Assembly (NCBI GenBank): GCA_029251405.1
Contig: JAQXDK010000017.1
Coordinates: 1-53,687, forward strand
Direction: 5' to 3'
Length of the DNA: 53,687 nucleotides
From: Flavobacteriales bacterium
GTDB lineage: Bacteria; Bacteroidota; Bacteroidia; Flavobacteriales_D; Parvicellaceae
Both the position numbers and the translations under genes were made by a program. Below, in pieces: positions 1 to 53,687 of the stretch. Under the pieces are notes generated by a model, which was not told the DNA's origin, did not search any database, and saw nothing but the letters and a program-made list of their open reading frames with translations. Numbering within the stretch: position 1 is the stretch's first letter; each line of letters opens with the position of its first letter.

Positions 1-1926
1 GCAGCAGCTAAGAAAGCTGCACCGAAGTCAGCAGCTAAGAAAGCTGAACCTAAGGCAGCAGCCAAGAAAGCTTTACCTAAGGCAGCGGCTAAGAAAGCTG
101 CACCGAAGGAAGCAGTTAAAGAAAAAACTACTCCAATAGAAAATAAGGAAGTAGAAACTACCGAAGAAATTAAAACTCCTGCAGTATTTGACTGGGCTAC
201 TTTTGAAGCCGAAGAGACAGATTCTTATAGTAAATCTGAAAGAGCAGAGTTAAATGACATGTATGATGGAACTCTTACACAAATTGAAGAGAAATCTTTA
301 ATTCAAGGTTCTGTAATTGCAATTACTAAAAAAGAAGTTGTCATTAATATAAACTATAAAAGTGAAGGTGTTGTTCCTAAAAATGAATTTAGATATAATT
401 CTGATTTAGCCATTGGAGATACTGTAGATCTGTTCATAGAAAATATGGAAGACAAGACAGGACAGTTAGTAGTTTCCCATAAAACAGCTAGAACACATTT
501 AGCTTGGATAAGAGTTAATGATGTTTTAGCTTCAGGTGAAATTATAACAGGTTATGTTAAATGCAGAACTAAAGGAGGTCTTATTGTAGATGTTTTTGGA
601 ATTGAAGCATTTTTACCAGGATCACAAATTGATGTAAAACCAATCAGAGATTACGATCAGTTTGTTAACAAAAATATGGAATTCAAAGTTGTTAAAATCA
701 ACAAAGAATTTAAAAACGTTGTGGTATCTCATAAAGCTCTTATTGAAGCAGAAATCGAAGAACAAAAGAAACAAATAATGTCTGGCTTGGAAAAAGGTCA
801 AGTATTAGAAGGTATTGTAAAGAACATCACTTCTTACGGAGTGTTTATCGATCTAGGTGGAGTTGATGGTCTTATCCACATAACCGATCTTTCTTGGGGA
901 AGAGTTAATCACCCTGAAGAATTGGTGACACTAGATGAAAAAATTAAAGTCGTTATACTTGATTTTGATGATAACAAGAAAAGAATTGCTCTTGGATTAA
1001 AACAATTATCTGAACACCCTTGGGATTCTTTAAATAAAGATTTAAAAATTGGTGATAAAGTTAAAGGTAATGTGGTAGTAATAGCTGACTATGGTGCCTT
1101 TATAGAAATAGCACCTGGTGTTGAAGGTCTTGTTCATGTTTCTGAAATGAGTTGGAGTCAGCATTTAAGAACTGCTAACGACTTTCTTAAAGTTGGAGAT
1201 GAAGTTGAATCTGTGATTTTAACTTTAGATAAAGAAGAAAGAAAAATGTCTTTAGGGATTAAACAACTAATTCCAGATCCATGGGAGAATATTGACAAGA
1301 AATATCCTGTTGAGTCCAAACATACATCTAAAGTTAGAAACTTTACCAATTTTGGTGTTTTTGTAGAATTGGAGGAAGGTATTGATGGATTAATTCATAT
1401 CTCTGATTTATCATGGGATAAGAAGTTCAAGCACCCTTCAGAATTTTGTAATGTCGGAGACGAATTAGATGTTGTCGTATTAGAACTTGATGTAGAAAAT
1501 AGAAGATTAAGTTTAGGTCACAAACAATTACAAGAAAATCCATGGGAAGTATATGAAACAGTTTTCACTATGAATTCTACTCATGATGGTACAGTTATTA
1601 AATTAAAAGATAAAGCAGGTATTGTATCAATGGAATACGGTGTCGAAGCATATTGTCCGGCAAAGCATATGAAAAAAGAGGATGGTTCTTATGTTGCAGC
1701 AGAAGAAAAATGTCAATTCGTTGTTTTAGAATTTAATAAAGAAGCTAAGAAGATTTTAGTTTCTCATACCAAGGTCTGGGGAGAAGTAGAAGCAAAAAGA
1801 GTTAAATCTAATGCTTCTAAAACTAGCAGAGCTGTAAGAAGCATTAACGATTCTAGAGAAAAAACTACATTAGGTGATTTAGAAGCGTTATCAGCACTTA
1901 AAGATAAAATGGATAAAGGCAAATAA
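1..1926 (+). CDS. rpsA: 30S ribosomal protein S1 (5' end outside window)
   Basis: S1 binds mRNA on the 30S subunit and helps initiation, which matters in a lineage with few Shine-Dalgarno sites. The frame is open from base 1, so the ATG at 259 is internal and the true start lies upstream. Six S1 (OB-fold) repeats are visible at about 298-504, 532-738, 787-999, 1042-1257, 1300-1521 and 1555-1773. Repeats 3 to 5 carry the classic GVDGLIHITDLSW type signature, while repeats 1, 2 and 6 are more divergent, as is usual in S1. Ahead of them is a low-complexity tail of nine-residue AAKKAxPKx units followed by an acidic linker. A strong terminator follows the stop. The family call is secure. The tail is unusual compared with the acidic N-terminus I expect for Flavobacteriales S1. 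Confidence 0.96.
   Translation, partial: AAAKKAAPKSAAKKAEPKAAAKKALPKAAAKKAAPKEAVKEKTTPIENKEVETTEEIKTPAVFDWATFEAEETDSYSKSERAELNDMYDGTLTQIEEKSLIQGSVIAITKKEVVININYKSEGVVPKNEFRYNSDLAIGDTVDLFIENMEDKTGQLVVSHKTARTHLAWIRVNDVLASGEIITGYVKCRTKGGLIVDVFGIEAFLPGSQIDVKPIRDYDQFVNKNMEFKVVKINKEFKNVVVSHKALIEAEIEEQKKQIMSGLEKGQVLEGIVKNITSYGVFIDLGGVDGLIHITDLSWGRVNHPEELVTLDEKIKVVILDFDDNKKRIALGLKQLSEHPWDSLNKDLKIGDKVKGNVVVIADYGAFIEIAPGVEGLVHVSEMSWSQHLRTANDFLKVGDEVESVILTLDKEERKMSLGIKQLIPDPWENIDKKYPVESKHTSKVRNFTNFGVFVELEEGIDGLIHISDLSWDKKFKHPSEFCNVGDELDVVVLELDVENRRLSLGHKQLQENPWEVYETVFTMNSTHDGTVIKLKDKAGIVSMEYGVEAYCPAKHMKKEDGSYVAAEEKCQFVVLEFNKEAKKILVSHTKVWGEVEAKRVKSNASKTSRAVRSINDSREKTTLGDLEALSALKDKMDKGK
4..111 (+). repeat. 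Four in-frame 27-bp repeats in the rpsA N-terminal coding region
   Basis: Four consecutive 27-base units (4-30, 31-57, 58-84, 85-111) encode AAKKAAPKS, AAKKAEPKA, AAKKALPKA and AAKKAAPKE. The array probably continues upstream of the window. It is a basic, histone-H1-like tail on ribosomal protein S1. Tandem 27-bp units of this similarity are prone to copy-number change. Confidence 0.9.
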
Positions 1927-1950
1927 AACTTTATAATTTAAAATTACAAA

Positions 1951-1977
1951 ACCGCTCCAAGAGCGGTTTTTTTTTTA
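1951..1977 (+). terminator. Rho-independent terminator of rpsA
   Basis: ACCGCTC (1951-1957) pairs with GAGCGGT (1961-1967) around a CAA loop. The flanking A and T runs extend the stem, and about ten T follow. It ends directly at the putative sucD promoter motif. Confidence 0.93.
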
Positions 1978-1992
1978 TTACATTTAACTTAA
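1978..1992 (+). promoter_or_regulatory. Putative sucD promoter motif shared with sucC
   Basis: TTACATTTAACTTAA lies 13 bases before the sucD ATG. TACATTTA resembles the Bacteroidota -7 element TAnnTTTG with the last base changed. Nearly the same string (one A fewer) sits 15 bases before the sucC ATG at 21210-21223. Promoter function is inferred. Confidence 0.5.
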
Positions 1993-2005
1993 TAATAAAT
2001 AAATA

Positions 2006-2875
2006 ATGAGTGTACTAGTAGATAAAAATTCAAAAGTAATTGTACAAGGTTTCACAGGAAGTGAAGGAACTTTCCATTCTGAACAGATGGTTTCTTATGG
2101 AACCAATATTGTTGGGGGAGTTACACCAGGAAAAGGCGGTCAAAAGCATTTAGGGAAACCGGTTTTTAATACTGTTCAAGACGCTGTTGAAAAAACTCAA
2201 GCAAATGTTTCTATAATATTTGTACCACCGGCCTTTGCTGCAGATGCTGTAATGGAAGCAGCCCAAGCTGGTATTAAGGTAGTAATTTGTATTACTGAAG
2301 GTATTCCTGTTTCAGATATGATTAAAGTAAAAGAATATCTTAAAGATAAAGATTGCCGAATGGTTGGTCCTAATTGCCCTGGGGTTATTTCTGCAGATGA
2401 AGCTAAAGTTGGTATTATGCCTGGATTTATTTTTAAGAAAGGTAACGTTGGTATTGTAAGTAAATCAGGAACTTTAACCTATGAAGCGGTAGATCAAGTT
2501 TCTAAAGTTGGTTTAGGTCAAACCACAGCCATTGGCGTTGGTGGAGATCCAATCATTGGTACAACGATTAAAGACGCTGTAGAACTTTTGATGAACGATC
2601 CAGAAACTCATGGTATTATTATGATCGGTGAAATAGGTGGAAATTTAGAAGCTGAAGCTGGTAAATGGATTAAGGAAAATGGTACTAAACCGGTAGTTGC
2701 ATTTATTGCCGGTGATACAGCTCCAAAGGGTCGAACTATGGGACACGCTGGTGCAATTGTAGGTGGACACAGCGACACTGCGTCTGCTAAAAAAGAAATT
2801 TTAAGAGAATGTGGTGTTCATGTGGTTGATTCCCCTGCAGATTTAGGTGTGAAAATAAAGGAATTATTATCTTAA
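2006..2875 (+). CDS. sucD: Succinyl-CoA synthetase (ADP/GDP-forming) alpha subunit
   Basis: This TCA-cycle enzyme interconverts succinyl-CoA and succinate with substrate-level phosphorylation, working as a complex with SucC. The 289-residue length is normal. The N-terminal CoA-binding Rossmann domain includes GFTGSEGTFH at about 15-24. The phosphorylated active-site histidine is His247 in GHAGAIVGG. The ATG at 2006 gives the expected SVLVDKNSKVIVQGFTG start. The beta subunit is not adjacent: sucC lies at 21239-22450. The gene stands alone between two strong terminators, so it is probably monocistronic. Confidence 0.97.
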   Translation: MSVLVDKNSKVIVQGFTGSEGTFHSEQMVSYGTNIVGGVTPGKGGQKHLGKPVFNTVQDAVEKTQANVSIIFVPPAFAADAVMEAAQAGIKVVICITEGIPVSDMIKVKEYLKDKDCRMVGPNCPGVISADEAKVGIMPGFIFKKGNVGIVSKSGTLTYEAVDQVSKVGLGQTTAIGVGGDPIIGTTIKDAVELLMNDPETHGIIMIGEIGGNLEAEAGKWIKENGTKPVVAFIAGDTAPKGRTMGHAGAIVGGHSDTASAKKEILRECGVHVVDSPADLGVKIKELLS

Positions 2876-2894
2876 TCAATGTTATAAAAAAAAA

Positions 2895-2919
2895 GCTACC
2901 TATTGGTAGCCTTTTTTTT
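2895..2919. terminator. Bidirectional terminator between sucD and the DUF1573 gene
   Basis: GCTACC (2895-2900) pairs with GGTAGC (2905-2910) around TATT. An A run precedes the stem and a T run follows, so it can end both the rightward sucD transcript and the leftward gene at 2938. Confidence 0.9.
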
Positions 2920-2937
2920 ATCTAAATATTATATTAT

Positions 2938-3453
2938 TTATTCCGAAGGATTGCTTACTGGTCCCTGAGTAGGTTTTACAGCATTAGCATTTGTTTTTGG
3001 TTTTTTTACTTCACCTTTAATTCTTATTACTGATGTTCCTCCAGTTACATTACCTTCACTATCTTTTTTTGATCTAGTAATGTTATCTGTATTCATTGCA
3101 TTTGATTGGATAGTTACAGATTTGTTAATTACTCCAATTCTCTTGGTGTCGTATCTAACTTTTATTTCTCCAGTAGCACCTGGTGCAATTTCTTCTCTTG
3201 GCCACTGAGGAACTGTACAACCACAAGAACCTTTTGCATTTGTAATTTTTAACGGCTTATTTCCAGTATTTGTAAATACAAAAACACATTCACCGTTTGC
3301 ACTTTGTTGAATTTCACCGTAGTCATGCGTAGATTTATCAAATGATATTTCTGCACCCTGAGATATTACTGCTACTGGTTGTTGAGCTGTAAATGATTGA
3401 ATGATAAAAAATGAAGCTATAAAAAGCGTTAAGTGTGATATTGATTTTTTCAT
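2938..3453 (-). CDS. Secreted DUF1573 domain protein
   Basis: This 171-residue protein has a signal peptide (KKSISHLTLFIASFFIIQSF, then TAQQ). The DUF1573 domain spans about 33-125 and contains the family's HDYGEI and CGCTVPQWPREEIAPG features. DUF1573 is an immunoglobulin-like fold common in Bacteroidota exported proteins and has no known enzymatic role. The C-terminal 45 residues are low-complexity and rich in K, N and P. It has its own TATATTTG promoter element and shares a bidirectional terminator with sucD. The function is unknown beyond periplasmic or cell-surface location. Confidence 0.88.
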   Translation of the reverse strand: MKKSISHLTLFIASFFIIQSFTAQQPVAVISQGAEISFDKSTHDYGEIQQSANGECVFVFTNTGNKPLKITNAKGSCGCTVPQWPREEIAPGATGEIKVRYDTKRIGVINKSVTIQSNAMNTDNITRSKKDSEGNVTGGTSVIRIKGEVKKPKTNANAVKPTQGPVSNPSE

Positions 3454-3478
3454 TGTTATGATTTTGTATTAGTTATTT

Positions 3479-3486
3479 CAAATATA
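3479..3486 (-). promoter_or_regulatory. TATATTTG -7 element for the DUF1573 gene
   Basis: On the minus strand this reads TATATTTG, matching the Bacteroidota consensus TAnnTTTG, about 25 bases ahead of the start codon. I found no clear upstream TTG. Confidence 0.55.
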
Positions 3487-3528
3487 TAAAATGTGTCTCA
3501 ATTATGGTAAACAAAAATTAGACCATTA

Positions 3529-5001
3529 TTAATGATTATTTTTTTTAGACTCTTCTATACGTTCTTTTTCTTTTTTGTTTTCCGTTTCTAATTCATCTAA
3601 GTAATCTATTTTAACATCTTCTAAATGTTCAATCATTCTACCCAATGAAAGGGCATTTAATTTTTTACCTATTATTTTCTTTTCTCTATCGACTAGATAA
3701 ATTTGAGGTGTACTAAATATATCATAAGTGAGTCTGAAATTTAAACTTTCTAAAGTAGTTAGTCTTTTTTCATAAATATATTGTTTTGCATTTTCGTTTG
3801 CCTCTGGAAAATCAGAAATATTAACCCATTCTAATTTTTTCTCTTTAATAAATTTCCTCCATTTTTCATTTTCTAAGTTGGTGCCAATTGCTATGAATTC
3901 AATATCAATATCCATGTTTTGAAAATCTTTATAGAGTTTAGTCAATTTTGGAATTTCTTTTTTACAATGTCCGCAATCTGGATCCCAAAACACTAGTAAG
4001 TTGTATTTATTGGGTAGGCTATAAAAATCTATCCATTTTTTTTCTGACGTATCAGCTAGGATTAATCTTGGCGCTTTTTTGCCAATTAGAAGCGGAAATG
4101 TTTTATCAGCTTTTTCACACAAGTCTACTAATTTTGTGGAGTCCAACCAGAAAGCTTTAGAATTGTCAGCGGGACAATAGTATTGTTTTGCCATACAGAC
4201 AAACACTGCATCCATTCCCATAATATTTGATGTTTCGTACTTGTAAGTTAAGTGATGAACCGTATATTTAAAAAGATCACTAGTTTCATCCATCTGGTTA
4301 ATAAGTTCATACGCATACTTGCAAATGGTATCAGGAATTTGAGGAATCATTTTTTTAAAAAAGAAGTCTAACTTTTTATGATAAACTGGCGTGTGAACGA
4401 TTCTGTTATCAGTTACATCAATATGGTCCCAATAATGTTCTAAAAAAAAGCGATATCTAAGTGAATCATTAGAACTTATTTCATTGGGGATAGTTGGTTC
4501 AACAGACATAGCTAGAACTTTAGCACTTAGCAATTCCTTGTTAAGGATATTATTTTTTTGATAACTCTTTACTAAACTATCTAATTCTTGTCTTTGGAGT
4601 TCATTATCAGGTTTTAAGGTTGAAGCTTTCTGTTTCATAGATCCCAAAAAGCGGATGTAGTCATAAAAAAGCTTATTGTTTTCGGACTTTATTACCTTCA
4701 TTTTCCCATTGAAATCATCAAGAGCTGTTTCCATCTCTAAATCTTCGTCTGCAACAATGAATTCAAAGTATTTAGAATTAGGACACACAAGGGCATAAAT
4801 GCCACCTACTAATTTTTTTTTATTGAAAACTACTTTTTCATTTTTTGAGACGGTTGTATCTGCGTAATATAATTTATCTCCGAAATACCTTGCAAGAAAA
4901 ACAGTTGTATCGCTAAGGCCTTGAATTTTAAATTCAAGGTTTTGTTGGCCAACAAAAGAATATGAAATTATTAAAAATAGTATAAGTATATTTTTTTTCA
5001 T
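3529..5001 (-). CDS. Exported thioredoxin-like (TlpA/AhpC-type) protein
   Basis: The 490-residue protein has a signal peptide (KKNILILFLIISYSFVGQQ). Residues 20-100 look like the DUF4369-type beta domain often found ahead of such thioredoxins. A helical middle region covers about 105-300, and a C-terminal thioredoxin fold covers about 305-465 with the redox motif CGHC at 343-346 (FWDPDCGHCKKEIP). These proteins are thought to reduce or isomerise disulfides in the periplasm. The last 25 residues are highly charged (Glu/Lys). It lies 75 bases upstream of the DUF1573 gene on the same strand, but that gene has its own promoter element. The substrate is unknown. Confidence 0.88.
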   Translation of the reverse strand: MKKNILILFLIISYSFVGQQNLEFKIQGLSDTTVFLARYFGDKLYYADTTVSKNEKVVFNKKKLVGGIYALVCPNSKYFEFIVADEDLEMETALDDFNGKMKVIKSENNKLFYDYIRFLGSMKQKASTLKPDNELQRQELDSLVKSYQKNNILNKELLSAKVLAMSVEPTIPNEISSNDSLRYRFFLEHYWDHIDVTDNRIVHTPVYHKKLDFFFKKMIPQIPDTICKYAYELINQMDETSDLFKYTVHHLTYKYETSNIMGMDAVFVCMAKQYYCPADNSKAFWLDSTKLVDLCEKADKTFPLLIGKKAPRLILADTSEKKWIDFYSLPNKYNLLVFWDPDCGHCKKEIPKLTKLYKDFQNMDIDIEFIAIGTNLENEKWRKFIKEKKLEWVNISDFPEANENAKQYIYEKRLTTLESLNFRLTYDIFSTPQIYLVDREKKIIGKKLNALSLGRMIEHLEDVKIDYLDELETENKKEKERIEESKKNNH

Positions 5002-5094
5002 GATGTACTCTTATTCTAATAAAATTAAAAATTAAATAGTAACGAACTTAAAATTAACAATTTTTAAGTGTTTTTAATAGAAGAAATTGGCTAA

Positions 5095-5892
5095 TCACTT
5101 GACAATAAATGGGATTACTTCGTTTAGAGTTTTAATAAAATAATTTCCTGGGTTAAAATTTAAATTCATCTTCTCTAAAAGAATTCCGTTCCAAATTTCT
5201 TGACCTTTGGAATTATAAATTTTAATAAATTCATCTTCAGAAACATTATTAAAATTAACAGTTCCGGTTGATGGGTTGGGGAAAATTGTAATTTTTGATT
5301 GAATGTTTTCTTTATTGCTTGTAAGATCGTTGGATTCAATTCTAATATTATCTAATCCCAGGATATATTGATCATTAGAGTAATGTCTAAACGCAAAATA
5401 TATCGGAGTATTCTGTGCAATACTATTCAATTTAACTTTAAATCTTGTCCAAATATTAGGTACAGCTACAGTATCAAAAATTAAATTGCTATTTAATATG
5501 CTATCTAAATTTAAATATTGTGAATAATAAATTTGAAGTGCCTCTGGATAGGATCCATCAAAAGATTTAGCATCAAAATACAAATAGTTTCCTTCCTGAT
5601 TAAAAGTAATTGCTGGTGTAACAAGTAGGTTATTTGCTTCCAAAGTATCGTTAAACCAAGAATTAGCAACTAGTACAGAATCACCGATATTTGTTGAATC
5701 TATATCTTCCACTAAATGGAATGAATTATTGAGCCCCATAACAGAAGGATCGTTGTAGGGAACAGCAGAATCCGCATCTATTAATGTCCAAGATGAAAAA
5801 CTTCCTGAATTAAAATCTTGATTTAATAAAACTGACTGTCCATTTATAATCAAAGAGGTAAGTGTAAATAAAATAATATGAATATATTTCAT
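5095..5892 (-). CDS. Secreted protein with T9SS type A sorting domain
   Basis: A 265-residue exported protein. The signal peptide is KYIHIILFTLTSLIINGQS. Residues 20-175 resemble the jelly-roll (cleaved adhesin / choice-of-anchor J) module: QDFNSGSFSSWTLIDAD near the start, then NNLLVTPAITF, and LGLDNIRIE at the end of the module. Residues about 200-265 form a type A T9SS sorting domain, opening IFPNPSTGTVNF and ending in a short strand. It is probably secreted through the type IX system and attached to, or released from, the cell surface. No catalytic domain is visible, so a binding or adhesive role is inferred. Confidence 0.85.
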   Translation of the reverse strand: MKYIHIILFTLTSLIINGQSVLLNQDFNSGSFSSWTLIDADSAVPYNDPSVMGLNNSFHLVEDIDSTNIGDSVLVANSWFNDTLEANNLLVTPAITFNQEGNYLYFDAKSFDGSYPEALQIYYSQYLNLDSILNSNLIFDTVAVPNIWTRFKVKLNSIAQNTPIYFAFRHYSNDQYILGLDNIRIESNDLTSNKENIQSKITIFPNPSTGTVNFNNVSEDEFIKIYNSKGQEIWNGILLEKMNLNFNPGNYFIKTLNEVIPFIVK

Positions 5893-5915
5893 AATTAAGG
5901 TTATGTGTAAGATTG

Positions 5916-5923
5916 CAAATGTA
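5916..5923 (-). promoter_or_regulatory. TACATTTG -7 element for the T9SS cargo gene
   Basis: The minus strand reads TACATTTG (TAnnTTTG consensus) about 23 bases upstream of the start codon at 5892. Confidence 0.5.
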
Positions 5924-5993
5924 ATTATTTCCTATCAACATCAAGTTATGGAGAACATATCATTAAATCAATTTTTTTAAAAAATCGTGGTGT

Positions 5994-6001
5994 TATTTTT
6001 G
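5994..6001 (+). promoter_or_regulatory. TATTTTTG -7 element for the GH3 gene
   Basis: This matches TAnnTTTG and ends only 4 bases before the first in-frame ATG (6006) and 13 before the second (6015). That favours the ATG at 6015, or leaderless translation from 6006. Confidence 0.5.
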
Positions 6002-6005
6002 ATAC

Positions 6006-7103
6006 ATGATAAATATGAAACAAATTATAATTTTTTCTCTCTTATTCAATTCTCTATCAAGTTTTACACAAAAATTTTCTTTGGACGATTTTTTTAGTGA
6101 AAACACTGAATTATCTAGAAAAGTAGACTCAATTTTTAAATCTTTAAATGACACAACGAGAATTGGACAAATGATTGTTCCTGCGATTGGAAGACTGGGA
6201 AAAAAAAGAGAACATGTTTATAATTTAGCTAATAAAGGGTGGATTGGTGGAATTCTACTTCTTAATGGAACTATGGACGAATTTATTAATGATGTTAGAA
6301 TTTTTGATAGTATATCCCATAACAATAATCATCTCCCCTTAATGTTTAGTGCTGATGCAGAGCCAACGTTAGTAAATAGAAAAATATTAGGCTCAAAAAA
6401 AGTTCCATACACAAATACTATATCAGAATTTGACAGTGTTGCCATTGTAACTAATATTATTTCGGACGATTTAATAAAAATTGGAATAAATCAAAATTAT
6501 GCTCCGGTAATAGACGCATCACCAAATAAAGTAGTGAGTAATCGGAGCTTTGGATTAAATATGGATACGGTTATTAGATTTTCTCAATCTTTTATTACTG
6601 CAACTCAGTCAAGAAATATTGTAGCTACAGCAAAACATTTCCCAGGTCACGGTTACGTAAAAGGAGATACGCATAAAGAATTAATCTTTATTGACGGTGA
6701 AATGAAAGAAGTTGAAAATTACATGACATTAATATCTAATGGTTTAATATCTATAATGGTTGCTCATTTAGCGGTTAAGAATAATAGTAATTACAATACC
6801 AATGGATTACCAGCTACGTGCTCTAAAAGAATAGTTAGCGATTTATTAAAAGATTCTTTAGGGTTTAAAGGATTGATAGTTACTGATGCTTTAAATATGG
6901 GTGCTGTTGCCAACATTGAAAATAACGGTTTAATGGCAGCTTTTGCAGGATGTGATCAACTGTTAATGCCAATAGATGAACAAAATGTGTTGTTTGGTAT
7001 CCTTAATGAAATTACTTTAAGCGATATGTTTAAAGAACAAGTTTATGATTCTGTAAAAAAAATTATCAGAATTAAAATGTGTCTTGGTAAAAAGTTTAAT
7101 TAA
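6006..7103 (+). CDS. Glycoside hydrolase family 3 beta-N-acetylhexosaminidase (NagZ-like)
   Basis: The 365-residue protein has a signal peptide. Translation may really begin at the second ATG (6015, MKQIIIFSLLF), given the promoter position. The single GH3 TIM-barrel shows KHFPGHG at 210-216, followed by the NagZ-type Asp-His dyad (D221, H223 in GDTHKEL) that acts as acid/base, and the nucleophile D294 in IVTDALNMGA. NagZ-type enzymes cleave GlcNAc-beta-1,4-anhydroMurNAc during peptidoglycan recycling. The signal peptide suggests a periplasmic enzyme here. Many Bacteroidota homologues carry an extra beta-lactamase-like domain, but this one is the catalytic barrel alone. It ends in a TTAA shared with the convergent neighbour. 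Confidence 0.9.
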   Translation: MINMKQIIIFSLLFNSLSSFTQKFSLDDFFSENTELSRKVDSIFKSLNDTTRIGQMIVPAIGRLGKKREHVYNLANKGWIGGILLLNGTMDEFINDVRIFDSISHNNNHLPLMFSADAEPTLVNRKILGSKKVPYTNTISEFDSVAIVTNIISDDLIKIGINQNYAPVIDASPNKVVSNRSFGLNMDTVIRFSQSFITATQSRNIVATAKHFPGHGYVKGDTHKELIFIDGEMKEVENYMTLISNGLISIMVAHLAVKNNSNYNTNGLPATCSKRIVSDLLKDSLGFKGLIVTDALNMGAVANIENNGLMAAFAGCDQLLMPIDEQNVLFGILNEITLSDMFKEQVYDSVKKIIRIKMCLGKKFN

Positions 7104-7825
7104 TTGTAAGTCTTTTTATTCCATTGGTATTCACTTGGATAAATACCTTGTGAAAAACATATAAAGGTTGTGAGCGAACATAACATTATAAAGGAATAAA
7201 AAAACCATGCTAATCTATGGTAACCAAAATATCCCATATCAATTTCAGCACCATTTAAAATTAACCAAGTTGGAGTAAATAAAGTGATTATGAATGCAGT
7301 TATTGCAACAGTTGAAACCATGGATTCTAAACTCCTGAAGGGTAGGGCTGAAATTTTCTTCAGCCAACTTAAATCACTTCCCCATTTATGGACCAAATAA
7401 AATTCATTATTTTTCAAAGGAATAAATAATAAAGGATCTTTGTTACAATCTTCTAGGTCAAAAGCTTCTGAAGGTGCTAAAATATAAAACTGTTTTACTT
7501 TAATAGAATTTGACTTTTCAATTTCCTTAATTTTAAAAATTGCCTCCTGTGGAATATTGTTTTTAAAGTATTTGGTTGGTAAAAATCGAAGTCTATATTT
7601 CACAGCGATATCTTCAATAATTTTCTGGCTAAAAATATTTATATCATTTTCAATATTTAAATCAGCAAAGTATTTTTTAGAATTTGAAAGAGAAATGTTA
7701 TTGATAATGGAATTTTCTTGTTCAATATCTTTTGTCAGAAGTTTGTTGAATAGCTCCAAAACTGGTTCTTTAGATTTAGCTCGGTGACTTATTAATTCTT
7801 CTTTAATGTCTATAGTAGGAAACAT
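7100..7825 (-). CDS. Conserved hypothetical membrane protein
   Basis: A 241-residue protein that I do not recognise beyond a Bacteroidota-type hypothetical. The N-terminal ~165 residues are hydrophilic and probably cytosolic. Two membrane segments follow, at about 170-192 (STVAITAFIITLFTPTWLIL) and about 205-228 (WFFYSFIMLCSLTTFICF). The tail is short and ends EYQWNKKTYN. There is no catalytic motif and no signal peptide. Its stop codon overlaps that of the GH3 gene in a palindromic TTAA. The soluble region plus a paired-helix anchor suggests an inner-membrane assembly or sensor protein, but this is only a guess. Confidence 0.75.
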   Translation of the reverse strand: MFPTIDIKEELISHRAKSKEPVLELFNKLLTKDIEQENSIINNISLSNSKKYFADLNIENDINIFSQKIIEDIAVKYRLRFLPTKYFKNNIPQEAIFKIKEIEKSNSIKVKQFYILAPSEAFDLEDCNKDPLLFIPLKNNEFYLVHKWGSDLSWLKKISALPFRSLESMVSTVAITAFIITLFTPTWLILNGAEIDMGYFGYHRLAWFFYSFIMLCSLTTFICFSQGIYPSEYQWNKKTYN

Positions 7826-7899
7826 AATAAATATTTTTACTAAAAATAATTACAAATTAAATTTAGAGCCATTTTGTTTAATACTTTAAAAAGTAGAGG

Positions 7900-8655
7900 T
7901 TATTTATTTTTGGTAAGATTCTTTTGATACTTGCTTTGAACCATATCTACAAAAACTAAAATTGCAATAATAAAATAGAAAGTTGTTTTATTCATCGAGT
8001 GAACAGGATTTTCTAATATTACAAGATGTGCTTTTTCACCTCCTTCACTTAAAAGCATTACTCCAACAAGAAATAAAATAAAAAGTCCAAGCACTTCATA
8101 CTTTCTGTTTTTTTGTAAAAAACTAGAAACTTTATTTGCCGCCAGTATCATTAATACCCCACCTATGACAATGGAAATAGCCATAATGATATAATTACTG
8201 GTCAGCGCCATAGCACTTAAAATTGAATCAAAAGAAAAAATAAGATTCATTAGAATAATCATTAAAATTACTTTTTTTGCAGATTTTTTCTCTTCAACTT
8301 CATCTTTTTCTTCAAAGACAATCATATGCCATATTTCTTTAATGGCCGTATAAAGAATAAATCCACCACCGACTAAAACAATAACTGAATGAAGGTTTAT
8401 TTCCAAAGAAAGTAAACTAGAATCTATTTTGTAAAAGGGATTTTTAAAACTTTCAATTAAGTTAATTAAACAAAAAAGTAGGATTATTCTAAGTATTATG
8501 GCAATAGAAATACCGACCTTTGTGACAGATTCTTGTTTATTCTCAGGAGCTTTTTTAGCTTCTAAAGCTATATACAATAAGTTGTCAAATCCTAAAACAA
8601 CCTGAAGAAAAACAAGCATTATCAAGGTACCAAAAAGTTCAAAATATTCCATCAT
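7900..8655 (-). CDS. TerC family integral membrane protein
   Basis: The 251-residue protein has about seven membrane helices. It carries the two conserved acidic TerC motifs: GFDNLLYIALEAKKAP near residue 23 and FSFDSILSAMALTSNY near 140. A charged cytosolic loop (EEKDEVEEKKSAKK) lies between the halves. TerC proteins are linked to tellurite resistance and, in characterised members, to Mn2+ export and metalation of exported proteins. A metal-export role is therefore plausible but not shown by sequence. A weak start context is typical of this genome. The neighbours are unrelated envelope proteins. Confidence 0.88.
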   Translation of the reverse strand: MMEYFELFGTLIMLVFLQVVLGFDNLLYIALEAKKAPENKQESVTKVGISIAIILRIILLFCLINLIESFKNPFYKIDSSLLSLEINLHSVIVLVGGGFILYTAIKEIWHMIVFEEKDEVEEKKSAKKVILMIILMNLIFSFDSILSAMALTSNYIIMAISIVIGGVLMILAANKVSSFLQKNRKYEVLGLFILFLVGVMLLSEGGEKAHLVILENPVHSMNKTTFYFIIAILVFVDMVQSKYQKNLTKNK

Positions 8656-8761
8656 TACAATGATAGTAAAAAATTAAAAAATATGTTAAACTAATATTGT
8701 AAGTTGACTTTAAATTAGGTTCTTTTTTACTTTAGTAAAAAAGTTAGATGTAAGTTTTTAA

Positions 8762-9712
8762 TTAAAAATATAACCATTTAAACTTGCTTTGTTCTTGCAG
8801 TATTAAGGTTGGAGCTGGAAATTTAATAATAGAGAAAGAATTTAAAATTAATTTAAAAAATCGATTTTTGGTTTTAATTGTGGATAAATCTAAATCCACA
8901 CTTAATAATAGTTGGGATTGTCTTTTAATTTCGCTACAGTTTATGCAATTAGAAACATCATTATTTCTAGCTCCCACAAAACCATCTATGGAATATCCAA
9001 CTGATAAATCAAAGTATTTCAAAACTTTATTGTTTTTCTGTAACCTGTTGTTAAAATCAAAAGTTATCCAATAAGTTTGTCCATTGTAATCTTTGAATAT
9101 ACTTTGTAACTCATTACTTCCAAGCAAGCTGGGCCTCAATGCAGCATAATTTGACTGATGAGATGAGAATTTAAATTTTATAAACTGTTCTTCATATTTT
9201 TTTTCTTGAATAAAATAAATTCCAGTTCCTAGAAAATTAGATAATAGGTCATAATTTGAAAATCCCCACTGCTCAGAAAATCCATCTAAAAATTCTATTC
9301 CAATCATATAAGTTAAGCTGTAAATAACACCTTTTTCTAAAGGTTTATTAATGCCATTGTTTTTTAAAAACAGATGACTTTTTCGGGCTACTTGATAAGA
9401 AGAATAAACGTGACCAACTTTATCCATATAGTTCCATTCTTCTAAATCATTAAAAAAATGAAACGAAGACTGCGGGTATTTTTTATACCACAATTGGTAA
9501 AGTCCAAAGTAACTTGAAGTTGTTGCTGCTAAAGCAACCGAATTAATAATTTTACTTTTTCTATTAGTTGAATCTATTAAATTATTTGTTTGAAAAATAA
9601 ATTTATGGTTATTAAAAATTTGAGTTGCGTTCGACTTAAAAATAGATAAGATTGTAATTAAACATGCAGTAATTAAATATCCTAATTTATTGTTTGAGAA
9701 TCCCTTTTTCAA
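8762..9712 (-). CDS. DUF2279 family (YfiM-like) exported protein
   Basis: The 316-residue protein has an N-terminal hydrophobic segment (LGYLITACLITILSIF) acting as a signal or anchor. The DUF2279 core lies at about 55-165 and has the family's DKVGHVYSSYQVARKS motif, with an LYQLWYKKYPQS-type segment ahead of it and GFSEQWGFSNYDLLSNFLGT after it. DUF2279 proteins are periplasmic or lipoprotein-like and lack a known function. The remaining ~120 residues may form beta strands. It starts one base after the stop of the beta-barrel gene at 9714, so the two are co-transcribed, probably together with the E1 gene upstream. Confidence 0.8.
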   Translation of the reverse strand: MKKGFSNNKLGYLITACLITILSIFKSNATQIFNNHKFIFQTNNLIDSTNRKSKIINSVALAATTSSYFGLYQLWYKKYPQSSFHFFNDLEEWNYMDKVGHVYSSYQVARKSHLFLKNNGINKPLEKGVIYSLTYMIGIEFLDGFSEQWGFSNYDLLSNFLGTGIYFIQEKKYEEQFIKFKFSSHQSNYAALRPSLLGSNELQSIFKDYNGQTYWITFDFNNRLQKNNKVLKYFDLSVGYSIDGFVGARNNDVSNCINCSEIKRQSQLLLSVDLDLSTIKTKNRFFKLILNSFSIIKFPAPTLILQEQSKFKWLYF

Positions 9713-9713
9713 T

Positions 9714-10523
9714 TTATTTTTTATTCCAAATAATTCTTAAAATTATTGAATTTTGTATTGCTTTAAATTCATCCAATGAAGTGAGTTTTATTTTTGAATA
9801 TTGGAGATTGTAGGCTAATGATATAATAATGTCTTGTGAAATTGACATACTCCCAACGATCCCAGTACCAAACCCAAAACCAGATAGCGAGTTATTATTT
9901 TGATTATTTATTAATTGTAAAGCAGGGTTGGGGATATTGTATACTTGATTATCAATTACCATATAATTACTTTTGACTTTTGATTGGTTTACCTGTACAA
10001 AAATTGGGAATCCAATATGATATTCATTTTCACTTATCAGGTTTGAAATAATTCCTAAATTAATAAGACTTCTCCTCTCTTCACCAACTAGGCTTGCCAA
10101 TATATTTTCCTTGATTAAATTGTTATTACTGTTGAAGTTTTGAACAATATTGAATTCTCCAATAGCTTTGATTTCTACAAAATTGTAATCCAAATAAAAT
10201 TTAATTTTTTCCTTTTGGAGACCTAAGTGAAGACCTAATTCTAAACCTGGTCTGTATATCATATTAGGAGGTACATTTTCAGGACCCCAGTTACTGAATC
10301 CTAGTTTTTCGTCAAGATAGTTTGAAAGTGCATTTGGTATTGTAGGAAATAATATGGTGTTAATATTGAAAGAAGAGTTGTAATAACCATTGTAGAAGGA
10401 TGAAGCACTATCATCAGCTAAATGGGTTCCGAAATTTATTCCATAAACAAAATTAGATTCTTTATTGAAAAATTGACCATTAATTATAAGTGGAAAAAAT
10501 AATATAGCTACTAAAGAACGCAT
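9714..10523 (-). CDS. Outer membrane beta-barrel protein (PorT-like)
   Basis: A 269-residue protein with a signal peptide (RSLVAILFFPLIINGQ). Alternating hydrophobic strands with turns follow throughout (for example YRPGLELGLHLGLQ, KIKFYLDYNFVEIK, DIIISLAYNLQYSKIKL), and it ends SIILRIIWNKK. This pattern fits the small outer membrane barrels of Bacteroidota (PorT / OMP_b-brl type). No specific function can be read. It sits two bases after the E1 stop and one base before the DUF2279 start, making a compact three-gene unit. Confidence 0.72.
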   Translation of the reverse strand: MRSLVAILFFPLIINGQFFNKESNFVYGINFGTHLADDSASSFYNGYYNSSFNINTILFPTIPNALSNYLDEKLGFSNWGPENVPPNMIYRPGLELGLHLGLQKEKIKFYLDYNFVEIKAIGEFNIVQNFNSNNNLIKENILASLVGEERRSLINLGIISNLISENEYHIGFPIFVQVNQSKVKSNYMVIDNQVYNIPNPALQLINNQNNNSLSGFGFGTGIVGSMSISQDIIISLAYNLQYSKIKLTSLDEFKAIQNSIILRIIWNKK

Positions 10524-10525
10524 TT

Positions 10526-12478
10526 TTAATAGTTGATCAAAAATTCAATTTTTTCTTTGATGGTATTATTAGCTAAAAATTGTTTTTCTAATTCATCAGC
10601 AAAGGGTACAGGAGTATCTAAGCTCGCACATCTTGTTATTGGAGCATCTAAATTTTCAAAACAATTTTCGTTAATTAACGAAGATAGTTCTCCACCAATT
10701 CCTCCAGTCATAGAATCTTCGTGAACTATTAAAACTTTATTAGTTTTTACTACACTTTTAAAAATAGCTTTTTCGTCTAATGGGAGTAGGGTTCTAAGAT
10801 CTAAAATATCAACTGAGATATTCATTTCTTCAACTATTTTTTTTGACCAATGAACACCCATTCCGTAGGTTATAATACTGAGCTCTTTCCCTTCTTGAAT
10901 CAGCTTTGCTTTGCCAATAGGTGTCGTGAAGTAATCTTCTGCAACATCTGCAGTTAAGCTTCTGTATAAAGCTTTATGTTCAAAAATCATCACTGGATTT
11001 GGGTCTTCAATAGCAGCAGTCATTAGCCCTTTTGCATCTTCAGGATTAGATGGATATACAATTTTTAGTCCTGGGGTGTGGAAAAACCATGCTTCATTAC
11101 TTTGAGAATGAAAAGGGCCAGCCCCAACTCCAGCTCCAGTTGGCATTCTAATAACTACGTCGGCATTTTGTCCCCATCTATAATGTAATTTTGCTAGGTT
11201 ATTTACGATTTGATTAAAACCAACGGTTGCAAAGTCCGCAAACTGCATTTCCATAATGGCTTTTCTATTTTTAAGAGAAAGGCCTAAAGCGGCACCAACA
11301 ATAGCCGATTCACAAAGCGGTGTATTCCTTACACGATCTTTTCCAAATTTCTCAAGAAAACCATCTGTTACTTTGAATACTCCACCATATTCAGCAATAT
11401 CTTGTCCCATAATAATAGAATCGCTATACTTTTCCATAGCTTGGTACAAACCTTGGGAAATGGCATCTATAAATCTTAATTCTTTTTTATTTTCAGTAAT
11501 AGAATTTTCTTCTGGAAGGAATTCTTTGTAAACGTCTGTTAATTCAGTTTCTAAATTTGCAACTAACTTTGGAGTTGAGAAAGCTTTTTTCCAAGCATTG
11601 TTAATATTGTTTTTGATCTCTTCTTTTTGTTTTTCCATGTTACTTTTAGAAATAATATTTTTTTCTAAAGCCAATTTTTCGAGTTTTAAAATAGGATCTT
11701 TAATTCCCCATTTTTCTTGCAATCCTTTAGGATAATATTTTGTTCCAGACGCCTCCTCATGACCTCTCATTCTAAATGTTAATGCTTCAACTAAAAAAGG
11801 TTCTGGATTTTTCTTTTGTTCCAATTTTACTGATTCTATACATTCGTAAACCTTTAAGATGTCATTTCCATCGACTTGAGCGGTTTTCATTCCATAACCT
11901 ATACCTTTATCAATAAATTGCTTGCAATTAAATTGTTCTTTTGAAGGAGTAGACAGTCCCCATTGATTGTTTTCAATGACAAAAATCACAGGAAGTTTCC
12001 ATACAGAAGCAACGTTTAAGGCTTCATGAAAATCGCCTTCGCTTGCTCCCCCATCTCCACTAAAAACTAAGACAGATTTTTGAGATTTTTCAATTTTTTC
12101 AGCTAATGCAATTCCACATGCAATTCCTAGTTGAGGTCCTAAATGAGAAATCATTCCAACAATATGATGTTTCATAGTTCCGAAATGAAAAGATCGATCT
12201 CGTCCTTTTGTAAAACCTTCTTTTTTACCTTGAAATTGACAAAATAATTGAAATAAATCAATATTTCTTGTTGTAAAAACTCCTAAATTCCTGTGCATGG
12301 GTAGGATAAATTCGTCTTTTTCCATTGCTAAAGTAGCCCCGACAGAAATTGCTTCTTGACCAATTCCAGAAAACCATTTGGAAATTTTCCCTTGCCTGAG
12401 AAGAATTAGCATTTTTTCTTCTATCAGTCTTGGCAACCAAAGCGCTTGGAGCATTTGAGAAATTAATTCTTTTTTCAT
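10526..12478 (-). CDS. 2-oxoacid dehydrogenase E1, fused alpha and beta subunits
   Basis: This thiamine-diphosphate enzyme performs the decarboxylation step of a 2-oxoacid dehydrogenase complex (pyruvate or branched-chain 2-oxoacids). Residues 1 to ~320 are the alpha part, with the ThDP/Mg motif starting GDG at 141-143 and ending NN at 170-171. Residues ~330-650 are the beta part, with GQDIAEYGGVFKVT, PLCESAIVGAALGLS, MPTGAGVGAGPFHSQS and the C-terminal transketolase domain. Both halves are complete, giving 650 residues. Fused E1 proteins of this kind are common in Bacteroidota. The E2 and E3 genes are not in the window. The substrate cannot be fixed from sequence; the family is closest to branched-chain type E1. 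Confidence 0.92.
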   Translation of the reverse strand: MKKELISQMLQALWLPRLIEEKMLILLRQGKISKWFSGIGQEAISVGATLAMEKDEFILPMHRNLGVFTTRNIDLFQLFCQFQGKKEGFTKGRDRSFHFGTMKHHIVGMISHLGPQLGIACGIALAEKIEKSQKSVLVFSGDGGASEGDFHEALNVASVWKLPVIFVIENNQWGLSTPSKEQFNCKQFIDKGIGYGMKTAQVDGNDILKVYECIESVKLEQKKNPEPFLVEALTFRMRGHEEASGTKYYPKGLQEKWGIKDPILKLEKLALEKNIISKSNMEKQKEEIKNNINNAWKKAFSTPKLVANLETELTDVYKEFLPEENSITENKKELRFIDAISQGLYQAMEKYSDSIIMGQDIAEYGGVFKVTDGFLEKFGKDRVRNTPLCESAIVGAALGLSLKNRKAIMEMQFADFATVGFNQIVNNLAKLHYRWGQNADVVIRMPTGAGVGAGPFHSQSNEAWFFHTPGLKIVYPSNPEDAKGLMTAAIEDPNPVMIFEHKALYRSLTADVAEDYFTTPIGKAKLIQEGKELSIITYGMGVHWSKKIVEEMNISVDILDLRTLLPLDEKAIFKSVVKTNKVLIVHEDSMTGGIGGELSSLINENCFENLDAPITRCASLDTPVPFADELEKQFLANNTIKEKIEFLINY

Positions 12479-12604
12479 CAGGAATAAAAGTAATTTAAAA
12501 TTCTAATAATAAATAGTTGAAGTAATTTTAATTTTTTATGGACAAATACCCAACTTAAATCAATGGCTCTTCGTTAATAAGTAATACTAATAAATCTTAA
12601 TTTG

Positions 12605-12622
12605 ATTATTTAATTAAATAAT
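12605..12622. promoter_or_regulatory. 18-bp perfect palindrome upstream of the gliding-associated surface gene
   Basis: ATTATTTAATTAAATAAT is an exact 18-base palindrome ending 28 bases before the ATG at 12651. A TAGTTTTA string (12624-12631), one mismatch from TAnnTTTG, follows. It could be an operator, but pure A/T palindromes arise easily at this base composition. Confidence 0.3.
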
Positions 12623-12650
12623 TTAGTTTTACACTCTTATTTACATCAAA

Positions 12651-14744
12651 ATGATAAACTTTTTAATTAAAAAATTTAACTTTTTAATAGTATTATTTTT
12701 TCTATTTCATTTGCCAGTTCATGCAACTCATATTATTGGAGGTGATTTTAAAGTAACCATGACTAATAATGGTACTAACTCTAGTATTTACGATGTTCAA
12801 CTTAGGCTTTACAGAGACGATGTAAATGGGGCAGTAAATATGCCGGCATCTGTTACTATAGGAATTTATCAAATTGGAACTAATAATTTACAAACTGTAA
12901 AAACATTATACTTAAATAATGGTAATGGTTCTATTGTTCCTCTAGGCGATCCTTGTTTTACCCCAAATCCTGCTATTTTCAGAATTGAAGAAGGTGTTTA
13001 TAATTCCTTAACACCTGTTACGCTACCTAATTTTTCTATGGGTTATTATTTACATTACGAAACTTGCTGTAGAAATGGCTTGGTTGATAATTTACTTACA
13101 CCAACAGCTGATGGAATTTCTATTTTTGCAATAATTCCTGATCCAGGAATTGGCCAAAATTCTACCCCTGATTTTGGTAATTATCCAAATGATGCCTATT
13201 TCTGTGTAAATAACACTAAATTTTTTACTTGGCCAGTCACTGATCCCGATGGCGATTCTCTTGTTTTTTCTTTAGTTCCTCCTTTAAATGATGGAACTAA
13301 TCCAAATAATGGGAATTCAGCACCAGGTGGTGGAGCTTATCCATTTTATCCTACTTGTGCCTATGCAGCGGGTTACAATCAATTCAACGCTATTGGAGGA
13401 ACTCCACAAATGTCTATAAATCCTGTTACTGGAGAGATCACAGCCTGTCCAGCAATATTTGGATATTTTGCTTATGCAGTTCGAGTTGAGGAATTTAGAA
13501 ATGGTGTTAAAATAGGGGAAGTAAGAAGAGATGCTCAATACAAGTCTGAAGCTTGTGTATTGGCAAATCCTCCTTTAATTTCAGTAAATGATCCTACAAG
13601 CACTACATTAGATACATTTTCAATAGAAGTCTATGTTAGCGATAGTATTTGTTTCGATATTGACGTAGGGACGAACGACCCACTTGATTCTTTATATCTT
13701 AAATTAACTTCTAACAACTTCAATCTTTTAGGAACTTATATGCAACCATCTCCTTACCCTTCTGGTAACACTACTCTTGCTTATTTTGATTGGAATAATG
13801 TCATAGGAGATACTGTATTTTTTAATCCATTTAATTTAAATGGTAATGGCTATTTAGGTACAACTGGAGATTTGTACATGCGATATTGTTGGGAAGCTCC
13901 GTGTGAAGGAATTGATTCCACGTTCTTTATTAATATGGATTCTTATTCGGTTGATTGCAGTGGTTTTAATCCGGTTATAAAAGAATTGAGTGTGCATGTC
14001 AATAAAAAACCCGCTCCAACTTTTCTTGATATACCATCGAACATTAGTGTGACATTAGATGATACTATGTGCATTGATCTATTTGCAGAGGACACTTTTA
14101 ATTTAGACGATACATTGGCTATTGAACCCTATTCTGGTAATTTTGATTTTGGATCTAGCTTTGTTCCGCCAACTCTCAATAATATCACAGGTGAGTATTA
14201 TTATGAAGACTTTAATGATAGTATTGGTAATACTGTTACCATGTTTGGGTATTCACATACTGGCGATATTTCTTCGGCGATACAAAGAGTAGCCTTAAGA
14301 TTTTGTTGGGTAACTGACTGTGATTATGTTTTTCAAAAAGAGTTTGATTTAAATTATAAAGCCTTTTCAACTGTCTGCGGCTCCGATACAATTTTGGCCT
14401 CGTCACATGTTACAGTAGAACCTCCTACAGGTGATGTTAAAGAAATACCTAATATTTTCACTCCAAACGGTGACGGAGAAAATGATGTTTACACCCTTGC
14501 TGGTCAAGATGATCCTTGTTATGATGTCATGGAAATTAAAATTTACAATAGATGGGGACAATTAATTTACACTTCAGATGATCCAAATTTTGAATGGGAT
14601 GGAACAACTGAAAGTGGAAAAGAATGCGGTGAAGGGGCTTATTTGATAATCATGGATGGTACATTTGGAAGTACTTACGATGCTGACGGAAACAGAAGCT
14701 CAAATTTAGTTAGAGACGAATTTTGGGTTCATTTATTAAAATGA
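12651..14744 (+). CDS. Surface protein with gliding-motility-associated (T9SS type B) C-terminal domain
   Basis: A 697-residue secreted protein. The signal peptide is followed by the HATHIIGGDF start typical of a large Bacteroidota surface-protein family. The long beta-rich body carries an early CCRNG motif, many DPDGDSL-like and Asp-rich turns, and paired cysteines. The last ~90 residues are a CHU_C / type B sorting domain, opening IPNIFTPNGDGENDVYTL, with IYNRWGQLIY and GEGAYLIIMDG after it. Type B domains direct secretion through T9SS and need PorP/SprF-like partners; one is encoded at 19471. The stop overlaps the convergent bshA gene by 16 bases. Adhesion or gliding is inferred. Confidence 0.88.
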   Translation: MINFLIKKFNFLIVLFFLFHLPVHATHIIGGDFKVTMTNNGTNSSIYDVQLRLYRDDVNGAVNMPASVTIGIYQIGTNNLQTVKTLYLNNGNGSIVPLGDPCFTPNPAIFRIEEGVYNSLTPVTLPNFSMGYYLHYETCCRNGLVDNLLTPTADGISIFAIIPDPGIGQNSTPDFGNYPNDAYFCVNNTKFFTWPVTDPDGDSLVFSLVPPLNDGTNPNNGNSAPGGGAYPFYPTCAYAAGYNQFNAIGGTPQMSINPVTGEITACPAIFGYFAYAVRVEEFRNGVKIGEVRRDAQYKSEACVLANPPLISVNDPTSTTLDTFSIEVYVSDSICFDIDVGTNDPLDSLYLKLTSNNFNLLGTYMQPSPYPSGNTTLAYFDWNNVIGDTVFFNPFNLNGNGYLGTTGDLYMRYCWEAPCEGIDSTFFINMDSYSVDCSGFNPVIKELSVHVNKKPAPTFLDIPSNISVTLDDTMCIDLFAEDTFNLDDTLAIEPYSGNFDFGSSFVPPTLNNITGEYYYEDFNDSIGNTVTMFGYSHTGDISSAIQRVALRFCWVTDCDYVFQKEFDLNYKAFSTVCGSDTILASSHVTVEPPTGDVKEIPNIFTPNGDGENDVYTLAGQDDPCYDVMEIKIYNRWGQLIYTSDDPNFEWDGTTESGKECGEGAYLIIMDGTFGSTYDADGNRSSNLVRDEFWVHLLK

Positions 14745-15865
14745 TTTTTTAAACAATTTTCGTATAATTTCTCATACTTAGGCAGTATATTTTTAACATC
14801 AAACTTTAAGGCTTGGTTAAATGCTCCTTCTTTAAACCTTATAAGTTTTTTTTCATCAGATAAAATTTCAACAGCATTTTCTGCCATATTTTTAAAATCT
14901 CCAACGTTACTGAGCATCCCGCTTTTTCCATGAATTACTACTTCTGGAATACCACCTGTATTTGTAGCAATAACAGGTACATTACAAGCCATAGCTTCTA
15001 AAGCGGAAAGACCAAAACTTTCTGTTGAAGATGGTAAGAAAAATAAATCAGATATATTTAGCACTTCTTTTGTAGACTTTAGACTTCCCAAAAAGTGAAT
15101 GTTATTTTTAAAATTAGATTCTCTAGAAATTTTTTCTAGGCAAGACCTTTCGGGACCATCTCCAACTAAAAGTAATTTAACTTTTATATCATTTGAAATT
15201 ATTTCAAATGCCTTTAATACATCTTCTATTCTTTTAACTTTTCTAAAATTTGAAATATGGCAAATTATTTTTTCACCATTTGGAGCAAATCTTTTTTTAT
15301 AAAAATTGTTATTGGTAAGTTCATAATCCTTGATACAAATAAAATTTGGTATAACTTTAATTTCATTTTTTATGTGAAATAGTTTATTTGTTTCCATTTT
15401 TAGATTGTTAGAAACAGCTGTCACAGAATTGGATTGATTGATTGAAAAATTTATAACTGGTTCAAAAGAAGGGTCTTTTCCTACGAGTGTAATGTCAGTT
15501 CCGTGTAGAGTTGTTATAAATGGAATCTTTATGTTTTGATCTAGTAAAATTTGTTGAGCCATATACGCCGCTGAGGCGTGTGGAATCGCATAATGAACGT
15601 GAAGCAAATCTAATTTTTCAAATTTGACAACGTCCACAAGTTTACTAGTGAGAACTTGTTCGTAGGGAGTGTATTTAAAAAGAGGATAGTCTGAAGTAGT
15701 TACTTCGTGATAAAATATATTTTTTCTTAATTCTCCAAGTCTTACAGGTTCTGTATAGGTTATAAAATGTATTTCATGATTCTTTTTAGCTAATTCTTTA
15801 CCTAACTCTGTTGCCACAATTCCACTACCGCCAAAAGTTGGATACAATACAATTCCTATTTTCAT
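14729..15865 (-). CDS. bshA: N-acetyl-alpha-D-glucosaminyl L-malate synthase (bacillithiol pathway)
   Basis: BshA transfers GlcNAc from UDP-GlcNAc to L-malate, the first step of bacillithiol synthesis. The 378-residue GT-B glycosyltransferase begins KIGIVLYPTFGGSGIVATEL, with the GGSG nucleotide loop at 12-15. It contains LLHVHYAIPHASAA (~88-100), the HGTD motif (121-124), and the GT4 EX7E pair (E282 and E290) in TESFGLSALEAMA. These are strong BshA signatures rather than generic GT4. The 3' end overlaps the surface-protein gene by 16 bases tail to tail. A TATATTTG promoter element precedes it. bshB and bshC are not in the window. Confidence 0.94.
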   Translation of the reverse strand: MKIGIVLYPTFGGSGIVATELGKELAKKNHEIHFITYTEPVRLGELRKNIFYHEVTTSDYPLFKYTPYEQVLTSKLVDVVKFEKLDLLHVHYAIPHASAAYMAQQILLDQNIKIPFITTLHGTDITLVGKDPSFEPVINFSINQSNSVTAVSNNLKMETNKLFHIKNEIKVIPNFICIKDYELTNNNFYKKRFAPNGEKIICHISNFRKVKRIEDVLKAFEIISNDIKVKLLLVGDGPERSCLEKISRESNFKNNIHFLGSLKSTKEVLNISDLFFLPSSTESFGLSALEAMACNVPVIATNTGGIPEVVIHGKSGMLSNVGDFKNMAENAVEILSDEKKLIRFKEGAFNQALKFDVKNILPKYEKLYENCLKNHFNK

Positions 15866-15880
15866 TAAATGTTTTTATTT

Positions 15881-15888
15881 CAAATATA
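15881..15888 (-). promoter_or_regulatory. TATATTTG -7 element for bshA
   Basis: The minus strand reads TATATTTG, 15 bases ahead of the bshA start, implying a leader of roughly ten bases. Confidence 0.55.
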
Positions 15889-15958
15889 GTTTAATTGCTC
15901 TATTAGGAAATTTTGAATTAGTTATATTAGCTATTAGTTGACATAAATCTTCCACTAC

Positions 15959-17602
15959 ATGAATAGTTTTAAAAAAGATGTAACATTTAATAAAAACGAG
16001 GATCAATTAAAATTGATGATTTCTAAATTGAAACAAGAATTAAATGTAATTTATCAAGGAGGTGGTAAATCCAAAATTAAGAAACAACAAGAAAAAGGTA
16101 AATTTTCAGCTAGGGAGAGAGTCCATTTGTTATTGGATAAAAACAGTTCTTCAATAGAAATTGGTGCCTTTGCTGGATATGATATGTATTCAGAATATGG
16201 AGGATGTCCAGCTGGGGGAGTAGTGGTGGTAATTGGTTATGTAAATAACAAAATGTGTATTGTAGTTGCCAATGATCCAACGGTTAAGGCTGGTGCTTGG
16301 TTTCCTATTACAGGCAAGAAAAATTTAAGAGCTCAAGAAATAGCAATGGAGAATAAATTACCTATTATCTATTTGGTTGATAGTGCAGGTGTTTTTCTAC
16401 CACTACAAGACGAAATTTTTCCGGATAAAGAACACTTTGGTAGGATTTTTAGAAACAATGCAAAAATGAGTGCCATGGGTATTACTCAAATTGCTGCTGT
16501 TATGGGAAGTTGTGTTGCAGGTGGAGCCTATTTACCAATAATGAGCGACGAGTCTTTAATTGTTGATAAGACCGGCACTATATTTTTAGCAGGCTCTTAC
16601 TTAGTTAAGGCTGCCGTTGGGGAAATTATCGATAATGAAACACTTGGAGGTGCAACTACCCATTGTGAAATAAGTGGAGTAACTGACTATCATTCTCCAG
16701 ACGAAAAGACCTGTCTAAAAACTATAAGAGACATTGTCGATAAAATAGCAGCTAACGAGAAGCAAAATTTTAACAAAATTGAAAGTAAAGAACCTATTTT
16801 TAATATGGAAGATTTTTACGGTGTTTTCCCTGCTTTAAGGTCTACAAATTACGACGTCAAAGAAATATTAAATTTTTTTATTGATAATGGTGAATTCACA
16901 GAGTATAAAAAAACCTATGGTAAAACCATTGTCTGCGGTTATGCAAGAATTAACGGATGGTCTGTCGGAATAGTTGCTAACCAAAGAAAAGTTGTTAAAA
17001 CAAATGATTCTGAAATGCAATTTGGTGGAGTAATTTATAGCGATAGTGCTTCAAAGGCTTCACGATTTATTATGAATTGTAATCAAAAACGAATCCCACT
17101 TGTGTTTTTTCAAGATGTAAGTGGTTTTATGGTAGGAAGTAGATCAGAACACGGAGGAATTATTAAAGATGGTGCTAAAATGGTCAACGCAATGGCAAAT
17201 TCTATAGTTCCAAAGTTTACCATAATCATGGGAAATTCGTATGGAGCTGGAAATTATGCCATGTGTGGGAAGGCATACGACCCTAGGTTAATTGTTGGCT
17301 GGCCTACAGCTGAAGTAGCAGTTATGGGTGGTCAACAAGCTGCAAAAGTATTATTACAGATTGAATTAGCGTCTTTAAAGGCAAAAGGAGAAAAGATTTC
17401 TAAAGCAAAAGAACAAGAGATTTACAGTGAAATACATAAGAAATATGAAGCACAGACAAAACCATATTATGCCGCTTCAAGGTTGTGGTTAGATGCTATT
17501 ATAGATCCTGCAGAAACAAGAAACTGGATTTCAATGGGAATAGAAGCTGCTGACAACAACCCAGAGAAAAAAGAATACAAAACTGGAGTCATTCAAACTT
17601 GA
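15959..17602 (+). CDS. Acyl-CoA carboxylase, carboxyltransferase (beta) subunit, methylcrotonyl-CoA type
   Basis: This biotin-dependent carboxyltransferase moves CO2 from carboxybiotin to an acyl-CoA, most like 3-methylcrotonyl-CoA carboxylase beta in leucine breakdown. The 547-residue length fits. The N-terminal half has KFSARERVHLLLDKNSS, GGCPAGGVVVV and DSAGVFLPLQDEIFPDKEHF. A GSCVAGGAYLPIMSDES oxyanion-hole region follows. The C-terminal half has QDVSGFMVGSRSEHGGII and GNSYGAGNYAMCGKAYDP. The biotin carboxylase/biotin subunit is not nearby, so the partner is encoded elsewhere. Propionyl-CoA or geranyl-CoA carboxylase are alternatives. The convergent fadD-like gene lies 20 bases beyond a hairpin. 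Confidence 0.9.
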   Translation: MNSFKKDVTFNKNEDQLKLMISKLKQELNVIYQGGGKSKIKKQQEKGKFSARERVHLLLDKNSSSIEIGAFAGYDMYSEYGGCPAGGVVVVIGYVNNKMCIVVANDPTVKAGAWFPITGKKNLRAQEIAMENKLPIIYLVDSAGVFLPLQDEIFPDKEHFGRIFRNNAKMSAMGITQIAAVMGSCVAGGAYLPIMSDESLIVDKTGTIFLAGSYLVKAAVGEIIDNETLGGATTHCEISGVTDYHSPDEKTCLKTIRDIVDKIAANEKQNFNKIESKEPIFNMEDFYGVFPALRSTNYDVKEILNFFIDNGEFTEYKKTYGKTIVCGYARINGWSVGIVANQRKVVKTNDSEMQFGGVIYSDSASKASRFIMNCNQKRIPLVFFQDVSGFMVGSRSEHGGIIKDGAKMVNAMANSIVPKFTIIMGNSYGAGNYAMCGKAYDPRLIVGWPTAEVAVMGGQQAAKVLLQIELASLKAKGEKISKAKEQEIYSEIHKKYEAQTKPYYAASRLWLDAIIDPAETRNWISMGIEAADNNPEKKEYKTGVIQT

Positions 17603-17628
17603 ATAACTAGAATGTTTTCTAATTATTC
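17601..17628. terminator. Hairpin between two convergent stop codons
   Basis: GAATAACTAGAA (17601-17612) pairs with TTCTAATTATTC (17617-17628), one C-A mismatch, around a TGTT loop. It spans the gap between the carboxyltransferase and acyl-CoA ligase stops. It lacks a good T run, so it may be a weak bidirectional terminator or an RNA-stability hairpin. Confidence 0.45.
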
Positions 17629-19275
17629 CAATAATCTTCTTAAAATCTTACCAACGTTAGATTTAGGTAATTCATCTCTAAAGCTAATGCTTTTAGGAAC
17701 TTTATAATTAGTTAATTTTTCTCTACAAAATTCTATTACTTCTTGTTCAGTTAATGAAGTATCTTTTTTAACTATGAAGGCTCTTACAAATTCAGTTCCA
17801 TCTTCTTTTTTCTCACCTCTTACACCAACTTCTAATACTTTAGGATTTTCAGAAATAGCTTTTTCAACATCATTAGGGTATACATTGAATCCTGAAATTA
17901 AAATCATTTCTTTTTTTCTGTCTACAATTTTAAAGTATCCATCCTGATCCATGGTTCCAATATCACCTGTCAAAAAATAGTCTTTATGCATACATTTTTT
18001 AGTTTCATCAGTCCTATTCCAATAACCCTTCATAACTTGTGGACCTTTTATTCCTATTTCTCCAGGTTTACCAACTTCTACTTCTTTTAAGTTATCATCG
18101 AAGATTTTAATATCCGTGTTTGGAAGTGGAAGTCCAATAGATCCAATTTTATGTTTACCGTTCCAGGGATTAATGGTGGCAGCAGGGCTGGTCTCCGAAA
18201 GACCATAGGCTTCAAGAAGTGCGCTCCCAGTTAATTTTTCCCATTGTTCAGCAACAACGTCTTGAACAGCCATTCCTCCACCTAAAGCAAGTTTCATTTT
18301 TGAAAAGTCTAAATTTTTAAAAACCTCTTGATTCATTAACCCAATAAAAAGCGTATTAACTCCAGTAATAACTGAAAATGGATTTTTCTTAAGGTCTGCA
18401 CAGAATTTAGGCATGTCTCTTGGGTTCGTAATTAAAATATTTTTAGATCCATATCGAAAGAAAGTAAGACAGTTTGCAGTTAGGGCAAATATATGATAGA
18501 GCGGAAGGGCAGTAATAACCACTTCTTCACCGTGATCAATATTTTTACCAATCCATTCTTCGACTTGAGAAACATTGGCACATATATTACCATGTGTTAA
18601 TTCTGCACCCTTTGAAACGCCAGTTGTTCCACCAGTATATTGTAAAAATGCAGAGTCGATTGCTTTAATTTCCACTGGGCTTCCTTTCTTACCACGGTTA
18701 TCTTTTAATATTTTTTTTAGAGAAACACTTTCAGCTAAAGAAAAATCAGGAACCATTTTTTTTACTTTTCTTATCACAAAATTGACAATACTACCTTTAA
18801 TCCCACCTAAAAGATCACCAATAGTCGTAGTTATCACGGTTTCAATTTTAGTCTTTGAAATAATTTTTTCTAAGTTAAATGCGAAATTTTCAACTATTAT
18901 AACTGCTTTAGCTCCAGAGTCGTTATATTGATGTAACATCTCATCGGCTGTATAAAGAGGGTTGGTGTTTACAATTACAAATCCAGCTTTAAGACACGCA
19001 AAAATAGCTATTGGGTATTGTAAAAGATTCGGCATTTGGAGCGCCACTTTATCACCTTTTTTTAAATTCGTTTTATTTTGCAGGTACCATATTAAAGAAT
19101 TCACGTGGTCGTCTATCTCTTTATAAGTTAGTTCTACATCCATATTCTTGTATGCAACTTTACTACCAAAGTTTCTTATAGATTGATCATATATTTCAAC
19201 AATATTTTGATAATTTATTTCAGTTGAGTGTCCAACAAAGTCTGGATAGCTTTTAAGCCAAGGGAAATTTTTCAT
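17623..19275 (-). CDS. Long-chain fatty acid--CoA ligase (AMP-forming)
   Basis: The enzyme activates fatty acids to acyl-CoA through an acyl-adenylate. It is a 550-residue ANL-family protein. The P-loop YTGGTTGVSKG lies at 213-223, YGLSETSP is the A5 adenine/acyl motif, TGDIGTMDQDGYFKIVDRKK is the A7/A8 hinge, and the catalytic lysine is in KSNVGKILRRLL near the C-terminus. It resembles FadD, though the exact chain-length preference is not readable. It converges with the acyl-CoA carboxylase subunit. Both act on acyl-CoAs but are not one operon. An inverted repeat lies between its start and the PorP/SprF gene. Confidence 0.9.
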   Translation of the reverse strand: MKNFPWLKSYPDFVGHSTEINYQNIVEIYDQSIRNFGSKVAYKNMDVELTYKEIDDHVNSLIWYLQNKTNLKKGDKVALQMPNLLQYPIAIFACLKAGFVIVNTNPLYTADEMLHQYNDSGAKAVIIVENFAFNLEKIISKTKIETVITTTIGDLLGGIKGSIVNFVIRKVKKMVPDFSLAESVSLKKILKDNRGKKGSPVEIKAIDSAFLQYTGGTTGVSKGAELTHGNICANVSQVEEWIGKNIDHGEEVVITALPLYHIFALTANCLTFFRYGSKNILITNPRDMPKFCADLKKNPFSVITGVNTLFIGLMNQEVFKNLDFSKMKLALGGGMAVQDVVAEQWEKLTGSALLEAYGLSETSPAATINPWNGKHKIGSIGLPLPNTDIKIFDDNLKEVEVGKPGEIGIKGPQVMKGYWNRTDETKKCMHKDYFLTGDIGTMDQDGYFKIVDRKKEMILISGFNVYPNDVEKAISENPKVLEVGVRGEKKEDGTEFVRAFIVKKDTSLTEQEVIEFCREKLTNYKVPKSISFRDELPKSNVGKILRRLLE

Positions 19276-19303
19276 TCTGTTAAGGTTATGTTATTTTAAT
19301 AAG

Positions 19304-19360
19304 TTAAGAGATTATTTTAAATAAATTATCATTTAAATAAATATAGGAGTTATCTCTTAA
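19304..19360. promoter_or_regulatory. 9-bp inverted repeat enclosing an 11-bp direct repeat in a divergent promoter region
   Basis: TTAAGAGAT (19304-19312) is repeated inverted as ATCTCTTAA (19352-19360). Between them TTTAAATAAAT occurs twice, at 19316-19326 and 19332-19342, spaced 16 bases. The region separates the leftward acyl-CoA ligase and the rightward PorP/SprF gene. The arrangement could bind a regulator; no function is proven. Confidence 0.4.
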
Positions 19361-19470
19361 ATTTCAAATTTTTCTAAAAAAGAATAAATTTTAGTATCGT
19401 ATTTTGATAATGTTGTTATTTTAGTGGGTTTTTCAGAACTAAATTCTCTATTTGGAGTATAAATAACATA

Positions 19471-20469
19471 ATGATAAGCCAAGTATTTTCAAATAAGTTT
19501 TTAAAAGTTGTACCACTTCTTGTGGGTATTTGCTTATTATTTTTAGGTAAATGTTTTGCTCAAGATCCTATGTTTACCCAATTTTATTCCAATCCTATTT
19601 ATTTAAACCCTGCTTTTTCAGGTAGTAACAAATGTCCAAGGATTGTTTCAAATTATAGAAATCAATGGCCTGGATTTTCAGGAGATTTTATCACCACTTC
19701 TGTTTCCTATGACCAGTATATTGACGCAATTAAAGGAGGATTGGGAGTTATGTTGTTGAGCGATCAAATAGCTAAAACGTTACAGTCTAACGAGGCTAGT
19801 CTAGTTTATTCTTACCATCAACATTTATCAAGAAAATTCACGCTGAACTTTGGTTTGCAAGGAACTTACATTCAAAAGTCTGTAAATAGATCTAACCTAA
19901 CTTTTGGTGACATGATACATCCAAGAAGAGGTTTTGTCTTTTCTACTAATGATGTTATTACTGCAGCTCCTGTAAACCTATTTGATTTTTCAACAGGTCT
20001 TTTGGGTTATACTGATAAATTTTACATTGGTATCGCAGCTCACCATTTAACTGAACCTGAAATTTCTTTACTTTCAGGGAGCAACAACAGCTCTGTTTTA
20101 GATACTCGATATACCGCACATATGGGTACTGAAATTACACTTGGTTCAAAATCAATTTTCAGTGAAGAGAATGAATCTATTTCTCCAAGTATTCTATTTG
20201 TAAAGCAAGGTGATTTCCAGCAATTAAATGTAGGATTATATTATTCTAAAGGTAATTATGTTGTAGGTGCTTGGTATAGGGAAGGTGATTCTTTTATAGT
20301 AACTCTGGGAATGGAAACACAATTACTTAGAATAGGTTACAGCTACGATTTAACATCTTCACAATTAGGAACTTATTCTGGAGGGTCTCATGAAATATCA
20401 GTTGCTTTAAAAATATATTGTGCTCCAAAGAAGAAGACCTTTAGAACCATGTCTTGCCCTTCATTTTAG
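19471..20469 (+). CDS. Type IX secretion system membrane protein, PorP/SprF family
   Basis: The 332-residue outer membrane protein has a signal peptide ending near KCFAQ. The family's hallmark start follows, DPMFTQFYSNPIYLNPAFSG, then GGLGVMLLSDQIAKT, and a run of amphipathic strands ending SVALKIYCAPKKKTF. PorP/SprF proteins sit in the outer membrane and help export or anchor cargo with type B sorting domains. They are often encoded beside such cargo. Here the likely cargo gene (12651) is 4.7 kb upstream with unrelated genes between. The stop overlaps the convergent ABC ATPase gene by 9 bases. Confidence 0.93.
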   Translation: MISQVFSNKFLKVVPLLVGICLLFLGKCFAQDPMFTQFYSNPIYLNPAFSGSNKCPRIVSNYRNQWPGFSGDFITTSVSYDQYIDAIKGGLGVMLLSDQIAKTLQSNEASLVYSYHQHLSRKFTLNFGLQGTYIQKSVNRSNLTFGDMIHPRRGFVFSTNDVITAAPVNLFDFSTGLLGYTDKFYIGIAAHHLTEPEISLLSGSNNSSVLDTRYTAHMGTEITLGSKSIFSEENESISPSILFVKQGDFQQLNVGLYYSKGNYVVGAWYREGDSFIVTLGMETQLLRIGYSYDLTSSQLGTYSGGSHEISVALKIYCAPKKKTFRTMSCPSF

Positions 20470-21114
20470 TACTAATCCGTCACTTAATGTTATTTTTTTG
20501 TCTGCTAAATCTGCAAGTTTGTTATTGTGTGTAACAATAATAAATGTTTGGTTATTTAGATCTCTTAATTTGAAAAATAGTTCATGCAGTTGATCAGCAG
20601 ATTTAGAGTCTAAATTACCACTTGGTTCATCGGCTAAAATTACACTTGGTTCGTTCATAAGTGCTCTTGCAACACTAACTCTTTGTTGTTCACCTCCAGA
20701 TAATTCATTGGGTTTATGATTTACTCTTTCGCCAACTCCCATGAGGTTGAGTAAGTATTTTGCTCTTTCAGTGGCATTTTTTTTAGATATTTTAGAAATA
20801 TAAGCAGGTATGCAAACATTCTCTAAAGCAGTAAATTCAGGTAAAAGATGATGAAATTGAAATATAAAACCAATATTTTTATTTCTAAAACTGGCGAGCT
20901 CATTTTCATTAAGTTTTGAAATATTTTGACCATTGATTAGTACTTCTCCACTACTAGGTTTTTCTAAAGTTCCCAGTATTTGAAGTAGCGTAGTTTTCCC
21001 TGCCCCACTTTTGCCTACTATAGAAACGATTTCTTTTTGGTTTATTGAAATATTAATTCCGTTTAAAACATTTAGAGAATTGAATTTTTTATGTATTTGA
21101 ACCCCTTGAATCAT
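20461..21114 (-). CDS. ABC transporter ATP-binding protein (LolD-like)
   Basis: This 217-residue ATPase belongs to the MacB/LolD group. Walker A is GKSGAGKT at 34-41, the Q-loop is FQFHHLLPEFTALENV, the signature is LSGGEQQRVSVARAL, Walker B is VILADEPSGNLD, and the switch histidine is in IIVTHNN. LolD drives lipoprotein release from the inner membrane with LolC/E. No permease gene is adjacent, so the partner is encoded elsewhere, as is common in Bacteroidota. A FtsE- or MacB-like role cannot be excluded. The gene ends 9 bases inside the PorP/SprF coding region on the opposite strand. Confidence 0.88.
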   Translation of the reverse strand: MIQGVQIHKKFNSLNVLNGINISINQKEIVSIVGKSGAGKTTLLQILGTLEKPSSGEVLINGQNISKLNENELASFRNKNIGFIFQFHHLLPEFTALENVCIPAYISKISKKNATERAKYLLNLMGVGERVNHKPNELSGGEQQRVSVARALMNEPSVILADEPSGNLDSKSADQLHELFFKLRDLNNQTFIIVTHNNKLADLADKKITLSDGLVLK

Positions 21115-21181
21115 CTTATAAATGTAATTAGATTAAATCTATTTTTAAATAAAAACACTAAGCTTATGTAAATATTTTAAT

Positions 21182-21223
21182 AATGTAAACTATTCATTCC
21201 AACAAATTTTTACATTTACTTAA
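21182..21223 (+). promoter_or_regulatory. sucC upstream region: inverted repeat plus the motif shared with sucD
   Basis: AATGTAAA (21182-21189) is mirrored by TTTACATT (21209-21216). The right arm overlaps TTACATTTACTTAA (21210-21223), which nearly repeats the sucD leader motif at 1978-1992. The motif ends 15 bases before the ATG. A further ATGTAAAT lies at about 21166-21173. A common regulator or promoter type for both subunits is inferred. Confidence 0.45.
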
Positions 21224-21238
21224 AATATAATTGATCAT

Positions 21239-22450
21239 ATGAACTTACACGAATACCAGGGAAAAGAAATTTTAAAAAGTTACGGTGTAGCGATACAGGA
21301 GGGCAAAGTTGTGCATTCGGCATCTGAAGCTTTAGCAGCAGCTAAAGAGTTAAATGCGGAAACAGGTACTGAATGGTTTGTTATAAAAGCACAAATACAT
21401 GCTGGAGGAAGAGGTAAAGGTACAGTAATTGAGACTGGCTCTCACGGAGTTTTAATTGCTAAAGGAGTGGGAGAGCTTGAAGAAAAAGTTAACGGTATTC
21501 TTGGTGGACATCTAGTTACAGCTCAGACATCATCTTCTGGTAAAAAAGTGAATAAAGTTCTGATTGCTGAGGATGCTTATGCTCCAGATTTTGATAAAAC
21601 ATCAGAGTTTTATATGTCTGTATTACTAAATAGGGAAACAGGAAGAAACATTATTATGTATTCTACCGAGGGTGGAATGAACATTGAAGAAGTAGCAGAA
21701 AAAACTCCTCACTTAATTTTTAAGGAAGAAATTGACCCAAAAGTAGGAATCACAGGTTTTCAGTGTAGGAAAATAGCTTTTAATTTAGGACTAAGTGGCA
21801 AATCTTTTAAAGAAATGACAAAATTCGTTCATTCACTGTATGCTGCTTATGTTGGTTGTGATGCTTCTTTGTTTGAAATTAATCCTGTGTTAAGAACATG
21901 TGACGACAGGATATTAGCAGTAGATTCTAAGGTAAGTCTTGATGCTAATGCTCTATTTAGACATAAAGATTATGCAGATTTAAGAGACTTTTCTGAAGAA
22001 GATCCTATGGATGTTGAAGCGGATCAGGCTGGTTTGAATTTTGTAAATCTTGACGGAAATATTGGATGTATGGTAAACGGAGCTGGATTAGCAATGGCTA
22101 CTATGGATATCATCAAACAGAGTGGAGGAGACCCAGCCAATTTCCTTGATGTTGGTGGAACAGCCGATGCTGACCGAGTAGAAAAAGCTTTCAACATCAT
22201 TCTAAAGGACTCTAACGTTAAAGGGATTCTAGTTAATATATTTGGTGGAATTGTCAGATGTGATAGAGTTGCTAAAGGAATTGTTCAAGCTTACAAAAGC
22301 ATAGGAAATATTCCTGTACCAATCATTGTAAGACTACAAGGAACTAATGCTGAAGAAGCTAAAAGTATTATTGATAATTCAGGATTAAATGTCCATTCGG
22401 CAGTAACTCTAAAAGATGCAGCTGATAAAGTTAAAGAGTTAGTGAATTAA
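21239..22450 (+). CDS. sucC: Succinyl-CoA synthetase beta subunit
   Basis: SucC supplies the ATP-grasp nucleotide site of the TCA-cycle enzyme whose alpha subunit is sucD at 2006. The 403-residue protein starts with the classic NLHEYQGKEILKSYGV. It has AGGRGKG in the ATP-grasp domain, LFEINPVLRT (metal and nucleotide binding), and the C-terminal CoA-ligase fold with MVNGAGLAMATMDIIK, GGTADADRV and NIFGGIVRCD. It is complete and intact. Its separation from sucD by 18 kb means that balanced subunit supply must come from matched promoters. The stop shares TTAA with the convergent DUF1015 gene. Confidence 0.97.
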   Translation: MNLHEYQGKEILKSYGVAIQEGKVVHSASEALAAAKELNAETGTEWFVIKAQIHAGGRGKGTVIETGSHGVLIAKGVGELEEKVNGILGGHLVTAQTSSSGKKVNKVLIAEDAYAPDFDKTSEFYMSVLLNRETGRNIIMYSTEGGMNIEEVAEKTPHLIFKEEIDPKVGITGFQCRKIAFNLGLSGKSFKEMTKFVHSLYAAYVGCDASLFEINPVLRTCDDRILAVDSKVSLDANALFRHKDYADLRDFSEEDPMDVEADQAGLNFVNLDGNIGCMVNGAGLAMATMDIIKQSGGDPANFLDVGGTADADRVEKAFNIILKDSNVKGILVNIFGGIVRCDRVAKGIVQAYKSIGNIPVPIIVRLQGTNAEEAKSIIDNSGLNVHSAVTLKDAADKVKELVN

Positions 22451-23661
22451 TATTCATATATAGTAAGTCCACTTCTTAGTTTAGGTTCAATCCAAGTACT
22501 TTTTGGTGGCATTGTCTCACCCATATCTGCTATCGATGTTATTTCACCTATTTCATGTGGAAAAAGTTCTATTCCTAAACTGTTTTTATAATTATTCACT
22601 TTTCGAATAAGTAAATCAATTGGCTGATTCCCTTTTATATATTCAATATTATTGTTGTTACTTATATTTTTGATATTGAAAATTTCATTGAAAATTAAAT
22701 CAGAGACCATTTGACTATTTAATTGGCTTTTAAAGTCATTCTTAATTTTTTCTGATTTTACTTTAATTAAGTACCAGCTATTATTTAAATAAATACTTAA
22801 TTCCAATTTAGAGGACGGAGCTTGATGAACTTTTAGAGGAGTAATTTTAAAATTTAGTCCAAGCTTATTAAGAAACTCTTCTTCTCCTAGTGGTGAAATA
22901 TCTTTTACAACTCTGTTGTACTCAAATATTTTCAATTCTTGCTGATCGATGAAAAATGAAAGAAAATAATTAGAAAGAAAATTATCTTTCTTGTTTTGAT
23001 TGTAAAGTTGGGACGAGGCTATTCTATGGTGACCATCAGCAATATAAACTTTATTTATAGCTTCCATTTCATCTATAATACCAGTGATATCTAAAGCTTG
23101 ATCAACTATCCACAATTCATGAACTTTTTTATCGGTAGTTGTAAATTCATATTCAGGTCTTTTGGATATATTTTGATTAATAATATCTTTTATCTTTTGG
23201 TTGGGCTTATAAGTAAGTAAAACTGGTTCGGCATGAAAATTAGTTATCTCTAAATAGTCTTTAAAAACAATTTCTCTTTGGGTAATTGTATTTTCATGTT
23301 TTTTAATGATATTACTTTGGTAATCGTCGATACTTCCTCCTGCAATAATGCCTTTAAAAACTCCGTATTCAGTGGTTTGTCTGTATATATAAAAGTGGAC
23401 GTTATCGTCTTTAAAGAGGTAATTATTTTTTTTAAATTCCTCATACTTATTTTTGACTTTTTTAAACCTTCCAGGACTATTAGGTTGTGTTTGGTGAGGT
23501 TGATTAAATTCTGGGTTAATTACATGTAAGAAAGAATAGGGGTTGCTCTCTAATTTTGCTTTTAAATGACTTTTTTTATAAGTGTAAAAAGGACGAGAGC
23601 ATATTAGATGAACTTTGTTCCTCGAAGGTCTTACTGCTTTAAACGGAATAACTTTTGCCAT
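22447..23661 (-). CDS. DUF1015 family protein in the serine operon
   Basis: The 404-residue cytosolic protein matches DUF1015 (COG4198) from end to end: AVRPSRNKVHLICSRPFYTY at the start, PYSFLHVINPE (~41-51), a KHENTITQRE segment (~121-130), IADGHHRIASSQL (~207-219) and MGETMPPKSTWIEPKLRSGL near the end. The ADGHHR motif (208-213) recalls the DGHHR motif of ParB/sulfiredoxin-fold free-serine kinases, which is suggestive only. It follows serA by 19 bases on the same strand, and I know similar serC-serA-DUF1015 clusters from other Bacteroidota. It probably acts in phosphoserine or serine metabolism. No activity is established. Confidence 0.87.
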   Translation of the reverse strand: MAKVIPFKAVRPSRNKVHLICSRPFYTYKKSHLKAKLESNPYSFLHVINPEFNQPHQTQPNSPGRFKKVKNKYEEFKKNNYLFKDDNVHFYIYRQTTEYGVFKGIIAGGSIDDYQSNIIKKHENTITQREIVFKDYLEITNFHAEPVLLTYKPNQKIKDIINQNISKRPEYEFTTTDKKVHELWIVDQALDITGIIDEMEAINKVYIADGHHRIASSQLYNQNKKDNFLSNYFLSFFIDQQELKIFEYNRVVKDISPLGEEEFLNKLGLNFKITPLKVHQAPSSKLELSIYLNNSWYLIKVKSEKIKNDFKSQLNSQMVSDLIFNEIFNIKNISNNNNIEYIKGNQPIDLLIRKVNNYKNSLGIELFPHEIGEITSIADMGETMPPKSTWIEPKLRSGLTIYEY

Positions 23662-23680
23662 TTTGGCAATTTACCAAAAA

Positions 23681-24637
23681 TTATTGGTTGTAAAAATTTA
23701 TAATTTTTTCTGCCAGTTCAGTTCCAATTCTATCTTGGGCTTCAGTTGTTGCTGCACCAATATGAGGAGTTAAAGATATTTTATCATTATTTAGTATTTC
23801 AATGGACGGGCTCGGCTCACCTACAAAAACATCAAGCGCTGCAAAGCTTACTTTTCCGCCTTCAAGTGCTTCAATTAAAGCAGACTCATCAATAACACCT
23901 CCTCTTGAGGCATTTACAATTCTAACATCTTCTTTCATTGATTTGAATTCATCAGATCCAATTACTGCTTTTCCATCTTTTGGCATTGGAACATGTAAAG
24001 AAATAAAATCAGAATTTTCTAATAAATCCTCTAATTTTCCTGTTGAGATTGAAACTTTAAGTTTTTGATTTGCTATTTCTAGGTTAATTGTTGCATTATC
24101 TATAAATGGATCGTATGCTAATATTTTCATCCCAGATCCCAAGGCGTATTTTGCAGTAAATTGGCCAATTCTTCCAAAACCTATTATGCCTAAAGTCTTT
24201 CCTCTAAGTTCCACACCTTTAGCATATTTCTTTTTTAAAACTTTAAAATTCGTTGCTCCCGAATTTGGCATATTTCTATTGGAATCAAAAACATTTCTTG
24301 AAATACTAAAAAGGTGGGCCATTACCAGTTCAGCAACAGATTGGGAAGAAGCTGCAGGTGTATTAATTACCAGTAAACCTTTTTCCTTAGCGTATTCAAC
24401 ATCTATATTATCCATTCCAACACCACCTCTTCCAATAATTTTAATGGAGGGACAATTATCTATGATATCTTTTCTCACCTGAGTTGCACTTCTTACCAGA
24501 ATAACTTCAATTAAATTATCATTAATGTAGGTGATTAAATCTTCTTGATTTACTTTATCTGTTATAACTTTAAAACCAGACTTTTCTAATTGGGTAATTC
24601 CAGACTTTGAAATTCCGTCATTTGCTAAAACTTTCAT
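23681..24637 (-). CDS. serA: D-3-phosphoglycerate dehydrogenase (short form)
   Basis: SerA oxidises 3-phosphoglycerate to 3-phosphohydroxypyruvate with NAD+, the first step of serine synthesis. The 318-residue length matches the short form without ACT or ASB regulatory domains, so serine feedback through ACT is not expected. Visible features are GRGGVGMDNIDVEYAKEKGL, the NAD loop GIIGFGRIG, the substrate arginine in NASRGGVIDE, and the catalytic histidine in LTPHIGAATTEAQ. It starts two bases after the serC stop. A generic D-2-hydroxyacid dehydrogenase is the alternative, but the operon with serC supports SerA. Confidence 0.92.
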   Translation of the reverse strand: MKVLANDGISKSGITQLEKSGFKVITDKVNQEDLITYINDNLIEVILVRSATQVRKDIIDNCPSIKIIGRGGVGMDNIDVEYAKEKGLLVINTPAASSQSVAELVMAHLFSISRNVFDSNRNMPNSGATNFKVLKKKYAKGVELRGKTLGIIGFGRIGQFTAKYALGSGMKILAYDPFIDNATINLEIANQKLKVSISTGKLEDLLENSDFISLHVPMPKDGKAVIGSDEFKSMKEDVRIVNASRGGVIDESALIEALEGGKVSFAALDVFVGEPSPSIEILNNDKISLTPHIGAATTEAQDRIGTELAEKIINFYNQ

Positions 24638-24639
24638 TA

Positions 24640-25713
24640 TTAACCTTTTTTTGTTTCTAAATTTTTCATTACATCAACAAGGACTTCAACGCTTTCTAAC
24701 GGTAGTGCATTGTACATAGAAGCTCTAAATCCACCGACCGAACGGTGCCCTTTTAAGCCATTGATATTGGCATTTGCTAACATGTTGTTAAAGTGCTCAT
24801 TCAAATCTTTATTTTCAAGAGTAAACGTTACATTCATCGTACTTCTATCTTCTAAATTGGCGGTTCCTTTAAAAAGTGAACTTCTATCAATTTCATTGTA
24901 AAGTAAATTTGCTTTTTTTGAATTTTGTTTTTCTATTACATTTAAACCACCATTATTTTTAAGCCATTCGAGAGTTAGCATTGAAGCATATACTGCAAAT
25001 ACTGGAGGTGTATTAAACATGGAGTCTTTATCAAAATGTGTTTTTAGATCAAGCATGGTTGGAATAGGCACAGAACTATTTCCCAAGATTTTTTTATTGA
25101 ATATGTACAAAGTCGTTCCCGCAGGTCCCATATTTTTTTGTGCACCAGCATAAATAAGGTCAAAATTACTTACATCAATTTTTCTGGAAAAAATATCTGA
25201 TGACATGTCGCAAGCCAAAGGAATATTTCCATTATAAAACTCCTTTATTTGTGTACCGAAAATAGTATTGTTTGAAGTAACATGTAGGTAGTCTAAGTTG
25301 TTTTCTATATTTAAATTTTTCGGGATGTAATTAAAGTTTTTATCTTCTGAAGAACCAACAATTACTGAATTACCCATGAAAGAAGCTTCTTTGGCAGCTT
25401 TTTTTGCCCATGCTCCAGTAACTAAGTAACCACCTGTTTTATTTTCAGCCATTAAATTATATGCAGCCATTAGAAAACCTAAACTGGCTCCACCTTGTAG
25501 AAAAAGAACATCATGCGTACTAGGAATATTTAAAATATCTTTAACCAAACTCCTAGCTTTTTCCATTACATCAACAAAATCTTTACTTCGATGTGAAATT
25601 TCTATTAGTGAAAGACCAGAATTTTTAAAATCTATAATGCTTTCAGAGGATTTTTGAAAAACTTCTTGAGGTAAGATACAGGGACCAGCACTGAAATTAT
25701 GAATTTTTTTCAT
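24640..25713 (-). CDS. serC: Phosphoserine aminotransferase
   Basis: SerC converts 3-phosphohydroxypyruvate and glutamate to O-phosphoserine; it often also serves pyridoxal phosphate synthesis. The 357-residue protein begins KKIHNFSAGPCILPQEV and keeps FLQGGASLGF (phosphate site), CDMSSDIFSRKID (PLP aspartate), the PLP lysine in YAGAQKNMGPAG, and HRSVGGFRASMYNALP near the C-terminus. It is the first gene of a serC-serA-DUF1015 operon with gaps of 2 and 19 bases. serB is not present in the window. Confidence 0.96.
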   Translation of the reverse strand: MKKIHNFSAGPCILPQEVFQKSSESIIDFKNSGLSLIEISHRSKDFVDVMEKARSLVKDILNIPSTHDVLFLQGGASLGFLMAAYNLMAENKTGGYLVTGAWAKKAAKEASFMGNSVIVGSSEDKNFNYIPKNLNIENNLDYLHVTSNNTIFGTQIKEFYNGNIPLACDMSSDIFSRKIDVSNFDLIYAGAQKNMGPAGTTLYIFNKKILGNSSVPIPTMLDLKTHFDKDSMFNTPPVFAVYASMLTLEWLKNNGGLNVIEKQNSKKANLLYNEIDRSSLFKGTANLEDRSTMNVTFTLENKDLNEHFNNMLANANINGLKGHRSVGGFRASMYNALPLESVEVLVDVMKNLETKKG

Positions 25714-25813
25714 TTTATAAATTTTTGGGTAAAAATGTGAAATAAATTTGACTGTTTTACAATGTTGAGGTTTTAATTTATCAACTTTTAAAATCTCTTA
25801 TTAACAATGAAAT

Positions 25814-26662
25814 TTATTTATTAGGATCGTTAAATGGTCTTCTCAAAACTTTTAACGATTTAGCATCAAAATCTCTCTTATAATTCCATTTAGTTTCTTC
25901 CCATTTAAAGGCGTCAAAACTAAGATCAGTCACGTACCAGTCTGGAAAGTCTTTCAAGTGAGGAGATGAGGGAATCAAATGATCAAATACAATGTAATCA
26001 CTCTTTCTTATTTGATTATGTTTCAAAGACATGTAGGACTTTTTGTTATACTGAAAAATAACTCTTTTTTTAGTTTTTCCATCTGGAAAACTGAATATTG
26101 GGAATCCAAATTCTACGTTATTTTTTTTATTAATGTACATAGATTCTATAATTTTTTTATTGGAGAACATATCATTTCCATCCCATCCTAATAAGGTGTA
26201 AATAATTTTATTTTTTCTTTGATTTGGAATAATTTGATAATAGAGTGCACCAAACCAAGTTTTAGCATCTAAAGAAGCGTATTCGATTTCTGGTATCTGG
26301 CTCTTGTAATCGTTAAGTTTTATTATTTGAAGATTCTTTAGAAGAATCCAACATTCATAATGTTGTTGTTGGTCTGCAAATTGAATATTCCAATTAAAAA
26401 TTCTAAATGCATCGTCTGGGGATTTTTTGGTGCTCATAAAATTTGACAGACTGTCAAAAGGAAAGGTAAAGGCATCTTTGTTTTGAAGTGCTTTTTCTAA
26501 GATTATTTTAAAATCTTCGTTTAGATCCAGACTTTTGGACATTTTTTTTTCAAAATGAACTTTTTCTAATTTTTCTATAAGAACAAGTTCAAGCTCTTCA
26601 ATAGATTGAGAGAAGCAGATGAAAAAAGAGAAAATTAAAAATAAAGCTGTTGTAATTTTCAT
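25814..26662 (-). CDS. Hypothetical secreted protein
   Basis: I do not recognise a named domain. The 282-residue protein has a signal peptide (KITTALFLIFSFFICFSQS), an early helical part (LELVLIEKLEKVHFEKKMSK) and a beta-rich body. Notable stretches are DAFRIFNWNIQFADQQQHYE, WFGALYYQIIPNQ, YTLLGWDGNDMFSNKKIIES and VFDHLIPSSPHLKDFPDWYV, which look like conserved family motifs. It resembles hypothetical proteins I know from other Bacteroidota. It sits between the ferredoxin gene (27 bases upstream) and serC, all leftward, so it may be co-transcribed with the ferredoxin. Confidence 0.75.
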   Translation of the reverse strand: MKITTALFLIFSFFICFSQSIEELELVLIEKLEKVHFEKKMSKSLDLNEDFKIILEKALQNKDAFTFPFDSLSNFMSTKKSPDDAFRIFNWNIQFADQQQHYECWILLKNLQIIKLNDYKSQIPEIEYASLDAKTWFGALYYQIIPNQRKNKIIYTLLGWDGNDMFSNKKIIESMYINKKNNVEFGFPIFSFPDGKTKKRVIFQYNKKSYMSLKHNQIRKSDYIVFDHLIPSSPHLKDFPDWYVTDLSFDAFKWEETKWNYKRDFDAKSLKVLRRPFNDPNK

Positions 26663-26689
26663 TTACTATAAATCTAGTAAAAATGAATC

Positions 26690-27043
26690 TTAGGAATTGT
26701 GTAGACTGTCTTTTTTTTCTAATAAAGAACTTTCTTCTTCTTCCCACTCTTCATCAGGGACACAACAGTCAACAGGACAAACTGCAGCGCACTGAGGTTC
26801 ATCATGGAACCCTTTACATTCGGTACATTTATCAGTTACAATAAAATAAACATCCATATCAACAGGCTCGTTATTAGTATTAGCATCTACTTGTAGTCCA
26901 GAATTTATTCCAGTGTAAGAACCTTTTAAAGAAGTTCCTTGAGAAAATTTCCATTCTGCACCACCTTCGTAAATTGCTGTATTGGGACACTCGGGTTCAC
27001 AAGCTCCACAATTTATACATTCGTCTGTTATTTTTATTGCCAT
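26690..27043 (-). CDS. 2[4Fe-4S] ferredoxin
   Basis: A 117-residue electron carrier. The first motif [12 protein letters not shown] supplies Cys9, 12, 15 and 19. The second, [18 protein letters not shown], supplies Cys73, 76, 85 and 89, with further Cys93 and 94. An insertion of about 40 residues separates the motifs, and an acidic tail ([14 protein letters not shown]) follows. This layout matches the Alvin-type ferredoxins (two clusters with an eight-residue spacer in the second motif). It is divergent from the acyl-CoA reductase gene with only 41 bases between the starts, and has its own TATATTTG element. Its redox partner is not shown by sequence. Confidence 0.93.
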
Positions 27044-27067
27044 TTAAATATGGTTGTTAATTTTGAA

Positions 27068-27075
27068 CAAATATA
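27068..27075 (-). promoter_or_regulatory. TATATTTG -7 element for the ferredoxin gene
   Basis: The minus strand reads TATATTTG, 24 bases before the ferredoxin start, with a TTTG about 22 bases further upstream. That upstream element lies inside the acyl-CoA reductase coding region, so the two divergent promoters must overlap. Confidence 0.6.
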
Positions 27076-27084
27076 ATAGTGTTA

Positions 27085-28140
27085 ATGAAAAAAATAACAA
27101 ACGTTTATCGAAAAGAGGCAATATTACAGTTAGGAAAATTTTTATCATATGTCGATAGTGCTAGTGCTTGGCCAGGTTTTGATTGTGGAGTAAGTGAAAA
27201 TGAGTATTTAGAATTCAAATCGGTAATTAAAAAAGCTTCACAAGTGAATCAATGGTTTACAGAAGAAATGATTTACTTAGCTCTTAAAAATTGGTCATTT
27301 AATCTCTCAGAAAGTAATTTAAAGAAATGGTTATCTAATTATGATCTGCTTGAGAAGCCGAATAAAAATATGTTTATTATATGCGCTGGAAATTTACCTT
27401 TAGTTGGTTTTCACGATATTTTATGCTCTTTAATTTTGGGACTAGATGTACAGATTAAACTTTCTAAAAATGATGATATTTTAATTCCAGCAATTGTACA
27501 CATTTTATCTTTTTTTAATGAAGAATTTAAGAACAAAATAAAAATTATTAAAGATAAACCACTAGCCTTTGACTACGTGATAGCAACTGGAAGTGATAAT
27601 AGCAACAGGTACTTTGAATATTATTTTGGAAAAAAACCGCATATTTTTAGAAAAAATCGAACATCAATTGCGGTTTTAAAGGATGATATAGATGATAATG
27701 ATTTGATAAATTTATCTCACGATGTATTGCAATATTACGGCTTAGGTTGTAGATCTGTTACCAAGCTATATTTGCCAGAAAATTTCAATTTAGACAGACT
27801 TTATAAAAACTTTTATAATTATAAAGATCTTGTTAATCATAATAAATATATGAATAACTATGATTACAATAGATCTGTATATTTATTGGAACAAAAGATT
27901 TTTTTTGATAATGGATTCTTAATACTAAAAGAGGATGATAAATTATTTTCACCTGTAAGCGTTGTAAATTTTGAATTTTATTCAGATATTGAGAGCTTAG
28001 ATAAAAAATTAAAGAACTTGTCAGAAGATATACAGTGTAGAATTGGTGTTGGTGGATTACCTTTTGGAAGCGCACAAAATCCTAATCTTTGGGATTATGC
28101 AGATGGTGTAGATACCCTTAATTTTATCATTAAAAATTAA
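27085..28140 (+). CDS. Acyl-CoA reductase (LuxC family)
   Basis: LuxC-type enzymes reduce acyl-CoA or acyl-ACP to aldehyde with NADPH through a cysteine thioester. The 351-residue protein contains the glycine-rich CAGNLPLVGFHDILCSLILG, the IATGSDNSNRYFEYYFG cofactor region, FRKNRTSIAVL, and the candidate nucleophile cysteine in YYGLGCRSVTKLYLP. The ATG at 27085 is preferred over an in-frame GTG at 27079, because it gives MKKITNVYRKEAI and clears the divergent promoter. It is followed after 5 bases by a carbonic anhydrase gene and faces a ferredoxin gene. No lux genes are present, so light emission is not implied; aldehyde or alcohol lipid synthesis is more likely. Confidence 0.85.
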   Translation: MKKITNVYRKEAILQLGKFLSYVDSASAWPGFDCGVSENEYLEFKSVIKKASQVNQWFTEEMIYLALKNWSFNLSESNLKKWLSNYDLLEKPNKNMFIICAGNLPLVGFHDILCSLILGLDVQIKLSKNDDILIPAIVHILSFFNEEFKNKIKIIKDKPLAFDYVIATGSDNSNRYFEYYFGKKPHIFRKNRTSIAVLKDDIDDNDLINLSHDVLQYYGLGCRSVTKLYLPENFNLDRLYKNFYNYKDLVNHNKYMNNYDYNRSVYLLEQKIFFDNGFLILKEDDKLFSPVSVVNFEFYSDIESLDKKLKNLSEDIQCRIGVGGLPFGSAQNPNLWDYADGVDTLNFIIKN

Positions 28141-28145
28141 AAATT

Positions 28146-28703
28146 ATGAATGTTCAAGAAATCAAAAAAAGATTAATTAGCGGAAACAATAATTATATTG
28201 GAGATAAAGAAAATTTGTCAAGTAATGCTAGTTTGAGAAATGAATTAACTGGTGGTCAATCTCCTTTTGCCATTGTACTTAGTTGTGCAGATTCAAGAGT
28301 AGTTCCAGAAATGATTTTTGACTGTAATATCGGAGAATTATTTGTTGTTAGAGTTGCAGGTAATATTGCTAACAGTAGTTCAATTGCAAGTATTGAATAC
28401 GCAGTTGCACACCTAAATTGTAAAATGATTTTAGTTTTAGGTCATGAAAGTTGTGGAGCAGTTACAGCTGCTGTTAAAGGTGGTGACAACGGCCCCAACC
28501 TTAATCATTTGTGCGGTCATATTTCAGCTGCTGTTAAAATGGGTGAAGGAAAAGAATTGAGTGATGTCATTAAAATTAATGCTGCCAATAATGCAAAATC
28601 AATGGTGGAAAATAGTGAGATTTTAAAAAATGCTGTAAATAATTCAGGGTTGGTAATAGAATCTGGATATTATAATTTAGGATCTGGGAAAGTAGACTTT
28701 TAA
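28146..28703 (+). CDS. Beta-class carbonic anhydrase
   Basis: It interconverts CO2 and bicarbonate at a zinc ion. The 185-residue protein has the zinc and catalytic residues of the beta class: Cys and Asp in SCADSRVVPE (~47-56), then His and Cys in LGHESCGAV (~99-107). The GNIANSSSIASIEYAV segment is also typical. There is no signal peptide, so it is cytosolic. It begins 5 bases after the acyl-CoA reductase stop, indicating co-transcription. A bicarbonate supply for biotin-dependent acyl-CoA carboxylases would be one reason for the pairing (inference). Confidence 0.94.
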   Translation: MNVQEIKKRLISGNNNYIGDKENLSSNASLRNELTGGQSPFAIVLSCADSRVVPEMIFDCNIGELFVVRVAGNIANSSSIASIEYAVAHLNCKMILVLGHESCGAVTAAVKGGDNGPNLNHLCGHISAAVKMGEGKELSDVIKINAANNAKSMVENSEILKNAVNNSGLVIESGYYNLGSGKVDF

Positions 28704-28706
28704 TAT

Positions 28707-29213
28707 CTACTCGAGGTAAATAGATATATCATTTTTTAAAATTTCTACATTAATGTGTTCTTGAATAGTTGTTGAGAGAGTTAATCCAACCCAGTCAGCT
28801 TTAATAGGGAAATTTCGGTGTCGTCTATCGACAAGTACGACCGTATTCATTTTTTTTATGTCTTTAGAAACTATATAAGATGCAGCGTGCATTAATGTTT
28901 TACCAGAATTTAATACGTCATCCACTAAAATCACTTTCTTATTTCCAAAAGATAGATTTGGTGATATGGTAACATTTTCTTTTAGGGGATTTCGTTTATT
29001 TATTGTAAGTTCCATTAAATTGATAGTAGATTTTGGTAAATCTCTTTGCACAAGTTTTGCAATTTTCCCAGCTAACAAAAAGCCATTTTTACTAATACCG
29101 ACAATTAATAATTCCTTATCCTCGTAATATTCTTCAATAATTTGAAAAGCTATTCTTGCAATTTTCTTTTCAACATCATCATTATTTAGTATAGTAGTTC
29201 TTAATTTCTCCAT
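28707..29213 (-). CDS. Phosphoribosyltransferase domain protein (PyrR/Hpt-like)
   Basis: The 168-residue type I PRTase fold has the PRPP-binding motif VILVDDVLNSGKT at 94-106. The N-terminal region VGISKNGFLLAGKIAKLVQR carries the PPi-loop type segment, and a late VLVDRRHRNFPIKADWVGL part resembles PyrR and hypoxanthine PRTases. PyrR can be a uracil PRTase or pyr operon attenuator; no pyr genes are nearby. It is the last gene of a five-gene leftward unit, 9 bases after the TonB receptor stop. The substrate base is undetermined. Confidence 0.85.
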   Translation of the reverse strand: MEKLRTTILNNDDVEKKIARIAFQIIEEYYEDKELLIVGISKNGFLLAGKIAKLVQRDLPKSTINLMELTINKRNPLKENVTISPNLSFGNKKVILVDDVLNSGKTLMHAASYIVSKDIKKMNTVVLVDRRHRNFPIKADWVGLTLSTTIQEHINVEILKNDISIYLE

Positions 29214-29222
29214 CTGCTTTGC

Positions 29223-31874
29223 TTAAAATCTTGCTACCAATTTAAGATTTAATCTTCTTGTAGTTAAAAAACTTGGTATGGAATATTGTCTTCCACTAAC
29301 GTCTCTAATCCAGGTGTAATTGGTTGTATTAGAAATGTCAAGTAAATTAAAAACTTCAAAAGCTATCCATAGGGATTTTATCTTCTTTAATACAGATTTT
29401 TCGTCAAATTCTGATTTATTGGTTTCGTTGTTAATAAGATCTTTTGAAAACCCAATATCCACTCTTTTGTAAAAATTAGATCTAAGAGTATCAGAGTATC
29501 TTTGATTTCCTGGTGGGCCGTAGGGAAGTCTAGATCCAATTAGTATGTTAATATTAACTTTCATATTGCTCCATTTTATTTTTTCAGTATCCCATTCGTC
29601 TGGCATTTGATCTTGAAAAAACATAGAAAAAGACAATCTTTGGTCAGTTGGTCTTGGTATAAATCCAGGTTCGTAACGAATGCTATCGCTTCTGTTCTGA
29701 TCGATGGTAAATCCAGGTATAATTTTTTCACCACCTTGATTAAAATATTCGTAGTAAAAGTCATTTGAAATATCTTCTTTTGTTTGAAGCCAGCTCAATG
29801 AAGCGTAAGATTGTATCCCTTTAACAAATTCACCATTTATTTTTAAATCTACTCCTCTTGCAAATCCAGAAGCTAAATTGTCGCCATAGTAATTAACTCT
29901 TACATTTTCAATCTCATATGGAATGATGTCTTCTAAAAATTTATAATAAATCTCACTTCCCAATTTAAATTTTCTATCCCACATATTGAAAATAAAATCT
30001 CCACCTGCTACAATATGAATGGATTTTTGTGCTCTAATCATTGGATTTAATTCTCCGTTTAAAAACCTTGCAGCACGGTAAAAAGGAGGTTGATAATAAT
30101 ATCCACTTGCGAGTCTTAGAGTAATGTTTTTTCTTATTAATTGATTGTTTTCTAACTTATAGAATGCAGGCCTCCATTTTAGATTAATTCTTGGAGAAAG
30201 CACGTTTTGATTGTTGTAAGTCCAATAATGAGATCTAACACCAATTGTTGCAGTGAAATAATTCATTGATGAAAATGTTGTGTCAAAAGTTGTTAAACTG
30301 TCAATGGTAAATTTTAGATGTATAATTTTTTCACTATTAAATTTGAATCTGTGTTGAATGAAGGCGGTTACACGAGAAGAGTTAATGTTGTTATTAGCTT
30401 TAATAAATTTACTTAAATGCAATTCTTGATACGGAATATTGTTCGAATTTTGATATCCAACGCTGTCCAAAACACGCGGAGTGTTGAATCTTGCAGAATC
30501 TAAATAGTTCCATTCTTTTATAGTATTATTGACACTCTCAGATTGTAATTTTAATCCCCAGTTAGTTTTATTTTTTCCAGTATTAAAACTCCCCTTATGA
30601 TAAAGATTAATAACATTTGCCCGCAATTCATTTCTTGCATGATTTAAAAATGCACCAACTCCTCTATTATAAGCAACATCTCCGTATTGGCTACTACTTA
30701 AATCGCGTTCTAATTCGTCCAATCTATACTCTCCTAGTAAATCAAAATACTCAGTTTCATTGGTGTTGAAAGTTGAAATAAAATAATTTAACGATAGTTT
30801 TTCTGTTGTTTGGTGTTGAAGCGACAATGCACCCATGTAAGTTTTGTATTGTGTATTTTCCTGACCTTCGTAGTAAACTGTAAATCTTAAAGCTTCGTTA
30901 ATGCTTCCAAAATTTGTTTCTCTATTTTCTGGTTTAACGGAAAATAAATTATTGGCTGCTGTTCCAAAAACAGTAAATTTTAATTTTTCTGTTAAATTGA
31001 AATTCATAATACCTTGAATATCGGTAAAACTAGGTTTGTACTCTCCTTTGGTATCTAAGGCTCCAAGCAAGTAAGCATTGGTCCGATGTCTAAATCCAAC
31101 ATTGTAATTAAATAATGAGCTTGGTCTATCTCCAAACTGTAATTGTGCACCTAAAAGACTGGTAGAAATATGGGCTTCAAAAGTTTCGGGTTCTCTGTAA
31201 GAAATGTCTAAAACACTAGATAGTTTATCTCCATACTTAGCATCAAATCCGCCTGCAGAGAATAAAATATTATCAATCATGGCAGGGTTAATAAAACTGA
31301 GTCCTTCTTGTTGACCAGACCTGGCTAAAAAAGGTCTGTAAACTTCGATGCCGTTTACATAAATTAAATTTTCATCAAAATTACCTCCTCTAACACTAAA
31401 TCCGCTTGATAATTCATTGTTTTGACGTACTCCAAATCCAACAGATGAAAGTAAACCTTCTATGTTACCACTTGGTAAAGCAATATTTGCTGCATTTATA
31501 GTTGGTAGTATTTCGGTGGGGGAGCTCCCCGGATCTACATACTCAACATCCAGTGTTTTTAATACTTTATTTCGCATTTTAATATTAATGAGAGTGTCCT
31601 TATTAATATTTATTGTTTTAGATATTTTTTTAAAGTTTACGTGAGATATAACAATTTTAATTCTACCATTTTCAATAGTATTTAAATGAAACTCTCCTTT
31701 TTTATTGGAGGATGTTCCAGTTGATTTCCCCAGAATTCTTATGTTGGCATTGTCAATTGCTGAACCGTTAGAAGAAGTTATTGTACCACTAATTTTAGTG
31801 CTTTCCTGTCCTTGATAAGTTAAGGAAACCAAAAAAAATAAAAAAAGGAAACGGTATTTTTTAAACGGTATCAT
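29223..31874 (-). CDS. TonB-dependent outer membrane receptor
   Basis: The 883-residue protein has a signal peptide (PFKKYRFLFLFFLVSLTYQG). A carboxypeptidase-regulatory-like domain (~25-105) is followed by a plug domain (~110-235) with GLLSSVGFGVRQNNELSSGF, RGGNFDENLIYVNGIEVYRP and GGFDAKYGDKLSSVLDISY. A 22-strand barrel then ends RRLNLKLVARF with the terminal aromatic residue. Such receptors take up metal chelates or other ligands using TonB energy. Its start overlaps the stop of the upstream exported protein gene by four bases (ATGA), and the gene two upstream encodes a ZIP metal transporter. A metal substrate is therefore a reasonable inference, not a demonstrated one. Confidence 0.93.
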   Translation of the reverse strand: MIPFKKYRFLFLFFLVSLTYQGQESTKISGTITSSNGSAIDNANIRILGKSTGTSSNKKGEFHLNTIENGRIKIVISHVNFKKISKTININKDTLINIKMRNKVLKTLDVEYVDPGSSPTEILPTINAANIALPSGNIEGLLSSVGFGVRQNNELSSGFSVRGGNFDENLIYVNGIEVYRPFLARSGQQEGLSFINPAMIDNILFSAGGFDAKYGDKLSSVLDISYREPETFEAHISTSLLGAQLQFGDRPSSLFNYNVGFRHRTNAYLLGALDTKGEYKPSFTDIQGIMNFNLTEKLKFTVFGTAANNLFSVKPENRETNFGSINEALRFTVYYEGQENTQYKTYMGALSLQHQTTEKLSLNYFISTFNTNETEYFDLLGEYRLDELERDLSSSQYGDVAYNRGVGAFLNHARNELRANVINLYHKGSFNTGKNKTNWGLKLQSESVNNTIKEWNYLDSARFNTPRVLDSVGYQNSNNIPYQELHLSKFIKANNNINSSRVTAFIQHRFKFNSEKIIHLKFTIDSLTTFDTTFSSMNYFTATIGVRSHYWTYNNQNVLSPRINLKWRPAFYKLENNQLIRKNITLRLASGYYYQPPFYRAARFLNGELNPMIRAQKSIHIVAGGDFIFNMWDRKFKLGSEIYYKFLEDIIPYEIENVRVNYYGDNLASGFARGVDLKINGEFVKGIQSYASLSWLQTKEDISNDFYYEYFNQGGEKIIPGFTIDQNRSDSIRYEPGFIPRPTDQRLSFSMFFQDQMPDEWDTEKIKWSNMKVNINILIGSRLPYGPPGNQRYSDTLRSNFYKRVDIGFSKDLINNETNKSEFDEKSVLKKIKSLWIAFEVFNLLDISNTTNYTWIRDVSGRQYSIPSFLTTRRLNLKLVARF

Positions 31875-32518
31875 TTATTATTTTTGAAATCTCCTCTTTT
31901 CCAAGCTTTAATAAATTGGGACCAAGCAACTGGATTTAACAAGCTAATTGGTGCATATTGTCCAGCATAATACAATTTACTTTGAATTTGTTGTTGTTGC
32001 CATTTAAAGTTCAGAGCACCATCCATTGGGGTAAATTGCATCCTTTCATTTAATTTTTCTCTTTCTAAATTATTCATAGCTCTTTTGTAATCGTCATTAG
32101 GAATTGGTGTTTCTACAAATGCTTTTGCAAACTGCTCCCTAGATGGCCAAGGATATATAACGGCAGCTTTTAACATAATAGTATCTTCGTACATTATTTG
32201 AATTAAGGAGTATTTATTTGTTGTAAGTGTATCTGGAATGGTAAAATAGGACTTTTTATATCCAACACTACTAAACACGATTGTATCTCCTTTTTCGGCT
32301 ACAAAAGAGAAATATCCAAAATAATCAGAAATAGTCCCTCGATTTGATTCCTTATTTATAACACTGCAATAGGGGACTGGTAATAAGCTGTCTTGAGATA
32401 CTATTACTCCACTAAATTGTATATAGCTTTCATCTTTCTGAGCTGTAATTTTTAAACTAATTAAAATTAGAAAAGAAATAAAGATAAGATTATGATATGT
32501 ATTTTTCGGGTGTTTGAT
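31871..32518 (-). CDS. Exported carboxypeptidase-regulatory-like domain protein with apparent ATC start
   Basis: The frame is open from the TGA at 31871 up to a TAA at 32534-32536. It encodes a signal peptide (KNTYHNLIFISFLILISLK, then ITAQ), a complete carboxypeptidase-regulatory-like beta sandwich (QFSGVIVSQDSLLPVPYCSV through TIVFSSVGYKKSYFTIP) and a ~110-residue helical/beta tail ending FKNNK. There is no ATG, GTG or TTG before the signal peptide. The best start is ATC at 32518, one base after the ZIP gene's TAA, giving 215 residues. A GTG at 32278 would delete the signal peptide and half the domain, so I reject it. Either ATC is used by termination-reinitiation, or the base at 32516 is a mutation or sequence error (ATG to ATC). 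It is co-transcribed with the TonB receptor downstream. Confidence 0.78.
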   Translation of the reverse strand: MKHPKNTYHNLIFISFLILISLKITAQKDESYIQFSGVIVSQDSLLPVPYCSVINKESNRGTISDYFGYFSFVAEKGDTIVFSSVGYKKSYFTIPDTLTTNKYSLIQIMYEDTIMLKAAVIYPWPSREQFAKAFVETPIPNDDYKRAMNNLEREKLNERMQFTPMDGALNFKWQQQQIQSKLYYAGQYAPISLLNPVAWSQFIKAWKRGDFKNNK

Positions 32519-32519
32519 G

Positions 32520-33251
32520 TTAAAAACTAAAAATTAAAATACCAGTAATAATTCCTCCAAAAATGGTTAATAAATTTTTAAATTTTCCAGAAGAACCATG
32601 ATGATCTTCAAATATTAATAAAGTGGTGATATGTAATAACATACCTGTTGAAATTGCCAAAAAATTATTGGACCATTCGCTGAAAAAACTACTTTCAACT
32701 AAGTATTCTCCAAAAAAGGCTCCTGAAGGACTAGAAATAGCGAATAATAGCAAAAAAATTATTTTTCTTTTAAAACTAGAATTGATACTGTTTAAAAAAA
32801 TGATAAGTACAGCAGCAATTGGCAATTTATGTATCAAAATTGCTGTTAGATAAACCCAAGAAAAAGAATCAAAACTTGTTACGTGACTATGATTTAAATC
32901 TTCGAGAGTATTTACAGGTATTCCTTCGATAAATGAGTGTATGGATAGACCAATGAATATTACAAAAAGCTCTTTACTAGAAATCTTACCATGAATATGA
33001 ACATGTCCATGTTCTATTCCTTTTGAAAGTAACTCCAAAAGTATTTGAAGAATAAATCCAATCAATAAAAAATATCCAAGACGATGGTTGTGCATGGAAA
33101 AAATCTCGGGTAATATATGGCTGCAAATCAGTGTTAAAACGATTGCTACACTAAAAGAAATAATAGATTGTTTGTACTTTTCTAACTTTGTAGAAACCAG
33201 CTCTGTTAATAACCCAGTAAATAATACCCCGAAAAATAAAACTGCTGTCAT
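32520..33251 (-). CDS. ZIP family metal transporter
   Basis: The 243-residue inner membrane protein has about eight membrane helices. A His-rich loop, IEHGHVHIHGK, lies between helices 3 and 4. The helix 4 metal-binding motif is HSFIEGIPVN, and the helix 5 motif is HKLPIAAVL. ZIP proteins import Zn2+ or other divalent metals into the cytosol. The start overlaps the methyltransferase stop by four bases. The downstream genes encode an exported carboxypeptidase-regulatory protein and a TonB receptor, so the operon could move a metal across both membranes. Metal specificity is not readable. Confidence 0.9.
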   Translation of the reverse strand: MTAVLFFGVLFTGLLTELVSTKLEKYKQSIISFSVAIVLTLICSHILPEIFSMHNHRLGYFLLIGFILQILLELLSKGIEHGHVHIHGKISSKELFVIFIGLSIHSFIEGIPVNTLEDLNHSHVTSFDSFSWVYLTAILIHKLPIAAVLIIFLNSINSSFKRKIIFLLLFAISSPSGAFFGEYLVESSFFSEWSNNFLAISTGMLLHITTLLIFEDHHGSSGKFKNLLTIFGGIITGILIFSF

Positions 33252-33991
33252 GTGTTAGTTTTTTTTGCAACTAAAATTAACCTGCTACTGCCTTCACTAT
33301 AGGAGTTCATGTTATAATCACCAAACGAAGATATGAGTTCAAACCCAGTTTTTTTAAACATTTCAATAAAATTATTTAAGTCAAATAATTGTACTTTTTC
33401 CTGGTAATTAAAAGCCTTCTCCCCATCTGTTATTTTTATTTTTTTTACAACGTAATTATCAATTATACTTTTATTTAATTCGAAATTAACATTGTCTATT
33501 GTTTTGGTTTCGTTTGAATTATTTATTGATTTTAAGATTTTTTTAGCATTTAGAAAATCTATGATTAATAAACCATCTTTTAGAAGGTGCTTATTGCATT
33601 GATTTAGAACTTTTAAATTATCGGATAAATTTTCAAAATATCCAAAACTTGTAAATAAGTTAAAAATATAACCATAGGATTTTCCCATTTCAAAATCACG
33701 CATATCTGAAATGTGAAAGTTTTGATTTGAAGATTTATTTTTATTGGCAAAATCAATACTTTCTTTAGAAATATCTATCCCTTCTAATGTTTTGAAAAAC
33801 TTACTTAAAGTGTTGGCATGTCTTCCTTTACCACAGCCAAGATCTAATACGTTTTTTTCAGGATCTAAAATTAAGTTATTTACCAATTGTTTTATAAAAT
33901 TATTGGCCTCTGCTTGACTTCTGTCTTTGTACAGGATGTGATAATATTTGGAATCAAACCAATTTATAAACCATTCATTTGTCTTGTTCAT
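33248..33991 (-). CDS. Class I SAM-dependent methyltransferase
   Basis: The 247-residue Rossmann-fold methyltransferase has motif I VLDLGCGKG at 48-56 and the acidic loop LEGIDISKESIDFA. FHISDMRDF follows (motif II region), then a post-I aromatic segment YIFNLFTSFGYFE. The substrate is unknown; small-molecule methyltransferases of this type are numerous. It is the first gene of the five-gene leftward operon and is preceded by a TAGATTTG promoter element. A four-base ATGA overlap joins it to the ZIP gene. Confidence 0.88.
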   Translation of the reverse strand: MNKTNEWFINWFDSKYYHILYKDRSQAEANNFIKQLVNNLILDPEKNVLDLGCGKGRHANTLSKFFKTLEGIDISKESIDFANKNKSSNQNFHISDMRDFEMGKSYGYIFNLFTSFGYFENLSDNLKVLNQCNKHLLKDGLLIIDFLNAKKILKSINNSNETKTIDNVNFELNKSIIDNYVVKKIKITDGEKAFNYQEKVQLFDLNNFIEMFKKTGFELISSFGDYNMNSYSEGSSRLILVAKKTNT

Positions 33992-34010
33992 TCAATAAAA
34001 AAATATTTCA

Positions 34011-34018
34011 CAAATCTA
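34011..34018 (-). promoter_or_regulatory. TAGATTTG -7 element for the methyltransferase-ZIP-TonB operon
   Basis: The minus strand reads TAGATTTG (TAnnTTTG) 19 bases ahead of the methyltransferase start at 33991. It lies back to back with the rightward siaBC promoter. Confidence 0.55.
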
Positions 34019-34050
34019 ACACTTAATTTATTTGTGAAAGGTTTTATTTT

Positions 34051-34083
34051 TTTGTTTATAATGAGAAGTATTTATTATATTTG
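34051..34083 (+). promoter_or_regulatory. Bacteroidota-type promoter of siaB-siaC
   Basis: TTTG at 34051-34054 and TATATTTG at 34076-34083 are separated by 21 bases, a close match to the Bacteroidota -33/-7 consensus. Transcription should start near 34088-34090, leaving at most a handful of bases before the ATG at 34094. The siaB message is therefore probably leaderless. Confidence 0.72.
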
Positions 34084-34093
34084 TTACAGTTAT

Positions 34094-34654
34094 ATGGCTA
34101 CTTCTACATTTGATTTATACAATTTAATGGAACGTAACAATGTTCTTTTAGCATTTAAAGGAACGGTAACATCCGAATTATTAGAATCTGTTTTTCAAAT
34201 TATGGAATCCAAGATGGATGATTTGAATGATTCTCCAGCAACTAAGAAAAAGGTTTTTAATGTTTTGGTGGAGTGTCTTCAAAACTTATACCATCATATA
34301 GATGACTTTGATAATGAAAATGTTGTCGTAAATCCTGCTGGAGATAAAAAGTCTGCTATATTTAGCATCATCAGAAATGAAGACGATTACAATATAGTAA
34401 CGGGTAATTTTATTTATCCTAAAAATGTGGAAGATGTAACCAGTAAAATTGATTATATTAATTCTCTAAATAGAGATGAATTAAAAGCATATTATAAAGA
34501 AGTCTTGAATAATGGTGAATTGAGTGAAAAAGGTGGTGGTGGTTTAGGGCTAATTGACATAGCAAAGAAATCAAGAAACAAATTACAGTATAGTTTCAGA
34601 GAAATTGATGAAGACTATTCTTTCTTTACATTAACAGTTAAAATATTAAAATAA
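34094..34654 (+). CDS. siaB: SiaB family protein kinase
   Basis: The 186-residue GHKL-like kinase is of the type that phosphorylates SiaC in Pseudomonas partner-switching signalling. The N-box-like stretch VFNVLVECLQNLYHH carries Glu60 and Asn64, and the glycine-rich ATP lid region is EKGGGGLGLIDIAKKS (145-160). The open frame extends upstream to 33887, but that extension is antisense to the methyltransferase and lies ahead of the promoter. The ATG at 34094 gives the natural MATSTFDLYNLMER start. The siaC gene follows after 5 bases. Neither the phosphatase SiaA nor the diguanylate cyclase SiaD is encoded here. The family call rests on the pairing plus motifs. Confidence 0.85.
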   Translation: MATSTFDLYNLMERNNVLLAFKGTVTSELLESVFQIMESKMDDLNDSPATKKKVFNVLVECLQNLYHHIDDFDNENVVVNPAGDKKSAIFSIIRNEDDYNIVTGNFIYPKNVEDVTSKIDYINSLNRDELKAYYKEVLNNGELSEKGGGGLGLIDIAKKSRNKLQYSFREIDEDYSFFTLTVKILK

Positions 34655-34659
34655 AAATT

Positions 34660-35034
34660 ATGGAAGATTTAAAACAAGAAGGTTCTGCAAAAACACCAGT
34701 AGTTGAATTTAGTGCGAGTGGAGAATTATTACTTAAAGGAAGATCAATTCCAGAAAATTCTATTGAATTCTATAAACCGCTTATCGAATGGATCGAGTCG
34801 TATTCGCAGTCTCCTAATAGTGCTACAGTCTTAAATGTTCAACTAGAGTATTTTAACACAAGTTCCTCAAAATGTATTTTGGATGTTTTTAAAAAGTTAG
34901 AATCTGTTTCAGGTAGCGAAGTGTCAGTTAAGTGGTACTACGAAGAAGATGACGAAGACATGCTAGAAGCTGGTGAAGATTATGAAGCTATCATAGATCT
35001 TCCTTTTGAGATGATAGAAGTCGAAGAAATATAG
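34660..35034 (+). CDS. siaC: SiaC family regulatory phosphoprotein (DUF1987)
   Basis: The 124-residue protein matches DUF1987/SiaC: GELLLKGRSIPENSIEFYKP near residues 21-40, IEWIESY (42-48), and FNTSSSKCILDVFKKLE (65-81). Thr67 in NTSSSK aligns with the regulatory threonine that SiaB phosphorylates in Pseudomonas aeruginosa SiaC. In that system unphosphorylated SiaC activates the diguanylate cyclase SiaD. What this homologue controls in Flavobacteriales is unknown. The C-terminus is strongly acidic. A strong terminator ends the two-gene unit. Confidence 0.88.
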   Translation: MEDLKQEGSAKTPVVEFSASGELLLKGRSIPENSIEFYKPLIEWIESYSQSPNSATVLNVQLEYFNTSSSKCILDVFKKLESVSGSEVSVKWYYEEDDEDMLEAGEDYEAIIDLPFEMIEVEEI

Positions 35035-35060
35035 CCCTACTTTATAGATAATAAAACTGA

Positions 35061-35086
35061 GGCTGTCATTGACAGCCTTTTTTTTT
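35061..35086 (+). terminator. Rho-independent terminator after siaC
   Basis: GGCTGTC (35061-35067) pairs with GACAGCC (35071-35077) around ATT, followed by nine T. It ends only 8 bases before the cmk ATG. Confidence 0.93.
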
Positions 35087-35093
35087 GAGAAAA

Positions 35094-35783
35094 ATGAAAA
35101 ATATTATAATTACAATTGATGGCCATTCTGCATGTGGAAAAAGCACACTTGCAAAATCTTTAGCAAGCAAATTAAATTATTTATATATAGATTCAGGTGC
35201 TATGTATAGAGCAGTTTCTTTATTCTTCAAAAGATCTGACCTTATTTCCAGAAATTACGAGCTTAAAAATGGATTTCAAAAAGCTTTAGATAATGTATCT
35301 ATAGACTTTTCTGATGCAAACATCGATGGCAAAAATTTTGTGACTTTAAATAAAGAAATTGTTGAAGATGAAATTAGAAATATTGAGATTTCTAATTTAG
35401 TTAGTCACGTTAGTAAAAATTCATTGGTTCGCAAAAAGATGGTAGCTATTCAGCAATCCTACGGTTTAAAATCAAATGTTGTAATGGATGGTAGAGATAT
35501 TGGTTCTGTAGTTTTTCCCAATGCAACTATAAAATTATGGGTAACAGCTTCAGTAGAAAAAAGAGCTTATAGAAGATGGCTGGAATATCAAAATAAAGGA
35601 GAAAGTATTTTATTGAAAAAAGTAATTGAAAATTTAACTTTTCGAGATAAAAATGATGAGAATAGAACAGAAAGCCCGTTAGTAAGACCCTTAAACTCAA
35701 TTGAAATTAACAATACTAGTTTAAATGCAGCTGAAACCCTTGAAAACGCATTAATTTTAATTAAGAAACATCTTGAAAATTAG
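35094..35783 (+). CDS. cmk: Cytidylate kinase
   Basis: Cmk phosphorylates CMP and dCMP. The 229-residue protein has the P-loop IDGHSACGKSTLAKSLA, the YIDSGAMYRAV substrate segment, VMDGRDIGSVVFPNA, and the late TFRDKNDENRTESPL motif. The ATG at 35094 is preferred over a TTG at 35085, because that TTG lies inside the upstream terminator's T run. With the terminator ending just before the start codon, cmk must use a promoter inside the siaC end or depend on readthrough. It is followed by truA and an ABC exporter in a tight rightward series. Confidence 0.94.
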   Translation: MKNIIITIDGHSACGKSTLAKSLASKLNYLYIDSGAMYRAVSLFFKRSDLISRNYELKNGFQKALDNVSIDFSDANIDGKNFVTLNKEIVEDEIRNIEISNLVSHVSKNSLVRKKMVAIQQSYGLKSNVVMDGRDIGSVVFPNATIKLWVTASVEKRAYRRWLEYQNKGESILLKKVIENLTFRDKNDENRTESPLVRPLNSIEINNTSLNAAETLENALILIKKHLEN

Positions 35784-35784
35784 T

Positions 35785-36531
35785 TTGAAAAGGGTTTTGT
35801 TTCAAATAGCGTTTAATGGTAGTAATTATCATGGCTGGCAAATTCAGAACAATGCAGTTACCGTTCAAGACACCATTGAAAAAAGCTTTAACGTATTATT
35901 AAATTTAAATGAAAAAATAAATATTGTTGGCTGTGGAAGAACTGATAAAGGGGTACATGCTAGTCAGTTTTTTTTTCATGTTGACCTTCCTGAAACGATT
36001 AAACTGGATAGTTTTAGTTATAAAGTAAATCAAATTTTACCTAACGATATTCTCATAATAAATTCTCAGTATACTTCTGATAATTTTCATGCTAGATTTA
36101 GTGCTGTTAGTAGAACTTATGAATATAAAATTACCCAACTAAAAGAACCCTTTCAAAATGACTTTTTCACGTTTGTAAAAAATGATTTAGATATTGAACT
36201 GATGAATAAAAGCTGTGAAAAACTAATGTCCTATAAAGATTTCACTTCTTTTAGTAAAGTGCATACGGATGTAAATAATTTTAATTGTAATGTCACCAAA
36301 GCTTTTTGGATACAGAAAAATCATCAAATTATTTTTAAAATAACTGCTAATAGATTCTTAAGAAATATGGTTAGAGCAGTTGTAGGTACGATGCTTTTAG
36401 TTGGTCAAAAAAAGCTTTCTATTTTAGATTTTTGTAAGATTATTGAAACCAAAGACCGTTCTTCAGCAGGGCCTTCAGTAAAAGCAAAAGGCTTATTCTT
36501 AGTTAACGTAGATTATAAAAATGAAGAATAA
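35785..36531 (+). CDS. truA: tRNA pseudouridine(38-40) synthase
   Basis: TruA makes pseudouridine at positions 38 to 40 of the tRNA anticodon arm. The protein has IAFNGSNYHGWQIQ near the N-terminus and the catalytic aspartate in GCGRTDKGVHASQFF. HARFSAVSRTYEYKI is the core motif, and RNMVRAVVGTML lies in the C-terminal half. There is no ATG in the right place. TTG at 35785, one base after the cmk stop, gives MKRVLFQIAFNG, which fits the usual TruA N-terminus. A TTG at 35773 would add four residues and overlap cmk. The 3' end overlaps the ABC exporter start by 11 bases. Confidence 0.92.
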   Translation: MKRVLFQIAFNGSNYHGWQIQNNAVTVQDTIEKSFNVLLNLNEKINIVGCGRTDKGVHASQFFFHVDLPETIKLDSFSYKVNQILPNDILIINSQYTSDNFHARFSAVSRTYEYKITQLKEPFQNDFFTFVKNDLDIELMNKSCEKLMSYKDFTSFSKVHTDVNNFNCNVTKAFWIQKNHQIIFKITANRFLRNMVRAVVGTMLLVGQKKLSILDFCKIIETKDRSSAGPSVKAKGLFLVNVDYKNEE

Positions 36532-38296
36532 GAGCACTGTAAAAAATTGGGATTCTAAACTTTTTAAAAGAATTTTAAAGATCTCAAAACCACACATTAA
36601 ATTATTAATTTACGGTGTTTTAATAACAGTTTTTTTAGCTTTTTTATCTCCATTACGACCTTACATAATAGGTAAGTTAGTTGGAGATTATGTTAGGTTA
36701 TCCGATGAAAGGTCGTTGCTCTTAGGTTCTTTATTGGTGATTGGAATTTTAGTTATAGAATCAGTAATGTTAATAGCAGTTTCTTACATTTCTAGTGATT
36801 TGGGTCAAAGAGTTGTAAAAGACTTAAGAGATCAACTATTCCATCACATCACCAAATTGAAATTAAGATACTTTGACCAAAACCCAATCGGAATGCTGGT
36901 TACAAGATCTGTTAGCGACATGGAAACAATTGCAGATATTTTTTCTCAGGGTCTTTTAGTGATATTGGGTGATTTACTAAAATTAGCTGGAGTACTTACT
37001 TTCATGTTTTACATTAATTGGAAATTGACTCTAATAGTGTTAATACCCATACCAGTTTTATTAATTAGTACGAATATTTTTAAAAAGGCTATAAAGAGTT
37101 CTTTTCAAGATGTTAGAAAACAAATATCTTCTTTAAACTCCTTTATTCAAGAACATATTACTGGAATGAATATTGTCCAAATTTTTAGTAGAGAAGAAGT
37201 AGAATCTAATAAGTTTAATAAAATTAATGAAGCTCATAAAAAAGCACATATTAAAGGAATTATGGCCTATTCAATATTTTTCCCGGTGGTTGAAACCTTA
37301 AGCGCACTATCCATTGCTCTTTTGGTATTATTTAGTGTCTGGTCCATATCCTTTGGAGGTGTAGATTACGGAACTGTAACAACTGAGATGATGTCTTTTA
37401 TTCTTTATATCAGTATGCTGTTTAGGCCTATAAGAATGTTGGCTGATAGATTTAATACCCTACAAATGGGTATGGTTGGTTCAGCAAGAGTTTTTGAGCT
37501 TTTAGATAGCAATGAATATATTAATCAGAACGATAATTTAAACCTTACTGAATTTAAAGGCAATATAAAGTTTAATGATGTATATTTTTCTTACGATGAA
37601 AAAGCTTCTGTCTTTAATGGATTATCTTTTGAGGTTAAAGCAGGACAAACAGTAGCAATAGTTGGTCCAACAGGGTCTGGTAAAACATCTTTAATTAATT
37701 TGATCTCTAGGTATTACGAGTTTCAAAAAGGTCAAATAACTTTAGACGATACAGATTTAAGAGACATAGATTTAAATATACTCAGATCAAAAATTGCAGT
37801 TGTTTTACAAGAAGTATTTCTGTTCAATACTACTATTCTAGAAAATATTACCATAGGTGCTGCAAATATATCAAGAGACGAAGTCATAACTGCTGCTAAG
37901 AAAGTGGGAGTGCACCAATTTATTAATGAATTACCTGGAGGTTATGATTTTGAAGTCAAAGAAAGGGGAGGACTATTATCATCTGGACAAAGACAAATCA
38001 TTGCTTTTTTAAGAGCATATGTTTATCAACCTCAATTACTTATTTTAGACGAGGCAACATCTTCAATTGATTCATTGTCAGAAGAATACATTCAAAATGC
38101 TACTTATGAGTTAACAAAATCTAGGACATCTATTGTAATAGCTCACAGGTTGTCAACGATTCAAAATGCAGATGCTATTTTAGTAATGAACAAAGGTGTA
38201 ATTGTTGAACAAGGAACTCATAATGAATTACTAAAGAAAAAATCTCATTATTACGATTTATATCAAAATCAATTTATTTCTAAAGAGGAAAGTTGA
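36521..38296 (+). CDS. ABC exporter with fused membrane and ATPase domains (MsbA-like)
   Basis: The 591-residue half-transporter has six membrane helices in residues ~25-310, with the coupling-helix region LKLRYFDQNPIGMLVTRSVSD typical of type IV exporters. The ATPase domain has Walker A GPTGSGKT (382-389), the Q-loop VVLQEVFLFNTTILENI, signature LSSGQ (486-490), Walker B LLILDEATSSID and the switch His in VIAHRLSTIQ. It should work as a homodimer. The substrate may be lipid, drug or peptide. It overlaps truA by 11 bases and converges on uvrA with a 5-base gap. Confidence 0.92.
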   Translation: MKNKSTVKNWDSKLFKRILKISKPHIKLLIYGVLITVFLAFLSPLRPYIIGKLVGDYVRLSDERSLLLGSLLVIGILVIESVMLIAVSYISSDLGQRVVKDLRDQLFHHITKLKLRYFDQNPIGMLVTRSVSDMETIADIFSQGLLVILGDLLKLAGVLTFMFYINWKLTLIVLIPIPVLLISTNIFKKAIKSSFQDVRKQISSLNSFIQEHITGMNIVQIFSREEVESNKFNKINEAHKKAHIKGIMAYSIFFPVVETLSALSIALLVLFSVWSISFGGVDYGTVTTEMMSFILYISMLFRPIRMLADRFNTLQMGMVGSARVFELLDSNEYINQNDNLNLTEFKGNIKFNDVYFSYDEKASVFNGLSFEVKAGQTVAIVGPTGSGKTSLINLISRYYEFQKGQITLDDTDLRDIDLNILRSKIAVVLQEVFLFNTTILENITIGAANISRDEVITAAKKVGVHQFINELPGGYDFEVKERGGLLSSGQRQIIAFLRAYVYQPQLLILDEATSSIDSLSEEYIQNATYELTKSRTSIVIAHRLSTIQNADAILVMNKGVIVEQGTHNELLKKKSHYYDLYQNQFISKEES

Positions 38297-38301
38297 TCCA
38301 A

Positions 38302-41082
38302 TTAAAAATAATTTTTTAAAGCTTCTTTAGTATGTGATTTAATTTTGTTATCGCTTAAAAATTTTTCTGGAGTACCTTCAAATAATAAATTACCTCCTTC
38401 AGATCCGCCTTCAGGACCGAGGTCAATTATGTAATCAGAAGATTTAACGATATCCATATGGTGCTCAATTACAATTATGTGGTGCCCCATTTCTACTAAG
38501 TCCTGCAATGCTTTAATAAGTTTTTTTACGTCATGGAAATGCAGTCCAGTAGTAGGCTCATCAAATATAAATAGCTTTTGTTTTTTTGACTTGCTTTGAG
38601 AAAGAAAAGAAGCTAATTTAATTCTTTGAGCTTCACCACCACTTAAAGTATTGGAAGGTTGGCCTAATTGAACATATTCTAAACCAACTTCATAAAGTGC
38701 TTGTATTTTAGAATGTATTTTTTTGCAAATGGTAGAATCTTCGTTGAAAAAAGTCAATCCTTCCTCTACGGTCATTTCTAATACTTGTGCTATATTTTTC
38801 CCTTTGTATTTTACTTCTAAAACATCTTCTTTGAATCTTTTGCCGTTACATTCGTCACAGTTAAGGTGTACATCTGCCATAAATTGCATAGAAATGGTGA
38901 TTTGACCTTCTCCTTGACATTTTTCACATCTGCCACCATCTACATTAAAACTGAAATAACCTGGCTTGAAGCCATTTACTTTAGCATGCTTTTGATTTGC
39001 AAATAATTGTCTTATTTCATCATATCCTTTAGTGTACGTAATTGGATTCGATCTAGAACTTTTTCCAATAGGATTTTGATTAATTAATTCAACTCCTGAA
39101 ATTAGATTTAGGTCAGCCTCAATTTCACTACAATAACTGGCTTTTTCTAAACCAGTAATAAAAAACCTTTCTAAGTAGGTATGTAAAACACCGTTTATAA
39201 GTGTTGATTTACCACTTCCGCTAACTCCAGTAATTACACAAATTTGATTCAAAGGAATTTTAACTGAAATATTTTTCAAGTTATGTAGATAGGCCTCTTT
39301 TATGAATATGTAATCTTTGGATTTTCTTCTGACGCTAGGAATTTCTATTTTAAGTTTTCCTGTCAAATATTTGGATGTTAAACTTTTTTTAGAATTTATC
39401 AGCTGACTGTGATTTCCTTTAAAGACTACTTCACCGCCATATCTTCCAGCTTCAGGTCCAATATCAATAATATGGTCAGCAGCTCTCATCATCTCTTCGT
39501 CATGTTCAACTACGATTACTGTATTGCCAATGTCTCTTAATTTTTTTAATACTTTTATAAGCCTTTGACTATCTCGTGTGTGTAAACCAATGGAGGGTTC
39601 GTCAAGGATATACATAGAACCAACTAAGGAGCTTCCAATTGAGGTAGCTAAATTTATTCTTTGAGATTCTCCTCCAGAAAGAGTGTTGGATGCTCTCATA
39701 AGCGATAAATAACCGAGACCTACATCAGATAAATAGTGGAGTCTTGATGTGATTTCATGGAGGATTCTTTTCGAAATTTGAGCATCATCATTTTTTAATT
39801 TTAGTTTATTAAAAAAGTCAATGGCATTATTAATTGTCATAGAATTAATGTCGGTTATAGATTGATCACCAACTTTAACGTATTCGGAGTCACTTCTTAA
39901 ACGAGTCCCTAAACATGAAGTACAAGTAGTTTTACCTCTGTATCTAGAAAGCATTACACGGTATTGAATTTTATAAGAATTACTCTCTAAATATTTAAAA
40001 AAGTCATGAAGTCCTTTAAAATAATCGTTTCCATTCCATAACAATTCTATATTTTTTTTAGAAAGTGTTCTTATGGGGTCGTGGATAGGGAAATTAAATC
40101 TATGAGAGTTTAAAATTAACTCTTCTTTCCAAACACTCATTTTTTCACCTTTCCAGCATGCTATGGCATTATCATAAATACTTAGGTTGGGGTTGGGAAT
40201 TACTAAATCGGGATCTATACCCATTATTTTTCCAAAACCTTCGCATTTTTTACAAGCTCCAAAAGGGCTGTTAAAGGAAAAGAAATCTAAGCTGGGTTCT
40301 TCAAATAATATTTCGTCTTTAGCGAATAAATTATTGAAATTCTTTACTGTTATTTGGTTATTGAAGAATTGAATTATATTACATAACCCTTTCCCCTCGT
40401 GAAATGCTAGTTCTAAAGAGTCTAAAATTCTTGACTGATTTTCAGGGTTATTATCGTTTTTTATTCGGTCGATAATTATTTCAAAATTTTCAGATTGAAG
40501 ATTTTTATTTAATTCAACTACTTTTTCATTCTCCCACACTTTGGAATAACCTTGTTGAAGATATACTTGTATTTGGTCTTCAATACTTCTTCCATTTGGA
40601 ATAGTAACAGGACAAGAAATCATAAGTTTAGATTCTTTAGGTAATCCTAGTAGGTAGTCAAGAATACTTTCAGGGTTATCTTTGGTAACGATTTCGTTAC
40701 TTACAGGTGAGAAAGTTTTTCCAATTCTTGCGAATAAGAGCTTTAGGTAGTCGTAAATTTCCGTTGTAGTTCCTACGGTACTTCTTGGGTTGGAAGAGTT
40801 TACCTTTTGTTCGATTGCTATTGCAGGTGATATTCCTTTTATGTCGTCAATATCAGGTTTTTCAATTCTACCAAGAAACAATCGAGCATAGGAGCTCAGA
40901 CTTTCAATATACCTTCTGTGTCCTTCTGCGTATAAAGTATCAAAAGCTAACGAAGATTTCCCAGAACCAGAAACACCAGTTAGAACAGTTAGTTGATTTC
41001 TTGGAATAGATACAGAAACATTTTTTAAATTGTGAACTCTAGCCCCAATTATTTCAATATTTTTATACTCTTTGACTCCCAT
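38302..41082 (-). CDS. uvrA: Excinuclease ABC subunit A
   Basis: UvrA recognises DNA lesions for nucleotide excision repair and loads UvrB. The 926-residue protein has both ATPase modules: GVSGSGKSSLAFDTLYAEG near 36 and GVSGSGKSTLINGVL in the second half, each with its LSGGE signature (LSGGESQRINLA and LSGGEAQRIKLA). The DNA-binding zinc module CEKCQGEGQ...CDECNGKRF is intact. The N-terminal zinc site is degenerate: only ACKKCEGFG (277-280) remains, and the preceding CxxC pairs are absent. That pattern does not argue against function. It may reflect a Bacteroidota trait. Confidence 0.97.
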   Translation of the reverse strand: MGVKEYKNIEIIGARVHNLKNVSVSIPRNQLTVLTGVSGSGKSSLAFDTLYAEGHRRYIESLSSYARLFLGRIEKPDIDDIKGISPAIAIEQKVNSSNPRSTVGTTTEIYDYLKLLFARIGKTFSPVSNEIVTKDNPESILDYLLGLPKESKLMISCPVTIPNGRSIEDQIQVYLQQGYSKVWENEKVVELNKNLQSENFEIIIDRIKNDNNPENQSRILDSLELAFHEGKGLCNIIQFFNNQITVKNFNNLFAKDEILFEEPSLDFFSFNSPFGACKKCEGFGKIMGIDPDLVIPNPNLSIYDNAIACWKGEKMSVWKEELILNSHRFNFPIHDPIRTLSKKNIELLWNGNDYFKGLHDFFKYLESNSYKIQYRVMLSRYRGKTTCTSCLGTRLRSDSEYVKVGDQSITDINSMTINNAIDFFNKLKLKNDDAQISKRILHEITSRLHYLSDVGLGYLSLMRASNTLSGGESQRINLATSIGSSLVGSMYILDEPSIGLHTRDSQRLIKVLKKLRDIGNTVIVVEHDEEMMRAADHIIDIGPEAGRYGGEVVFKGNHSQLINSKKSLTSKYLTGKLKIEIPSVRRKSKDYIFIKEAYLHNLKNISVKIPLNQICVITGVSGSGKSTLINGVLHTYLERFFITGLEKASYCSEIEADLNLISGVELINQNPIGKSSRSNPITYTKGYDEIRQLFANQKHAKVNGFKPGYFSFNVDGGRCEKCQGEGQITISMQFMADVHLNCDECNGKRFKEDVLEVKYKGKNIAQVLEMTVEEGLTFFNEDSTICKKIHSKIQALYEVGLEYVQLGQPSNTLSGGEAQRIKLASFLSQSKSKKQKLFIFDEPTTGLHFHDVKKLIKALQDLVEMGHHIIVIEHHMDIVKSSDYIIDLGPEGGSEGGNLLFEGTPEKFLSDNKIKSHTKEALKNYF

Positions 41083-41140
41083 AATCTTCTAAGATTTCGC
41101 TAAAATAATAGAATAGTTTTCAGATAATAGATTTGTTTCC

Positions 41141-41148
41141 TATATTTG
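41141..41148 (+). promoter_or_regulatory. TATATTTG -7 element for the ECF sigma gene
   Basis: A perfect TAnnTTTG match 81 bases upstream of the sigma start, inside a near-palindrome ATTTGTTAAACAAAT (41144-41158). It implies a leader of about 75 bases. Confidence 0.5.
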
Positions 41149-41229
41149 TTAAACAAATTATTAAACATCACGCCTATAAAATAATTCTACTAAAGTAAAT
41201 TTTTATTTAAAACAACTAAACGTAGAGTT

Positions 41230-41826
41230 ATGTATGCAAAAGAATGTGATGATTCCTTAATCAAAAAATTTCGTGCCGGTAATAGTAGATGTTTCGACGT
41301 CTTGTTAGAAAGATACCAACAAAGAGTCTTCTCTTACATTTATCAAATGGTGAAAGATCAAGATACTTCTAATGATATTTTTCAAGAGGTCTTTATAAAA
41401 GTAATTAGAAGTCTTAAAAAAGATAGTTACAACCATGAAGGGAAATTATTGTCATGGATATTAAGAATTTCTCATAACCAAGTTATAGATTATTTCAGGA
41501 AAAATTCTAAAATGCCCATTGCAGGTAGATCTTCTAATTATGACGAAGACTATAATATTTTTGATCATCTAAATCTAGAAGAAAAATCTGCTGAAGATCA
41601 TATGATTGATAGGCAAATTTCTAAAGATATACGTTTACTTATAGAGGAGTTGCCAGATGAGCAAATGGAAGTTGTTAAGATGCGATATTTTCGGCAAATG
41701 AGTTTTAAAGATATAGCAGATAAAACGGGAGTTAGTATAAATACATCTTTAGGAAGAATGAGATATGCTCTAATTAATCTTAGAAAGCTGGTTTCAGATA
41801 ATAACTTAATTCTTTCTAATTCTTAA
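41230..41826 (+). CDS. RNA polymerase sigma factor, ECF type (sigma-70 family)
   Basis: The 198-residue protein has sigma region 2 (LLERYQQRVFSYIYQMVKDQ, then FQEVFIKVIRSLKK and a SWILRISHNQVIDYFRK DNA-melting part). It also has region 4 (LPDEQMEVVKMRYFRQMSFK, then a SINTSLGRMRYALINLRK helix-turn-helix). No region 1 or 3 is present, as in ECF sigmas. No anti-sigma gene with a membrane helix follows; instead a 49-codon small ORF lies 48 bases downstream. It faces away from uvrA. I believe a uvrA-sigma neighbourhood occurs in other Flavobacteriales. Its regulon is unknown. Confidence 0.92.
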   Translation: MYAKECDDSLIKKFRAGNSRCFDVLLERYQQRVFSYIYQMVKDQDTSNDIFQEVFIKVIRSLKKDSYNHEGKLLSWILRISHNQVIDYFRKNSKMPIAGRSSNYDEDYNIFDHLNLEEKSAEDHMIDRQISKDIRLLIEELPDEQMEVVKMRYFRQMSFKDIADKTGVSINTSLGRMRYALINLRKLVSDNNLILSNS

Positions 41827-41874
41827 GCAATATATATAAATATTGATCGTTAGGTTTTTATAATTCGTATAAAA

Positions 41875-42024
41875 ATGCCTATGGTTAAAATTACTAAAGC
41901 TATTCTTGAAAAGAGTAAATTACCTTCTGAAGAGACTATTTTTTCTTTAAAGTCGTTTGCAAGAACTTATCAAACTAAGTATTCAAAATGTGTTGGTGAT
42001 AATATATGTTGGGTAGATAATTAG
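41875..42024 (+). CDS. Small protein of 49 residues downstream of the ECF sigma gene
   Basis: The ORF reads MPMVKITKAILEKSKLPSEE, then TIFSLKSFARTYQTKYSKCV, then GDNICWVDN and TAG. A second ATG two codons in gives MVKITKAIL. The amino acid and codon make-up looks like the neighbouring real genes, not a random shadow. Its stop overlaps the convergent dehydrogenase stop by four bases (TTAG), the same tail-to-tail arrangement used by several confirmed gene pairs here. It fills the only otherwise empty stretch after the sigma gene. It has two cysteines and no membrane helix. The function is unknown; an anti-sigma or sigma-linked role is speculation. Confidence 0.55.
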   Translation: MPMVKITKAILEKSKLPSEETIFSLKSFARTYQTKYSKCVGDNICWVDN

Positions 42025-42911
42025 TTTTTAAAATAATCTGAGACTGTAAGGTCTTTAGTTTGGTGCCCCCAAGAGTAAAAACCTTCGGAAGATTTCACAC
42101 CCAATTTACCAGCGGTAACCATATTGACAAGTAGTGGGCATGGAGCATATTTATCTGTGCCAAAACCATCTTGAAGAACACGAAGAATCGCCAAGCAGAC
42201 ATCAAGTCCAATAAAATCTGCTAATTGTAATGGTCCCATTGGATGAGCCATTCCTAATTTCATAACCGTGTCAATTTCTTCAACTCCTGCGACTCCTTCA
42301 TGTAGTGTGATGATGGCTTCGTTAATCATAGGAATTAATATTTTATTTGCTACAAATCCAGGATAGTCGTTTACTTCTACAGGAGATTTGCCAATTTCCC
42401 TAGATAAAGACATAATGGTTTCTAAAGTATCATTAGATGTTGAATAACCTTTAATAACTTCTATCAATTTCATAATTGGTACTGGATTCATGAAATGCAT
42501 GCCAATTACTTTTTCAGGTCTTGAAGTATGAGCAGCAATTTTAGTGATAGAAATAGAGGAAGTATTGGTTGCTAAAATGCATTTCTCATTTACATATTTA
42601 TCGATCTGTTGAAATAAAGATAGCTTTGTATTTAGATTTTCTGTAGCTGCTTCAATTACCAAATCTGCATCTTGCACACCTTTTTCTAGATTGGTGACTT
42701 TATTTAACTTCTGAAGTGTATTTTCTTTGTCTTTGTCAGTTATTTTTTCTTTTTTAACCATACGATCTAAGTTTTTAGAAATGGTTAATAGAGCTTTTTC
42801 TAAAGCCTCGTTAGAAATGTCAATTAGGTTGACATTGTAATTGTTTTGAGCAAATACATGAGCGATTCCATTTCCCATGGTGCCAGCTCCAATAACAGCA
42901 ATATTTTTCAT
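42021..42911 (-). CDS. 3-hydroxyacyl-CoA (3-hydroxybutyryl-CoA) dehydrogenase
   Basis: The NAD(P)-dependent enzyme oxidises 3-hydroxyacyl-CoA or runs the reverse reaction. The 296-residue protein has the N-terminal NAD motif IGAGTMGNGIAHVFAQ, VIEAATENLNTKL, and the catalytic Ser and His in NTSSISIT and GMHFMNPVPIMKL. DYPGFVANKILIPMINEA follows, and the C-terminal dimerisation domain ends GVKSSEGFYSW. It is a stand-alone dehydrogenase, not a FadB fusion. It may act in fatty acid oxidation or in amino acid breakdown with the other acyl-CoA genes in the window. A TATATTTG element precedes it. Confidence 0.93.
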   Translation of the reverse strand: MKNIAVIGAGTMGNGIAHVFAQNNYNVNLIDISNEALEKALLTISKNLDRMVKKEKITDKDKENTLQKLNKVTNLEKGVQDADLVIEAATENLNTKLSLFQQIDKYVNEKCILATNTSSISITKIAAHTSRPEKVIGMHFMNPVPIMKLIEVIKGYSTSNDTLETIMSLSREIGKSPVEVNDYPGFVANKILIPMINEAIITLHEGVAGVEEIDTVMKLGMAHPMGPLQLADFIGLDVCLAILRVLQDGFGTDKYAPCPLLVNMVTAGKLGVKSSEGFYSWGHQTKDLTVSDYFKN

Positions 42912-42923
42912 ATAAATTTTTTA

Positions 42924-42931
42924 CAAATATA
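42924..42931 (-). promoter_or_regulatory. TATATTTG -7 element for the hydroxyacyl-CoA dehydrogenase gene
   Basis: The minus strand reads TATATTTG, 12 bases before the start codon at 42911, implying a very short leader. Confidence 0.55.
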
Positions 42932-42945
42932 AGACTACTAATAAT

Positions 42946-44343
42946 TTATTTACCAGATCCCTTAAGCATTATTAAAATGGTATAAAATAAAATTTTAACA
43001 TCGAGGGTTAAAGACATATTTTCAACATATAATAAATCAAATTTTAATCTAGCAACCATTTCATCTACATTCTCAGCATAGCCATATTTTACTTGCCCCC
43101 AGCTTGTAATACCAGGTTTAACTTTGCTTATGTGTTTGTAGTGGGGTGCTTTAGAAATTATTTGGTCAATGTAAAATTGTCTTTCAGGTCTAGGGCCAAC
43201 TAAAGACATATCTCCTTTAATTACATTGTAAAATTGGGGTGTTTCGTCAAGTCTTGTTTTACGCATAAATTTCCCAATTTTAGTAATTCGCTTGTCTTTT
43301 TGGCTAGATAGTTGAGGACCGTTTTTTTCAGAATCGGTATACATAGATCTAAACTTATAAATGTAAAATGGCTTGTTGTGCATCCCAATTCTTTCTTGTT
43401 GAAATATAATATCTCCTTTAGACCCCAGCTTTACTAACAAACTGAGAAGTAAAAAAATCGGAGATAAAAGTATTAGGGCAAGAAAGGAAATAATTAAGTC
43501 CATTGCTCTTTTTAATGATTTTTGCCAAGAGGGCATCATCTCTGGATTAACCGTTATTAAAAGTGCGCCAAAAATTGAATTCATTTTAACAGATCCAGTT
43601 AGGATGCTGTACATATCTGCAATTACCTTTATCTCTACTTTGTAATTCGCTAAATCATTTATAATGTTGTTGATTTTTTGATGTTCGTTAGGTTCTGTAG
43701 CTATAATAACTTGTTCTATCTTTTCTTTAATTAAAATCTTAGATAAATCTTCGTAATTCCCTAGTTTTTTAAGACCTGATTTAATCAATACATCGCTCTT
43801 GTCAACAGTGGATATGTAACCGATAAAAAAATGGCCGGTTCCTTTTTTTAAATTGGTTATTTCATAATGTGTGTCTTTTGCTTTTTGACTGTTTCCTATA
43901 ATTAACGTATTAAAACCTATTTTTTTATTGTGAATTTTACTCACAATATTAGAAGTTAAAATAATTCTGGGTAAAAAGGTTAGTGATGTATGAAGAGCTA
44001 AAAGAGCAATGAAAAGTTTATAATAGTCCTGATAGGAATTAATTTCATCATCAAGTAATAAAAAGAAAAAGATCAATATTATACCACTAAAAGCTTGAGA
44101 AACTGTTTGGTATATTTCCTTTAATCGATACTTTTTATAAATGTTTTTATAATTTCCAAATAAAGTGTAGAGGACGATCCATAGAGAGGCTATTAGTAAA
44201 CTACTAATAATTAGCTTGTAATTTATTTCAAATTCATATTTTTCAATATATGCTTTTCTAAAATAATTAAATAAAACCCAGCTTAAAATGGCCGTTAAAT
44301 AATCAAATAAGAAATATATTATCCAAAAGTATTTCTTTTTCAT
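42946..44343 (-). CDS. Polyprenyl-phosphate sugar phosphotransferase (exopolysaccharide initiating)
   Basis: The 465-residue membrane enzyme places a sugar-phosphate on undecaprenyl phosphate to start exopolysaccharide or O-antigen repeat synthesis. Four N-terminal membrane helices cover about 5-130. A soluble CoA-binding-like domain (~140-245, with NTLIIGNSQKAKDTHYEITN) follows, and a fifth helix (~272-300) precedes the catalytic domain. That domain has GDIIFQQERIGMHNKPFYIY, KFRSMYTDS, KTRLDETPQFYNVIKGDMSL and VGPRPERQFY. It overlaps the lipoprotein gene upstream by four bases (ATGA). The sugar is probably glucose, galactose or an N-acetyl sugar. Confidence 0.91.
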   Translation of the reverse strand: MKKKYFWIIYFLFDYLTAILSWVLFNYFRKAYIEKYEFEINYKLIISSLLIASLWIVLYTLFGNYKNIYKKYRLKEIYQTVSQAFSGIILIFFFLLLDDEINSYQDYYKLFIALLALHTSLTFLPRIILTSNIVSKIHNKKIGFNTLIIGNSQKAKDTHYEITNLKKGTGHFFIGYISTVDKSDVLIKSGLKKLGNYEDLSKILIKEKIEQVIIATEPNEHQKINNIINDLANYKVEIKVIADMYSILTGSVKMNSIFGALLITVNPEMMPSWQKSLKRAMDLIISFLALILLSPIFLLLSLLVKLGSKGDIIFQQERIGMHNKPFYIYKFRSMYTDSEKNGPQLSSQKDKRITKIGKFMRKTRLDETPQFYNVIKGDMSLVGPRPERQFYIDQIISKAPHYKHISKVKPGITSWGQVKYGYAENVDEMVARLKFDLLYVENMSLTLDVKILFYTILIMLKGSGK

Positions 44344-45218
44344 TGTCTAAAAATCACTTTGAAATTATCAAATAAAACTTTTATCTCATTGTCTAGATTT
44401 TCATTGGTTATTGAAATGTATAAATCAAACTCAGTAGCACTTGTGAAAAAGTTAGTGGCATCAGGAAGATATAAATAGGTTTTATTCCAAATTACACTAT
44501 CCTCGTAGGTTGGTAACATGGTAATTAAAGATTGTTTTTGGTAAGCTGGTAGAGAAGCATCTTTATGTAAGATTCCTAAAGTAAAAGGGAAGTTATTCGC
44601 GTAATTTAATTCAATATATGCTGGTATATTTAAATTTTTTGGAAATTGATTAAAATCTAATTCATTAGTTCTGATTTCGCAATAATATTGACTACTATCC
44701 ATGGTAATCACTCCTGCGTCTCCTTCAAAAAGATGATTTTCGGGAGAAGATATTATAGTAATACCTGCTTGAGAGGTGCTGTGAGATTCAAATTTATGTT
44801 GTGGGTCTTCAAAATCTTCTATCCAAAAGTAAAGATCCTCTTCATATTGAGTTGTTGGATTAATTTCGATAATACTATCCGGAATTAAGCTTGTGGAAGC
44901 ATCATAAGGTAAATAAAAAGGATATTTTTTTCTATCTGCAGCTATTCCATTTCTTTTTATCCCCGGATAAATTAATAAGTTTTTATATCCTTCGTAGTGA
45001 AGAGGAATGGTCGAGGGCAGCTCGTAAACGCCTTCTAGGTTACCATTAATATAAATCCATGCATCTGTTATTTTTTCACTACTTGTACCTTGATTATTGT
45101 TGTCAATGTTTAAAGAGAAACTGTCAATATGAATAAAAGATGGAACTTTTTCAGGCTGGTCAAAAAGCTGGCAGCTTGAATGGAATAGAATTAAAAAAAA
45201 GAAAAAACGTTTCATCAT
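44340..45218 (-). CDS. Hypothetical lipoprotein
   Basis: The 292-residue protein has a lipoprotein signal peptide with the lipid cysteine at residue 16 (FFFFLILFHSSCQ). A proline- and aromatic-rich beta region follows: WIYINGNLEGVYELPSTIPL, LLIYPGIKRNGIAADRKKYP and FYLPYDASTSL. The second half (DLYFWIEDFEDPQH onward) looks like a jelly-roll or carbohydrate-binding fold. No catalytic site is evident. It resembles Bacteroidota hypothetical lipoproteins. The four-base overlap with the sugar transferase gene suggests a linked role in surface polysaccharide (inference). Confidence 0.75.
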   Translation of the reverse strand: MMKRFFFFLILFHSSCQLFDQPEKVPSFIHIDSFSLNIDNNNQGTSSEKITDAWIYINGNLEGVYELPSTIPLHYEGYKNLLIYPGIKRNGIAADRKKYPFYLPYDASTSLIPDSIIEINPTTQYEEDLYFWIEDFEDPQHKFESHSTSQAGITIISSPENHLFEGDAGVITMDSSQYYCEIRTNELDFNQFPKNLNIPAYIELNYANNFPFTLGILHKDASLPAYQKQSLITMLPTYEDSVIWNKTYLYLPDATNFFTSATEFDLYISITNENLDNEIKVLFDNFKVIFRQ

Positions 45219-45261
45219 TAATAAAACGCGAAAATAGGATTAATTATTATAAGTTAACTAA

Positions 45262-46227
45262 TCAATTTTGGCCCATAGTAATTTGTTCTACAATGTCTGT
45301 AGTTAATTGTAGTGCCATTTGAGCCGATTTTAGGTCTACAATTGGATTTATATTTGACTCAATAGAGCTGATAAATGATTTGAGTTCTTCTTCAATAGGA
45401 TTTAGTTTACTATTGCTTTCAGTTTGAACCATTACACTTTCTTTAGGTTGATTGTTAGGGCCTGTAAAGTTATTTTTGGGAATTTTATTGGAATCCAATC
45501 TTATAAATTCATGGGACCTATTTAAAAAATCAACAGAAACGTAGGCGTTTTTCTGGAAAAATCTAGATTTTCTTACGTTGTTCAAGGACATCCTGCTAGA
45601 AGTTATATTGGCTACACATCCATTAATGAATTCAATTCTTGCGTTCGCAATATCTGGTGTATTACTGAGTACACTCACGCCGCTAGCATTTATAGATTTG
45701 ATTGGTGACTTTACAATGTGAAGTACAATATCCAAATCATGAATCATTAGATCGTGAATAACTGAGACATCAGTTCCTCTAGAATTGAATTGCGCCAATC
45801 GATGGACTTCGATGAATTTTGGATGATGAATTAACTTCTTGGCTTCTGTAAAAGCAGGATTAAACCTTTCAACATGCCCCACTTGGACTTTCCTGTTGGT
45901 TAACTGAGCAATAGTGATCAGTTTTTTTACTTCATCTACTGTATGTGTTACAGGCTTTTCTATAAAAACATGTTTATTTGCTAGTAGAGCTTCTTTTGCA
46001 CATTTATAATGAGACAGAGTAGGAGTTACAATGTCAACTACATCCGAGTTTTCAATAAGTTCTTTATAACTGTTAAAAGATTTAATGTTTAGACTAGACT
46101 TAACACTTTTTCTAACTTCAGGGTCGCTATCGAAAAAACCAATCAGCTTTACAAAAGGTGCATCCTTGAGAATTTTTAAATGAATTTTACCAAGATGACC
46201 TGCTCCTACAACTCCTATTTTAAACAT
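45262..46227 (-). CDS. Gfo/Idh/MocA family oxidoreductase
   Basis: The 321-residue NAD(P)-dependent oxidoreductase has the N-terminal Rossmann motif GVVGAGHLGKIH at 5-16, an Asp-ending second strand GFFDSD, and the family EKP motif at 90-92 (HVFIEKPVTH). The C-terminal alpha/beta domain includes DVSVIHDLMIHDLDIVLHIV with the usual catalytic-region histidines. Such enzymes oxidise or epimerise sugars and nucleotide sugars. Its position upstream of the sugar transferase and lipoprotein genes (gap 43 bases) fits surface-sugar metabolism, but the substrate is not known. Confidence 0.9.
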   Translation of the reverse strand: MFKIGVVGAGHLGKIHLKILKDAPFVKLIGFFDSDPEVRKSVKSSLNIKSFNSYKELIENSDVVDIVTPTLSHYKCAKEALLANKHVFIEKPVTHTVDEVKKLITIAQLTNRKVQVGHVERFNPAFTEAKKLIHHPKFIEVHRLAQFNSRGTDVSVIHDLMIHDLDIVLHIVKSPIKSINASGVSVLSNTPDIANARIEFINGCVANITSSRMSLNNVRKSRFFQKNAYVSVDFLNRSHEFIRLDSNKIPKNNFTGPNNQPKESVMVQTESNSKLNPIEEELKSFISSIESNINPIVDLKSAQMALQLTTDIVEQITMGQN

Positions 46228-46300
46228 ATCGCGAATTTATTAAAAAAGATTATGATAACTAATAATGTATTATTTAAACGAACTTTATTTAAATATATTG

Positions 46301-46344
46301 TTGTCAATGTTTTAACTAAATGTAGATTTGTAAAACTAATTTTG
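46301..46344 (+). promoter_or_regulatory. Promoter region of pcm with two -7 elements
   Basis: TTG at 46301-46303 is followed after 19 bases by TAGATTTG (46323-46330). A second TAATTTTG lies at 46337-46344. The first pair matches the Bacteroidota spacing well. The second would start transcription about a dozen bases before the ATG at 46362. Confidence 0.6.
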
Positions 46345-46361
46345 GTTTTTTAATTACTCTT

Positions 46362-47006
46362 ATGAAAGAAGTAAAATATAAAGGTCTTTGCACAAAATTA
46401 ATTGAGGAATTAAAGTCTAAGGGTATTCAAGATTCAAAAGTGTTAGAAGCGATTAGTAATACTCCAAGACACTTATTATTCGATCCAGTTTTTAGAGACA
46501 AGTTTGCTTACCAAGACATTGCTTTTCCAATAGGAGAAAATCAAACGATAAGCCAGCCATATACGGTAGCTTTTCAAACAGAACTCTTAAAAATAAATAG
46601 AGCAAGTAAAGTTTTAGAAATTGGAACGGGTTCGGGCTATCAAACAGCTGTGTTGTGTTATATGGGAGCTAAAGTTTTGTCTATAGAAAGACATAAGTCC
46701 CTTTTTCAAAGTGCCAAGCTATTTTTAAGTCAAAATAATTATCGTGCTCAACTTTTTTTTGGAGACGGTTTTTTAGGAAAAAAAGTATTTGCTCCTTTTG
46801 ATGGTATTATTGTTACTTGTGGAGCTCCTTACATTCCAGAAGCATTAAAATCACAATTAAAAATCGGCGGAAGATTAGTCATTCCGGTAGGAGAAGGAGA
46901 TGTGCAACAAATGAAGTTAATTACCCGTTTAAATAATAAAGAATATGAAGAAACAAGCTATGGAGATTTCAAGTTTGTTCCCATGTTAAAAAACTTAAAC
47001 AACTAA
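46362..47006 (+). CDS. pcm: Protein-L-isoaspartate O-methyltransferase
   Basis: Pcm methylates isoaspartyl residues to begin protein repair. The 214-residue protein has the family-specific GENQTISQPYTVAFQTELL (58-76), the SAM motif I VLEIGTGSGYQTA starting at 84, and IIVTCGAPYIPEALKSQLK with GGRLVIPVGEG. Length and motifs are complete. The barrel protein gene follows after 42 bases on the same strand, but nothing links them functionally. Confidence 0.95.
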   Translation: MKEVKYKGLCTKLIEELKSKGIQDSKVLEAISNTPRHLLFDPVFRDKFAYQDIAFPIGENQTISQPYTVAFQTELLKINRASKVLEIGTGSGYQTAVLCYMGAKVLSIERHKSLFQSAKLFLSQNNYRAQLFFGDGFLGKKVFAPFDGIIVTCGAPYIPEALKSQLKIGGRLVIPVGEGDVQQMKLITRLNNKEYEETSYGDFKFVPMLKNLNN

Positions 47007-47048
47007 TATTCAGCATTTTAAAAATAACCAAATAAATCTTAAGTTTAT

Positions 47049-47744
47049 ATGAAAAAGAATATTCATCATCTGTCGTTAATTTTAATATCATTTAGTTTTT
47101 TCACTTTTGCTTACAGTCAAGATACCTTAACTAAAAAAAATAATTGGATTTCTTTTGAAGGTCAAATTTACCCTTCAGTTAATAGCGATGCGTACCAACC
47201 TAAATTAAAAATCAGAATTAATTTCAACGAAAAATCAGTTTTAAGATTTAATACAGATTTCACGAGATCGGAGCAATACCAAGAATTGTCAGAAGTAAAT
47301 GGACCTGGAGTGGGTAGTGTTAAAAAAATTAATTCGATGTTTTTATTTTCAATTGGATATGAATCTCAAAAAAGATTTGAAAACGCCTTGATTTATTCAG
47401 GATTAGAAGGAGTTCTTGGCTTTGGAAGAGATAACGAGTACGGATCTAGGACAGATTCCATAAATTACGTGTCTGATTTAAATTATAATTTTAAAAAACC
47501 AGTTCAAAATCTTGGTCTTAGAATATTTTTCGGTGGAGAATATTATGTAAAACCCAATATCTACATAGGTACTGAATTTGGAATCATGTTGCTTAAAACC
47601 ACCTACAGAGCAGGAGAATATAATGTAATCGACGATAGCTCCTTAACCTCTTCTGATGAAACGGTTGAAATTCCTAAAACTTCAAGTTCGGGAATATTTT
47701 ATTCAGGTCTGGGATCTATTAGGATAGGTTTCGTATTTAAATAA
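47049..47744 (+). CDS. Hypothetical outer membrane beta-barrel protein
   Basis: The 231-residue protein has a signal peptide (HHLSLILISFSFFTFAYSQ) followed by alternating amphipathic strands, for example LKIRINFNEKSVLRFNTDF, MFLFSIGYESQKRF and NIYIGTEFGIMLLK. It ends GSIRIGFVFK with a C-terminal aromatic-hydrophobic strand. This is the usual look of small Bacteroidota outer membrane barrels. It has no named domain that I can assign. It is located between pcm and rpsO, which has its own promoter. Confidence 0.74.
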   Translation: MKKNIHHLSLILISFSFFTFAYSQDTLTKKNNWISFEGQIYPSVNSDAYQPKLKIRINFNEKSVLRFNTDFTRSEQYQELSEVNGPGVGSVKKINSMFLFSIGYESQKRFENALIYSGLEGVLGFGRDNEYGSRTDSINYVSDLNYNFKKPVQNLGLRIFFGGEYYVKPNIYIGTEFGIMLLKTTYRAGEYNVIDDSSLTSSDETVEIPKTSSSGIFYSGLGSIRIGFVFK

Positions 47745-47778
47745 GTTTAATTTTTACAATTTATGTAAATATTAATTT

Positions 47779-47786
47779 TATATTTG
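47779..47786 (+). promoter_or_regulatory. TATATTTG -7 element for rpsO
   Basis: A perfect TAnnTTTG match 38 bases ahead of the rpsO ATG at 47825. No clear TTG is seen at the expected upstream distance. Confidence 0.55.
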
Positions 47787-47824
47787 CAGCCAATTAGCAT
47801 ACCAATAACTAAAAAAGTGTTGTA

Positions 47825-48094
47825 ATGTATTTAGATTCAAGTAAAAAGAAAGATATTTTCAAAAAATTCGGTAAAGGGGAGTCTGACACCGGATCTGCAG
47901 AAGGGCAAATAGCCTTATTCTCACACAGAATTAAACACCTAACTGATCATTTAAAGTCCAATAAGAAAGATTTTAACACACAAAGATCTTTAATAAGATT
48001 GGTTGGTAAAAGAAGAGATCAATTAGATTATCTAAAAAACAAGGATATCGAAAGATATAGAGCTATTATCAAAAAGTTAAATATAAGAAGATAA
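47825..48094 (+). CDS. rpsO: 30S ribosomal protein S15
   Basis: S15 binds 16S rRNA early in 30S assembly. The 89-residue length is standard. The motifs DTGSAEGQIALFSHRIKHLT, then DFNTQRSLIRLVGKRRDQLD and YLKNKDIERYRAIIKKLNIR, are diagnostic. The rpsO-pnp order is conserved widely in bacteria. A hairpin with a T run lies between the two genes. Confidence 0.97.
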   Translation: MYLDSSKKKDIFKKFGKGESDTGSAEGQIALFSHRIKHLTDHLKSNKKDFNTQRSLIRLVGKRRDQLDYLKNKDIERYRAIIKKLNIRR

Positions 48095-48118
48095 CAGTTT
48101 AATAAAATGTATTTGGGG

Positions 48119-48151
48119 GGACTATTGCGTGTGCGTAATGGTCCTTTTTTT
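48119..48151 (+). terminator. Hairpin with T run between rpsO and pnp
   Basis: GGACTATTGCG (48119-48129) pairs with CGTAATGGTCC (48134-48144) with G-U wobbles, followed by seven T. It ends about 20 bases before the pnp ATG. It can act as a terminator or as an RNase-processing hairpin that tunes pnp, as in the rpsO-pnp spacer of Escherichia coli. Confidence 0.8.
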
Positions 48152-48171
48152 GTAAAATTTAAACATAAATT

Positions 48172-50316
48172 ATGAACGTAATAAGTAAAAAAATAAGCCT
48201 TCCAAATGGAAAAGAGATCTCAATTGAGACTGGAAAGCTAGCGAAGCAGGCAGATGGGTCTGTAGTAGTAAGAATGGGAGATACTATGATATTAGCAACT
48301 GCAGTTGCTAATGTAGATGTTAGAGACGGTGTAGATTTTATGCCGCTAACGGTAGATTACAGAGAGAAATTTGCATCAACTGGAAAATTCCCTGGCGGAT
48401 TTCTTAAAAGAGAAGCAAGACCTTCTGATGAAGAAATTCTAACAATGAGACTAGTGGATAGGGCTTTAAGACCGTTATTTCCTAATGACTATCACGCGGA
48501 AACTCAAGTTATGATGCAACTAATGTCTTCTGATAAAGAAAATATGCCTGATGCTCTAGCGTGTTTGGCTGCTTCTGCATGTCTAGCTGTTTCAGATATT
48601 CCTTTCAACGGACCAGTTTCCGAGGTTAGGATTGCAAGAATTGATGGTGAGTTTTCCATAAATCCAACTTTTGAAGAAATGAAAAGTGCAGATATGGATA
48701 TGATGATTGCTGGTACTTTAGACAGCATTGTTATGGTAGAGGGTGAAATGGATGAGGTTTCAGAGGCTGAAATGTTAGAGGCGATAAAAACTGCTCACGT
48801 AGTGATTAAAGAGCAATGTCAGTTGCAATTAGATATCGCTGCTGAAGTTAGTGGTGCCAGTCCAAAAAGAGAATATTCTCATGAAACACATAATGATGAA
48901 CTAAGAAAAACAATTTATGATTTTTCTTATCAAAGATGTTATGATGTAGCAAAGCAAGGTTTAGCAGATAAACATAAAAGAGCAGAACTTTTTGGAGCTA
49001 TTAAAGAAGATTTTAAAGCCACCATGTCAGAAGAAGATATGTCAGAACTAGGTTTTTTGGTAGGTCCATATTTTAAAGCTGCGCAGAAAGAAGCTGTTAG
49101 AAGAGTGGTTTTAGATGAAAAAATTAGATTAGATGGTAGAAAAACAACTGAGATAAGACCAATTTCCTCTGAAGCAGGTTATTTACCAGGTTTTGTACAC
49201 GGATCTGCGTTATTTACTAGAGGTGAAACACAATCTTTAACTACCTTAACTTTAGGAAGTACTTTGGATGTTCAAAGAAAAGATGGAGCATTAGCAAATG
49301 ATGATTTAGATTTCTTGTTACATTACAATTTCCCACCATTTTCTACTGGTGAAGCTAGAATGAAGTTTAGTGTTAGTAGAAGAGAGATTGGTCATGGAAA
49401 TTTAGCTTTAAGAGCTCTGAAACCTATGATTCCTGGAAAGCCAGAAAATCCATACACGATAAGATTGGTATCTGAAATTTTAGAATCTAACGGATCTTCT
49501 TCAATGGCTACTGTTTGTGCAGGAACTCTTGCTCTGATGGATGGTGGAATTAAAATGAAAAGACCTGTTTCAGGTATTGCTATGGGCTTAATTCAGGACG
49601 AAAAAGGTAAATATGCAGTTCTTTCCGATATTCTTGGTGATGAAGATCACTTAGGAGATATGGACTTTAAGGTAACTGGTACTGAAAATGGAATTACTGC
49701 TTGCCAAATGGACATCAAGGTAGATGGATTAGATTACAAGGTTCTTGAAGAAGCTTTAAGCCAAGCTAAAGATGGTAGAATGCATATACTTGGTGAAATG
49801 ATGAAAACATTATCTGAGCCAAGAGAAGATTTCAAGGCGCATGTTCCAAGAATAGAAAATATCTCTGTTCCAGAAGATGCAATTGGAGGAATTATTGGAA
49901 AAGGTGGTGAAACTATCCAGGCAATTCAGGCTGAGACGAATACATCAATTGGGATTGGTGATGCCGTAGATGGAATGGCTAATGTAGAAGTATTTGCAGA
50001 AGAAAAAGAGGGAATGGATGAAGCCATGAGAAGAATTAATCTAATTGCATATCCTCCAACAGCAGAAGTTGGTGAAACTTATGAGGGTAAGGTTAAAAAT
50101 ATAGTTGCTTTTGGTGCGTTCTTGGAAATTTTACCTGGTGTTGATGCTTTGTTACATATTTCAGAAATTGATCACAAGAGAGTAGAAAAGGTAGATGAGT
50201 ATATGAAGCCAGGTGATGTGATGGAAGTAAAAGTAATTGGTAAAGATCCTAAAAATGGAAAATTGAAAATTTCTAGGAAAGCTTTAATTGAGAAGCCGGC
50301 TCCGTCAAATGATTAA
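48172..50316 (+). CDS. pnp: Polyribonucleotide nucleotidyltransferase
   Basis: PNPase is a phosphorolytic 3'-5' exoribonuclease of RNA turnover. The 714-residue protein has two RNase PH domains: the N-terminal with [20 protein letters not shown] and [20 protein letters not shown], and the second with [20 protein letters not shown] and [18 protein letters not shown] helical linker joins them. A KH domain (~555-615, [16 protein letters not shown]) and an S1 domain (~622-695, [20 protein letters not shown]) follow. All parts are intact. It follows rpsO and its hairpin, and a terminator follows the stop. Confidence 0.97.
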
Positions 50317-50325
50317 TTTTTTTCA

Positions 50326-50350
50326 TAAAGCCCACGAAATGTGGGTTTTA
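50326..50350 (+). terminator. Rho-independent terminator of pnp
   Basis: CCCAC (50331-50335) pairs with GTGGG (50341-50345) around GAAAT. The stem extends by A-T pairs on both sides and is followed by a T-rich stretch. Confidence 0.75.
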
Positions 50351-50438
50351 TGATTATTTTTATTATAATGTAACTTTAACAATAAACTTGCGTAAACTAT
50401 ATTCCAGTTCTATAAACGTCAAGAAACTTTAAATATAA

Positions 50439-51305
50439 ATGAGACAATTAAAAATAACAAAACAAGTTACCAATCGAGAAACAGCTTCATTAGATAAATA
50501 CCTTCAAGAAATAGGAAGAGTTGATTTAATTACAGCTGAGGAAGAGGTAGAGTTAGCCAAAAGAATCAAAGAAGGCGATCATCCAGCTTTAGAGAGATTG
50601 GTAAAGGCCAACTTACGTTTTGTTGTTTCAGTTTCTAAACAGTATCAAAATCAAGGTCTAACGTTGCCTGATTTAATTAATGAAGGTAACTTGGGTTTAA
50701 TAAAAGCTGCACAAAGATTTGACGAAACAAGAGGTTTTAAGTTTATTTCCTACGCTGTTTGGTGGATTAGACAGTCTATATTACAAGCACTTGCAGAACA
50801 ATCAAGAATTGTAAGATTGCCACTAAATAAAATTGGATCAATCAATAAGATCAACAGAGCATTTTCAGATTTAGAGCAAAAATATGGCAGGCCACCTACT
50901 CCAGAAGAAATTGCAGAATCATTAGATATTACTATTGAAGAAGTGAAACAATCTATTAAGAATAACGGTCGTCATTTGTCAATGGATGCTCCTTTAAAAG
51001 ATTCTGAAGACAGTAATAACATGTATGAGGTGATGTCCTCAGACTCTTCTCCAAAGCCTGATAAGCAATTAATGAATGAGTCTCTTAGGAGAGAAATAGA
51101 ACGTTCTCTATCCACTTTAACTCCAAGAGAAGCAGATGTTATTCGATTGTATTTTGGATTAAGTGGAAAGCACCCTATGACATTAGAAGAGATTGGTGAG
51201 AAGTTTGATTTGACAAGAGAAAGAGTCCGTCAGATTAAAGAGAAGTCTATTAGAAGACTGAAACATACATCAAGATCTAAGTTGTTGAAATCTTACTTGG
51301 GATAA
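50439..51305 (+). CDS. rpoD: Primary RNA polymerase sigma factor (RpoD/SigA)
   Basis: This is the housekeeping sigma factor. Bacteroidota versions are short (about 288 residues), lacking region 1.1, and they read the unusual -7 TAnnTTTG. Region 1.2 is [20 protein letters not shown], and region 2 has [39 protein letters not shown] and the promoter-reading [19 protein letters not shown]. Region 3 has [12 protein letters not shown], and region 4 has [15 protein letters not shown] and a [17 protein letters not shown] helix-turn-helix. Its partner promoters are seen repeatedly in this window. Confidence 0.96.
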
Positions 51306-51362
51306 TTTCTTTTTACTAGCTAACTTTTATTTTCTTTGTGGTATAAATCAATACCCATTTAA

Positions 51363-52013
51363 ATGAGTCATTTAATAGCTCCTTCATTATTGGCATCTGA
51401 CTTTGCCAACTTACAAAAAGAATGCGAAATGCTTAACTCTAGTGAAGCTGATTGGTATCATTTAGATGTGATGGACGGTGTATTTGTTCCAAATATATCT
51501 TTTGGAATACCCGTCATAAAATATATTAATAAACACACTCTTAAGCCGCTGGATGTTCATTTAATGATAGTTAAACCAGAACGTTATGTGAAAGACTTTA
51601 AAGATGTGGGAGCCAATATATTAACTATCCATATAGAAGCTTCAAAACACCTTCACAGAACACTTCAAGCTATAAAGCAAGAAGGTATGAAAGCCGGTGT
51701 TGCAGTTAACCCACATACGACAGTTGAACAGTTAGAACCAACTTTGGAAGAAACAGATTTAGTTTGTCTAATGTCTGTTAACCCAGGCTTCGGTGGACAA
51801 GCTTTTATTGAAGGTACTTATCGCAAGGTAGAAAAGTTGAAATCTATGATTGTAAAAGCTGGTTTGGACACTAAAATTGAAATTGATGGTGGGGTAACTT
51901 CTGCCAATGCTAGAAAACTGATAGATTGTGGAGCGGATGTTTTAGTTGCAGGAAGCTTTGTTTTTAAAGCTGAAAATCCAACTAAGACCATATCAGATCT
52001 TAAAAAGATTTAA
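51363..52013 (+). CDS. rpe: Ribulose-phosphate 3-epimerase
   Basis: Rpe interconverts ribulose 5-phosphate and xylulose 5-phosphate in the pentose phosphate pathway. The 216-residue TIM barrel has SLLASDFANL at the start, the metal ligands in YHLDVMDGVFVPN (His33, Asp35), a second histidine in LDVHLMI (His66), CLMSVNPGFGGQ, and EIDGGV with the catalytic aspartate. It is complete. Its stop shares TTAA with the convergent dehydrogenase-like gene. Confidence 0.96.
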   Translation: MSHLIAPSLLASDFANLQKECEMLNSSEADWYHLDVMDGVFVPNISFGIPVIKYINKHTLKPLDVHLMIVKPERYVKDFKDVGANILTIHIEASKHLHRTLQAIKQEGMKAGVAVNPHTTVEQLEPTLEETDLVCLMSVNPGFGGQAFIEGTYRKVEKLKSMIVKAGLDTKIEIDGGVTSANARKLIDCGADVLVAGSFVFKAENPTKTISDLKKI

Positions 52014-53218
52014 TCCTTTCCTTTTAAATAATCCTCTAGATATTCAAAATGGGGAGTGAGTTTCCCATTTAATGTTTCAGATGCTCTGTAAATAATGTCT
52101 TCAGGGTCGTTTCCAGTTAGCGGTTCTAGAACATGGCTAATAAACATATTTCCAAATTCTTCAGATGCATCCTTGGGAAGTTCACAAGGTAAATTGTCCA
52201 CTGCCATAACACCCACAGAATTTTTATTATAAAAGTCAACCTCTTTTTCTGAATTAGGGTCATAACCGTAAAAGGGAAGTTGTATGGTAGAAGGTCTTAA
52301 GGTTGAGGCTACAGGACCATCAATATCGCAGCTAACATCAGCCACCATTTCAATATTCCATTTGGGATTTCTAATGTCTTCTCTAGAAAAAATAAATGGA
52401 GAACGATTATCCCAGTAATGACAAGCCACATATAAACAAGCCTTTTCTGCAAAGGCCATAAATGATGAAGAATGATTAGCAGGGTTTTTGTAGAATTCAC
52501 TTTTTATAAATGGTTGTCCGTCGTCTCTTTTCACATAATCGTTAACTTCTAGCTGTGTGTAAACTGGGTAATTAAAAGTTTTATTTAAGAAATCTTTCGA
52601 AGAAACTTTTTTAATATTGGTTTTTTCTAGCACTTCAATAGCACCTCCAGCTACACGTCCGCCACCAGTTATCACTAATTTAAAATTTTTAGGTAGTTCT
52701 AGTTTAATTAATTCCTTCTCCATTTCTAGACGATCTTCACATAAATGTGCTCTTTTAAGGGTGTAACTTTTGTTTTTTAGCCCATAACCTAATAATCCAT
52801 TAAAACAGCCTACAATGCCTGCGAAACGTCCAAATGCAATTAATCTTTGTCCTTTAGAATTGGTGATGGTTTCCCAATCTATTAACTGAATATTCTTTTC
52901 AATAACAGCTTGTAAAAGTTTTCGGTTGTAAGGTTGTTTCTTAAATGTATGTGAGAAAAATAAATACTTTTTATCAGAAATAAGTTGTTCTATAGGCACT
53001 TCTTTAACCCCTATAAGTACATCACAATCTTCAACATTATCTACTAGTTTTATGCCTTCATTTAAATAATCCTGGTCTTTAAACTTACGAATAGAACTTT
53101 TTTGAACAAACAGTTTAATTGCAGGGTAATTTTCTATTATCCAGCTGCACTGTTTTGGAGATAATGGAACTCTCTTATCTGGCGGTGTTTTACCTTCTTT
53201 AATAATGCCTATTTTCAA
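52010..53218 (-). CDS. Saccharopine dehydrogenase-like oxidoreductase (alanine dehydrogenase/PNT N-terminal family)
   Basis: The 402-residue protein begins KIGIIKEGKTPPDKRVPLSP, the N-terminal domain shared by alanine dehydrogenase, transhydrogenase and the lysine-forming saccharopine dehydrogenase. Other features are WETITNSKGQRLIAFGRFAG (substrate region) and a Rossmann-type glycine motif LVITGGGRVAGGAIEVL. The C-terminal part has MVADVSCDIDGPVASTLRPS and VMAVDNLPCELPKDASEEFG, the latter typical of NAD+ saccharopine dehydrogenase (LYS1-type). The exact reaction (saccharopine to lysine or another opine-like step) is not certain. It shares a TTAA stop with rpe. Confidence 0.85.
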   Translation of the reverse strand: MKIGIIKEGKTPPDKRVPLSPKQCSWIIENYPAIKLFVQKSSIRKFKDQDYLNEGIKLVDNVEDCDVLIGVKEVPIEQLISDKKYLFFSHTFKKQPYNRKLLQAVIEKNIQLIDWETITNSKGQRLIAFGRFAGIVGCFNGLLGYGLKNKSYTLKRAHLCEDRLEMEKELIKLELPKNFKLVITGGGRVAGGAIEVLEKTNIKKVSSKDFLNKTFNYPVYTQLEVNDYVKRDDGQPFIKSEFYKNPANHSSSFMAFAEKACLYVACHYWDNRSPFIFSREDIRNPKWNIEMVADVSCDIDGPVASTLRPSTIQLPFYGYDPNSEKEVDFYNKNSVGVMAVDNLPCELPKDASEEFGNMFISHVLEPLTGNDPEDIIYRASETLNGKLTPHFEYLEDYLKGKD

Positions 53219-53234
53219 AAGAATAAATTTTTGA

Positions 53235-53242
53235 CAAATATA
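53235..53242 (-). promoter_or_regulatory. TATATTTG -7 element for the saccharopine-dehydrogenase-like gene
   Basis: The minus strand reads TATATTTG 16 bases before the start at 53218. It lies next to the rightward ssrA promoter. Confidence 0.55.
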
Positions 53243-53245
53243 ACA

Positions 53246-53275
53246 TTTGAATCGAGGATAATTTGCGTAATTTTG
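53246..53275 (+). promoter_or_regulatory. ssrA promoter
   Basis: TTTG (53246-53249) and TAATTTTG (53268-53275) are 18 bases apart and match the Bacteroidota consensus. Transcription would start near 53280, about 12 bases before the mature 5' end, leaving a short leader for RNase P to remove. Confidence 0.7.
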
Positions 53276-53291
53276 TAAGACTTAATTATAT

Positions 53292-53687
53292 GGGGCCGAT
53301 TTTGGATTTGACAGCAAGAGAAATGGTTAAGTAAGCATGTCGAGTGTTGTGGATGCTCTCGTAAAAATGAATTCTCAAGTCTATAAACGACAATAACAAC
53401 TACAGGCTTGCAGCTTAATCACTGAGTGATTAAACTTAATCTTGCAGATTAGATTTGTAAGACAAGCTACCCAGCTATGGCTACCTGTTCAGCGGTCATG
53501 GTAACCGGGTACCGTTGGTCTGAACTAAGTGATGTAAAGTCTTGGTGCATCAACTAAAATTTAAGAGACTAAGGGTAGGTTAGGGTGTTTGTGCTCAGAT
53601 TTATTTCGACAACTAATCACAAAATAAACATGTAGAAATCTTAGTTGTTCCTTGTTTGGACGAGGGTTCGAAACCCTCCGGCTCCAC
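53292..53687 (+). ncRNA. ssrA: Transfer-messenger RNA (3' end reaches window edge)
   Basis: tmRNA rescues stalled ribosomes and tags nascent proteins for degradation. The 5' end GGGGCCG pairs with 3' CGGCTCC including the G3-U wobble that marks alanine charging. The T arm GAGGG-TTCGAAA-CCCTC lies just before the acceptor strand, and the D-like region starts ATTTTGGATTTGACAG. The tag frame is GAC AAT AAC AAC TAC AGG CTT GCA GCT then TAA (53389-53418), giving DNNNYRLAA after the charged alanine. The last visible bases are the discriminator A and one C, so the CCA end is cut by the window edge. The tag differs from the Flavobacteriales-type GENNYALAA at three positions. Confidence 0.95.

Follow-up and report, generated by a model that had tools for sequence, protein, structure and literature searches.

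An exported-protein gene without a canonical start codon

How is a gene translated when no canonical start codon precedes its signal peptide? The question is raised by a gene in a 53,687-nt stretch of Flavobacteriales DNA (contig JAQXDK010000017.1 of assembly GCA_029251405.1), which was analyzed as a whole and is called the window below. The gene belongs to a set of four co-directional genes on the minus strand. The first encodes a methyltransferase (33248..33991) and overlaps the start of the second, which encodes a ZIP-family transporter (32520..33251; PF02535, E 6.4e-14). The third encodes an exported CarboxypepD_reg-like protein (31871..32518, 215 codons plus stop when counted from ATC), and its TGA is overlapped (ATGA) by the ATG at 31874 of the fourth, a TonB-dependent-receptor-like gene (29223..31874).

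The frame of the exported protein is open from TAA 32536-32534 to TGA 31873-31871 (31871-32533 of the window, minus strand). The initial annotation held that no ATG, GTG, or TTG lies between this TAA and the signal peptide and that an ATC stands one base behind the ZIP stop; direct reading confirmed both. Read along the minus strand, TTT TAA (32522-32520) closes the ZIP gene, a single C follows (32519), and then come ATC (32518-32516) and AAA CAC CCG AAA. This ATC, the proposed AUC start, is the first ATH codon past the in-frame stop and has an A at −3. Translation from it would yield a lysine-containing signal peptide, as annotated (IKHPKNTYHNLIFISFLILISLKITAQ, encoded by 32438..32518). The frame then remains without a canonical start until a GTG (32276..32278), the only downstream one considered. 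This GTG falls inside the CarboxypepD_reg-like domain (PF13715, E 1.2e-10, residues 36-120 from ATC), so that a start there would indeed cost the protein its signal peptide and the beginning of the domain. No RNA gene was found at the ZIP/exported-gene junction by Rfam and ARAGORN.

The canonical start is missing throughout the genus

The gene could be an ordinary one in which a sequencing or assembly error turned ATG into ATC at 32516. The initial annotation had allowed for this, or for a single base change, and had proposed looking for an ATG start in relatives. One base change would restore ATG, and the assembly is a draft of 53 contigs. However, our collection holds 11 genomes of the window's genus (marine Flavobacteriales, g1), and none of the nine that carry the full-length gene shows any of the three canonical codons before the signal peptide (0/9); the two others are 63% and 69% complete. 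Because the eight congeners lack a canonical start as well, and with differing codons (ATC, ATT, ATA), an error in this one genome can be discarded for practical purposes. L006 and L011 have one TTG each, near the end of the signal peptide.

Orthologues are present in 34/39 genomes of the family. Of the 61 distinct orthologues read outside the genus, 57 have ATG at the expected place; the remaining four, which belong to sister genus g3, have an aligned TTG. In the protein tree, the nine sequences of the genus form one clade (support 100/97), which points to a single origin of the non-ATG state. Judged from these comparisons, the missing start is an inherited, genus-wide feature.

We took a conserved AUH start (AUC, AUU, or AUA) to be recognizable by the lack of a canonical start upstream in several independent genomes, found here in 9/9 congeneric species, and by an AUH codon at the position homologous to the AUG of relatives. 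The latter was seen in six species (L006-L011), which read ATT AAA with the ATT exactly 30 codons before the domain, where g2, g4, and g5 have ATG. L009 and L011 read TAA AAA ATT AAA; the in-frame TAA two codons before the ATT leaves no room upstream, so the start is tightly bounded there. L005 reads ATC ATA AAA AAA, with ATA at −30. In the window and in L004, ATC lies at −33, one base past the ZIP stop (TAA-C-ATC and TAA-T-ATC, respectively). Which of the ATH codons applies is ambiguous for L004 and L005. The codon thus appears to vary within the genus between ATC, ATT, and, probably, ATA.

It should be noted that about 36% of shuffled versions of the stretch (38 AT-rich codons) also lacked ATG, GTG, and TTG. 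Bare absence in one genome therefore means little, and the weight of the argument lies in the signal-peptide coding and in the recurrence in 9/9 species.

Coding signals ahead of the internal GTG

When read from the ATH codon, all nine sequences begin with a positively charged, hydrophobic signal peptide. That of the window reaches a maximum Kyte-Doolittle mean of 3.10 over 12 residues and ends in ...LKITA-Q. None of 4000 shuffles was both open and as hydrophobic as the window stretch, and in the four species tested such shuffles numbered 0 to 23 of 4000. Among five close species, pN/pS was 0.04 for the mature part and 0.53 for the signal peptide; the signal-peptide stretch read in its two alternative frames gave 0.73 and 0.79, a modest contrast with 0.53. 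The mature part, including the codons before GTG 32278, is under strong purifying selection.

These data bear on the idea that translation begins internally, at the canonical GTG 32278, giving a shortened cytoplasmic protein, or that the gene is decaying. The ORF from this GTG is the one called when only ATG, GTG, and TTG count, yet the orthologues share no internal start, the signal peptide is open and hydrophobic across the genus, and the selection on the mature part extends upstream of the GTG. We regard a short product or a decaying gene as very improbable. Initiation at an AUH codon, AUC in the window, is the reading that we favor, with a probability of about 0.8.

The exported protein

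The predicted product consists of a signal peptide, a CarboxypepD_reg-like domain (PF13715, 41.7 bits, above the Pfam gathering score of 32.2), and a conserved C-terminal part; the mature protein could be aligned across 47 orthologues. In the predicted model, the first 80 residues (pLDDT about 90) form a transthyretin-like domain matching SusC NTE domains, and the remainder is modelled poorly. Identity with BamP was considered and rejected: the likeness is weak, scoring 31.6 bits, in the domain part only, against a cut-off of 230 bits for NCBIfam NF053692. A distant BamP-like role is possible. Superposition of the predicted model on chain 9n2d_E of the Flavobacterium johnsoniae BAM complex covered 178 columns with an rmsd of 22. 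Across Bacteroidota, the exported gene adjoins a receptor-like gene.

Position of the gene behind ZIP

ZIP lies directly upstream of the exported gene in 9/9 species of the genus, where the order is, head to tail, methyltransferase, ZIP, exported gene, and receptor gene. The distance from the ZIP stop to the ATH codon is 1, 1, 14, 18, 18, 19, 19, 22, and 33 nt in the nine species; each proposed start is thus at most 33 nt from a stop on the same strand, in keeping with the spacing looked for in termination-reinitiation (a few tens of nt). In g3, g4, and g5, about 1.1 kb separates ZIP from the exported gene and contains a reverse-strand gene for an exported protein (with a T9SS tail in L041), which is missing from this locus in the window's genus. 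The separated arrangement is the more widespread one, which suggests loss in the genus rather than gain elsewhere; loss of the intervening gene probably created the coupling to ZIP. The gene yebC had also been considered as the one lost, but this is wrong for g3-g5, whose intervening gene is the reverse-strand one; yebC sits elsewhere in the window's genus.

Such closeness might also reflect a fusion, with the exported protein made as an extension of ZIP through frameshifting or stop readthrough. The ZIP stop is in frame with the exported gene in L007, L008, and L010. Over the genus, however, its frame differs between species, with 0, 1, and 2 all represented, as neither a conserved frameshift nor readthrough would allow; L009 and L011 have an additional stop in the exported gene's own frame between the two, and a fusion would place the signal peptide internally. 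We consider the chance of a fusion next to nil.

An alternative that deserves more attention is that initiation at AUH is uncoupled from ZIP, taking place at an A/U-rich site without a Shine-Dalgarno sequence, the closeness of ZIP being incidental. Bacteroidota initiate at AUG in A/U-rich sites without Shine-Dalgarno sequences. In line with this, an A is found at −3 of the ATH codon in 8/9 species, and the spacing from ZIP ranges from 1 to 33 nt. Against it, the AUH state arises in the very genus in which the exported gene abuts ZIP. Other genes of the same genomes bear on both sides of the matter.

Other genes with apparent AUH starts

A survey comparing the window's genome (762 kb covered) with one congener (874 kb) took in 298 shared ORFs. 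The script flagged 30 of them, and four that lack a canonical start in both genomes remained after inspection by eye: the exported-protein gene, infC, a family 2 glycosyltransferase gene, and a fatty-acid desaturase paralogue. The genus thus has at least three further genes of this kind. The ORFs set aside lay antisense or had an ATG shortly after the beginning of a conserved leader. A survey between two g2 genomes, meant as a control, was uninformative as the two are too alike, so that the frequency of AUH starts seen in the survey refers to the window's genus.

In 30/30 family genomes, the infC gene (L180:18746-19307, minus strand) has ATC, ATT, or ATA between −16 and −19 codons, an almost constant position, and mostly 12-58 nt past the upstream stop; in the window's genus, the ATH codon stands just behind an AGGAGG-like stretch. 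The gene acts as a built-in positive control for initiation at AUH codons in this lineage, and a non-AUG start of infC is known (PMC5472188). The glycosyltransferase gene (L180:4492-5527; G000:C52:64493-65527; minus strand) has an apparent AUA start: where the 5' end is intact, the species of the genus all read ATA GAA (8/8). The g3 genomes have ATT (3/3), and the codon lies 2-5 nt behind the upstream stop in every case. Its g4 counterpart has a TAATG overlap with ATG and that of g5 a TTG 2 nt past the stop; in genera lacking this close junction, the start is ATG, GTG, or TTG. The desaturase paralogue (L179:9433-10513; G000:C52:49434-50513; plus strand) has the sequence ATT ATC TCA in this region. 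It lacks ATG, GTG, and TTG in 9/9 members of the genus and 3/3 of g4, and g3 and more distant genera have ATG. In the genus, its AUH codon lies about 55 nt from the upstream stop, which indicates that tight coupling is not always needed for an AUH start.

The spacings of infC and the desaturase gene (12-58 nt) thus fit uncoupled initiation, whereas the AUH codon of the glycosyltransferase gene accompanies close spacing. On balance, we find uncoupled initiation at the exported gene rather unlikely, and lean, with some reserve, towards its translation being dependent on that of ZIP.

A model of initiation in the wake of ZIP

We propose that AUC 32518-32516 is read by the ordinary initiator fMet-tRNA and that initiation is mainly by ribosomes that have only just finished translating ZIP, whose stop lies one base upstream. 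An altered initiator tRNA was rejected: three CAU tRNAs were found, and the initiator-like one has a normal CAU anticodon. Pairing of CAU with AUH would then leave a mismatch at the third position, and starts with such mismatches form the class repressed by IF3 (PMC5472188). In Escherichia coli, re-initiation works without a Shine-Dalgarno sequence across one base, as in a reporter on the M13 gV-gVII junction with its single intergenic C, and declines with distance to under 3% at 40 nt; extra IF3 lowers it about threefold (PMC2268962). At the 18-33 nt found in six congeners, re-initiation of the E. coli type would be weak, and independent initiation may contribute.

As for its history, the ancestor of the genus would have lost the divergent gene between ZIP and the exported gene, along with the promoter and leader of the latter. 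Translation of the exported gene would then have come to follow that of ZIP, and the ATG of the exported gene may have drifted to AUU, AUC, or AUA, a drift that we suggest was tolerated because ribosomes waiting at the site would depend less on a strong start codon. The expected output would be low, proportional to that of ZIP, and sensitive to IF3. Initiation at AUH itself, re-initiation, IF3 sensitivity, and the order of events are all inferred from sequence and gene order. The termination-reinitiation setting given for the ATC start in the initial annotation fits the comparative evidence, to which the present analysis adds the genus-wide state, the varying codon, the new adjacency of ZIP, and the further genes of the same kind. 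A word search of the F. johnsoniae profiling paper for non-AUG starts returned no match.

Implications and comparison with known systems

To our knowledge, non-canonical starts outside infC have rarely been shown to be conserved. That of the exported gene appears genus-wide and has a traceable origin, the intervening gene being gone from the locus and ATG replaced by ATT or ATC, and it has parallels in the same genomes, such as the glycosyltransferase gene. Gene finders restricted to ATG, GTG, and TTG will truncate or miss such genes, and the system offers a natural setting in which to ask whether start-codon identity is relaxed by re-initiation. More tentatively, at somewhat below even odds, AUH starts may be a standing part of gene expression in this genus: re-initiation would relax the choice of start, and genes brought up against an upstream stop would exchange AUG for AUU, AUC, or AUA. 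The output of such genes would stay low, in a constant proportion to that of the upstream gene, and be open to joint control by IF3.

Among known proteins, BamP of F. johnsoniae (PMC12611786) resembles the exported protein in being small and periplasmic, with a CarboxypepD-like domain followed by further segments, but the exported protein differs in lying below the NCBIfam cut-off. Among known starts, the AUU or AUC of infC is likewise a lineage-conserved AUH codon. The infC starts, however, are autoregulatory and old, whereas the AUH codon of the exported gene would have been gained in one genus, 1-33 nt behind an unrelated gene. Streptomyces sigR, with a GTC start repressed by IF3 (PMC5472188), is another lineage-conserved, non-canonical start outside infC that is prone to misannotation; its GTC was tested by experiment, and the AUH start of the exported gene is proposed here from sequence. 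In arrangement, the exported gene resembles M13 geneV-geneVII and other re-initiation junctions (PMC2268962), in which the downstream gene begins one C past the stop without a Shine-Dalgarno sequence, as in the window. These junctions use AUG, whereas the exported gene would use AUC, AUU, or AUA; the UAA-C-AUC of the window has the same geometry as the one-base re-initiation junction of E. coli.
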